Assembly (NCBI GenBank): GCA_902728285.1
Contig: CACVBU010000865.1
Coordinates: forward strand, 711,044 to 775,043
Reading direction: 5' to 3'
Length of the DNA: 64,000 nucleotides
Origin: Clytia hemisphaerica
Lineage: Eukaryota; Cnidaria; Hydrozoa; Leptothecata; Clytiidae
The translations under genes and the position numbers were made by a program. The notes under the pieces are model-generated. The model ran no database searches. It had not been told where the DNA came from and saw nothing but the letters and a program-made list of their open reading frames with translations. Positions 1 through 64,000 of this stretch are shown piece after piece (position 1 is the first letter of the stretch; each line of letters starts with the position of its first letter).

Positions 1-21
1 TTTTTTACAATCTTCTGAATC

Positions 22-429
22 TTATAATTTGTATGTATGGATAATGGGTCTTAGGACCTTTTGATACTTAAAATATAGATAGATAGATAGATGGATAGAG
101 CTCAATGTTATAAAATCGGCTGTCACTTCTTTCTGATAATGAAATAATGATTTGAACGTTGGAAAAATACCTGTCAAATGAACATTTGTGTTTCCTTTGA
201 TGAAGAAGGATAATGTTTCTCCATCTTTGTAAGACAAACTCAATCCTGATTGATAAAGCCCATTTTTGTGTTGCAAATGACATAATGTATACTGGGTATT
301 GTTAATCTCGCAAATAAGTGTAACTATTTCATCACTTTCTGGGTTGATGTTTTCTAAAAATACAAAGAATTCATCAAAAATAATGCATGTTTTTTTACAT
401 GGAGAGCTCAAGAATTGAGATATGTTCAA
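22..429 (-). CDS. Nucleoplasmin-like core domain, partial exon
   Basis: The reading frame encodes about 85 residues resembling the nucleoplasmin / FKBP39-type N-terminal core, a small beta-barrel that forms histone-chaperone pentamers. The recognisable part ends in FFIKGNTNVHLTG, close to the family pattern 'F.V.G..TVHLTG', preceded by YTLCHLQ, similar to 'YTLxTL'. There is no ATG in frame at the left end and a stop lies just upstream, so this is an internal exon. A plausible donor follows VHLT (GTATTT at about 174), and the residues after it are probably intron. The upstream exon and the acidic tail are not identified; the tail may lie outside the window. The call rests on the beta-strand pattern only, and a decayed copy is possible. 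Confidence 0.5.
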   Translation of the reverse strand: MNISQFLSSPCKKTCIIFDEFFVFLENINPESDEIVTLICEINNTQYTLCHLQHKNGLYQSGLSLSYKDGETLSFFIKGNTNVHLTGIFPTFKSLFHYQKEVTADFITLSSIHLSIYLYFKYQKVLRPIIHTYKL

Positions 430-1745
430 AAAATTTTAAAAATTTGTATACAGATTGATTGTAGATTTTTAATTTTTGCAGAAATTCATTTCTTTCAAAG
501 TTTGCAAATCTAAGTATTTATTTAAAAAAACAGGAAATGCAAAGTTCTTGAAAATAATGGATCTACAAAAAACTAATCCATTTAATGAGGTAATTATTCT
601 TTGCATAATAAAAATTAATAAATATTTTTCATTGTTTTGAATTCTAACATTTGGATGTCCGAGGTAGCAAGGATTGTTAGAAACCCATAGTTTAAGTCTG
701 AAATAAAAAACACATACCTAATACAGCATTCGACACAAGAAAAGGTAATGTTGGAGTTTGGGTGTACTTCTTCCCACTTTCCAAAATAACACCTGGAAAG
801 TAAATATTATTTGATTATGATTTAATTATGGTAGACATAGAAGATCTTTCAAATTCAGTATGTGGACAGAGCAATAAAAAATGAAACTTTTCTATTTTTC
901 CTTTTTTTGCAAAAGTTTCAAAAATAAAGGGATATATAATGATAATTGAATACTTTTCACTGGTGATCTATGGCACTATCATAAAGCTAGAATCGCTTTG
1001 CATACCGTTCGCTTGAGCTCACGGACATTCTATGGGTGTTCGGCATTCTGATCTGAGGATGATTATGCCGATATTCTGATTGGTTGGGTCCAAGCGAATC
1101 AGAGATCTGAATGATGGAGCATGTATAAGAAATTATGCGAGCCACTTGAAGTGTCTGCCTAAGTATTTGGATGGATTATGCGGACGATCAGCAAGGCGCG
1201 TATGCTGCTTTTGCAAATCTCCCTGATTTTTCTTCTTCGAAGAAAATAACAATAGAATGGCTAATTATCTCCCTTGGGGTGTTTGACCACGCATCCAAAT
1301 AAAAATAACAATAATGGTAGGGAAAAAGTTTGAAGATAAAAACATGGGAATTTTTAGATGTTCATTCTTGCTTAGATATTCTTGTTTTAATCTTCTTAAT
1401 GACTTGGTAGCATCATGTAAAGAACTAAAGGTATATCTTTATTTTGCTTCAATTCTTCTTTTTTGTTTGCCAATTTTGTAGTGCGGTTTTGGGTTGGAAG
1501 TTTTGTTTTGATAATTTTTTTTCTCCAAAATTCACTTTGCACTTTCTGTCTATAACAGACTTTCCACCACACTGTCTATATTTTATGGTCAAGGCTGTCA
1601 TTCTAAATTGATTCATCACTGCTGGGGTACCATCTTGAAATTATGCATGTCATTATGTGCATATATAAATTTATTTGAAGCCATGGGATTCATGCAGGAA
1701 AATCTGTCAACAGGGGTTCACCTGATTTCTAGGTGAACCAAGCTC
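430..1745. other. Non-coding, repeat-derived stretch
   Basis: No convincing exon is seen. The part at about 850-1015 recurs, diverged, at 6488-6647 and continues at 9555-9600, where it is split by the 2.9-kb element at 6648-9554. This is therefore a dispersed repeat that gives the uninterrupted form of that insertion site. Confidence 0.5.
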
Positions 1746-2271
1746 TACCGGGTGCGCCACAAAAAAGTTCCTCTCTTTAAAATTAATTTTTCCGAAATCT
1801 AAAAATTTTAAAAGAACCATTCCTATACGATTGGAAAGAAGAAAGATTAACTTAAATTTTGATAGGTCATTTATTAAATTCGGCTCATTAGATCAAAAGT
1901 TATGCTCAATCAAATAAAAAAGTTACTTTCAGAAATTGCCCGAAAACGTTAAAAATTGACCTATCAAATTTTTATTTTAAAATTGGCAATCGCAAGAGAC
2001 TCTACATGATTAAGACCACTAATTAAACACATAAATTTTGAAACTGATGGAACGAAAGGGTAGGTCGATTTTTAACGTTTTTGAGCATTTTCAGAAAGTA
2101 ACTTTTTTATTCAATTCAGCATACAGTAATGAACCAAATTTAATAAATGACCTATCAAAATTTAAGTTTATTTTTCTTCTTTCCAATCGTATAGGAATGG
2201 TTCTTTTAAAATTTTTAGATTTCGGAAAAATTAGTTTTAAAGAGAGAAACTTTTTTGTGGCGCACCCGGTA
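1746..2271. repeat. Foldback element with TACCGGGTGCGCCAC termini
   Basis: The ends are exact inverted copies (TACCGGGTGCGCCAC and GTGGCGCACCCGGTA). The arms remain complementary with mismatches for about 200 bases each. The outer TA could be a TA target duplication, as in Tc1/mariner-type MITEs. The open frame at 2038-2274 is only one arm read through. Confidence 0.75.
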
Positions 2272-2704
2272 TAATTTTAGAACTTTGTCTGGCTGAGGTA
2301 AAACTTATTTTTTCTAAAATTTTGAGCTTGGATATCCAGGCTATTATTAATATTGCTAGATCTTACAAATTGATGTTTGTGAATGCACTTTATAGTTTCG
2401 ATTCCCATTGAAGAATCATATTCTGGTTTTCATGTTATTAGATGCTGTTTTAGATCTTTAGATTGGCTATTTTTTTAATTGAAAGAATTGCAATGTTAAC
2501 TAAACTTCTAGTTTGATAGTTTTGCAATATTGATATACTTAGTCTCCAAGAACATAGAACATTACATCCTGAGGTTAACTTTCAACATACTAATATTGCT
2601 AAAAATAAACTTATAACATCCTCTGCTTGGAAAAACTCTCAGGGTTCGACCATAGGGGGCATAGGTTTACTACTCTCTCCTAAGGCAGCGAACAACCTAA
2701 TTTC

Positions 2705-4650
2705 ACTTTCAAAAGTATCAAGCCGTATTATTGTCGCCGAATTTAATAGCAATCCGAAAACAACATTCATTTCTTGCTATAGCCCCACCAACGTTTCTGA
2801 TGAATCTGAAGTTGATGAATTCTACTCTTCTCTTTCTAGGGCTGTCCTTAACACCCCTGCCCACAACTTCTTGGTGATATCTGGTGATTTTAATGCTCAG
2901 CTTGGCCTAGACAACGTTAAGTTCTCTTTCCACCCATTAACTATGGAACGGTAACAAACTCTTGACTTCATGCAACAGTTTCAATTATTAGCAACCAATA
3001 ACAATGTTTTATGAAAAAGGCTTCCAAACTCTGGTCATTCCAAAACCCTTCAGGAAGCCTCTCTCAGTTAGATTATGTGATTGTAAGAAACAAATGGAGG
3101 AACAGTGTTCGCAATGCTCAGTCCTATTCTTCTTTTTCTTCTGTTGGTTCTGACCACAGAATTGTTTCCTGTCGCATTTCTCTTAGCCTTAGATCATCCA
3201 AAAAGTCTAAACCTGACCCATGAAATCCATCGATTGGCAACAGTTTATTGTCCAACCTCCGAAACTACTACACTATTGAAGTGAAAAAATAGATTTTAAT
3301 GGCTCAAGCAGACGACGACATTGAGAAAAGTACCAAAATCTGATTAAAGCTAATAAAGAAGTAGTCTGCTCTTCACCAAAGAAAACAAAAAGTCAAAAAA
3401 AAAGCTTTGAAAACAACCTTGTTTCTGATACACGGATGCATTGAGAGGCCAAACTAAAACTCAGCGACGCCCACAAGAAGACATCAAAATCCTCTCTGAG
3501 GCTCAAAAAAAGCTCTGGATGATGCCTACCTTAACGCCGAATCGATGTTTATTAGGGTAAGATAAACTCAATTTCCAATCTTCATGTTAGCCACAGCCTC
3601 GGCCGCTTGGAAAACGATCAATGATCTAACAGGTAAAGACCACCCTTTTATTCAGCTCAAAGGTGGCTCACTACTTTCAAAAGTATCAAGCCGTAATTGT
3701 CGCCGAATTTCTAGCAATCCGAAAACAACATTCATTCTGCTATAGCCCACCAACGTTTCTGATGAATCTGAAGTTGATGAATTCTACTCTTCTCTTCTAG
3801 GGCTGTCCTTAACACCCCTGCCCACAACTTCTGGTGATATCTGGTGATTTAATGCTCAGCTTGGCCTAGACCAACGTTAAGTTCTCTTTCCACCCATTAA
3901 CTAATCGGAACGGTAACAAACTCTTTGACTTCATGCAACAGTTTCAATTATTAGCAACAAATACAATGTTTATGAAAAAGGCTTCCAAACTTGTCCATTC
4001 CAAAACCCTTCAGGAAGCCTCTCTCAGTTAGATATGTGATTGTAGAAACAAATGGAGGGAACAGTGTTCGCAATGCTCCAGTCCTATTCTTCTTTTTTTG
4101 TTTGGTTCTGACCACAGAATTGTTTCCTGTCGCATTTCTCTTAGCCTTAGATCATCCAAAAAGTCTAAACCTGACCCAATGAAATCCATCGATTGGCAAC
4201 AGGTTTATTGTAACAACGACCTCCGAACTACTTACACTATTGAAGTGAAAAATAGATTTGATACATTGGCTCAAGCAGACGACGACATTGAGAAAAGTTA
4301 CCAAAATCTGATTAAAGCTAATAAAGAGTTAGTCTTGCTCTCTACAAAGAAACAAAAAGTCAAAAAAGAAAATATCTCTTTGAAAACAACTTGTTTCTGA
4401 TACACGGAATGCACTTGTAGAGGCCAAACTAAAACATCAGCGACGCCCTACAAGAAGAACATCAAAAATCCTCTCTGAGGCTCAAAAAGCTGGGATGATG
4501 CCTACCTTACGCCGAATCGATGTTTATTCAGGGTAAGATAAACTCAATTTCCAATCTTCATGTTAGCCATCAGCACTCGGCCGCTTGGAAAACGATCAAT
4601 GATCTAACAGGTCGAAAAGACCACCCTTCTATTCAGCTCAAAGGTGGCTC
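2705..4650 (+). repeat. Tandem near-duplicate of endonuclease region (2 x about 970 bases)
   Basis: The block at 2705-3672 recurs at 3673-4650, each ending at the same point (GGTGGCTCAC). The two copies differ mainly by single-base gains and losses, often in short runs of the same base, scattered in both copies, rather than by substitutions. Intact coding resumes only after the second copy. That pattern is more like uncorrected sequencing or gap-filling error than evolutionary decay. Confidence 0.8.
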
Positions 4651-6260
4651 ACCAGATAAAAGAAGAGAAAACTGGCTCAACCACTTTTAAAACTTTACTT
4701 GGAAACCAACCTATTTTAAATACTAATGCTCTCCCTTTAACTCAAATTTTTGATGAGCTTGACATACCAACTTCTCCTTTTACAATTGATGAACTTTCAA
4801 ATTGCGTTAAACTTTTTTCAAATAATAAATCTTCAGGCCTTGATGATATTCCAACTCTGCTTTGGAAAGATCCCGTCTTTATGGAAATGCTTCTCGATTT
4901 TTGTAATCACACATTTGAGTTTCTAACTCCCCCTTCTGCTTGGTTAACTGGCGGTATCATTCCTGTTCCAAAAAAGGGTGATTTGACCTTAGCATCCAAC
5001 TACAGAGGCATCACTCTTATGCCTATCGCCGCCAAAATCTTCAACAAACTTCTTTTACAACGTATCGTTCCAGTTCTTGATCCTCTTCTAAGAAAAAACC
5101 AAAATGGTTTTCGGAAGGGAAGAAGTACTCTTACACAGATTTTAGCCATCAGGCGTATTTTGGAAGAAATGCGAAAACTTAACAAAGATGCTTTTATTTG
5201 CTTTGTTGACTTTAAAAAAAGCCTTTGATTCCATATCTCGTGTAAAAATGTTTGAAATTCTTAAATTGTACGGCATTCCAGAGAAAATCATTTCAGCCAT
5301 CAGGGCACTCTACGTGTCCACCAAAGCAAAGGTCATTACAGCTGACGGAGACACTGATATTTTTGACATTCATGCTGGAGTTCTACAAGGTGACACCTTA
5401 GCTCCCTTTCTTTTTATCATTGTTTTAGATTATGTTTTAAGAATTTCTGTTGACTTATCTAATGACAAGGGAATCAAAATTAAAGTTCCCCTGCGCAAGC
5501 GTAAACCGCGGCCTTTTTCTGACCGATCTTGACTTTGCTGACGATCTTGCCTTAGTTTCTGAGAGTATTCAAAATCTTGAAAGTCTTCTTCACTCACTTG
5601 AAACTTCGGCCAGTCAAGTCGGTCTTTATTGCAATGCTGGAAAAACTGAATTTATCAGCTCCTCTGGGATTGTTCTCCCTTTAACTTCCAAGAATGGTGT
5701 CAATATCAAACTTGTGAAGGATTTTAAATATCTTGGCTCTCATATTAAAAGCTCTGAAAACGATTTAAAATTAGGAAAGGTCTAGCTTGGAAAGCTTGTA
5801 ATAAGTAAACAAGATATGGCACTCTAATTTGTCTAACGCTCTTAAACTTCAAACTTTTAGAAGTCTTGTCGAGCCCATTCTTCTATATGGCTCGGAGACT
5901 TGGACCATGACAAAAACCATGCTGAAGAGCCTTGATGGCTGCTATACAAATCTTTTGAAAAGAATCCAGAATCTTGATTGGCGCAACCACCCAACCCTTC
6001 AAGAGATATATCATGGACTCCCAAGAATTTCCTCTGTCCTGACTAGCAGGATGCTCTCTTTCTCAGGTCACTGTTTCCGTGCAAAAAACGAAATGGTGTC
6101 TGAGATCTTACTTTGGTGTCCTGCGGGCACTAGGCGCTCGAGAAAGCGCACTTTTCTTGATACTTTGAAACGAGAAACAGGGCTAGAGATTGAGGAACTG
6201 GGCACTGCAATGGCTGATCGAGAGCTGTGGAGGGAGGGTTATTGTTTGTTTCCGACCTAG
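4644..6260 (+). pseudogene. RTE-like reverse transcriptase, frameshifted
   Basis: This is the reverse transcriptase of the 2.5-6.3 kb retroelement. Motifs appear in order: GGIIPVPKKGD and NYRGITLMPIAAKIFNKLL (fingers), QNGFRKGRSTLTQILAIRRI, FVDFKKAFDSI (first catalytic Asp), AGVLQGDTLAPFLFIIVLDY, and LDFADDLALVSE (catalytic ADD), then a thumb and a C-terminal part with EPILLYGSETW. The frame shifts at about 5220 (a run of A), about 5500 and about 5780, so the protein is spread over four open frames. No functional protein is expected. Confidence 0.85.
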
Positions 6261-7436
6261 GTCCATTCGAACCTAGGTCGAAGGATGATGATGATGAGTT
6301 TGATAGATGAACTTTTTCTATGAGAACAATCAGTATAGGCCTTCATAACTCTTCATACAAAAATTACAGGAAATGCATATTTGGACTTTGTACCCTGTGC
6401 TGCACACAAGCAAAGCTAAAGTCCCACAAAAGAGGGACAAAAATCATTTTTTTGAAGTTTGGAGAAAAAAAAACTCCAAATAGAAGATCATTCAAATTCA
6501 GCATGTGAATAGAGCAATTCAGCATGTGAATAGAGCAGTAAAAAATACAACTTTTCTATTTTTCCTTTTTTTTTTGCAAAAGTTCTAGGAATGAAAATAA
6601 AGGCATAATGATAATTGAATACTATCCACTTATGATCCGCGGCATTACAGGCTGCATCATTTTAGGCGCGCGATAGCACGCGCACACCTCCACACACACC
6701 TAAAATGTCTGAGGAGTGCGATCAATCACACCCCATAAAGTAAGTTTCACAACTGAAAGTTGTGCATAGCACTCCTTATCACACGCCTAAATTACTAAAA
6801 TTAAGATTTTAGGAGGGGTTACGACACTTCTTGGATCCCCAAAATGGAACACCTTTATGGACCCTCTTATGGACCCCATTATGGACCCCATTATGGAACA
6901 CCAAAATATACGGCAGCCGAAACGACGATTTGAATTTAACCGTTTTTCCGATTTTCCGAGGACAATCTTTTAAAGGGATAATCCAATACTAGAACAAAAG
7001 ACGCTAGCAAATAAACTTGTTTCATTTTATCCAGCAAACTTAAAAACGATTCACGTAAAGTTTGTACGGGAACTGCGAGAGAAATGAAGTTGAGATAGAC
7101 TACTGTAGCACCAGAAGCTTCCAAGCTTTCAAAATGGAAGCGAAATAATTTGATCAGTGAAATGTTTATATTTTTACCACTGATTAAATATACTTTTAGG
7201 TGTCTATAACATGTTAATATTATCAAAATCATAAAGTGTTTTTATTCAACTATCTTTGTGCAAAGTTTCAATGTTTATTTTTCTATGATGCTGAAGATAC
7301 AAGATGATATTTACTATCAAGGTTGAATTCTTTTGCTAACCAATTTATACAGAACTATCTCTTCTCTTGCTTCTTTCAGTTAAATAACAATGTAGTCAAT
7401 TTTGAACACTCAAGAGGAGAAAGAGATTTCTATTTT

Positions 7437-7577
7437 CTCTCGAAAGTGTGCATATGGATCTGAGAAGTGAAATGAAACTCATCAACAAGATAAGAAAGAC
7501 TTGTTCATCTCTCGAAAGTGTGCATATATGGATCTGAGAAGTGAATGAAACTCATCAAGACAAGAAAGCCTTGTTCA
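7437..7577. repeat. Tandem duplication of a 70-74-base unit
   Basis: Two adjacent units begin CTCTCGAAAGTGTGCATAT and end near CTTGTTCA; they differ by small indels. They lie within the 2.9-kb element. Confidence 0.8.
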
Positions 7578-8213
7578 AAGAAGATTTTCATGGTTCGTAC
7601 TTCAAAATATGGGACATTTTTGTTCATCCAATGACTTGAAAAATCAACTCTGGAGACTGTAGTCTACATAACTTCAGAATACTGTACTTCGATAGAATCA
7701 TGGAACGCGGATATTATTTTCTCGATAAAAGCACTGTATCATGAGATTTTGCACGAACCAAATAAAATGAAGGGAAAAGTAACTCTACGATGAACGAAAA
7801 ACTCTGGTTCTGAGCATCATATTGTACTGATTTGGAATTTTATGAAATAATGTAGAGGAAGAAGCAGTAGGACACATTGATTTGATTAAATTTACAGTTT
7901 AAAATCCTGTGACTATTATTGAAAATTAAGATCAAACCACTTTGTCTTCTTGTGCTTCTGGCATGGTTCGACTCTGAAGCTACATATCTCTGCACCCTTT
8001 TTGAAAGTCCTCGTACATGCTATGATTTGGGAACAGTTGAACATATTTTTTATGTATCAGTTTGTTTCGTGATGGATGGAAATAGCTGCATTTTTTACAG
8101 TGGTATGGATATGTTGCTGTAAGAAGAACTGTTTACATTTTATTTACGTTGTTAACTTGAGTGAATGTGGAATATTGTGACTGATGTTGTATGAAGTGAC
8201 GATAAATACATAT

Positions 8214-8721
8214 CCAGACGATCTCAATCGAACGGAATCGACAATCGAACCAGTCGAACCAAATTGAACGCAATCGAACGATTGAAATTCGATTGTCGAA
8301 CGCAATCGAATCTCAATCGAATATTACCGCAATTTTCAGATTCGATTGATATTCGATTGCATTCGATTGATGTTCGATTGCGTTCGATTGCATTTGATCG
8401 TCGATTCATTGACCCCCAGATTGTTCATCGCATAATTTCTACGGGAAATCGAAAGTAATTTCATTCGGCTTGTGATGTTTGAGAGCTTGGATGTTAGGAA
8501 GCTGCAAAAATAAAGCCAGACGATCTCAATCGAACGGAATCGACGATCGAACCAGTCGATCGAACCAGTCGAACAACAATCGAACCAATCGAATATAACC
8601 CAAAATTTTGACGTTCAATTGAGATTCGATTGCGTTCGACAATCGAATTTCAATCGGTCGATTGCGTTCGATTTGGTTCGATTGGTTCGATCGTCGATTC
8701 CGTTCGATTGAGATCGTCTGG
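8214..8721. repeat. ATCGAAC-iterated foldback element, TSD ACATAT
   Basis: The ends are CCAGACGATCTCAATCGAAC and its inverted complement, and the whole interior is built of repeated AATCGAAC / GTTCGATT words. Direct ACATAT flanks both ends. A second internal left terminus at about 8512 suggests two nested copies. The forward and reverse open frames through it are palindrome artefacts. Confidence 0.8.
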
Positions 8722-9706
8722 ACATATACTCAATGATAAAATTTTAAGATATTAAAAACATTTTCTGCTAAAAAAAGGAAGTATTTTTTACCAACAGTTT
8801 TGACAAAATTTTATTTACTAGGCAACTCCCTATGAAGTGCTACTGTGTGAAAAATTCTGAGGGTGCTTTAATTGAGACCTTATTTTGAATGGAAAGAAAT
8901 ATTTTGGAAGGCAACTTCAAAGAGGAGGTAATATTATTATTCAAATACTTTTGCATCACTCTTGATAAAAGTGAAGCCATAAAGAATTTGTAAATACTTT
9001 ATATAGTTTTCAAAATCCAAATGTATATACAGAAATCTTGTAATGTGATGTTATTTTTTTCAAAAAATGTTTTATGCTTTTATATTTACTATTTGTTATT
9101 TTGTTCATCTGCTCTTGATGAAACACAAAGAACACAGGAAAACAAAAAAGAACTGTTTATATCTTCTCATCTCACAATCTCTTTGTGTATAGAAAAACTC
9201 TTGTGTAGTATTTACATTTGTGAATCAATTTTGGCATAGCAAAACAGAAAATTTCCTTCATATAAGTATGATACAAGACAGAAGAAATTACAGGAGAATT
9301 ACACGAAAGATTTTTCATTCCCCTCCCAACTTCGAACTTTTTTTGGATTATCCCTTTAAATTTATTCTCGAATACTTATTCCGTATAAAGAATTACATCA
9401 TGTTTCTTGAATATTACGCAATCGTAACGGGTCCATAATGGGGTCCATAAGAGGGTCCATAAAGGTGTTCCATTTTGGGGATCCAAGAAGTGTCGTAACC
9501 CATTTTAGGAGTGTGATTGACCACACGCCTGAAATTTTCAAACGATGCAGCCTGGCATTATCGTAAAGCTATAATCGCTTTGCATACTCTTCGCTTGAGA
9601 AAACCATTGAAAGATTAAAGTTTTTTGCCCACGCGAGAACTCACCCGGGCGTCCTGCGAGCGTTCTTGACTCAATCCTCAGATGACGCTAAAATAGTAGA
9701 CTTAGC

Positions 9707-10279
9707 CAGTTAGTCACACTAGGAAATCAAGCTTTCAGAAAAAACAACATCAGCCATCTACAGGATGTAATTGCAACAACAAGGATGAGAGTTACCTAAA
9801 TCAAGTTTAAGTTCCCAAGACAATTAAGTAAAAATTGAATACTTAAAATGAGAATAAATGACCGATTGCGAACGTGCAACTAGCCGGGATAGCCGAAAAA
9901 GTAAAAATAATTCGGCACACGTAAATGGGTCAGTGTTTGAGAACCGGCAAAATTTCTGGGAAATAGCCTATCGGGCGGTGCGCTGATCAAGGTGGGTTCT
10001 GTCTCCCCCGTAGATCTTTTTCTTGGTAGGTTGATCTTGAAATTAGTTTTCAATGTTGGCTTGGTTCAAATCTTTTCATATATGGCTCAAATTTTAGGCA
10101 ATCTCTCATAGTTTTTGAAAATGTTAATTTCATTAAAAAGCACTGGGTTATTTTTTCATGAATCCCTTTAGAAGTTTTGTGGCGCATTTGTTTGCTTGCA
10201 AGTCACAAGTAAACAATTTAGCGCTTTGCAGCATTAATCTTTGGTACGCATTTCAGCGGGACGCTAGTGTGATTAACTG
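9707..10279. mobile_element. TIR element (CAGTTAGTCACACTAG), copy 1
   Basis: It starts CAGTTAGTCACACTAG and ends CTAGTGTGATTAACTG. Its interior matches, inverted, the DNA at 59265-59988 and 59996-60465. No transposase reading frame is visible. Confidence 0.7.
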
Positions 10280-10659
10280 TTAGCTGTAACAGATCATTTC
10301 GTTGGAAGTTGTTGAAATGTTTATATACAATACAAGGCTCTTGTGGACAGAAAATCCTTTGTTTTATTGTCAATGATGACAGTGTCATTATTAATTTTGT
10401 TAGATCTGACATATATTGATGCTTGTAATTGCACTTTATAGTTTTGATTCCCATTGAAAAATCATTCTCTGGTTTTCATGTTATTAGATGCTGTTTTAGA
10501 GCTTTAGAGCTAGCCAGCCTGACCAACAATACCAGAAATTTCATTAAATGTTTGTTTTAACTATTTTTTTAACTATTTTGCAGATCCGGTGTTGAAAAAA
10601 AAAAAGACGCATGTTGAGGTTAGACGAACCTGGTTTTCATGTTGATGCTGTTTTAGACC

Positions 10660-11310
10660 AGACCTGATCAATCGAACTTGTCGAACCAATTGAACAATCA
10701 AACTAATCGAACTCCATCGGACGATTAAAGTTTGATTAAAAAAATTAATTGAACTTTAAAGATTTTTAAAAGATATTGTGAGTGTTCGATTAAGTTTGAT
10801 CAATGGGTTTCGGTTCGATCAGTTTGATAAACCAATTTTCCTTTTGTTCGACAAGTTTGTGCTGCTCCGCCACCGTATATTAGCTTCTTTTCAAAGCCAA
10901 ATTTGGAATGTATATAACTCTGGAAATTACTTCCAATAACGGATTACACACTTTTCTTGTATATCCTTTTAGCGCTAGAGGCGTTTTGTTGGGACGTAGT
11001 ATTCCACCACTCGGCCGCGCGCGAAATTGCAACAGGACTACGGACTTTATTCCAGATGGACAAATATCCAGGTACAATAAACCTTAGTTAAGTCCGGGAA
11101 TTGTTGAAATGGCAATCGCGTGCTAGGATAAAGTTTTTGCAAGCGAGGGAAGATGAGGATGTAATATCATCAAACTAATCGAAGTTTTTACTGACTGAAT
11201 CGAACTGCTATATTGCTATATTGCTTCAAATCGAACTTTAATTGTTCGATGGAGTTCGATTAGTTTGATTGTTCGATTGGTTCGACAAGTTCGATTGATT
11301 GGGTTTGGTT
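10660..11310. repeat. ATCGAAC-type foldback element, third family member
   Basis: The left arm (from about 10664) and right arm (to about 11302) are inverted copies rich in AATCGAAC / GTTCGATT words. The outer ends are CCAGACC and GGTTTGG, flanked by TTTAGA and TTTAAA, a slightly diverged 6-bp duplication. The 350-base centre holds nothing recognised. Confidence 0.65.
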
Positions 11311-11389
11311 TAAAGCTACTAGTCTGTTAGGAGCTGGGGATTTCAAACTCAAAGCCCAAATCTATGGCGCGACGAATTACTTTTTATTA

Positions 11390-11505
11390 GCAACTTATTT
11401 TTCGACATCAACTTTTTTTTTCAACACCAACTTTTTATTTTCGACACCAACTTTTTTTTCCGATACCATTTTTTCCTTCCTACCAACTTTTATTTTCCGA
11501 TACTA
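11390..11505. repeat. Degenerate CGACACCAACTTTTT tandem repeat
   Basis: About seven diverged units of roughly 17 bases. The inverse array AAAAAGTTGGTGTCG lies at 13745-13890, and the flanks (for example GGCGCG...AATTACTTTTTAT) are also inverted copies. The two arrays are therefore opposite-facing copies of one repeat. Confidence 0.7.
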
Positions 11506-11599
11506 AACTCTTGTCCCGATTACCTGCTAACGTTGATTACTAAAAGTGTAAAAAAAAGGCCTTTACGTTTATAAAAGCGGGCATCCGATCACAGATTTC

Positions 11600-11804
11600 T
11601 GTAAAGCCTGAAGGGCTAGATGGAGTGCTTTGAGCTCTTCCAACCAAAAAAAAGTGAACATCCGAAAAAATATTTCTGCTACTGTTTCTGAAAATCCGCA
11701 AAGCTTCTGATTGGTCAAGTGCTGAAATTCTATCATAATGTCACATGACTTATTCGAAACACTTTTCAGCAAAAGCAGGCCATCTAGCTAGCCCTTCGGG
11801 GTTT
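11600..11804. repeat. Short TIR element related to 46636-46868
   Basis: The ends read GTAAAGCCTGAAGGGCTAGATG and an imperfect inverted copy ending CTAGCCCTTCGGGGTTTAC. Sequence and ends resemble the element at 46636-46868 but are more decayed. Confidence 0.65.
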
Positions 11805-12613
11805 ACTACATCATTGCCGATCTTCCATTCTGCTCTAAAAAGACGTCGCGATTGGGCGTGATGACCATTGAGTTTCCAGCCCAAAGGGCTAGAGGCGAAT
11901 CTTTAACCCTTCTCAGGCAAGAGACATTGAAGCTACTTATTTCCCAGCTACTTATTTTCCTAAACGCGCATAGAACGCACTGCAATCATGACGACGGATT
12001 TTATCTAGTGATTCTTTTGTTTTGGAGGACTTGTGAAATCAAGTGATAGGAAAAAACAACAGAAAAAACAAACAAAGGCGGTAATCACAAATATCTTTGT
12101 TTCGCGTCGCCCGACCGACTCTCGAAAATTGAGTAGAATTGAGTTGGTGAGTTGGTAAATTTGTCTGACTTTTTATGTCAATGACTTTTCCTTCGTTCAA
12201 AAATTTGATTATTGCCGATTTTTTGCGAGCGATTTCTAGTGCATTCGCAGCATTTTGACTTTGTTTATCATTACATGCGCCATTTTGGGGTCGGAGATCA
12301 CAGTGTTCAAAGGTCGTAATTTTAAACCACCCATCACACACGGTTGTTTTGGCTGCTGGCTGGCTAGACAGTCTCGGAACCGTTGGCGTATTTTTTCAAA
12401 ATCTGATGAATACTTGACGGGTCAGAGCTGTGAGTCCGATTTTGGCCTCAAGAAAATTACAGTGGGAAATTCGAATTTAGCGCTGTCCTCACTTACTAAG
12501 GCGGTCATAAAAAAATTGTTCTATTCGCGTCACCCGTCTGCATCAAATTTTCCGCTGATTTTCCAGTGCGGAGATGCGGAAAAAAATCTTGGAAAAGCAA
12601 TTTGTTCTTTTAA

Positions 12614-13172
12614 CCCTATTCGAACTAGGGGGGGGCTCTTTCTGTTCGGAGGTCAAACTATTGGTAATAGCTCCTGAAATAATAGAGCTTTTGCCTTGAA
12701 ATTTTCTGTAAATTCCTAACCTTTATTTAGCTTCAAAAAAAAAAAAAAATTTGACACCTAAAGATTTTCACACCTTGAGCATGATGACATTTCTGACAGT
12801 AAGGTGTCACAAAAATTGACGCTTTTCCAATACAAATTTATTTTTAATGTCAAATATATCGTTTAAACCGTAATTTACTGAATATTTAGGATAAAATAAG
12901 CATTTTAAACTCAGGCAACTTTTTTCTAAAGCTTTTGTTAGAATACAATAGTTATTTATAAGAACAAAGGAAATTTCCGGTTTTTGCTCACTTTGGGCAT
13001 GATGAGTGATGTCATCAAAAATTTTTTTTGTCAAAAGTTACCTTACGTGACAAGGATCTTGTGTGCCAAATTTCATCCAAAAAGACCCACTAGATCAAAA
13101 GTTAAGGGGTGGTACAGGAAAAGCCCCCCCTAGTTCTGAACCGCCCCTAAAAGCCTAGGTTGAATAATAGGG
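12614..13172. mobile_element. piggyBac/Kolobok-like MITE with TTAA target
   Basis: The element is flanked by TTAA (12610-12613 and 13173-13176) and has ends CCCTATT / AATAGGG, with further inverted similarity at the internal G-run and C-run. TTAA targets with CCC termini are typical of piggyBac-like elements. There is no coding capacity. Confidence 0.65.
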
Positions 13173-13176
13173 TTAA

Positions 13177-14229
13177 AGTATAGCTTTTTTCTCAATTGCT
13201 CTGACGACCATCGGAAAATTGTTTTGCTCGCGTTACCACCCGTCCCTGAGTTACTGGCGTCATTAAAAAAAAACCGTCGGCACGCATGCATTTTTAACAC
13301 CCGTTGCGACGCGAACAGAGCATTTTTTCGATGACCGCCTAAAATAAAAACCAAATTTCGGAACTTGCCCTTTCTTTAAGTTCTCTAGTTCTAGTTCTAT
13401 TGAATTATCACATAATACATTACGTACATTTTCGTGATTTTAAACATAAAGAATAAAATAAAATAAAATGTTAAAAACATATGTTAAGATTATATTAAGA
13501 AAGTGTGACCAGTGAAACAATAACAGGATTTGATTGGCTGTGTTTTCAACCGTTATTAGGATATGGGAAATTCAAACTGTCAGCCCATACCATGCTATAT
13601 ATTTCGCCATCAGTATATAGAATAAGAAATCAAAGCATGGATCTCCAGGGTACTGGCTGGCTGGCAGTTTCCTCCAAGAATGCACTCCAAAAATGGATGG
13701 AACAATGGAAACCCGAAAATTTTTACAACCGACCGACCGATGAAAAGTTGGTATCAGAAAAAAAAATTGATGTCAAAAAAAAAAAGTTGGTTTCGAAAAC
13801 AAAAAGTTGGTGTCGAAAACAAAAAGTTGGTGTTGAAAAAAAAAGTTGGTGTTGAAAAAAAAAAGTTGGTGTCGAAAAAAAAGTTGATAATAAAAAGTAA
13901 TTTGGCGCGCCATACAAATCTATCAACACTTGCACACAAAAAACAATCTCAATTACACTCTTGAAATCGGAAGAAATTCTTACCCCAAAACATTTTGACT
14001 CAAGAAAATTCGGCCTCAATGGACATTGACATCCACAAAGTCAGAGTGTGATGCTCCACAAAAATTCTTGAAAATTCGCCATTTGTTTTGTTTTGATTCC
14101 CCATGCGTGAAAATTCGTGACATTTAACATGACTTTAGAATGTCTCGATTAGTCAAATGATCAATGGGTATGCTTATTAGCTTTTCGCTGTAGTAATCAA
14201 GTCAAAGTAGATCGCCATTTTGAAAGTCG
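13177..14229. other. Repeat-rich DNA upstream of RPL17
   Basis: It contains the AAAAAGTTGGTGTCG array (13745-13890, about eight units); open frames across it in both directions are low-complexity artefacts. Nothing else is recognised. Confidence 0.5.
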
Positions 14230-14456
14230 GACTTTCGATATGTCTTTTCAAACATTTCAGTAGGCCCGAAGGTTGAGAAAGAACGGTGAGTAGTAACCTT
14301 CTACTTGAAATCTCTCAAAATCTCCTACATCTTTGCTCTCACTACTTAGTTGTTAGATAGTCTTTACTGTTCAATACCTCTACTGTCTCATATTTTTAAG
14401 ATTTTGTCAGTCCCTTACTGACTGCACCGAATATATCATTCATTGTAGGAGCCGAA
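14230..14456 (+). promoter_or_regulatory. RPL17 promoter-proximal region with untranslated first exon
   Basis: A likely short 5' untranslated exon ends at 14285 with a good donor (AACG then GTGAGT). The matching acceptor (ATTGTAG) is at 14448, so the next exon starts at 14449, eight bases before the ATG. The pyrimidine stretch at about 14241-14246 (TCTTTTC) would suit a TOP-type start site of a ribosomal protein gene. The exact start site is inferred. Confidence 0.5.
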
Positions 14457-20384
<5,928 letters not shown>

Positions 20385-20504
20385 ATTCAAATCTCAACCT
20401 GAAACACCTTTCTTCGTTATTTTCTTATCCAACTTTTTCAGTGTGAAAGATTTCCCATCCTGATTCTAATCAGTAGGCCTGATTGGTGTAATTAGTACTA
20501 GTAA

Positions 20505-20655
20505 TCGTATGGTTTGGAGTGCAATTAACGATTAATCACGAGTAACAAAGGAGAAAATAGTAATTTGCACGAGTCCGAAGGACGAGTGCAAATTACGGTA
20601 TTTTCTCCTTTGTTACGAGTGATTAATCGTTAATTGCACGACAAAACATACGATT
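20505..20655. repeat. 150-base near-perfect hairpin just 3' of RPL17
   Basis: The sequence from AATCGTATG to CATACGATT folds on itself almost completely, with the turn near GAGTCCGAAGGACGAG (about 20573-20590). Related words (GCAATTAACGATTAATCG) recur at 20920-20945. It begins only about 120 bases after the stop codon and could be within the 3' untranslated region or just beyond. Confidence 0.8.
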
Positions 20656-21486
20656 CCGAGGTAATCGTCAGTAAACATTCAAAAACCTCCTTTTTTTCTT
20701 TTGTTTATAAGAAAACATTGCAGTGTAATTTTTCTTTGTTTTCAATTAAAAGAAGCTATTGTAACGTAAAATTTCTTTTTTCTTTTTTATATTGAAGAAA
20801 AAAAATGTCTTTGTTTTTTATTATATAGTAAAAAAAAGTATCTGACACAGAACTTGGGAGAGAAAAGAATAAGGGGACAAAAATGTCCCCCCGCCGAAGA
20901 GTGCAAAAAGTGGTAATAGTGCAATTAACGATTAATCGCACTCCTCTAAACCAATCAGATTCGAGTAATTTTGCACGGCTGACGATTAGTATATGTAATC
21001 ACATGATAACGAGTGCAATTCGAGAATAATTGCAAGAATGATTTTTTTTGTCATTAATTTTCCGAGTCCGAAAAGACACATTCACTCTAAAGGCCATACC
21101 TCCACAAGAACCTTCACATTTGCCATATCTCTTTAGAACAGAGCATGGTGGGAAGAATGTATAATCTGTTATATGAGATTGTTAACCGGTTACTTTTTCG
21201 AAGCGGGCAACATGACTTTTTGCGCAATGCAATTGGTTCTTTTCGCATGACGACGGGCCTACATTGTCCAGAGTTGCCCGTCGTTAGGAAAATTCATTGT
21301 GACGTCACTTTTTCAAAGGAAAGTGAACAATGCGTTGACATTATTTCTCTCATTTTTTATTTCTGACGTCAGAAATTATAGCAATTTTTTATCTCTTTTC
21401 GCTTGTTTTTTCTGCTTTATTTCGCTATTTTTCCTGGATAAAGCGCTCAAAATCAATCGAAGCTGAATGAAACGGTTAACAAATAC
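20656..21486. other. Intergenic DNA, nothing recognised
   Basis: Apart from the repeated hairpin words near 20930 and a short CCGACGGGC-type inverted motif (TTTCGCATGACGACGGGC), no exon, RNA gene or known element is seen. Confidence 0.4.
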
Positions 21487-23323
21487 AATAAACCAGCTGC
21501 GCTGGAAGCTCCGGCTTAGAGATTAAAAGATGTGAAAGATGAGTTTATTGAGTTAGTTGTGTTAGAACGTTGCCCACAAACTACTAATCAGAACAGATCA
21601 GAAAGCAAAGTAATAATTCTATTGCAGCGAATAAATAAACCAGCTGGATAGCTCTTCTAAGTGATTACACATGCACTTTCTTGCCTCAAGAACCAACACC
21701 ACCCCCCGCCCACTCATCCTCGACTAAAAAGTTCAAAATTGGAGCTAATTAGGAGAAAAACATTTAGAAGTCAATATTTCCAAGTTCTTATGAATTTATT
21801 TTTTTCTAAACTTGCAAATAGCGAAGCTATGATGCGCCGTTGATTTGATTGTCCGGATAAAATTTTGGGGAGAAAAATAGCCTAAATTAGAGGCCACAGC
21901 TTTTAGCTAAGCGTTATTTTTTCTGTTGGGATAATACTTGGTGGAGGAGAGTAGGATAATCCAAATAAAATGGTACAATAGTGTGTATGTAATAAATAGT
22001 GGTATATTTGGAAAAAACCTGTTTCGGGTTTGAAAAATCTTCAAAAGGAACGGTCGCCCCAGCCAATGAAATTACGACAAAGTCCAAAAAAAATCATTTT
22101 CAGTTATAACACTGTGAAAATTTCTCCGATCTTGTTAAAATTTACACAGGAATTGTGTTTTAGTATCCTTTACTGAATTCTCATAGTGATATGTTTTTAA
22201 AAAATCTGTGTCGGGTTTGAAAAATCAAAAGGAACGGTCGCCAGCCGCGATGAAATTACGACAAAGTCCAAAAATGATCATTTTCAGCCATAACACTGTG
22301 AAAATTTCTCCGATCTTGTTAAAATTTACACAGGAATTGTGTTTTAGTATCCTTTACTGAATTCTCATAGTGATATGTTTTTAAAAAATCTGTGTCGGGT
22401 TTGAAAAATCAAAAGGAACGGGTCGCCAGTCAACAATAATATGATGATGAATACACAAAACAGGATCATTTTCAGCCATACACATAACACCACAAAAACT
22501 ACTCAGATCGTTTTCAAATTTGCACTGTTACTCTTAGGTGCCAAATAAACGGTCCCCCCCCCCCCCGCTTGTTAATTTTACGAAAATTTTCCAACCCCCC
22601 CGGACCTTATTAGGACCCCCCCGTTTATTAATTTTAAAGAATATTTTCAGTTGGCTAAAAGAAGTCTCCTTATTTTGCTCCAAAAAGCCTGATTTTAGCC
22701 TATATTTACCTTATTTTGGGGTTTTCATAAGTACAATTTCCAACCCCCCCGGCCAATTAGGTCCCCCCCGTTTATTGAAATTTTAAAAATTTTCCAACCC
22801 CCCCGTTTATTCCAACCCCCCCGTTTATTTGGCACCTAAGAGTATGTTGTAATTTTAATATTTTCTTTTGAATTCCAATGGCTGTGTGTTTGCAAGTTTC
22901 ATTGTCAAGTTAGAGTTTTATGATTTTGTGTGTCTAGAAGAGAAGTTAGCCATATGGCATATGCAAGATTTAAGCACTCGATCAGCTGACGATTCATGGC
23001 CAAAATTTCTCCAAAGTCTTTCCACATTGTTAGAGAACCAGTATGCGTCAAACTTCTCATAAATCATGTCCAAAACATCATGAATAATGATGAAAATGAT
23101 CAATTTTTCACTGAGATTTGCCCATTCGCTACACAGTCAGCCAGCTAGCCCACTTTCGGCAGCCATTTTTTTCTAAATACTTTCGTCCAATCAAATCACA
23201 ATATTATCAGAATCCAGATAATCCGTTTTTATTAAATCGGAATAGATCATCGGATTAGATAAACAAAAAAAAATGTCTTGACCGTTGTCGGAAGAGAGAA
23301 TTAAAGGCTCCTAGGCCGGAGCA
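21487..23323. repeat. Dispersed repeat, copy 1 (second copy at 33650-35084)
   Basis: It runs from AATAAACCAGCTGCGCTGGA to TAGGCCGGAGCA; GCTCCGGCTTA near the left and TAGGCCGGAGC at the right are imperfect inverted ends. It contains two to three tandem units of about 170-180 bases (22010-22430, GTGTCGGGTTTGAAAAATC). A separate MITE is inserted at 22531-22842. No coding potential is recognised. Confidence 0.75.
22531..22842. mobile_element. TA-flanked MITE with C-runs
   Basis: Ends are CTCTTAGGTGCCAAATAAAC and its inverted complement, flanked by TA. The copy of the host repeat at 34650 lacks it, giving a clean empty site. TA targets suggest a Tc1/mariner-type element. Confidence 0.75.
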
Positions 23324-23456
23324 ATAATGACCGGTTTTTTTCGGGCTGTACTGAAAATATTGCCCTCGGTCAACGTAACAACCTCGCAAGCTCGGTCGTT
23401 ACTTGACCTCGGGCAATATTTCTCAGTACAGCCCTCACTAACCGGTCATTATTGTA
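23324..23456. repeat. Foldback hairpin (AATAATGACCGG ends)
   Basis: AATAATGACCGG and CCGGTCATTATT are inverted ends, and most of the 130 bases pair (for example GGGCTGTACTGAAAATATTGCCC with GGGCAATATTTCTCAGTACAGCC). It is absent from the same junction at 35085, so it is a separate insertion. Confidence 0.75.
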
Positions 23457-23883
23457 TTATTAGGTCATGTCTTGATTTCACTAAATGATGATAATATTCC
23501 CTATTATATCCAACACTCAGGTTGAACCTGATTGGCTATAAAACCAAATAAAACATAGTACAAAGGCCGTTTTCCACGACTTCCAATTTCTAATAGAAAT
23601 TTAATGAAATTGTGATTTAATTTGACAATGTTCTTCAAAAAGTTGATTTATTTGTCACATTTAAAAAAAAATTAATTTCATCATTTGATAATATTCCACT
23701 CAAAAATATCTTTTCGAAAAGCAGGGAATCGGTGTAGTTCATTAGTGTTAAATGGGTACTAAAGTCTGGTGTCAATAAAGTGTGCAGTGTTTTAATTTTT
23801 GCCATAACCTTCCAAGCATTTGTCGCTTATAAATTATAATAAAAAGTTTAGTATCGTTGGAACGATACTCGATTGCACTTATA

Positions 23884-24905
23884 TCTTCTATATTACTAAA
23901 CGTAGAATGTGAGTGAGCCGTGAGGGGGCCATTATGGATTTTTGAGATGGGGGTTCGAGAGTTACGTGACCGATTTTTTGGTTGGATGGTTGGGTGGGTG
24001 GTTGAAAACGAAAGCGAAAGTGGTCAGGGGAAGAGTGTGGAAATTAGCGTTTTTTTAAAGAAGTCGTTGCAGTGTCAATCTTTCGCAAATTTAAAAACCC
24101 ACTTTCCCGTGGAAATAATTGACGTTTTTGGGTTTTTTGGGACCCTTGGGCCATAAGCTACCCGTTGACCGCAAAAATTCCGAAATTCGCGAATTGACCG
24201 TTGACAACATTAGGGGTAAAGGGACCCAATGACGTCACAAATTTGGGAAAAACTTCAAAATGCGATATCTCGAGTTTGAAAAGGAGTTGGGAGGTCGGTG
24301 ACCCCTCATTGGATCGAGAATTTTATGGAGAATAAGATGGGAGAGTTTATATCGCTTAAGTGTGACTTTGAAATTTGGCTGAATTTTAAGGCGTTTTCAG
24401 TTGATGACGTCATCAAAACCGGAAAAATGCGATATCTCGAGATCGGAAAGGAGTTAGGAGATGGTTGACCCCTCATTGGATCTGAAATTTAATGGAGAAT
24501 AAGTTGGGAGTGGGTATAAAGAAATTTTCGAAAGTAAATATATTCGAAATGAGGCATTTTGGGTCCGATGACGTCATCAAAACCTGAAAAGAACAATATC
24601 TGGAGTTTGATAAGAGGATTTAAGCAATGGATGACCCCTCATTGGATCAGAAATCATCGAGAGAATCATTTGCAAAAATGATTAATTCATTTCAGTGAAG
24701 TAAAAAATTTATTACCCTTTCGATGACGTCGTTTAGGGCCCAAATGACGTCACAAAACATTTTTAGTTTTCAACCATTTAAAGTGGTAATATTTCGTTGT
24801 TTGGGCTTACAAATCAGATCTTTTTACCCTCCCCACCATCCAAAGGGCTTATGATGCGTTCAGCTTATCTACTCCTCGGCGGGTGCGACGCCGGGTGACG
24901 GCTAG
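23884..24905 (+). mobile_element. Non-autonomous Helitron
   Basis: The 5' end begins TC (TCTTCTATATTACTAAACG) after a host A. The 3' end is a GC-rich hairpin (CGGCG, loop GGTGCGA, CGCCG at about 24877-24893) followed closely by CTAG and a host T. These are the standard Helitron features: no target duplication, insertion between A and T, hairpin and CTRR. Three to four tandem units of about 160 bases (24227-24740, with TGACGTCA and CCCCTCATTGGATC) fill the interior. There is no Rep/helicase reading frame. Confidence 0.7.
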
Positions 24906-26208
24906 TACTATACTAAATGAGTTTATGAAAAATGTCTGTAACGCTAGCCCAGTAACATATGTTAAGGTTTCTAAAATTTGAACGCCGCGGATGGAAAACC
25001 TATCCACCTTCGATACAAAAAGTCTCGCGCTAAGTTTGACATTCGTAGAAAACTCGGATTAGAGAAGACTCTACACTGCTATTTGTAAACGAAAAAAGTT
25101 CTGACGTCAATTTCTTGAAAAAGTACTGCGACGTCACAAAGTTTCAAATAAAAAGGTGTGGCATTTTTGTTGCACGATTTCGAATTATTTTATATCAACA
25201 CTCGCAACAAAATCCAACATTGTTGTTTGATGATTAAACTTCGTCTAACATTATTTAAAAAAGGTTTCAATGTTGGTTGCATTGCATATGCGCCGGTCTT
25301 AAGCTGTCCGCATGTGAAGCCAACAAACGGGAAAACCTTCAGTGCTCGATCGCAAAGCGCGAGCCTCTCCTTCACAACTAAGGCTTTTTCTTTTCCTAGA
25401 AGCAACCCTCTCACCACCTCAGACACCTTTGGGCGTCTGCAACGACGGGTACCCTCGATAATTTTAACAGGGTCACTATGGCATTTCATTGAACACAAAC
25501 TTCCGTTATCTTAAAAAGACATATAATATCATCGAGGCTTACAGACACAAAATTTTGACTAATGTAGAAAGTTTAGAAGTATAATTTTTATTATTGTATT
25601 CGGTATTTTAAGCCAAAACGATGTCAGGCATTAACCCACATTATAGTATTTTAAAGGATTTTGATGTGCAAGCAAAACCGTTAACCGGCGTTTGCGACGA
25701 CGGGAACCGTCTAGTTTTCCACTATTTGTTTTTCAAAATACTTTTTGTAGAATAGCGCATAATTAAAGCACATATAGGGTACGGTATTTAGTATTTAGTA
25801 TTTAGTTTTTCCACATCCATTTCAAACTCTGGTGGAAGACTTTAGTCCAAATTATGAGAATTTTTTGTGCGAGGGAATCGGTTTGTTTTGTAATTTTGGG
25901 ATCCTGTCAGAGACTTAATTGTTAATTTGTAGTTATCGTACCCCTTTGAGAGAAAAAAGGGATCCTTATAGCTCCCAAAAAACCGACACCCATTTTGCAT
26001 GAACCCCCCAAGCTCTGATGGAGAAGTTAACAAGAATGTGAAAATAAAGCAAGCTTTCCTAGTATGAGAGATTACATAGTTGGTTTTAACGTTTATAGTT
26101 TAAAATCCCATAGGTATCATAATATATTAGCATTTGATTTATATGATTTAGGGGGCTGTATTTACACGATTATATAAATATTATATTCAAAATAATGTTA
26201 AAAAATAT
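24906..26208. other. Intergenic DNA, no supported gene
   Basis: Open frames at 25158-25514 on both strands are mutually overlapping, lack recognisable domains and show no splice-consistent neighbours. I do not support a gene here. Confidence 0.4.
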
Positions 26209-26430
26209 TGAGCCATTCCATTTCATATCCATACAGAGTGGACGAACATTTCCAGGGGGTAATTCGAGCAATTTTTCCAGGGGTAAGAAACTGATTCTAG
26301 TTTGCCCACCGTCATTTTAAGGTACGAAAAGAATTCTCCCAAGGGTTTTCTTTTCTGCAAATCTTGCCATTTTCAAGGACTTAACTGAAAAAGGTTCGTC
26401 CATCGTTCCATGGAAATTTAATGGAATGGC
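26209..26430. repeat. Short TIR element (GCCATTCCATTTCAT ends)
   Basis: GAGCCATTCCATTTCAT at the left and an imperfect inverted copy ATTTAATGGAATGGCCC at the right, with inner GTGGACGAAC / GTTCGTCCAT also inverted. It lies just past the 3' end of the channel gene. Confidence 0.6.
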
Positions 26431-26712
26431 CCATTAATTTCAACGAAAAGAGCTGATCGGATCTATCGAATATACTTTTTACAAAAGCCGACTCGCTTCT
26501 CCTTCTTCGTTTACTTATCAAAGTTGTGTTTTCAAATAATGCCTGAGAATAACGGATCAAAGCAAACAGTTTAAAGTTTCACTTTATCGCTTTGCCAAGA
26601 ACCTTTGCACTTTTTATAAATCTCCTGCATCAATCATGTATCATCAATGTCAAAGTATTTCCAACCACTGTCTTAGTTACGATGATATAACTCAGCTTTC
26701 AATTTCTTCATC

Positions 26713-27685
26713 TTACTCGACAACTTCGAACGTCTGAATATCGGTCTCTTCTATTTGTTCTAACTGACCTACATCGAAATCTCCTTCAGTGAAGGGCGTT
26801 CTTGGTTTATCAACGTGAGCAGAGAGGTTTCTTCCGCCTTCCAGATCTAATTCATATTCATCCAGTTGATCTTCCTTTTTTGGACTTACTGGATGAACTG
26901 TATTTCGCCTTTTCAGTAATTTATCCCCGTGACGCGCATGATGATCTATAGCACTATATCCGTAATAATCTTTGAACAAAAGTTTTCTTTGTAGAGAATG
27001 TTTTTCTTCGAGTTCAGTGATTTTGCCATCGATTGATGATTTGAAATTTGCCACCATATCGTTGCATTGGTTGAAAATATCTTTTTTGTCTAGAGAAAAA
27101 ATTTGGCTCTTTTCAATGGGTTTATTATTCATTTCTGTGACCAGGCTGCACGCACCCCCTCTGATATGTTTTGAAATAGGGGATGCGTATCGTTTTTAAA
27201 ATTCTCGTCCGAAAGTTTAGTTTTAAGCATTAAATTTGATATGAACTAAAAATTTGAATTAATACAATCGTTGGATTTCCAAACCTTTCTAAGAAAATTG
27301 AAATAGGTTACCTAAAAGTTGGGGTAACTCTCGGACATGAAATTTTTACACGATACGCATACCCTATATCAAAACATACAGATGAGGTGCCTATTGTCTA
27401 TTTGTAACTCGAGAAAAGTAAGTCTCACTTATCATTAGCAAATCAATGAAAATCTTTTCTGTCTACTCTTTGGGATTGATTTGTATTGATAAGTTTGAAA
27501 AGTTGTTAAAAAGAAATCTTACCAAGTTTTTGAGCATTTTTCTGGTTCAACTTTTTCAAATAGTGTGACCATAACAAACCAAAGATTGAAAAAACGACAA
27601 ACATTATTGTCATGGAAACCAAAGCTGTTGATAAGATACTCGATTCTGGATCGAAAGGTGATTTCAACTCTGCTGGTGGCGAAAC
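26713..27685 (-). CDS. Channel exons: TM3 and cytoplasmic tail
   Basis: Exon 27523-27685 encodes FDPESSILSTALVSMTIMFV continuing VFSIFGLLW, then basic HYLKKLNQK: a third membrane span with a positive inside flank, as expected after lobe 2. Exon 26713-27134 gives a 140-residue tail with a possible coiled coil (SSIDGKITELEEKHSLQRKL), a basic stretch (KLLKRRN) and an acidic end (LEQIEETDIQTFEVVE, stop). The acceptor at 27135 (GGTCACAG) is the only nearby one that keeps the frame. The intron between them contains a small TIR element (27156-27383). Confidence 0.75.
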
Positions 27686-30600
27686 CTACAAAAAAGCCAT
27701 CAGTGAAAAAGTCGGTTTATTTGAAGAATAAAAAGATAACATTTTTTAAGATTTCCATATCTTATGAGATAACGTACCTAGGAGACGGAGCAAATGGAAA
27801 AATCAGGACTGGTGAAAAAATCCATGACTTAAGGTTTTATTTTTACAAAAGTGTCCCCGTCATTGTTTCATATTAGACACATGCCTCGTATCGTATCATA
27901 TCAGGACAAGGTCTCCTCTTTGTTGTATTGGGGGGGGGGGGTCGTACGGGGTTTGCGATTTCCGAAATACCGAATAATTTTGCCAAAATTTCCGAAATTC
28001 CGCAAAAAAATACTTGTGATTCCGCTACCGATTTTTAGGGTATTTTTCCTCGTTTTGACAAATTTTTCATCAGATTTTTCATGTATGAATTCAGAAAAAG
28101 GGGGATAAAAATTTTGTAATACCAAAATTTCGAAGCAAAAATTTATGGATTTCCGATACCAAAATAATTTCAGAATTCCGAAATACCAAAGGAATTTTGC
28201 CCGATTACCGAAATTCCGAAGAAAAAAGGGTCCATTTCCGCAATTCCAACTGGAAATACTGTACGTCCCCCACTATATTGTGCTGAATAAATAAAAAATT
28301 GTTTCTCTTTTCCTCTTTCTAACCAACCAATCTTGCTCCACATCCGTGCCAATCAAATGTGAAAAAGCTTGTGGATTAAAATTGATGAGTAAGCAAACGA
28401 TATCACTCTTATTTGAAAAAAAATAAAACCTTGAAGAGGGTTAGTATATGAATGTCATTAAAAGAAAATTTAGCAAACACAGAAGATTTAGAGTTAAAGA
28501 AAAGCTATTAAGAATATTTTCCCAAAAAGTTATTATCTTGAGGAGTGCTTATTAGGTAGCCAAGTGGAAAAAAAGTTTTAAGAAAAACTCCCACTGAATT
28601 ATCTCCTTACCCCCATTGGTACAGTGGAGTTACTTAAAGCTTTTAAAATTCTTTCTTCGTCAGACTTGATGTAACTTCGGAATTCTGCCGCCATGCTTTT
28701 CAAATCTCCTGACAAAACAAATCCATACGACCGCGGGTATTCCAATTTTGTGGCCACGCGGAGTCGTTCGTCCGCGAAGAGATGTGCGTTCGCTCCAGCA
28801 GTGTATGCATCTAGCAGCACTCCTTTGATTTCATTTGCAAGCAAGTCGTCTCTGAGTTCTGTGATTGTTTTGTAAGCCCTTTCTATGAAGAAGCAAACGA
28901 GGTAGACTTCAATTAAGAGTATAAAATAGATTTTCTTGGGGTATTATATCCTACATTTAAAGAAGAGTTTTCGAGTTTACGCTAAGAAGTACATGTTTTT
29001 TTTGATAAGCATACAAAAATCCGAAAACAGGCTCAGAGATGCTTAGGTCGAAAACTTAATAAGGCTGAAAAATGCTTGAGGGGATGCTTAAATCTATAAC
29101 ATAAATTTAGGGAAATACTGAAAATCCGTAAAATTCCAGCCAAAAAAGCCAAAATCAGGAAAAAAACATTTTTCGTAGGCTCAAGTAATGCAGGCCATAT
29201 GCTTAATTTTTCCCCATATCTGAACCTAGATATGTTTATAAGTGCAATGCTTATAAAAGAAAAAACATGTACTCTAAGGCGTAAAGGATTGAAATTCGAA
29301 GAAGTACCGGGATTTACCTGTGACGTTAAAGGGTGCATTTGCAGTTTTTCCTACACAGAGCATTAAAGCGCAAAAAAGGTCACAGCCAACTCTTTCTAAT
29401 TCGAACCTCTATTATTCGATCTAGAATTCGACCTTAGAATATTGGTCCCTTCAGCTGGAAAGTGATTTAAACTACTCCTGTAATTCGAATGCAATTTTTG
29501 ATCCCTTGAAGATCGAATTAGAGAGTGAGTCAACTGTAGACCAATGACAGCGACTTACTTTCATTAACCTTTCCATTCCTCAAAAGTCCAAGTTTTTCTT
29601 CAAACGAGCCGTTCAGCGCTCCAACCTCGCTACCGTAAACTTTAAACTCAGCTGCACCATTTACGGTTGTTAAAGCCGTTACTAAGGCTCCAATAACCAA
29701 TGACGTCATCACTACTCCAAAGAGAGACCAGACAACTGCAAAACATCTTGAGTAAAATCTTGTCACTGTAAAATCGCCAAACCTAAAATGAAGAAAAGTA
29801 ATAGAATACCCAGATGCGCTAATAACCGATAATGTGAACGACTAAACCTAGACCTTCTCACAGGAGATTATGGAAATAGAATGAATGTACGAACGAACGA
29901 GTGTATGAAAAAACGAACAAACAAGTGTATGAGCGAGTGTACGAACGAACGAGTGTACGAACGAACGAGTGTACGAACGAACGAGTGTACGAACGAGTGT
30001 ACGAACGAACGAGTGTACGAACGAACGAGTGTACGAACGAGTGTACGAACGAACGAACGAACGAACGAACGAACGAACGAACGAACGAACGAACGAACGA
30101 ACGAACGAACGAACGAACGAACGAACGAACGAACGAACGAACGAACGAACGAACGAACGAACGAACGAACGAACGAACGAACGAACGAACGAACGAACGA
30201 ACGAACGAACGAACGAACGAACGAACGAACGAACGAACGAACGAACGAACGAACGAACGAACGAACGAACGAACGAACGAACGAACGAACGAACGAGTGT
30301 ACGAACGAACGAGGGGTGTACGAACGAACGAGGGGTGTACGAAGGAGTGTACAAACGAACGAACGAAAGAATGAAAATATCAGCAATGCAGAGTCAAAAA
30401 GATATTAAGACGCCTCACCCATGTGTTCCCTGTGTAATGAACGCCCAATACCACCCCTCATAAATTCCACGAATCCAAGTTTTGGAAAAATCAATGTCCT
30501 CGTCAGGATTATTACAAGCTTCCAAAAGCCATACGATATATCCAGCTACCACCATCATTAGAAAGTTCAATCCAATCAAAGGATAGATACCCAAAATCAT

Positions 30601-33600
30601 CATAATCATTTCTATCACAATCTCGTTGATATTTTTATCTCGGACAATCGCCACAACACCTGGGTGTCCGATAAGTGGAACAAACGGATAACCAACCATT
30701 TCGTCCGAATGTGTATTCCCAATTATCGGGAATGATAAATCTGTAAACTCGTCAATTTCTTTTAAAATTTTTAATTCACTTGTTTTTTTAGCGAGGCTTT
30801 CTCTGCCATTCCGTAAAGTATCCAATTTCGAATGAAGCAGTCCGTTCGGTGAATTACACACACCGCATGCAGCTTGTATTGCATTTTGAAGTATTTCGCC
30901 GAACACTCCAGAAAGTTGATTGTCAGCATCTTCGGTTAAGTATGGAGCGAGTAGATAATAGTTTGTTGAAACCACTTTTGGACAAAGACACGTTCCTATG
31001 AGAGAATTGTGATATGTTTTAAGGGTAATACCTTAGTGTCAGATTACTTTTATTTTTACAACCAAACTTTCAGAACCAATTAAGTTCGTGGAATAATTCT
31101 AGAGAATTTAGCAAAAATAGTAAAATTCACGAGATACCAAATCGCGTGACCCATGATTTTCAGGTTAATGCTGGTTAATGTTATTACACACAGAGTATCT
31201 TTTAATGAAAGTTTTTTAATGAATACTCACTTCCGACAATATTTTCGCTGACTCCTTCTCCAAACTGATTAACAGCCATTAATTCAAAATCGTAAAACGT
31301 GTTTGCATCCAGAAACTTCAAAGTGAGGCTATTCAATGATGGATGCAAACCATAAATATCAATTTTAGGGTTGATATAGACGTCAGCTCCACTTTTGATT
31401 AGGAAGACTTTGATTTTGTATGACAAAAGATCACCATGGATTTGATCAGCTGGAGGTGGAGACCAGTGTATTGTAAGTTGAGTGTGTGTTTTGATGGAAC
31501 TGATGTGAATGTTCGCAGGTGGTGCTGATGGAGCTATTGAAACAAGGGTATCTCGTATGCATACAAAAAGAACAGTTCTCAATATCTCTGGTAAATGTAC
31601 ATTTTGAGTTGAATGTAAGAGCATTAAGTTCAGATGCTTATTTGACTCTTCCATATAATGTTCGTACATTGGGGATGGAGAATATATTGCCCGAGGGTAG
31701 TGAAAATTCTGCCTTGCTCTGTTTTGGGGTAATTTTGAATGTCAAGGGGGTTAACTGATGCTTGTTCGGGGGCGGGGTTAGACCTGCTGTCTTCAAGGTA
31801 AAAGTCACAATGTTCGGAGGAAATTTCCAAAAGATGTTTTGTCCTCTCCCCTCCATATTTGAATTATTTTCTGGAAGACCCCATTGTTAGGAGTAATTGA
31901 TACAGAGAGCTTTCCCTGAGATATCAGTGTAAGATTTTTAAGGTGTTTAAGGGTTTGTCTCAGTTTTTAGATCTTTTTACCAAACACTAATAATATACAA
32001 AACAAATTAGTGAAACCTAAACAACACAATTCTTACCTGAGTTCAGAGTTTGAGCGCTTGCTTTGTCACATGGACCATCTCCTGCACTATTGAACGCGCA
32101 AACTTCAAAAATGTATGACGTACTCGATTCCAATCCCTCTGTGTAAGATACGCCACTCAAATCAAAAGACACGTTTTGTGTTGATACCAAAGAGTTTTGT
32201 GAATAAGCGTAAATATGATATCCGAGAGGAATTCCATTCATCTGTTCTTGAGGAACTCCAATCCAACTGACGTAAATCGAAAATGGTCCGGAAGACAAAG
32301 CTTTGATGTCCAAAGGTGAGACCAAGGGTACTAAAAGAAGAAAAGAGGTCTCTTAATGAACAATCTTCGCAATAAAGTGACACTTGGATACGAACGGATT
32401 TTTCAGAGATCTGTTTTAAGACTTGTTTAAAAAATACTTACACTTTTCCATAGTCCATACAGAACTCAAAAGACTTGCTATACCATTCCCTTCGCCATTT
32501 GAAAACGCTAATACTCTGTAGACGTACTCCGTCCCTGGTTTCAGCCACGTCAAATGAGCTGTCGTGTTTTCAGTAGCATACGTAGAGTAGGGTTGATTTG
32601 AAAGTAATTTTTCACGATAAAAGATGATGTAATTGTCGACGTTTGATTGGTTGAGAGCGTTCCATGAAATCGACAAAATTTCCGGGGACGGCGAAAATGC
32701 AGTGACGTTTGATGGTGGTTCAGTTAGTACTAGAAAATAAAATAGTATGGCAGGTGTATTAACAAAACTTTGTAAAACTTTAGAATTCAAGTCTGAAACG
32801 TTTTGCAATACCTTACCAGTAGCGGAGTAGACAAAAGGGGCGCAAAATTTGTGTAGGAAAGCAGATAACAGTAATTATCTCTTAGAGGCGATCCCTTACG
32901 CTAATCTATCAAGGAAAAGGTTACTAAAACTTTTATAAAGAAACTTTCATATGTAGCAGCGCAGGCAAAAATAGTCTTTTAAACGTCAAAGAAATTGCTG
33001 TCTTACAATCTGGTCCGATTTCAAAGGTATTATTGGAGCTTGGTAAGATCTCCAACTTTCCAAAAGCACCAAACATTTCGACGTTATCTTGGAAGAACAA
33101 TGTTTGATCTTGATCCATACTCGCATATACCACAGTGAAGTTGGCAATCACACTACCTGGCCTGAATATAGAATAAAATAAAACGAATTAGTTTCAAGTC
33201 AGTTGGAGACGTCCTGAAATAAATAGCTACCATGGAAATAGGCTTCTTTTTTTCTGTACGGTTAAAGTCGACGTTTCTAAAAATATGATCAGAGACAAGC
33301 CTTTCATGAATAACGTAACGAATTGGTATCATTAAATATGATGTTTTTTTAATGAAAGATGATTTCAAGGAAAATCGCGTAAAATAGTTGTTTTTTTTTC
33401 ATAGGGGCGCCTCAAAACGGTACAAGAATAATAAATTTAGAGAGAAATTCTTACTGTAACGAGTGTATTTGTATATTAATCAGTTGATCTTTCATCACAC
33501 CCCCGCCCTCTGCATACACGCCTCTCATCTGAAAGAGACAGACATTAGAGTAATAAGAAGTCAAAAAGGTATTCTGAAACGCAGTGAAGTATAAATGCTT

Positions 33601-36600
33601 ACTGGTTATCTATTAACAGAGTAGCTTTGTTACGTGTTTTGCAAGCATAATAAACCAGCTGCGCTGGAAGCTCCGGCTTAAGAGATTAAAAGATGTGAAA
33701 GATGAGCTTGTTGAGTTAGTTGTGTTAGAACGTTGCCCACAAACTGCTAATCAGAACAGATCAGAAAGCAATGTAATAATTCTATTGCAGAGCGAGTATG
33801 AGAAATAATCTTAACGAATAAATAAACCAGCTGGAAGTTTAGCTCTTCTAAGTGATTACACATGCACTTTCTGCCTAAAGAACCAACCCCACCCCCCGCC
33901 CACTCATCCTCGACTAAAAAGTTCAAAATTGGAGCTAAATGAGATAAACATTTAGAAGTCAATATTTCCAAGTTCTTGATTTGATTGTCCAGATAAAATT
34001 TTGGGGAGAAAAATAGCCTAAATTAGAGGCCACAGGCTTTTAGCTAAGCATTATTTTTTCTGTTGGGACAATACTTGGGGGAGAGTAGGATAAACCAAAT
34101 AAAATGGTACAATAGTGTGTATGTAATAAATAGTGGTATATTTGTAAAATATCTGTGTCGGGTTTGAAAAATCAAAAGGAACGGTCGCCAGCCGCGATGA
34201 AATTACGACAAAGTCCAAAAACGATCATTTTCAGCCATAATACTGTGAAATTGTTTCCAATCTTGTTCAAATTCACACAGGAATTGTTTTTTAGTATCCT
34301 TTATTGAATTCTCATAGTGATATGTTTGTAAAATATCTGTGTCGGGTTTGAAAAATCAAAAGGAACGGTCGCCAGCCGCGATGAAATTACGACAAAGTCC
34401 AAAAACGATCATTTTCAGCCATAATACTGTGAAATTTTTTCCAATCTTGTTCAAATTCAGACAGGAATTGTTTTTTAGTATCCTTTATTGAATTCTCATA
34501 GTGGTATGTTTGTAAAATATCTGTGTCGGGTTTGAAAAATCAAAAGGAACGGCCGCCGCCCAGTCAAAAAATGATGATGAATACAAAACAGGATCATTTT
34601 CAGCCATACACATAACACCACAAAAACTGCTCAGAACGTTTTCAAATTCGCACTGTAATGTTGTAATTTTAGTATTGTCTTTCGAATTCCAATGGATGTG
34701 TGTTTGAAAGTTTCACAGAGTTTTATGGTTTTGTGGTTGTTTTGTGGCGTCCATAAAACTAGAGAAGTTAGCCATATGCAAGATTTAATTCATGGCCAAA
34801 ATTTCTCCAAAGTCATTCCACATTGTTATAGACCAGTATGCATCAGAATTCTCATAAATCATGTCCAAAACATCATGAATAGTGATGAAAATGACCACTA
34901 TCTTTCACTGAGATTTGCAGCTAAGCCCACTTTCAGCAGCCATCTTTTTCTAAATACTTTCGCAATATTATCGAAATCCAGATAATCCGTTTTTATTAAA
35001 TCGGAATAGATTATCGGATTAGATAAACAAACAAAAAATGTCTTGACCGTCGGAAGAGAGAATTAAAGGCTCCTAGGCCGGAGCAAAAATTTCTTTTACG
35101 TGAGCATCGCAGTTAAGTTTTCTCTGAAACTAACGTGTGAGGATGGGCTAGATCCTCATATCGATCTTAAACAGATTATATGAGACTTTTCTTTTCATTT
35201 TTACATCGTTTTAGACAAAAGAAAATTAGCCTCTCTGATTCGATCTTTGAAATACCAAAATTTTTTCTTCGAATTAGAGAAAGATTCTAATAACAGAGAT
35301 TCATACCATTTTGTAGCTTATTATATAAATTTTGGGGTAGAGGTGTGAATTAGAGAAAACTTACAAATTATCAAACTTTTAATGTACATAACATTTTTTT
35401 ATCTGAAATCTGAGTCTGCTTACTTGTAACAATGAAAAGCGCAGAGATTTTCTTTAATTTCTCTGAATATTCCCTGAAGTTTTTAAGGTTTTTAAAAGAT
35501 TTCTTCTCACCTCAGCTTCTAATGTCAGTTTGAATTTCTTATATGCAATGCTTTCTGGGTCCAGCATTTCTTCGTCAAATTCGTACTCAAAACGAAGATT
35601 ACAAGTTAATATTTTCTCTGAAACAGAAAAAGAAGAAATTTTATTGCATTGAAATATTCTCGATATGCGTAAGTCATTTTTCTAATGGAAACACCCGAAA
35701 AATGCTGCTGTCTGTTTATCAAAAATAGAAACACGGTGGTCAAAATCTTTGAAAATCCGGCAATTTTTCGAGTGCTTCCGTTAGAGAATATGAAGTCATC
35801 TTGAAAAGAATAACATACAAGATTTCACGCACAAATTAAATTAGAGGTACAAAATAACTTTTAAAAAACCTTCCATTGCATAAAGAACGTTAAGCTAACC
35901 TCTGCAAACATCAACATTGCACGGTTGCTTATCCTCATTAGGACCCGGGCAATCTGGATTTCCACCATAATTCGCCGGATTGCACGTTCTACGCCGGACA
36001 TAATGTCCAGTATTGCACGGTTTGTCACAGGAAGACCAAACACTCCATTCAGTCCATGTTGCATCCACTGAAAAAAGAGAAGAAAAATTGGATCAGTTTA
36101 GGGCTACGATAGTATTCTCGAGTGACTTAGGGCAAGTCTCAAAAACCTAACACTTTACCCTAAGTTTTCGCAACCACTTAGGGCTCTAAAGTGTACCTCT
36201 ATACCTTGAAGTTTATGAATCAGGATGTGACCTAATTAAATATCACCCCAAAAAGTTCTTAATATTTTTACCAATTTTAGAGGTTAAAAACTTCGCTTGA
36301 AGCATCAGCTTTTAGGCCAAGTTTTGCAATGCAGGGCTGACCCCAGACTGCAACACTTAACATGTTGAATTGGGGATGAGTTTCTTAACGGTTTGGTCCA
36401 AATAAAGATATTTCCTCACCTGGGCAATTCCCCACACCACAATCATTCGAGTCTACTAAATTTCCAATACAATCATTTCCATTGTATTGTGGCGCTGGTG
36501 CGTCGCATAATCGCGTTCGAGTCGTGGTGCCACCACCACACGAGGCGTCACAACTCGACCATTGGCTCCACTCTGATAAACCTCCATGGACTAAAGAATA

Positions 36601-39600
36601 AAGCATAAAACTATTTAAGCAGATTTTGTGGCTTTAGGAAAATGAAATGATGTGGTAATTGGCATTATAATAACTGATGGTCAATTATTACAAGGCGTCA
36701 GAAGGCTGCCAGTATTCCTCTGATACAGATTTCAGTTACGCGCGCAGGCTAAAGCGTCAGCATCTCAAAGCAGATTCCCGCTTCCTCCATTGTTTCGTTC
36801 AGTTCATAGAAAATGTATGTCTAAAATTCCTAGATTACTGGACTGTCCAGGTAAAATAAAGACTCTGTCTATCTATTGTTAATCACAATCATTTTTGCTT
36901 ACCAAAAAGACTATTGTGGGACAGAATTGTAGTGAAGTCGACATTTTTAGAGTATGATATCCAACTATCAATTTCAAAAATCATTAATTCCTTTTAAAAA
37001 AAGGGTGACTGTTATGAAGTGATAAAAACCTTAGAATAATCAACGATAGATCTACGAGAACGTAGATAAATAACTCCTATGTGACTTACTAGGGCAATAC
37101 TGAGCACCACAATTTTCAATTTCTTCTACTTGTCCGTCACAATAATCAAAGCATGTGCGTTGACGATTTCGTGTACCGTTACATGTGACTGAGCATTCAC
37201 TCCATGGCGACCAAGGTCCGAAACCAACGTCCGCTGAAAGAATATTATGAGTTATTTAGTACAGTTGAGTCTCCATAACTCGAACGCGCACGGGGAGCGG
37301 CAAATTTTTCGAGTTAAGGAAGTTTCGAGGTACGGAGTAAAGTTCATAAGGCATTGTTAGCTGAAGGGACGAGAGAGCTTGTTCGAGTTAAGGAGACATT
37401 TCGAGCTATAGAAGTTCGAGTTAAAGAGACTCTACTGTATGTCTTTGTTTTCAGCTATCTTAAAGAGGAGGAATGTTTAGAACCGATAAATTCTTATCTA
37501 AAGCTGTTTTGAAAGGCAAGCAGAGCTTTCAATTCTTGAGAAGTTGAAAGAGTCTTGCAATTCGAGATAATACCTCGTCTAAATGCAAACCACCTAAGCT
37601 AAGCTTTTCGAAAATCGAATTGCAATGCTTAAGACGTAAAAAGTTGACATTCTAGCATGATAAAATTCTGTGAGAATTTCTTAGTATCCTAATCCATAAG
37701 GATCCAAAAGAGGATGACAATCCCCTCTAACCCTTCATCTGATTACGAGCAACTATCTTCAAGCAATATAATCTAACTTTCATTGACACAATGACAAAAT
37801 CTTCTGAAATTATCCTCTTCCGGCCTTCGATCACATTTAACTTCATTTGGAACGCCTTCGAATTCCACACAAACATCTCCGACCAAACAACCAGGACTAT
37901 ATGTTTTTTGCCATTCAATTCTTGTTGGATCGGTCGTGTAAGGTAATAAAACGTCCATGAATGCATTTATACTGTTTCCTGTTTCGATCTCAGAAGAACA
38001 GCCAAGTTCTAAAAAAATGAGTTGAAAGAATGCCTGAAAGATGCTTATATCCTAAAAGAAAACTAGGGAAATTCCGAAAATCAATTAGGCTTCTGCTCAT
38101 CCTCTAGTGAAAGTACGCGATTCAGACTAAAGATCCATAAAATCCCAGTTAACAAGTGATACTTTTATGGACCTACCTGGTTATGCATTTAACACATTTA
38201 TAATTGATATCTACGTGACGTGACCATTAAACAATCATTCAGAACACAAATAGTGACGATCTATTAAAATTAGTCGTTTGTTTCTTATAACAAAAACGTT
38301 TAGGAACCAAAATTTCATGCTCTTGAAATATTCTTTCATATTCAAGACTTCGCGAGCAAAAAAACATATCTCATCAAAAAATTGAGTAATTTGGCTAAGA
38401 ACATTGATGTATGCTTGTTAATAGCGATTCTTATAGATAAAGATGCCTTTTTCTGAGCTGAAAAATTATTTTTTTACAAAAATCTGCTTGAGCCATCTTT
38501 TACCTACTTTCATGCAAAAGTCAGAAAAAAACAATTATCCAATATTTCACAAAGTCCAAAAAACCCTTTTTTAGTCGTTTTTTAGCTGAAATTTACCTCA
38601 GAATTTTTTTTTCTTTCAAAAAACGAGCTCCGTCACATTCGAGGGTTTATAGTTATGCATCTTTGTGCAAAAAATCATAAAGAATGAAAGAGCCAATCTC
38701 GAGAAAAGCTAATACCTAAGTAATTGTTAATGTGCTTATAAAAAATATCAAATTTGGCCAGTTTTTCAATAAAAACACGCCAAGCAACCAAAAGTTCATG
38801 TCTAAACACACATATTCTTCAAAAGTAAGCTCTCATGGGCAAAAAAAACATCTATCTCATAACAAAATTGAGTAATTTGACTAAGAACATTGATGTATGC
38901 TTATTAATAGTAATTCTTATAGATAAACATGCGTTTTTTGCGCCAACAAAATTTTTTTGCAAAAATCTGTTTGAGCCATCTTTTACCTATGATGGTACCC
39001 TACTTTCATGCAAAAAATCAGAAAAAATTAATGATCCAATTTTTCAAAAAGTCCAAAAAACCCGTTTTTTAGCCGTTTTTTGGACCAAATTTGCCCAAAA
39101 ATTTTTTTTTCGAAAATTGGGCTCCGTCACATTTTGGCCACCACCATTTTGCACCTTTGTACCAAAAATCAAAAGATTTCTATGATTCAATCCTGAGAAA
39201 AGTTGGTAACAGACGAACGGACGAACGAACGGACGAACAAACACAGGTTAATTTATAGGATCTCCACCGGGGTAGGTCCAATAACAGCCAAAATCAGAAA
39301 ATCTAGTTTATGGTAATACTTAGCATATGCTCAGATATCCTTAAATTTTTGCCATATCTGAGCCTAGATATAGCTATAAGCGCATATTACTTAGTTGGTC
39401 GTGGATCTAGTTTTGGTTTAGTTTTTATCTATTTTTGTTCAAGTTATTCGAAATTGTAGTTCTGCGTACAGTTTAAAGAAATACGTATCAAAACAAAAAG
39501 TTAAAAATAAACGACCAAAATTTTGGCAGTTTCCCACAAATTTATGATGAATTTATGAAAGCCATTCTTCGATTGTTGGCTTTAGATTACTGAGATATAA

Positions 39601-42600
39601 ATATAAAATGTCGATATATATTTACCTTTACTTGCACAAAATTCATCACAAGATTGATGAACTTCAGCCAAGTAGTACCCAGAACCTTGACAGTTTTCTC
39701 TGGTCAAACATTCTTGTTCATCTGTTAGAAGCTCACCGCCACAAGAATTATCATCTTCATCGAAAAGTGTTTGGTCGTAACATATCCGTGCCCGTGTTTT
39801 CGTGCCACGTTTGCATTCACGAGAACACGGGGACCATTCACCCCACTCTGAAACTATTTCTCCTGTTTGGTAGAAAATAAAATTTATCGTTATTTTTTCA
39901 TCAGCTCCACATGAGGGTTAAGATGGTTCCCAACGGTCCTGAACCTTATGGGACACTCCAATGCAAAGGATTAGACCCATTGAAGTCCAGAAAATAGGCA
40001 GAACCAACGAATTTTCACTAAGATAGCTTAAAAACGCTTGGAAAGTATTTTCCAGGCCACCCTGGACGTCACACCTCCTCAACATAGGGAGCATTTCTGG
40101 AATAATATAATAGTGATCAATCATACTTACCAATAATTTTTTGGCATAGCGCAGCAAAGTCAGGATCATTTTGATTCATCTCACACTCTCTCCAGCGGTA
40201 CATTCGAGAGAAATCAGCTATTGGTTTAAACCGTGTACAATCTTTGTCTTCCGCTTGGTTCACCAATTCTATTTGACTCCGAAAATCACCATCTGAAAAT
40301 GAATATACAGTTGACGCTCTCTAATTCGACGTTCTACTATTAAAGTCCCCGTCAACAAGAAACTTTCATAAACGCTGCTCCCTTATTCGATGAATTTCCC
40401 TTGAAGATCGAATCAGAGAGCGTCAACTCTACGTTTTTTACAAGATCAAAATATATAAGAACATAGGCTTCGATGGCCTAGATATTAAGAACAAGTTAAG
40501 AAAATTTTAAGGCCTTTACGGACTCTAAAACACCCGAGTTCTTTATAGGAAGAAGGACAAAATTATTCATAAAATGGCGAGAGAAGAATATGTTAAGAAG
40601 ATTTTTATGCTTAAGACTAAAAAAAGTCAACATAATCAGAAGGCTTCAAAAATTTGGGATGCTCTGATAAAAAATGTAGTTTTAAATCCCTGAAACCCTT
40701 CGTTCTTATTCCCTTTTTTAAAATTGTCTCTCTGAGGCTGTTTGAATATCAGAGGGATCAGAGTGCAATGAAACGAACATTAAAATGTTCCAAGCGCTCT
40801 CGCCAAAAAAAGAAGTTAGCCCGTTGTCACCGGTTGCCGGGGATGCCGGTACGGTGCGGGACTGTCCCACCTGGACAATTACCGGGCAGAATTGTCATAT
40901 TGTAGGGAATGTACTAAAGTTTCATCGGCCAGAAGCTGCTCACATCAAAACATTAGATCCTCCGATTGAATCGAAACAAAGAACTAATTCGATACTCGTG
41001 CTTTCAAAATGATTCCACTCAACAAGGAGAATTAATCGTAAAATCATTCAAATGCCTATTTAACTCAAACATTTATATTTCCGTAATAAGTCTGATTTCC
41101 TTAAGAGTGACTTCCATATTGCTGGCTTACTTATATAGCGAATAAACTTTAACTAAATATATCTTAGTAGAACCGATGCAGATACCTTTGTGATCTCCTT
41201 TCCCTATTGTGATACCAAATTTAGCGATTCGAACAATTTGTTTATGTGGGATTGTGTCAAAGATCAGTAGCACGTGGTCTCCGTCGCCAGAGTTTCGGTT
41301 TTGAATTCCCAATGAAGCTTGACACCACTCATCCACAACACAACCGTCTAGCCAATCGTTAAAGATAACACCGTAAACTTTAATTCCGATACCACTTGAT
41401 TTTAACGGAATAATGCTCACGAATTTGATCCAGAATTCTATCTTTAGGTATTCATTTGCAAATATTCTATCTTGGAATCCAAGCCATTGGTTCGGTGCAG
41501 TTCTGTCTTGTTTATTTTCAAAGGTGATTATTTCTTCCGGATCAAATCTTTCATCGACGATACCCCCCAAATACACTTTTCCATTGTTGGTTTCCGAAGG
41601 GAAATTTCTTCCAAATGCACCCAAAATTTTCAATCTTGAATTCGCAATATTTCTCTCAGTGAGAAAAGTCCATTTTGTAGCCGATGTTGTTCCTGTAATA
41701 AAGATGATTTTCCAGAGATTAATGAGCCGGGTAGTCAGTATTTGAAATTCATTCTGCACTACAAAAATCATTTCAAGAGAATAAAGTTTTTTTGGGCTCT
41801 TTTCTAACAGATAAATATCATGAGAGGGGATTATAAGTGTACAACGAAGAGCAGAAGAGCAGAATTTAGAGTAAAAACTTCGTGATTTTCGCGAATTTTA
41901 ACCCTTTTTCTAGAAAGATTATCATATGAAAGTTTATCTTTGTTAAATGCTTCTATTTTTGTGAAATGTTTTAAGAACATTTGAAGGCTTTGGGGACTCC
42001 AAAATCGACCAGTTTCTTAGGTCGAGCAAAAATGCTAATAAAATGATGAAAATAAGAACATATTAAGAACTCAAAAGAACATTCGAAGCCTTCAATAATT
42101 ATGGATGTTCTTATAAAAAACATAACACCAACCGTCATCCCATTTGAGTAATCCTTCCGATTCGGAGTCAGTGGCTCCCATCCAAGTACGTCGGTATCGT
42201 AAGAAGTCACTGATAAATTGAACTTCTTTATTACTATCCGGCATAAATAAAGTTGCACCCCAACTACGACACATTTCATCTGCATCTGATCTTTTAAGGA
42301 CGTCTTGTGAAAATTCTCGGAAACATTTGTTTTTGTTTTGAAATCCATGGTCTTTAGTACATTCGCTTAAACCTTAAATATAAAAATTGAATAATGAGAA
42401 ACTCCAAGTGCCTATAAAGAAATTAGGCGAGACCAATTTAATTTGCTGTTCTACGGGTGCGACCGACCCAGCATTTGCTGCAAACGAAAAAATAAGAATA
42501 TTGAATTTCCGATGCCACAAATTTCTAATACTAGTCATTTAAAAGATTTTCACTTAAAAAAAATTGAAAAGAATCTAGAATCACGAAAGATTTTATTACA

Positions 42601-45600
42601 AACTCCATCAAAGATGGAATTTTCGACCAAGATTATTTGAAAATATTACTTAAAGCCTAATTACCAACCCTAATAAATGAAAATCTTATTTTTATTTTAC
42701 CGACCGACATTTTGCTAACGATCTGCCCGTAGAACAACAAACTAAATTGGTCTCGCCTTAACTTAATCCCAGAATACATTGAACTTTATGAACCTTAAAT
42801 TTTTTGTGGACTATCACATCGGTTTTGACGTATGAGTGTTCGGCATAGTACGAGAAGTAAAATGTGAGAATAGATACTGAAAACCTTTAAAAGCTCAAAA
42901 GTGCGGCATTTAGAATAACAAGTTGAATTTAGCGCTTTGTTTTCACGCAGCATATTGTTTGGAATTTATCTGGCTTTTATGTGGAAACCATGAAGGCCAA
43001 GCGTTTCGGTTGGGAAGTAAGCGGCTTGACCCGCTTAAGAGTTTTATCTATAGTGTATTTGGGGCTTTAAAGTTAATAGTTGAAACGGACTACTCACCAT
43101 GTCTCCACTGGCAGACAAGTTGATGTTTATTGTCAGTGCATTTATACCATTCCAACCACTTTTCAGGAAGATTATTCACGATTCTGATGCAGTTCTTATC
43201 AAGAGTATTTTCACCGACGATTTCAAGAGGTGTTCCAACATGATCTGAGAAAAGAAGATCAATGAAAAAAACTTTTACGATCGTTTTACCCAGCTGGCAC
43301 ACAACGTTTTTTCAACGTTCATCTCACATTATATGGACATTCTGAACATTACATGGCCGTCGAAACAACGTTGGGTGCCAGCTCACCCATTTACTCAAAG
43401 GAGATTTACAAGAGGTAAATTTTGTACAAATTTTATACATCGAATCTTCGTATACACCAATTGTTTCAATGCTTTGATTTTTCATTTTATAAAATAGATT
43501 TTTTCACCTTTTAAAAATGACTTTTTTAAACAGACTTTTCTAACCTAAAATCATCGAGATAAAAAACAAAAATGATATGAAAGAATACTTTGTTTTGCAA
43601 AAGTATTAAAGAAAATACTTTAAAACATATTGCTTACTATCTTGCCACTTGAGAACGCCTTCTTCCTCTCGATCTGAAACAGCAGCTAAGAAAACTCCAG
43701 GCTGCAAATAATCCGTTAGTTGGTTAAATTCTTCAAGGGAATTTAAGGTGATCATTTCACCACTATATTTTTCAGCACAGTATGCTAATCCTTCTCCATT
43801 GTATTTCAACTCAACTAAATCCATAACCATTATACATTTGGCGCCCAATCCTACGGCGCCGATTGGGGCGTTTGGTAAATGACAATAATCTAAAGTACAG
43901 TTATGTTTTATTGAAGAGAAATTAATAAATCAGTAGCAATCAGTACTTGGTTTTGTCTGTGCCTAATGCAATTTGTATTTTCAGATCTCTTTCAGATGAA
44001 AAGTTTCTGACCTTTGCATTATGTTCGTTCAATTTAACCCTGACCAGGCCTCAGAAACAAAGTTAAACCATTTGGCTACAGTCCCCGTCCAGCTCATGCA
44101 AAAGACTTATATCAAAACGAAACAACACGGACGTCAGTAGCGTAGACAGGGGGGACGCAAAATTTGTGTAAGAGAGCAGATTTTTATGACACAGCAATTA
44201 TCTTTTCATATCACAAGTTTTGCGTCCCTTCCTGTCTACGCTACTGGACGCCCTCTGTAAATTCATGAGATTCATGATACAATGTTTCATATGGAAGCAC
44301 CCAGAATAGCCCGGCCGTTTGCCATTAGTCTTAAATTTGAAATTAGTGGCAAGGACCATTCTTGGAATAATATATAGCGAACTAACCGTCGGGCAGGTTC
44401 CCATATTCCATTTGTCGAACACGTGCGGTAGCCGGGTCGTAAAATTTATCACTGGCGAACACGCTTACATTGAAAAACGTTCGAGGGATTGTATTTTCAA
44501 CTTGGTGAACTACCGTTCCATTTATGCGTACAACAAGCATGGTTTTTGATTCGATAACCTTCTGAACGACTTCCACTTCAGTCCAAGAGTGAAGAGGAAA
44601 AATATTTTCCGAAGTGAATACATGATTAACTTTGTTACCAAGCGCTGTTCCGACATGTAATTTCGGCGCTCCTCTAGTAAACCAAAGACCTGGAACTCGG
44701 TCACCTATCGAATCTCTGTTTCCTATTCCTGCTGTGAAGCGTAAAATGTTACTCCAAGTGTTATGGACTCCCGTTGGTTTGATTTGAAAGGTGACGTACC
44801 ATGTTGGACTCCACGTGGGGATGGTATCAATAAGCGTACCACTTATGAGTGTAAACTCGTCTATTAATAATAAAATATCATGACAAGTAAAATGATTTCT
44901 TAGTCTGAATAGCACTGAGACCTCTATCGATATACTTCACTAAAAATAACTCTTTTCGCTAGTGGATGAGCAGAAGCCTTTAATGATTTCTACTCCTTAA
45001 GAAAACCCTAAAGTAAAATACTCTAAAGAGCGCATACAATTGAAATGCCGATTATTGAGAGTTATTTTGCTCAGTTTTACAAGTAATGTCAAATTTTTGA
45101 ATCCAAGATCCTACAACACAGAATGCGTTGTTTTGACTTTTTCCAGCATTTTTATTGAATGATCAAAAACCATTCACAAACATTAGCGTATCCCCGTGAA
45201 AAGTCTTGATTTGGATTTTTAAAGGTTCAAAAACCCAGTGACTTAATCTAATGAAAGTTGTAGAAATAAAAGTGTAAGCTACCTTGAGGTAAGTTATAAT
45301 ATTGAAGTTTCCGAATCATCGCTCGTGCTGGTTGAAGAAGGGCATCACTCGCGAAGACATTCACATCTCTGTAGATCTGTGGTTTTGTATTTTCAACTCT
45401 GCGTACTTCAGTATGGTTTAGTCGAACGGCGAAGTAGTATTTCAATTCTTCTTGAAACTGTGAGATTTCTAATGAATACCATAGATTGAGTTCCAATGTG
45501 CTCCAAGTGCACCAGTTATTACTGTCATCGATTCCTGTAATTTTAATTAAGGAATCAAACATACAACGTTACAAATTCGCTCTCTTAAATTCGACATTAA

Positions 45601-48489
45601 AGGGACTAAGACCTTTTTTTGAATAGTAGAAGATTCGAATTAACGACAGTATTTTCCACAATTCCTCTAGGGTCCTGTAGTTTTTGAAGGGTAAACAATA
45701 GAATATGTTAGGGTATTGAAAATCTGTTGCTTATCGTAATTTTCTTTTCTAATAACTCTTGACTTTTAACTTTTTTGTTGCTAAGAAATTATGGTGTTTT
45801 TATTTCAAAACCTTATTTACCATAAAACATTACTAAAAAGCAAAGATCAGTCCACAGTACACTGTAGTCTAAATCATCTGGTAAGTATTTAAAAAAAACA
45901 CGAAACCAACCTGTACAAACAGACATAATTGTGGTATTTTGTCTGATAATGACCATTGGAATTCGCATTCCGTAGCCAATATTTTGACTGCCCGTACTGA
46001 ACCGAATAATGTTTGTCCAGTGTGGAGAAACGTCCAATAATTTGAACTCGAATGATACATGCCATGTTCTTTTCCACTGTGGAATTTGTCCGATGAGATT
46101 GTTTCTGGTAACTTCTCTTTCCTCTAAAGAATGGATGAATGAATAAATGTGGGAGCGAATGACTGAAGAACAAAAGACAGTGCCGAAATGCGTAAGGCCA
46201 AAACGTAAAGAGCAAACGAACGAATGTTCCTAGTAAAAAGGGGATTTTATCTTTTAAACTCGCTCATACACGTTTCTGTTTTTATAAGAAAAAACTATGT
46301 AAGAACATAAGATTTCAATGCCCAAAATGTTAAGAACAAGTTGAGAACATTTTAAGGCTGAAACACTCAACTTCTAAAGAAAGTAAACGAAAAAAAATTT
46401 GACGTACCCAATGAAGTTAGTGGTAATGCACCTGTCGTTTCTAACGATGGTGTTGTTGCTGTGGGCGGTGTCGTTGCTATGGACGCTGTTGTTGCTAGTG
46501 ATGCTGCTATGGATGTTGTCGTTGGTAAAGATTGTGTTGTTGCTAAGGAAGTTGTGATTATTGCTTAGTTTGTTTCAAAAGAGTTATCAAATCAACTTAA
46601 CACTAAAATAAATTACCTTATTTCTTCAAATAAGCCATAGATTTATAAAGCCCGAAGGGCTAGATGTCGTGCTTTCGCTGAAAAGTGTGCCGAGGTTAGG
46701 TAGGAAATCCTACCACGTGACATTACAATAGAATTTCAGCGCTTGGCCAATAAGAATCTTCGCCGGTTTTCGAAAACAATAGCAGCAATAGTTTTTGCGA
46801 TATTCAGTTTTTTTTCTTGGAAGAGCTTAAAGCACGACATCTAGCCCTTCAGGCTTTATAAATCTATGAAATAAGCGCCACGACGCTCTTTACCTTTTCA
46901 AAATTATAGTCTTTCCTAGTTTGAAATACCATTTTCTTAAGACTTTTATGGGTCTAAGCAAAAAAACTTGAATCTTACAACTTATAATTTTGCATTTTTG
47001 TGGCTATTCATTCTTTAAAATGGAAAAACCAGGTCTGTTTTCTCAAGCTAAAATTTTCATTAATTTTTGACCCTAAGACTTTTGCCTGAGACCGTCATAT
47101 TTGTCCGAAAATCACACCAAAGTGTCCGAAAAAAAATTGAGACCTAAGTAATTTTGATTCCCCTACCCCTTAGCTTTCCAAAAATGTATAACAAGTGCTT
47201 TGGCCAAAACAATCGAGCGATTTTACAAAATGCCCTCTACTACATCTTTAAACCGATTAAAATGGTTCATTTAATTCCATTAGAGGTGGGGTTAACTTAA
47301 GGGCCTTTTAGATAGAACAAGCAACATGCTGAATGGACCTACCTAATGATTAACATCAGATGAAAATAAGAAAAAAGTGACAATAATTGTACAATAATTG
47401 TACAAAAATTCAGAATGGAAAAATAAAGCTTGTGTGTTGAATAATGTAAAATGGTAAAAAGGAATTTCCCCAAACACGAAAATTACTTAAACCATTCAGG
47501 CCCAAAAAACCTTTAAAGCTGTTTTTGGCCCAAATTTGCCCAAAATAATTTTCCTTAAAAATCTGGCTCCGTCACATTTTGGGCATTGCCATTTTGCATC
47601 ATTGTGCAAAAAATCAGAAAAAAATTATGAGTCAACATTGAGAAAAGCTATATTTTCTTATTTGGTTAAAGGGAATTTCCCCAAAATACGAAAATCCGTC
47701 TTTTAAGGCGAATAAGAATTTCCCGGGAAAAACTACTTCAGTCATTCTTTAGAGAATCTTGCCCTCCATCTTTGTTCAAAAAATCAGAAAAAAAGTAATA
47801 ACAGGATTTTGCACAAAGTTCAAAAAACCCTATTTTAGGCAGTTTTTGGCCCAAATTTGCCCAAATATATATTTTTTTCAAAAATATGGCTCCGTCATAT
47901 TTTAGGCATTGCCATTTTGCATCAGTGTGCAAAAAATCAGAAAAAAATAATGAGTCAACTTTGAGAAAAGCTATATTTTCTTATTTGGTTAAAGGGAATT
48001 TCCCCAAAATGCGAAAATCCGTCTTTTAAGGCGAATAAGAATTTCCCAGGAAAAACTACTTCAGTCATTCTTTAGAGAATCTTGCCCTCCATCTTTGTAC
48101 AAAAAATCAGAAAAAAGTAATGACAGGATTTTGCACAAAGTCCAAAAAACCCTATTTTTAGGTAGTTTTTGGCCCAAATTTGACCAAATAAATTTTTTCT
48201 CAAAAATCGGGCTCCGTCACGTTCTGGGCATTGCCATTTTGCATCATTGTGCAAAAAATCAGAAAAAACTAATGAGCCAATCCTGAGAAAAGCTGGTAAC
48301 AGACGGACGAACGAACGAACGAACGAACGAACGGACATGGGTTAATTTATAGAACCTCCACCGGGGCACCCGGAGGTAGGTCCAAAAATGGGAAATGTGT
48401 TGAATAAAAATGAATATAACCTGGTGGCGAGGTGCGTACAAAGTCAACAATGGAGATAATATGAACGATGAAACACAGTAGAAGCCAAT
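26713..48489 (-). CDS. Giant modular ligand-binding-domain K+-channel-like receptor (26 exons)
   Basis: Predicted type-I-leader, three-TM membrane protein of about 2,100 residues. Exons, 5' to 3': 48421-48489, 46408-46563, 45911-46123, 45283-45534, 44387-44860, 43638-43889, 43098-43244, 42133-42372, 41186-41692, 40131-40292, 39626-39862, 37778-38008, 37090-37233, 36420-36590, 35900-36067, 35511-35617, 33455-33528, 33007-33161, 32442-32729, 32037-32330, 31231-31533, 30419-30995, 29559-29782, 28611-28882, 27523-27685, 26713-27134. Every junction is GT-AG and in frame, which strongly supports one gene. The core (last five exons) is lobe 1, TM1, pore loop, TM2, lobe 2, TM3, as in iGluR/GluR0 channels, with a K+-type filter. 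The ectodomain carries lectin, TSP1, SEA and FN3 modules. Only the start-codon exon is missing. Ligand, selectivity and gating are inferred, not shown. Confidence 0.88.
27156..27383. repeat. Short TIR element in last channel intron
   Basis: CTGATATGTTTTGAAATAGG and GATGCGTATCG at the left are inverted at the right (CGATACGCAT, CCTATATCAAAACATACAG). Confidence 0.65.
27911..28275. repeat. Diverged inverted-end repeat in channel intron
   Basis: A G-run followed by GTCGTACGG at the left and GTACGTCCCCCACTATA at the right are weakly inverted; the interior repeats CGAAATTCCGAA-type words. DNA just downstream (28280-28430) resembles 18480-18650 in RPL17 intron 3, so another dispersed repeat abuts it. 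Confidence 0.5.
28611..30995 (-). CDS. Channel exons: ligand-binding lobes and K+-type pore
   Basis: Exon 30419-30995: lobe 1 (YYLLAPYLTEDADNQLSGVF, AACGVC, YPFVPLIGHPGVVAIV), TM1 (PLIGLNFLMMVVAGYIVWLL) and pore helix WYWAFITQ. The filter is completed across an intron: T-H-G then F-G-D from exon 29559-29782, followed by TM2 (VVWSLFGVVMTSLVIGALVT) and the start of lobe 2 (KVYGSEVGALNGSFEEKLGL). Exon 28611-28882 completes lobe 2 (IKGVLLDAYTAGANAHLF, YGFVLSGDLKSMAAEFRSYI). The order lobe 1-TM-P-TM-lobe 2 is that of iGluR and GluR0, while G-F-G-D matches K+ channels. The filter position usually Val is His here. Confidence 0.87.
29881..30370. repeat. (ACGA)n microsatellite in the intron that splits the pore filter
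   Basis: About 240 perfect bases (30043-30296) with degenerate GTGTACGAACGA units on both sides. It lies within the intron between exons 30419-30995 and 29559-29782. The long open frames in several frames and both strands (RSFV and TNER repeats) are artefacts of a repeat lacking stops. Confidence 0.95.
31231..32729 (-). CDS. Channel exons: three fibronectin type III domains
   Basis: One FN3 per exon: 32442-32729 (EPPSNVTAFSPSPEILSISW, then LKPGTEYVYRVLAFSNGEGNG), 32037-32330 (IYVSWIGVPQEQMNGIPLGY, TSYIFEVCAFNSAGDGPCD) and 31231-31533 (PSAPPANIHISSI, LTIHWSPPP, FYDFELMAVNQFGEGVSE). All show the conserved Trp, the L/Y...Y.F.V.A.N pattern and phase-1 ends. They form the stem above the ligand-binding lobes. 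Confidence 0.9.
33007..35617 (-). CDS. Channel exons: SEA-like domain
   Basis: Exons 35511-35617, 33455-33528 and 33007-33161 join (phases 0 and 2) into about 112 residues: LTCNLRFEYEFDEEMLDPES, KDQLINIQIHSLQ, then PGSVIANFTVVYASMD. The 'GSVIxxF.V.Y' strand is typical of SEA domains, which lie near membranes and often autocleave; here the GSV is present but the usual GSVVV cleavage context is only approximate. The large intron between the first two exons holds the 33650-35084 repeat. Confidence 0.65.
33650..35084. repeat. Dispersed repeat, copy 2 (first at 21487-23323)
   Basis: Same ends and internal 170-180-base tandem units as copy 1, but without the MITE or the trailing hairpin. It lies in the intron between the first two SEA exons of the channel gene. 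Confidence 0.8.
35900..37233 (-). CDS. Channel exons: three thrombospondin type 1 repeats
   Basis: One repeat per exon: 37090-37233 (GPWSPWSECSVTCNGTRNRQ), 36420-36590 (SEWSQWSSCDASCGGGTTTR) and 35900-36067 (TEWSVWSSCDKPCNTGHY). Each has the WxxW motif, used for C-mannosylation and glycosaminoglycan binding, and six cysteines. All exons are symmetric phase 1, the hallmark of shuffled modules. Confidence 0.88.
37257..37440. repeat. pogo/Tc1-like MITE in channel intron
   Basis: TACAGTTGAGTCTCCATAAC at the left and AGAGACTCTACTGTA at the right, with TTCGAGTTA repeats inside and TA at both ends. A similar small element is at about 40307-40431 (CAGTTGACGCTCTCTAATTC), and decayed relatives are near 29400-29545 and 45570-45650. 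Confidence 0.65.
37778..39862 (-). CDS. Channel exons: first TSP1 repeat plus Cys-rich module
   Basis: Exon 39626-39862 begins with a thrombospondin type 1 repeat (SEWGEWSPCSRECKRGTKTR, then C...CGG, ECLTRENC) and continues with YYLAEVHQSCDEFCASK. That continues in exon 37778-38008 (LGCSSEIETGN, GCLVGDVCVEF, FRRFCHCVNE), giving a separate module with a CxxxC...LGC...CxC pattern. The pattern faintly recalls the Cys-rich C-terminus of MGAT5, but this is a weak resemblance. The intervening intron contains the 38174-39281 repeat. Confidence 0.7.
38174..39281. mobile_element. TGGACCTACC TIR element, diverged third copy
   Basis: Ends TGGACCTACC and GGTAGGTCCA; two internal diverged tandem units contain CAAAAAATCAGAAAAAA-type words, and a CGAACGGACGAAC run lies near the right end as in the other copies. 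It is in the intron between the Cys-rich and first TSP1 exons. Confidence 0.7.
40131..41692 (-). CDS. Channel exons: unassigned extracellular domain
   Basis: Exons 41186-41692 and 40131-40292 encode about 223 residues without a recognised family. Features include IANSRLKILGAFGRNFPSE, an aromatic core EYLKIEFWIKFVSIIP, paired cysteines in LDGCVVDEWCQASLG, and a second exon with DCTRF, WRECEMNQNDPDFAALCQ. The donor at 41185 (GTATCT) was chosen because it gives phase 1; the alternative at 41130 (GTAAGC) would put a stop in the next exon. Confidence 0.65.
40307..40431. repeat. Small TIR element (CAGTTGACGCTCTCTAATTC)
   Basis: A 125-base element with imperfect inverted ends, TA-flanked, related to the 37257-37440 element. 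It lies just upstream of the channel exon at 40131-40292. Confidence 0.65.
42133..42372 (-). CDS. Channel exon: first half of a second C-type lectin-like domain
   Basis: The exon encodes KCFREFSQDVLKRSDADEMC, SWGATLFMPDSNKEVQFISD and TWMGATDSESEGLLKWDDG, matching the first-half exon of the preceding CTLD including the donor position. The expected second-half exon (final cysteines) is not found before the next exon at 41692. Either it has been lost, is too diverged, or is skipped; the phase-1 ends keep the frame open without it. Confidence 0.7.
42424..42760. repeat. TIR element (TAGGCGAGACCAATTTAAT) in channel intron
   Basis: TTAGGCGAGACCAATTTAAT and GTTCTACGGG at the left are inverted at the right (CCCGTAGAAC, ATTGGTCTCGCCTTAA). 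No coding content. Confidence 0.75.
43098..43889 (-). CDS. Channel exons: C-type lectin-like domain
   Basis: Exons 43638-43889 and 43098-43244 together form about 133 residues with the CTLD layout: AKCIMVMD near the start, AYCAEKYSGEMITLNSLEEF (helix), FLAAVSDREEEGVLKWQD, then NCIRIVNN, WYKC and HQLVCQ with the closing cysteines. Canonical EPN/QPD and WND sugar-binding motifs are not seen, so calcium-dependent sugar binding is doubtful. A protein-binding role is possible. Confidence 0.75.
43289..43386. repeat. Small inverted-end element (CAGCTGGCAC)
   Basis: ACCCAGCTGGCACACAACGT is inverted as AACGTTGGGTGCCAGCTCACCC at the right. About 100 bases, in the intron within the first CTLD. Confidence 0.6.
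44134..44250. repeat. hAT-like MITE (CAGTAGCGTAGACAGG)
   Basis: Ends CAGTAGCGTAGACAGG and CCTGTCTACGCTACTG, with GGGACGCAAAA inverted inside. A fragment of the left part recurs near 32820-32870. CAG...CTG ends suggest hAT, but a clean 8-bp duplication is not seen. Confidence 0.7.
44387..46123 (-). CDS. Channel exons: two tandem related globular domains
   Basis: Exons 45911-46123 plus 45283-45534 make one domain (about 155 residues), and 44387-44860 makes a second (158 residues). They are homologous: W(H/Y)V(S/T)F, WxNI(I/L)RF(S/T), GxxIP or GDRVPGLWF, V(E)NT, the block NV(F/S)VFASD, PA.A..R...Y.NLP. The strand pattern looks like a lectin/LamG-type beta sandwich, but I cannot name the family. 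Only the second is encoded by a single exon; the first is split by an intron at its middle. Confidence 0.7.
46408..46563 (-). CDS. Channel exon: Thr/Ser/Ala-rich mucin-like stalk
   Basis: In the joined frame the 52 residues are dominated by Thr, Ala and Ser (for example ATTASIATTPPTATTPS), a probable O-glycosylated spacer after the signal peptide. Triplet-repeat slippage probably shaped it. The exon is symmetric, phase 1 at both ends. Confidence 0.65.
46636..46868. mobile_element. hAT-like MITE with 8-bp TSD AAATAAGC
   Basis: Inverted ends of about 38 bases beginning CATAGATTTATAAAGCC, flanked by direct AAATAAGC at 46628-46635 and 46869-46876. An 8-bp duplication and CA...TG ends fit the hAT superfamily. 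It lies in the first identified intron of the channel gene. A decayed relative is at 11600-11804. Confidence 0.8.
47334..48384. mobile_element. TGGACCTACC TIR element, copy 2 (inverted to 19011-20048)
   Basis: A near-identical inverted copy of the element in RPL17 intron 3, with the same three tandem units and a CGAACGAACGGA run. It ends only 37 bases short of the channel signal-peptide exon. Confidence 0.8.
48421..48489 (-). CDS. Channel exon: signal-peptide core
   Basis: The 69-base exon (acceptor TTTTTACAG, donor GTTATA, the weakest in the gene) encodes WLLLCFIVHIISIVDF followed by VRTSPP, a classic hydrophobic leader core. Both ends are phase 1 and join in frame to the Thr-rich exon. The Met-bearing exon must lie upstream and was not located with certainty. 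Confidence 0.6.
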
Positions 48490-48595
48490 CTGTAAAAAAG
48501 GAAAACAATGAAGTGAGCTCTTCCTAAAAATGTTGGTACACCCCGGTTGGAGGGCATTACCGGAGGAGGGAGGGTAAAAATCGTCTGATAATTGT

Positions 48596-49226
48596 TATAC
48601 CTTATCGGCCAAAACTTAGTCAAAGTTTAGTCACTATAAAGGGCCGAATAATAATAATTAAGACCGACTGAAAATTTGGGCCATTTTTAAATTTACAAGC
48701 AGATGGAAAATAGACACTTTTTAATGATAATTCACAGATTTTTAATACTTATCATGTATATATTTCAAAAACAAGTATATAATCAATAATAACAACATAT
48801 CAAATGTTTGTACAATCTATTGGAAGCATAATTATTTCTCAATAACGATTTCGCACATCTCACTCGGGTCAATGCAAAACGGTGTTTCATCACCAATTTC
48901 GGCTACTCTTTCCTCTTTATTTGCTCCAAGGTCTCATCATCACCGCTCCCACTACTGTCACTAGAAACGATTACGGGAACTCTTTCATTCCGAACAGGTC
49001 ATTTTTTGACGGAAATATAAACCATGAAATTATAAAAACCTTTATAAACTTAATTAGGCTCTATTCAGTGATTATATATTCGGAAATTCTTTGTTAAAGT
49101 AATACCGATATGAAAAGTGGGTTAAGGAAAGCTTAATCATAAAATTTTAATTTGGCCCAAATTTTTAGTCGGACTTAATTTTAGTCACCAAGCCAAAATT
49201 TAGTCACTTAGGGCCGATAAGGTATA
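48596..49226. mobile_element. TA-flanked TIR element (TATACCTTATCGGCC)
   Basis: TATACCTTATCGGCC and GGGCCGATAAGGTATA form the ends, with AAAACTTAGTC / TTTAGTCAC words repeated inside. No coding content recognised. Confidence 0.75.
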
Positions 49227-50671
49227 CTCCATCGATGTATATACAAAATTCTTTCTGGAAGAGCCCGATCCTTTTAGCTGAGAAAAAACGTCAGCAAAGA
49301 CAACAATAAAGCCAAAACCAATTGCAGCAGTAGCATTAAAACTTTCCTCTTCACGGTTTCACAGCAGCTGAGTTCTACAGTGTGTCCCAAAAGACGCGGA
49401 CAAATTTTTATATTAAGTAATAACATCCTCAAAACTCGTTATTAAGTTGGCTTAGAATAATTGAAATAAGATTACAATTCTCTGCTTAATCAATAGATAT
49501 TCAATTCCGAAGATGATTGGGAAGGTTCTTGAGATAAAAAAAAGGGGTTAAGTCGTATCGAATCTCCCTTAACCGTCATTATCACGAAATTTGATAGGTT
49601 GTACAGAAAAATTTATTTGAAATGTAATTTTATTGTAATACAGGCCCGGCGAAAACGGGGAGACTGAGAAGACTTACGCCAACCCACTTTTGAGCAATTG
49701 AGATTTTTTTCTCGAATTTCTAGCGAATTTTATCTCATTTTGAGCCTTCAGCCTCCCCACTTTTACGGTTGTTCCGCTGGGCCTGCAATAAACATACTAT
49801 TTGGTAGTGGAGCCATGTTAATCATCCAGCATCACATATTGGTTAACATAGCAAATTTTTTTTAGAAAAAAACATACGATAGCTTGCAAAACCATAAACT
49901 TTTAAAACTATTTTTCCGGAAAAGTGCCGAAAATTGGATAGTTTTAATCATTAATAATAAAAAACTATACTAAATATAGAAGAGCAACACTAAACAAATC
50001 GAATCGAATGAATTGGGAATTTAACGAAAAACGTAAACATTATTCAAGAAAAATAATAAACAAAGTGACGGAATGGATTAAGAAAGGATGGACAAAAAAG
50101 AATGAATCTTCCCGTGAAAAATATTTATATAATTATACATGTTCAAAGTAGGAAAACGCTGTTTGAAACTTTACTGAATATTTTTAATTTATACCCGAAG
50201 TGATAAACTTTCTAGGAAATCACACAATAAAGAAGATAGCCGAAACTAAACCGCTCTATCAGAGCTCGAAATTATTATAGAGAGTCGAATAAAACGTCGG
50301 AGTTTTTGGGTAAAGGGCGCCAAAAGTTTTTCGTATTTTCCCGGTATATTTCCAAAACCTAGGGAATTTGTTCATGTTTATTATATGGCTACCTTGGAAA
50401 CGTTATTAGCCTCGATTTGTTAATTGCATAGAGATGTCAGTTATTGCCAAATTTCTTTCATACGAAATCATATGATAGATAATTTCGAAAGTAAATTCAA
50501 GCGTATTAAAGGTTTTTGAAAGGAAGGCAATTTGAGAAGTAAATTTAGCGGCTTTAGCCTATTTAACAACGATTTTGGCCAAAAATAATTCTGCGACCGC
50601 CAAATTAAATACTTAGCAAATTAATTCCTTTAAACCATCCTTCATATTTAATCCTCATCAAAATTTCTTCT
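49227..50671. other. Stretch upstream of the channel gene; possible leader frame
   Basis: No confirmed exon. On the minus strand an ATG at 49336-49334 opens a 20-codon hydrophobic frame (MLLLQLVLALLLSLL then TFFLS, stop) that looks like a leader. It has no donor in the phase the channel gene needs. It may be coincidence or part of an unresolved 5' exon. Confidence 0.3.
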
Positions 50672-51354
50672 CGGGTAACTTAATGCATGTCCCAAAAATG
50701 CATTAATTTTTCCGCCCCAGTTCCAGTCCCTAAACCATAACAAACTATACATTTTTGGAAGCGTATTTGGATGTAGAATACCGTATTTGGTGTAACTTAA
50801 ATTCTTTCTCAGCAGAATTTGAGTTTTTTTTAAGAAAACGTGATTATGACGTCATTATTTATGACGTCATAATTTTAAAAAGTTGAATATCTCAAGAACT
50901 AATACTCAAAGCTTTATGAAATTTAGACCAATGATAGAACTCATCAAGAGGAGGAGAATTCTTTTTTAAAAATTCGAAAGTTTGCTGATGTCAGCATTTT
51001 ATCGCAAAAATTCGAATTCTTGCAATTTCTGCTGACGTCATTAATTTTGGGAAATACTTTTAAAACTTTTTGAAACATCTCAATGTACTTTATCACTGGT
51101 CCAAATTTCATAAAGTTTTGATTTATATTTCTCAAGATATTCAACTTTTTGTATTTATGACGTCATCAATCATGACGTCATAATCACGTTTTCTTAAGAT
51201 ATCTCTAATTATACTGAGAAAGAATTTAAGTTACACCGAATACGGTATTCTACATCCAAATACGCTTCAATAAATGTATAGTTTGTTATGGTTTAGGGAC
51301 TGGAACTGGGGCGGAAAAATTAATGCAATTCTGGGACATGCATTAAGTTACCCG
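50672..51354. repeat. Long foldback element (CGGGTAACTTAATGCATGTC ends)
   Basis: The two arms (about 50672-50960 and 51060-51354) pair over nearly 300 bases, including TATGACGTCAT motifs facing each other. It lies downstream of glutamine synthetase, between it and the channel gene. Confidence 0.85.
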
Positions 51355-51748
51355 AGTTCCTCCGAAGAAAAACAGCTTAGCTATAGACTAATCGGTATAA
51401 CGAAGTTCACAATAATGCAAGAATACCCACTTCTTCTTCTTTCGAGCGATGGTTGTTGCAAACCCGCAAATGGAATATCAGAAACATATCACCTTGTCTC
51501 TATAGTTAATTCTTTCAATAATATTTTTCTGCATTATATAATAATATAAAAAAAGAAACATTGGAAATGAAATAAAAATGTACAAATATTTTGTTCCAAT
51601 AAATTAAATGCAAATAAATAAAAAACAGAAACGTTTAGGCAATACCTCTAAATACATGCCAAAGTATAAATAACTAAAAATGTACACACCACAAATTGTA
51701 AAGACATCTATCTACTTACCTAAATTCATAATTATATCAAACCTTTAC

Positions 51749-54700
51749 TCATTTCGTTGCAGTAGCTGCTTTCCCTTCGGACGAAGCATCGGCCTCATTT
51801 AAGATTGTAGTACGTACTAGCGCCTCAGTGACTGAATATGGATCACAATTAGAGGATGGTCTTCGATCTTCAAAGTACCCATATCCATCTTCAGCACACT
51901 GGCGAGGCACGCGAATACTGCTCCCTCTGTGAGCCACACCATGTGAAAAATCATGGATAGATGAAGTCTCATGACGTCCTATAGAACGAACAGATAGTAT
52001 TGAACATAGGTGTAGATAAAGCGCTGCAACAAAATTGTCGGTTGATTTTATTCTCCCACACTAGGTATAGTATATTTCATTTTCCAATTTTTAATCTCAG
52101 TTTCCTTATTTGGTAACATGTTTCCAGTCAATAATACTTATACGTCATAATACTTTTTGTTTAAACAAGTGATATTATTTTAGACTACCACGAATATTAC
52201 GAGTCATTTTATTAACACGAATTGAAAAATTTCGTGTTAATAAAAATCCCCTTGTTTAAAACCAGCCATTGTGGCCTTGAAAAAGCAATAAAATTCGCGT
52301 AAATTTTTGACGTGTTAATTTCAAGGCCGTTAAATATTTTCATACTTATATTCGTGTAATAAGGTAAAACTTTGATACTAACGATAAAGAATGACAGATT
52401 AAACACATGATTATGAAGTTATAATACATGCCTGTTAGACGTCTTCGATTATCAAGTCCACCGCGAGGATCGTACATTTCGATATGGTAATCATGTCTTT
52501 TCCCCAACTTTTCAATTGCAGTGTAAATATGAGTAATGCCACCTTCTTTCCTCATTTCTTCGGTGCTAGAGCAGAGAAAATGAACATTGGTATCGTTTAC
52601 AATCAACAAATCAAGTCGTTTGCAAGTCAAATCATCAAACTATTGCTCAATGAGTGAGAAAAGCAGAATTAAAAGAATCGTATCAAAGCAGAGACAAGGT
52701 TACGTGTGAATATAAGTTTGAAGATGTTTCATGTAAGTAGACTCTTTGTTAATACTTTGTTGGGTCTGTAATTCTTTATTACTTGCTTATTTAGACCATG
52801 CAAAGCCAAATGGTCTTTTAGTATCAATTTATTTTTACCCACCTGTAATTACAATGGCATCCGGCACCATTCCAATCACCTGGCATTGGTTTAGGATCCA
52901 ATGAAACTCTGATACCAAAATCTTCTGACACACGTTCCAAGAGATATCGAGCCACCCATAAATGATCACCCATCTCAATCCCTTCACATGGTCCAACTTG
53001 AAACTCCCACTGAGAAAATCGAGAAGATCTATATCAGTTTTTATCATCTTTCCATTAATGAAATTAAAAATAAATAATGCCTTGAAAGAAAGAAAATTTG
53101 ATAAATATTGCAAGGTTTACTCATCATGGGAGTTATGTTCACTTTTCAAATTAAACCTTACTGTATTTTATTCTGAAAGTATCTCTTGGTTAAAACTGGC
53201 ATCTTTCCAGAAATAGTAATTAGAACATATTTTCAATAATAATTACCTGGGCTGGCATTACTTCAGCATTTTCTCCCGATATCTTGACACCAGCATACAT
53301 ACAAGCTCTGTAATGAGCTTCCATTACTTCTCTACCAAAAACACGTCCTGTACCAACGGAACAGTAGTATGGTCCTTGGGGACCAGGGTAGCCATGTTTT
53401 GGCCAACCTAAGGGGTGGCCATCACGATCCAGTAACGTGTATTCTTGTTCCATACCAAACCAAGGTTTCTCATCCTTAAAGTAAAAACATTCATCCAAAA
53501 TTAAAATTCTAATTCAGATCTTGATTTGAAATTTAGTTTTTCAACACTAATCAGTCTTTTTTTCGTCTTCAAAGTGGACCTATAAATTACTGAATTGAGA
53601 AACAACTGCATTGGGCATACTGCAGAGACAACATTTGTGTAAAAGGAATAAAGTTCAGATTTAAAGACAAGCCCATGTACAAAGAATCTCAAATAATTTT
53701 GTATTTCAGCTTTAGCTAGTTTCACACTCAAAATCTCAAGAAAAAGGAGTATTCTCTGTGAATTCAAAAAATCTACCTTAGCTTGTTCCATAACATACTG
53801 ACATGTTTTTCGTTTGTTAGTTTTGGTTGGTTTATGATCATAAGTGTATGTCTCACACAAGATGAGCTTATGTTTTCCTCTTCTGAAAGGATCAGCAAAA
53901 ATGGCTACAGGATGCAAATAAGTATCACTGTTGCTCCCTAAGAAAAACAAGAGAAAAAAATCACTAGGATTAGGAAAAATGAATATGTAAATTGATGATG
54001 CAGGAACCGAGCCTTTGTATTGTTTCAACTCAATTATGGCTAGCACCTATACAGCTTCATATTATTTTGAAGACTACCATAGTGTCCTCCTGGGTTGGTT
54101 CCCCCCACTAAAAATCAAAATTTTTCTCCATTCCCCCCTCTTTTATTTCCCCCACCATATTTCAAAATTTTTCGGTTCCCCCCTCTTTTTTGAATTCCCC
54201 CAGCTATTTGAAGATTTTGCGGTTCCCCCATATGGTTAACATAAAAATGCCTTAAATCAAGTTTGAAATTTTGGAAAGCTTGAAAAAATAGCCTTGAAAG
54301 TGCTGGAAAAATGAAATTGTATTGAAAAGTTAGTTATCCCAAAAGATTTGCTGATTTTATTGCTTAAACAGGTTTTGCAACAAGATCACCTTGAGATCAG
54401 TGAAGTTCCCCCAGTCAAAATCTCCTAAATTTATGGTTTTCCCCCCTCTTTATTTTCCCCCAGCAAATTTCAAATTTTTAATTTCCCCCCATACTTTAAA
54501 AAAGGGCCAAAATCAGAATCCCCCCCCTTTATAAAGGGGGGGGAGGACACTATGGACTACTTAATATGTTAACCCTTGTTTCAGCAATCTTGCTTCCAGG
54601 CAAGGGTCCAAAAACTAAAACTTTTAATCCGTTAAAGAATCTTCACAAATCAAGCCAAGGAACCAGTGTGAAAACTCTTATTGAAATTCAAACATAAATC

Positions 54701-54940
54701 TGAAGTTGAGAAGATGGAGCCATAAAAATTACCTTGAGCTTGGCCAGTTGAGGATCCATCAAAATTCCAAATAGGCAGTTGATCAACATTGACAGGGTCC
54801 CAATCTACTGTTCTCGTTTTGGAGCGCATTGTTTCACCAGTCCCGTCAATCCAAATATAATTCAACTGGATCAACCCTCTTGTATCCAACTCCATATACT
54901 TGTCAAGAACAGCTTGGTTTAAACCTTTATACATGTCCAT
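51749..54940 (-). CDS. Glutamine synthetase (type II)
   Basis: ATP-dependent condensation of glutamate and ammonia to glutamine. Exons: 54733-54940, 53777-53937, 53247-53474, 52843-53009, 52432-52565 and 51749-51978, giving 375 residues, the normal eukaryotic length. Blocks seen: beta-grasp [56 protein letters not shown] with the metal-binding Glu, [31 protein letters not shown], the catalytic [30 protein letters not shown] and [20 protein letters not shown]. All catalytic regions appear intact. The start has good context (AAAGATGG). The intron after exon 5 is of GC-AG type. Any 5' untranslated exons are not identified. Close to certain. Confidence 0.97.
54078..54554. mobile_element. MITE with 6-bp TSD GACTAC in glutamine synthetase intron 1
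   Basis: Ends CATAGTGTCCTCC and GGAGGACACTATG are exact inverted copies, flanked by direct GACTAC (54072-54077 and 54555-54560). The interior is full of C-runs (TTCCCCCCTCTTTT). Confidence 0.85.
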
Positions 54941-55532
54941 CTTTCGTTTTAGCTTTTTTTAAGAATACTACAAAAACATAAAAAATTTACATATACCTTT
55001 TTGACTATGTAAACCATCCTCCAATCACAGGTATTGAGAAAGCTACTTTCATCTGGTGGTATTGTCAATGGTAGTTTAGATATAAACTAATTTCTTTTTT
55101 ATGAATTTTGATGCTGATTATTAAAGGCACCCTTAGAGAAAGTGCATACCTGTACCCTTCACTTGCATAGATACCACTCTGAATCAAAAGAGTCTTCTTA
55201 AGCAAAACCTTCCACCTGGAAATTTACAACTGTTCTAACAGAAATTTGAAGTTAATCTGTTCTGAGTAAATTCTTTCTCAAATTTTTTCAGCGTAAAAAA
55301 ATTTCAGCTATTCTTTGTGGCTATCTGTTTCAAAGTTTTTATTGCTTTCCGGCTTGGATTTTTTCCCATATGATTGAGTTACAGCTGGCTTTTAACTGGA
55401 AATCGGGGATCTGTTCTAAATATAAAAATATTACCCCAGACTAGCAAAAAAGAACCGATATATAATAATTGTGAACTATCAACTACACGTTTTTTTTTTT
55501 AAGAAACTAGTTTTACCAAGCAGCCTCAATGT

Positions 55533-56040
55533 CCAGACGGTGTCAATCGAACAACTTCGAACAAAAATCGCAATCGAACCAATCGAACGTAATTGAACGT
55601 GATCGAATAATTGCGATTCGATTGTCAAACGTAATCGAATCACAATCGAACGGCCGATTCCTGGGTAATATTCGATTGTGTTCGATTGCGTTTGAGTAAG
55701 GTTAGATTGATTCGATTGATAGTTGAACTATGTTCGATTGTTGAATAATCTTCGTGCGATTAGGTTTATTGTGTTTGAAGAGTTTGATTAAATTAAATCA
55801 CACTGTTAGGGGTTTTTAGCGGCCGGCCGAGTGCTTAAGTACCGTACCAAAGCGAATAAAATCGAATATAATTGAATCAATCGAACGTAATCAAATACAA
55901 TCCAACGTAATCGAAGCAATCGAACAGCAAATCCTAGGTAATATTCGATTGCGATTCGATTGCGTTCGACAATCGAATTGCAATTATTCGATTGCGTTCA
56001 ATTGATTCGGAGTTCGATTTGTTCGATTGACACCGTCTGG
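55533..56040. repeat. ATCGAAC-iterated foldback element, TSD CAATGT
   Basis: Ends CCAGACGGTGTCAATCGAAC and the inverted complement; direct CAATGT at 55527-55532 and 56041-56046. The interior is made of iterated AATCGAAC / TTCGATTG words like the element at 8214-8721, with similar termini. Confidence 0.85.
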
Positions 56041-57511
56041 CAATGTTTCTTAAGAAATCGGCCTTTTGAGCCTTAAATGTTTCTTACATGTTTCTAAACT
56101 TTGTCAAGCTTAAAGGACGCATGTCGATGAGACTAATCTACAGTACTTCCCTATCTTCTATATTGATTTTCTGACTTTCTCAAGTGCTTCTAACTGTTAT
56201 GTTAAGGTTCTTTAAAAAAAACGAATTGCATGTTTCTTAGATGTTTCTTAGTTTTTAGGCATTCTAAGCCTCATGTTTCTTAAAAGTGTGTTTCTTAAAA
56301 AAAAAAAAAGTAGTGGCAGTGTTTGGGATAACACGAAAAAAGTGTTTGGCAAAAAGGTGAGGACGGAGTTTATTTGCAACTAAGCTTATAATATACATCT
56401 TTAAATTATCTTTAAATACTATTAGCTTAGAACCTTAGCTAAATCACCAAAAGTAACTGAAATTTGTGAAAATCAAACTATCTGAAAAGACCCAGACACA
56501 ATATCTGTTTATATACTGCATATATATAGAGGGTAATCACAGCAGAATTTCTAGACATGTCGACCAAACAATGATTATTGTAAAAAAAAATAAAGACGTA
56601 TTAAATTTTACTTACACTATAGACTCATGGAGGTAACAAAACTCGAAAGCAGAGCAGACTAACACGAAAATCCTTAATCATTGCATGAATAATATGAGGT
56701 TTTTTCTTTTTGCAGTCCAGGTTTTCTTGCAGAAAAATTAGTATGACTTTTGGCAGATGCGCTTCCTTGCAGTGATATCGCCATGATTTATAAGCGTGAT
56801 TCACGCTTCTCGCTGAATGCAAGTATTGCCTCAACTTGATTGGCTAATTTTTGTTCTATGAGATCAATAACGTCCAATAGAAATATAGCATACTAGCGCC
56901 AATTTCTAATCCGATTATCCCGTTAATTCCGATTGCTTAGTTTCGGAAAAAATCACAAGACTTTTTTTGACAAAGGAAGCGGGCGGATTGCAGCGGAAGA
57001 TTCCAAAATTTTTACAACAAACTGACATAAACTGACAAAACAAAGTCACTCCAAAATCACTCTGTCCTCTGTCTGACAGTGTGTGCTTGCTGGGAACTTT
57101 GTACTTGATATTTACTTGTCATGTGAGTCTGTTGGTGTCTTTTCTGAAATCAAAGAATAGAGGTAATAGTCAATAGTGAGGCATGTGTGCATGAGGAGGG
57201 GAATCAATTTTAACAATCCACCACTTTCTTTGTGTTTGCAGTTTTAGTTTTAGGAACATTTGGCGAGTTCCTGGACACGGCCGCAATAAAAAAAATCATA
57301 ACAACACTCATTAAAAAATGGAGTTCATGTCTTTTCTCACTATTTTTAACCTAGACGATGTAGCTACACAGTGTTGCAACTATATATAATATCCGTCCAG
57401 TTGAGAGATATAAATATATCATTTCCGTCTTGCCAGTAAGAGGGTTTTTGGTTCAAATGACCATCTAATCCTAAGGTTTCCGTCCATATTCACAAATCCT
57501 AGTTGCAAACA
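56041..57511. other. Region upstream of glutamine synthetase, nothing coding
   Basis: No exon or RNA gene recognised. It may contain the glutamine synthetase promoter or 5' untranslated exons (minus strand), but no motif decides this. Confidence 0.4.
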
Positions 57512-58558
57512 TACCGTGAGAGGTCCTAAAGCCGACAGCCCAGCCTAATTCCGACCCCCCAAATAACTGTTATGAAAAAGAATTCTATGTTTACAAACAT
57601 TCCCTCTCCAAGTTGAACGATAAACTATTGCTAGAACTCTCGAAACGAAACATCTAACAAGATAGCTGTAATGTCAAGATGTCAATTAATGTAATTAAAA
57701 AGTGCGAGTTGTAAAAATAATTACCTTTTATTCTGGATCAGTTGCTCATGTTTAAAACGATAACAGTTTTGTAATAAAAGTGACTTGTGCGGGAAAAATA
57801 TGAAACAACTTGGACTGGTTTCCATCAAGAAACAAACAGACTAAATTGTAAAAATGGCGCGAAGTTGAAAAAAGGGCGGATGCGGTAGCACTAATTTGAA
57901 TAACAAACATTGAATCAATGAGGCGGCAACTATCAACGCCCTCTTTACCACCTATAAGTCCGGATGTTTATTTACGGAAGGCTCGCAATCGGACAGCTCT
58001 TCATTTAAGTGTACTATTTGACGACATATATTATCTTTACTAGAATAGGAGCAAGGTGTCATGTAATACATAATAATTGTAATATACGTCGTCTATTTGT
58101 ATTCTTATCATGTAATATATAATATAATGTAATATACGTCGTCTATATGTATCCTTACACAAAGTCCTAGCCCCGCAATCAAGCTAAGTGCCAGTGTAAA
58201 GTAATAGAAACCAGGCTTGATTACGTAACGTTTCAAAATGAGCACGCTCGTACACAGACCTCTTTTATATTTTCGTGTGCTTTGGAAAATCAAAACATCT
58301 CGTTACTTTTTATAATGCTGTTACTACTGTTGTCATTTATGACGTTGTGCATATTGCAATAAAAAAATATGTTTTGTTATGAGAGGCAATTATTGTTATT
58401 TGGTTCAATTGGTTCAATGTATCAAATCTCTCAGTTTAGTTGACACTTTGGTATCTTCGTTGCGTCACAGCGAAAGGTTTGTTTTTATTTTAGTTTGTAT
58501 CTTTGAAAGACCCCATCGGCTTTAGGCTGGGCTGTCGGCTTTAGGACCTCTCACGGTA
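57512..58558. mobile_element. TIR element (TACCGTGAGAGGTCCTAAAG)
   Basis: Inverted ends of about 38 bases from TACCGTGAGAGGTCC to GGACCTCTCACGGTA, with an outer TA. About 1.05 kb, no transposase recognised. Confidence 0.8.
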
Positions 58559-58735
58559 GTAAGTATAATATAATAAGCACACTTTGCTTTTATATAAAAT
58601 AAAGCCAATTTGGCTGAAATTTATTTTTGTGGTGTTGGAAAAACTTTTTCAAACTTTTTAGCAATGATATTGACCGAACTGTTAGAAAAGAAATTATCCG
58701 GCGCATATTTCATCTTCTTCCCTTTTTCATTTTCA

Positions 58736-59231
58736 TTACTCACGGCAGACATCCTCATACCCCCTTCTGTCTTTCCAATTCCTATCTCTCTATCTCCTTT
58801 TCTATTTTCTGACCTTCTGAGACTTGTTTTCTGACTACTACTAACTTTTCTATGAATTTCTCCAAATATCGACCCGACCGGGATTCAAACCCACCAAACG
58901 AAAGAATCTCTGATCATAAACCCAGCGCGCTATCCATGGAGCCACACACGCACAGCAGTATACAAAATTTGTAAATACTTATAGAATGACAAAAAGGACG
59001 GGGGTAATGTTATTATAATATGGGTAAAAGTACCCCTTTTTTAACCTGACTGAAATTCGAGCCGTTACTAGCAACCCTGCGGGGCCCAAGGCGCCGAGTA
59101 TGCACCCGGCACAGTGACAAGCCGTTACTAGCAACCCTGACCCTACCTAACTGATAATAACAGAACCCCCGTCTAATCGGATTTTGAAAATGCGGGTCAA
59201 AAAGTAGGATGAGGATGTCTGCCGTGAGTAA
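58736..59231. mobile_element. TIR element carrying a tRNA-like sequence
   Basis: TTACTCACGGCAGACATCCT and AGGATGTCTGCCGTGAGTAA form inverted ends. Inside, on the minus strand, is a tRNA-like segment (separate entry), plus a GCCGTTACTAGCAACCCTG direct repeat (59066 and 59123). Confidence 0.7.
58868..58948 (-). other. tRNA-like pol III promoter (SINE-type or tRNA relic)
   Basis: On the minus strand an A-box-like TGGCTCCATGG (58935-58945) is followed at tRNA-like spacing by a B-box-like GGTTTGAATCC (58881-58891). The acceptor stem does not pair well and no clean anticodon arm forms, so I do not call a functional tRNA. Confidence 0.5.
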
Positions 59232-59264
59232 AATTCCTCACATTTTACCTGTAACTTGGTCTAA

Positions 59265-60465
59265 CAGTTAATCACACTAGCTTCCCGCCAAAATGCGTAT
59301 CAAAGATTAATGCTGCGAAAGCGCTATATCATTTACTTGGCTCTCAAGCAAAAAAATGCGCCGCAAAACTTCTAAACAGTTAGTCACACTAGCGTCCCGC
59401 TAAAATGAGTATCAAAGATTAATGCTGCGAAAGCGCTATATCGTTTACTTGACTCTCAAGCAAAAAAATGCGCCGCAAAACTTCTAAAGGGATTCATGAA
59501 AAAATAACCCGGCGCTTTTTACTGAAATTTACATTTTCAAAAACTTTGAGAAATTGCCTAAAATTTGAGCCATAGATAAAAAAATTTGAGCCAAGCCAAC
59601 CTTGAAAACTAATTTGAAGATCAACTTCCCAAGAAAAAGATCTACGGGGGAGGCAGAACCCACCTAGAACTGCGCACCACCGGATAGGCTGTTTCCCGGA
59701 AATTTTGCCGGACCTCAAACAATGACCCATTTACATGTGCGGAATTATTTTTACTTTAGTGTATAAACAAGGACTTAAAAATCGAAGCGCTGTCTCGGGA
59801 ATTGAATGAGAAATTTTGGTTGGTTGATTTTGGCTGCTGCACGTTTTATTTTGTTTCAAACTTTCAAGTATTAATTAATTGTCTTGCGAACTTGATTAAG
59901 GTAACTCTCATCCTTGTTGTGCAAATACATCCTGTAGATGACTGATGTTGTTTTTTCTGAAAGCTAGATTTCCTAGTGTGACTAACTGAACTGCTAAAGG
60001 GATTCATGAAAAATTAACATTTTCAAAAACTTTGAGAAATTGCCTAAAATTTGAGACATAGATGAAAAAATTTGAACCAAGCCAACCTTGAAAACTAATT
60101 TGAAGATCGACTTCCCAAGAAAAAGATCAACGGGGGAGGCGGAACCCACCTAGATCCGCGCACCGCCAGATAGGCTATCTCCCGGAAATTTTGTCGGACC
60201 TCAAACAATGACCCATTTACATGTGCGAATTGTTTTTACTTTAGCGTATAAACAAGGCCTTAAAAATCGAAGCGCTGTCTCGGGAATTGAATTGACAAAT
60301 TTTGGTTGGTTGATTTCGGCTGCTGCACGTTTTATTTTGTTTCCTCAACTTTCAAGTTTTAATTAATATTGTCTTGCGAACTTGATTCAGGTAACTCTCA
60401 TCCATGTTGTTGAAATGTATCCTGTAGATGACTGATGTTGTTTTTTCTGAAAGCTTAATTTCCTT
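59265..60465. mobile_element. CAGTTAGTCACACTAG TIR elements, copies 2 and 3
   Basis: An inverted copy of the 9707-10279 element occupies 59265-59988 with a duplicated left terminus (CAGTTAATCACACTAG at 59265 and CAGTTAGTCACACTAG at 59377). A further partial copy (about 59992-60465) follows directly and is cut off where the CR1/L2-like retroelement begins. Confidence 0.7.
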
Positions 60466-63060
60466 GTTGGTACTATATATCGACATCCAAAAATGGTTGG
60501 CTTCAATCAAGATTTTCTAAAACCTTTGCTAAGTAAAATTTCTTCTGAGAAAAGCAACTCCTCCTTCTTGGAGACTTCAATCTTAATCTTTTAAAATGCG
60601 AGGATGATTCAGAAATAATGTCCTTCATGGATATCCTCGATTCTAATCTTATACTTCCACAGATCCTTTTACCAACAAGAATAAATGAGGACTCAAGGAC
60701 TCTCATTGATAATATTATTTCTAGCCCATCTGATAATAGAACTGTATCTGGCAACATATGCTTTTCCATATCAGATCATCTCCCCAGTTTTGTCTCTTTC
60801 CATCATTTGAAAGTAAGTTTTTCCGGTGAAGATAATACTTTTTTTCAGCAAGACTGGTCTCGTTTCAACCGAGAAGAATTTATTCTGGATTTTCTTGAAG
60901 TTGATTGGGACACCCTTTTTTTGAGATTTGGTCATAATCCAGACTCCTGTTTCAATATTTTTAATGACAAAATGAAAGTACTTGTGGAGAGACATCTACC
61001 CACAGTCAAACTTACCAAACGTCAAGTTAGATCAAAAACAAAACCATGGATAACGCCAGGAATTTTGAAGTCAATCAAAAAACGTGACCACTACCAGACA
61101 AAACACGCTAAGGCTAAAACTAAGAAGTCCAAAGATCGACTCTATGAATTATATCGTAGATATCGAAATATGATAGTCACTTTGACTAGGCGTAGTAAAA
61201 AAAACCACTACATCAGATATTTTGATTTCCATTCTAAAAACTCTAGAAAAGTCTGGTCTGGTGTTCGTGATATAATCTCAACAAGGGCTAACTCAGAATC
61301 ACCCATTTCAATCATCACAGGTGACTCTTTGACATCAGATCCTGAGAAAGTAGCCAATTCCTTCAATGATTTTTTCACTACTATAGCTGATTCTATTCGT
61401 GAAAAAATGCCGCCTTCTTACAATCACTTCAGCAGTTTCATGAAAGATCCAAATCTGCATTCCATCCTCTAGCACCAACCACTTATCAAGAAATTGCGAA
61501 GGTGATTGGCTCTTTCTCAATATATAAAGCAAGTGGTCCTCATAGTTTTCCTATAAAAATCCTTAAACTTTTAAGACTTGATATTTCTGTGCCAATATCG
61601 GCGCTGATAAACTACTCCTTTCTCAGTGGTATTTTTCCCTCTACTCTCAAAATATCTAAAGTTGTGCCTGTCTTCAAACACAAAGGTTCTCCCCTTGAAG
61701 TCTCTAATTATAGGCCAATTTCACTTTTATCTAACTTTGAAATTTTTTTTGAGAAAGTGATGTATTCATGTCTCTCTGACTTTCTTGAAAACCATAATCA
61801 AATCTACTCTCAACAATTTGGTTTTCGTAAGGCTCACTCTACTGAGCATACACTCATTAATATTGTCGAACGTATCCGAAACTATCTTGACAATGGTGGG
61901 TTTGCCTGTGGTGTATTTGTCGATCTACAAAAGGCTTTTGACACAGTTGATCACGAAATTTTACTTGAAAAACTCGATCACTACGGAGTCAGAGGCATTG
62001 TTAACGACTGGTTCCGATCTTACCTCACTAACCGCTCCCAGTATATTTCTCTTGCAGGCTCAAATTCCCTTTTAAAATCTATTAATCATGGAGTTCCTCA
62101 GGGTTCAGTCTTGGGTCCTCTGCTGTTCTTGTTGTATATAAACGATCTTCACCGCTGTATAAGAACCTCTGAAACATATCATTTTGCTGATGATACTCAT
62201 TTACTAAATTTTTCAAAAACTGTATGGAGTCTTTGTGGGAGAGTTAATGCTGATCTCAGAGTTTTAGTCAGCTGGCTTAATGCCAACAAAATTTCTTTGA
62301 ATGCTAGCAAAACTGAGTTTGTTATTTTTCGTTCCCCTTGGAGACAGATGGACTGTATTCCAAGAATTAAGCTTTGCGGGAAAATTCGATCACCAAATAA
62401 GAGTGTGAAGTATTTGGGTGTTCACCTTGACAATCATCTAAACTGGAAGGTTCATACTTCTTTCGTTGCTGCTACATTGAGAAGGGCAAATGGGGCAATA
62501 TCCAAACTTCGTCACTATGTTCCAATTCACATCCTTCTAAACATTTATCATGTAATTTTTGCTTCTCATGTTCGCTATGCTAGTCAACTCTGGGGACTGT
62601 GTGACAATACTGTCACACATAGGATTCTTACTCTTCAAAACACTGCACTAAGACTCATGACCTTTAGTGAGCCAAGAACTTCTGCCACTCCCCTGTTTGC
62701 TGAGCTTAAATTACTCAAAATCTTTGATCAGGTGAAAGTAATGAATATCTTATTTATTCAAAAATACCTCCAGGGTAATCTTCCATCTGATGTCCTATCA
62801 ACACTTAATTTTGATGAAATTGATCACAAAACTGGCACCAGGGGCAAAGCTATTAATTAAACTACTAAAACTTTCAACGGTCAAAACCACAAATTTTGGA
62901 CTTAACTCTTTCTCTCGCCTTTCGTCAAAACAATGGAATGAGTTACTAATAAATCATCCTGACACTGATTTTCACAACCTTGGTACTGATGAACTAAAAT
63001 CTTTAGCTACAAAATTCTATTTAGACAAATACAAAGCTGAAGGCGAATAATGTTTGTGTG
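60466..63060 (+). mobile_element. 5'-truncated CR1/L2-like non-LTR retrotransposon
   Basis: It encodes the end of an endonuclease and a nearly complete reverse transcriptase. It starts mid-protein with YRHP and FNQDF, then LLLLGDFNLNLL (GDFN) and ISDHLPSF (catalytic SDH). It begins abruptly inside a TIR element, the normal 5' truncation. The 3' end runs into a TG-rich stretch (63054-63079) without poly(A), compatible with CR1/L2-type elements. Single-base shifts occur near 60560, 61470 and 62845. No target-site duplication was identified. Confidence 0.82.
60618..63050 (+). pseudogene. CR1/L2-like endonuclease / reverse transcriptase, three frames
   Basis: Parts 60618-61472, 61502-62860 and 62790-63050 are one protein broken by frameshifts. 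Motifs: SKVVPVFKHKGSPLEVSNYR, QFGFRKAHSTEHTLINIVER, VFVDLQKAFDTVDHEILLEK (first catalytic Asp), INHGVPQGSVLGPLLFLLYI, YHFADDTHLL (catalytic FADD) and VKYLGVHLDNHLNWKVH. The C-terminus ends in FNSFSRLSSKQWNEL-type sequence. The frameshifts are few and the motifs intact, so the copy is fairly recent but dead. Confidence 0.88.
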
Positions 63061-63364
63061 TGTGTGTCTGTGTGTGCGTGAACTTAGTGTGTTTTCCCAG
63101 GGTTTTGTAACAGGAAGAACTTTATAGATAAATCTCATCAAAGAAATTGTCATAAAAGGGGCAAATTGTTTCGCTGCTATTTTTCACATCTTTGCCCCAA
63201 GTGCCACCAGGTTCCAAATTGTTTCTACAAAATGTGTGTAAAAGTGGTACTTTCTCAGGATCTGAGTGAGATATTGGGTTTAGAATAAGCATCAGCATGC
63301 TTTAGACATTAACAAAAATTATTCTCCCTTACACAAAAAAATCCATACCATCCAATATACATAA
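63061..63364. other. Non-coding stretch after retroelement
   Basis: A TG-rich run, then nothing recognised. If the exon at 63365-63694 belongs to a spliced gene, its next exon is not in this interval. Confidence 0.4.
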
Positions 63365-63694
63365 CTATACATACATACCTCCACTATTTTGTTTCAAAAA
63401 TGTCTCATCCATGCAAATTGCTCCCAGTAAAGTGTCAAAGGTCGATCTTGTCATTCTAAACATTGCTGTAAACGTATTCGGGTGGTAGGTATCGATGAAA
63501 GGTATGAATTCTTTATGTTTACTGTATTTTTCTCTGGTGCAGCAACCAGGCAACATCTCAGAGAAGGCAGCTGTAGTTGCCATAACCATTCGTTTTTTAG
63601 AGGTGCTTGGCTCTTCTCGCAATATTTCCATTTCATTGTCATCAAATAGACTTAGAGCAAGAGCTGAGATGATTTGTCTACGTTTTGACATCAT
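63365..63694 (-). CDS. Harbinger (HARBI1-like) transposase, first exon only
   Basis: The 109-residue frame from an ATG ends near a donor (GGAG then GTATGT at about 63378). The C-terminal half, FIDTYHPNTFTAMFRMTRST followed by FDTLL, fits the helical region before the DDE nuclease in PIF/Harbinger proteins ('F...FRMSRxTFxxLL'). The nuclease domain is missing and the CR1/L2-like element occupies the DNA beyond it, so the gene is probably broken or its remaining exons are elsewhere. Resemblance is short. Confidence 0.5.
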   Translation of the reverse strand: MMSKRRQIISALALSLFDDNEMEILREEPSTSKKRMVMATTAAFSEMLPGCCTREKYSKHKEFIPFIDTYHPNTFTAMFRMTRSTFDTLLGAICMDETFLKQNSGGMYV

Positions 63695-64000
63695 ATTATA
63701 ATTGATTGTTTGTGTTTGAGTGGTAACTTTTTAACCAGCAACAACAAATACTTGTGAGTCCTTTTTTCACTTTCGATTTCGATTTTTTGTTTACATTTTT
63801 TACATAATTTATGGACGTAACCAGAGAATAAATTTATTCGCAAGATGGCAGACGGCATAATTTAAGCTGAACCGATTGAAAATGTAAAGTAAAGACCTAG
63901 AGTGAGGCCGCGTAGCCTTTCGACGGATGAGGGATTTTTGTTAGAAGGACCACTGTTTCGGGCCTTTATTGAAAGAAACGTGGTCTTGGTTTTAGACGTT
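63695..64000. other. Right edge, nothing recognised
   Basis: No exon, RNA gene or repeat boundary identified; it may include the 5' flank of the Harbinger-like exon. Confidence 0.35.

Follow-up and report, generated by a model that had tools for sequence, protein, structure and literature searches.

We propose that a single gene on the minus strand of a 64,000-nucleotide stretch of the Clytia hemisphaerica genome (hereafter the window) very probably encodes a channel of the ionotropic glutamate receptor (iGluR) type, with a predicted K+-type selectivity filter, under an ectodomain of about 1,470 residues composed of lectin, TSP1, SEA and FN3 modules. This identity is read from the sequence and from structural modeling. 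The original prediction held that no characterised channel is known to have such an architecture and, in agreement, our literature search found no iGluR-type channel with a TSP1/FN3 ectodomain in titles and abstract openings. The parts covered of two iGluR phylogenies (PMC12226733, PMC6307864) include no such protein, and term counts in the main text of PMC6307864 returned neither thrombospondin nor fibronectin. Most family members are already present in databases as uncharacterized or FN3-containing proteins, and it is the recognition of what they are that may be new.

The gene was rebuilt from three-frame translations as 24 exons running from 46121 to 26713 (coordinates are those of the window, and all features of the gene lie on the minus strand), with a single frame kept until the stop codon at 26713. 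All 23 introns have GT-AG borders, some donors, such as GTTGGT and GTATCT, being weak, and most introns of the ectodomain are in phase 1, as is usual in shuffled extracellular modules. The acceptor of the last exon was set from the relative P0010; an acceptor at 27134 would add EMNNKPIEKSQIFS, and as these residues are absent in P0010 it was dropped in favor of 27089, giving a corrected model of 2,009 residues. A donor at 41131 for the exon that we call Y was also dropped, as it puts the next exon out of frame; the donor after 41186 coincides with the point where similarity to the closest paralog locus, C700, stops. Upstream of the 24 exons, a Thr/Ser/Pro-rich exon (46408..46563, donor GTACGT) joins the next exon in frame and in phase 1, and the first beta-rich exon then begins at 46123. 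We consider this exon the probable counterpart of the mucin-like stalk that had been foreseen; Ser/Thr/Pro-rich stretches, amounting to 52-72% of 60 residues, are found in P0002-P0008 as well.

The model originally put forward had 26 exons in frame and began with a signal-peptide exon at 48489. Its 24 exons from 46121 to 26713 and the in-phase stalk exon hold, but the first exon was not borne out: with the low-complexity filter on, the closest paralog shows no conserved coding sequence ahead of the first beta-rich exon. In this comparison 631 ORFs of at least 20 residues, from 45500 to about 20 kb past the end of the window, were set against C700:465001-505000, and the matches consisted of the known beta-rich module and one short reverse-strand match, with nothing further. 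Repeats were noted along the window. Several copies of similar plus-strand reading frames, resembling mobile or satellite repeats, occupy 47490..48290 and 38830..39250, and the tetranucleotide TTCG is present in 62 perfect copies at 30046..30293, in the intron between the pore exons (30419, 29782), where it is open in several frames on both strands, and in six further copies at 48308..48331.

From distal to proximal, the ectodomain opens with a first beta-rich module encoded by exons a1 (45911..46121, or from 46123 if the stalk is joined; 37% identity to repeated copies in C700) and a2 (45283..45534), which lacks a Pfam family and which, as a guess made by its look, could be ConA/LamG-like. 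A second beta-rich module occupies a single exon (44387..44860) placed, as was a2, by the model and the comparison with C700. Two C-type lectin domains follow. The first half of domain 1 (43638..43889) is 82% identical to C700 with a dN/dS of 0.082, and its second half (43098..43244) was located by the model and the comparison with C700. The first half of domain 2 (42133..42372) matches Lectin_C and has a dN/dS of 0.166 against C700, and its second half (40131..40292) is poorly conserved there (36%). Between these two halves lies exon Y (41186..41692), 169 codons that keep the frame and that are found at the same place in C700 with 79% identity and a dN/dS of 0.144; its donor region is conserved there too, and P0002 contains no counterpart of it. 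When exon Y is left out, Pfam recognizes two Lectin_C stretches in the lectin part, and exon Y may be spliced alternatively, in which case it would break up the lectin fold or stand in for it. A reading that assigns exon Y and the beta-rich exons to a transposon or to a different gene was set aside, since C700 has them in the same place and order.

Proximal to the lectins, one exon encodes TSP1 repeat 1 and the start of a Cys-rich module (39626..39862; TSP_1, 93.6% identity to C700), which continues in the next exon (37778..38008, placed by the model and C700) and separates this repeat from repeats 2 (37090..37233; Pfam and comparison with C700), 3 (36420..36590; TSP_1 2.2e-13) and 4 (35900..36067; TSP_1 4.9e-12). 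A SEA domain is spread over three exons. The first (35511..35617) gives a SEA match of 2.5e-5, the second (33455..33528), of only 74 bases, was picked from four candidates by phase and frame, and the third (33007..33161), placed by the model, carries a G-S-V-I motif. Three FN3 domains lead to the channel (32442..32729, by Pfam and comparison with C700; 32037..32330, fn3 7.4e-7; and 31231..31533, fn3 2.4e-9).

As foreseen, the lectin-like, TSP1 and FN3 modules pass the Pfam cut-offs, with four stretches of TSP_1, three of fn3 and Lectin_C. The foreseen SEA module is matched as well, but at 24.8 bits it falls just under its cut-off of 26.4 bits; among the family proteins scanned SEA passes in P0004 only. 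The motif G-S-[VIL]-[VIA] of SEA domains is a self-cleavage site, and it is found in 10 of the 12 family SEA segments as placed here, being absent in P0009 and P0012. For the second beta-rich module, exon Y, the Cys-rich module and the cytoplasmic tail no credible Pfam family was found, two matches lying far under cut-off. Elsewhere in the genome (G000:C649:2421791-2424151) we observed a single open frame of 1,557 codons, rich in TSP1-like repeats, that shares 41-44% identity with the TSP1 region of P0001, and the Hydractinia eurytele marker HyS0027.82 is described as having TSP1 repeats in the covered part of PMC12464821.

The channel core begins with an exon encoding ligand-binding lobe 1, TM1 and the start of the P-loop (30419..30995), whose joint with the next exon is seen in P0010. 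The next exon (29559..29782) completes the selectivity filter THGFGD begun in the preceding one and continues through TM2 into lobe 2, and it is here that Ion_trans_2 matches. The exon at 28611..28882 carries lobe 2 with an Asp that is invariant in the family alignment (GVLLDAYTAG), TM3 lies at 27523..27685 according to hydropathy and P0010, and the last exon (26713..27089) encodes a cytoplasmic tail of 125 residues and the stop codon. The order is that of iGluRs: TM1-P-TM2 separates the two lobes of the clamshell, and a third helix comes behind lobe 2. In agreement with the lobe 1-TM1-P-TM2-lobe 2-TM3 core of the original prediction, hydropathy finds three TM regions in the core (elsewhere, windows pass the threshold of 1.6 in lectin domain 1 alone, at 1.62), and Ion_trans_2 scores 24.1 bits against a cut-off of 22.5. 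Structural matching of the pore region to channels had been named as a check that could overturn the prediction, and the predicted structure of a paralog (mean pLDDT 74.6, pTM 0.44) gave an iGluR fold match across lobes and pore; a fold of P0010 predicted from its single sequence was too low for use (mean pLDDT 44.5).

The core could also be pictured as an outward-facing K+ pore of the Kv or KcsA type with accessory domains, unrelated to glutamate receptors. Searched against the PDB by sequence, the pore finds chiefly K+ channels among the matches listed (the listings comprising 60 of 94 and 60 of 327 matches), and the lobes alone match nothing convincing, returning eight different sequences at an E limit of 10, of which the best stands at 0.017 and none is an iGluR; nor did Pfam give anything credible on the lobes of eight members. 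We nevertheless regard such a pore as very improbable. Over the pore Lig_chan scores 14.1 bits in the window core and 19.5 in P0007, under the cut-off of 30.8, but exceeds it in P0004 (51.3) and P0012 (34.4), and in seven of seven stand-alone relatives it is matched at E up to 1, with four passing the cut-off. The lobe that follows TM2 carries an N-glycosylation sequon in 12 of 13 members, which fits a position of lobe 2 outside the cell, and the fold match of the paralog model covers lobes and pore together. An iGluR-type core is the reading that we follow.

The K+-type filter that had been predicted shows the frame T-x-G-[YF]-G-D in all 13 family pores, but its second position is His in the window gene (THGFGD) and never Val in the family. 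T-H-G-[YF]-G-D is found in 11 of 13 pores, the Hydra protein having Ala and P0012 Gln at the place of His. As the filter departs from TVGYG in having His for Val, K+ selectivity is not certain. Phe takes the place of Tyr in two family pores only, those of the window gene and of its close relative P0010; the remaining 11 have Tyr. Val, present in all 24 other K+-type loci of the genome, is replaced in every one of the 13 family pores by His, Ala or Gln, which would suit a contact receptor or adhesion scaffold that does not conduct and whose channel part serves assembly, like delta-type receptors. We think this improbable, as the remainder of the filter is kept in 13 of 13 and the two exons that encode TM1, P-loop and TM2 have dN/dS values of 0.133 and 0.114 against the paralog, and we continue with a conducting pore.

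The paralog locus C700 is the closest match of Clytia hemisphaerica P0001, with stretches that are 83-99% identical, and it keeps the module order of the window gene: beta-rich, lectin halves, exon Y, TSP1, SEA, FN3 and core. A counterpart was found for 22 of the 24 window exons; the two shortest SEA exons are without a match of their own, the alignment starting within SEA exon 2. Between the two loci dN/dS is 0.231 over 1,893 codons and ranges from 0.08 to 0.39 in the 18 exons with finite dS; dS is saturated in one SEA exon and in the three beta-rich exons, which were set against repeat copies in C700 that are probably no orthologs.

Among 6,335 candidate proteins of 0.55-1.75 times the query length, nine reach E 1e-5 or better against the core (five Clytia, two Hydractinia, one Hydra and one other), and TSP_1, fn3 and Ion_trans_2 are all above cut-off in nine of nine long homologs. 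Two further searches, each among the 7,999 candidates sharing most words, gave two and four matches; of the latter four, P0013 and P0014 were dropped, since their matches cover just 8% of the query and both have ion-channel domains, one going by the name of two-pore potassium channel. The length limits of the searches left out relatives of about 1,041-1,112 residues and of fewer than 227 residues, so that absence beyond Hydrozoa cannot be claimed from them. When P0001 was aligned to the window by tblastn, it matched the exons in order, beginning at TSP1 repeat 1 and ending with the tail, and missed only the first two, short SEA exons. The distal modules vary, with lectins in P0002 and P0003 and none named by Pfam in P0005-P0009. 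P0012 has neither TSP1 nor lectin by Pfam, which indicates that the large adhesive part is not always required. In P0011, which we read as an unspliced ORF of another genome, an FN3 module is followed by lobe 1.

These homologs bear on whether ectodomain and channel were wrongly joined from two genes, an adhesive protein and a separate GluR0-like channel downstream. The homologs are predicted proteins, and no transcript was found across the FN3-core joint of this gene. P0010, a protein of 445 residues on a 2,364-base JGI contig, joins the five channel exons without introns and is 94% identical over 453 columns, gaps included, to the model with uncorrected tail, but it starts inside lobe 1, within the first of these exons, and the joint lies outside its span. 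Against this, in all nine long homologs, and in P0012 too, one protein runs through the FN3-core joint, no start codon with a signal peptide is found at the head of the core exon, and the core exon joins in phase. Based on the homologs and the conserved order in C700 we reject the two-gene reading as extremely improbable, and the claim that ectodomain and pore belong to one gene is upheld.

Channels with K+-type filters are not confined to this family. In the assembly of Clytia hemisphaerica (417 Mb, 951 contigs), where the window occupies C594:711044-775043, a TTVGYGD filter was found at 24 of 56 Lig_chan places, 13 of which read as single ORFs, showing that glutamate-receptor-like genes with a K+ filter are common in Clytia. 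The intronless receptors with TVGYGD, identified by this single-ORF reading, include L005 (958-2523, plus strand), L008 (949-2262, minus strand) and L080-L090, all in genome G000. Seven of them, when aligned, are collinear with the window core over 370 columns (hhalign E 1.9e-32). Ion_trans_2 and Lig_chan match all seven at E up to 1; L005, L083, L084 and L085 exceed the Lig_chan cut-off of 30.8, whereas L087, L089 and L090 fall under it (27.2-29.5 bits). Unlike the window gene, these receptors are 434-528 residues long, are encoded by one exon, have the canonical TVGYGD and lack an adhesive ectodomain; by eye, they open with a hydrophobic start that resembles a signal peptide. Clusters of single-exon Lig_chan receptors were observed on C75 (2092615-2133475) and C129 (1749389-1777088).

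As to function, we tentatively propose that the channel is gated by adhesion or contact, a suggestion to which we give somewhat less than an even chance; taken together with the identity of the gene, on which this combined reading leans, the proposal comes close to even. The protein would assemble as a tetramer whose ectodomain and two lobes lie extracellularly. The distal lectin and TSP1 modules may grip a sugar-bearing surface or matrix, whether another cell, prey or mesoglea, and the SEA domain, if it cleaves itself, could provide a breakable joint. The three FN3 modules would relay contact or tension to the clamshell lobes, and closure of the lobes would open a K+-type conductance and hyperpolarise the cell. 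A small ligand in the lobes may or may not act together with contact or tension.

The strongest competing explanation is a conventional ligand-gated chemoreceptor with an anchoring arm, in which a small molecule (an amino acid, a peptide or a prey cue) opens the K+-type pore and the ectodomain only positions the receptor, at a sensory cilium, the glycocalyx or a partner. We regard this as possible. In canonical iGluRs an Arg of lobe 1 binds the ligand carboxylate and an acidic residue of lobe 2 contacts the ligand. The Asp of lobe 2 is invariant in 13 of 13 family members and we infer that it is the ligand-contact residue; together with the kept clamshell it favors a small ligand over pure contact gating. 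Both lobes are homologous to those of the stand-alone receptors of the same genome, which have no such ectodomain. On the other hand, no residue of the alignment could be identified as the canonical Arg of lobe 1 (K or R stands near its place in nine of ten core rows), and a chemoreceptor of this kind leaves the retention of TSP1 and FN3 in nine of nine long homologs unexplained. In some cnidarians, glutamate is described as a trigger of feeding responses and of the discharge of cnidocytes (PMC12226733, in the part covered), which would suit a chemosensory role. The original prediction had named both a contact or matrix sensor and a chemosensory receptor, and it is supported in outline by the fusion, the core fold and the filter, with the reservation that the filter is non-canonical.

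Extending the proposal of contact gating to the whole family, we may speculate, with little confidence, that Hydrozoa possess recognition-gated K+-type channels in which interchangeable distal modules, C-type lectins among them, pick the surface, TSP1 and a self-cleaving SEA domain are load-bearing, and the FN3 modules act on an iGluR clamshell, such that an inhibitory and possibly pH-sensitive conductance (by the filter His) silences or resets a cell touching the right surface, e.g. prey versus self. Such a protein could turn touch or contact into an electrical signal, and should the pore open on contact or in response to a surface sugar, the path from recognition to inhibition would be direct, making the channel a possible means by which stinging or epithelial cells assess what they touch. 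The His within the filter is a sharp and separate question for channel biophysics. A hydrozoan genome with 24 Lig_chan loci bearing a K+ filter, and with a second family fused to an adhesive ectodomain, offers living animals for testing the link of K+ pores, binding lobes and cell adhesion; Clytia, Hydractinia and Hydra are all used in the laboratory.

Parts of this architecture are familiar from other systems. GluD receptors employ the iGluR fold in cell-to-cell adhesion and bridge synapses by means of the iGluR amino-terminal domain and partner proteins. The window gene likewise ties an iGluR fold to adhesion, yet here the adhesive modules lie within the channel polypeptide. Polycystin-1 has a very large modular adhesive ectodomain with a C-type lectin, a PLAT domain, many helices and another pore fold. 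It resembles the window gene in placing a large adhesive ectodomain, C-type lectin included, on a channel-related membrane protein and differs from it in that here neither core nor ectodomain has a PLAT match and the transmembrane segments are three.

Closer to the channel core, AvGluR1 of the rotifer Adineta vaga is a glutamate receptor with a K+ filter on the eukaryotic plan, and it shares with the window core the eukaryotic iGluR architecture and, as predicted from the sequence, a filter of the K+-channel type; in the covered part of its description, by which alone the two were compared, a lectin, TSP1, SEA or FN3 ectodomain is not mentioned (PMC12332018). GluR0 of Synechocystis also combines the glutamate-receptor plan with a K+-type filter (PMC12332018, PMC12226733, as far as covered). 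It has two transmembrane helices and the K+ signature (PMC12332018), whereas the window gene has three, THGFG and about 1,470 additional residues outside. Glutamate receptors with a K+ filter are presented, in the part of PMC12332018 that was covered, as precursors and as intermediate steps between K+ channels and modern glutamate receptors.
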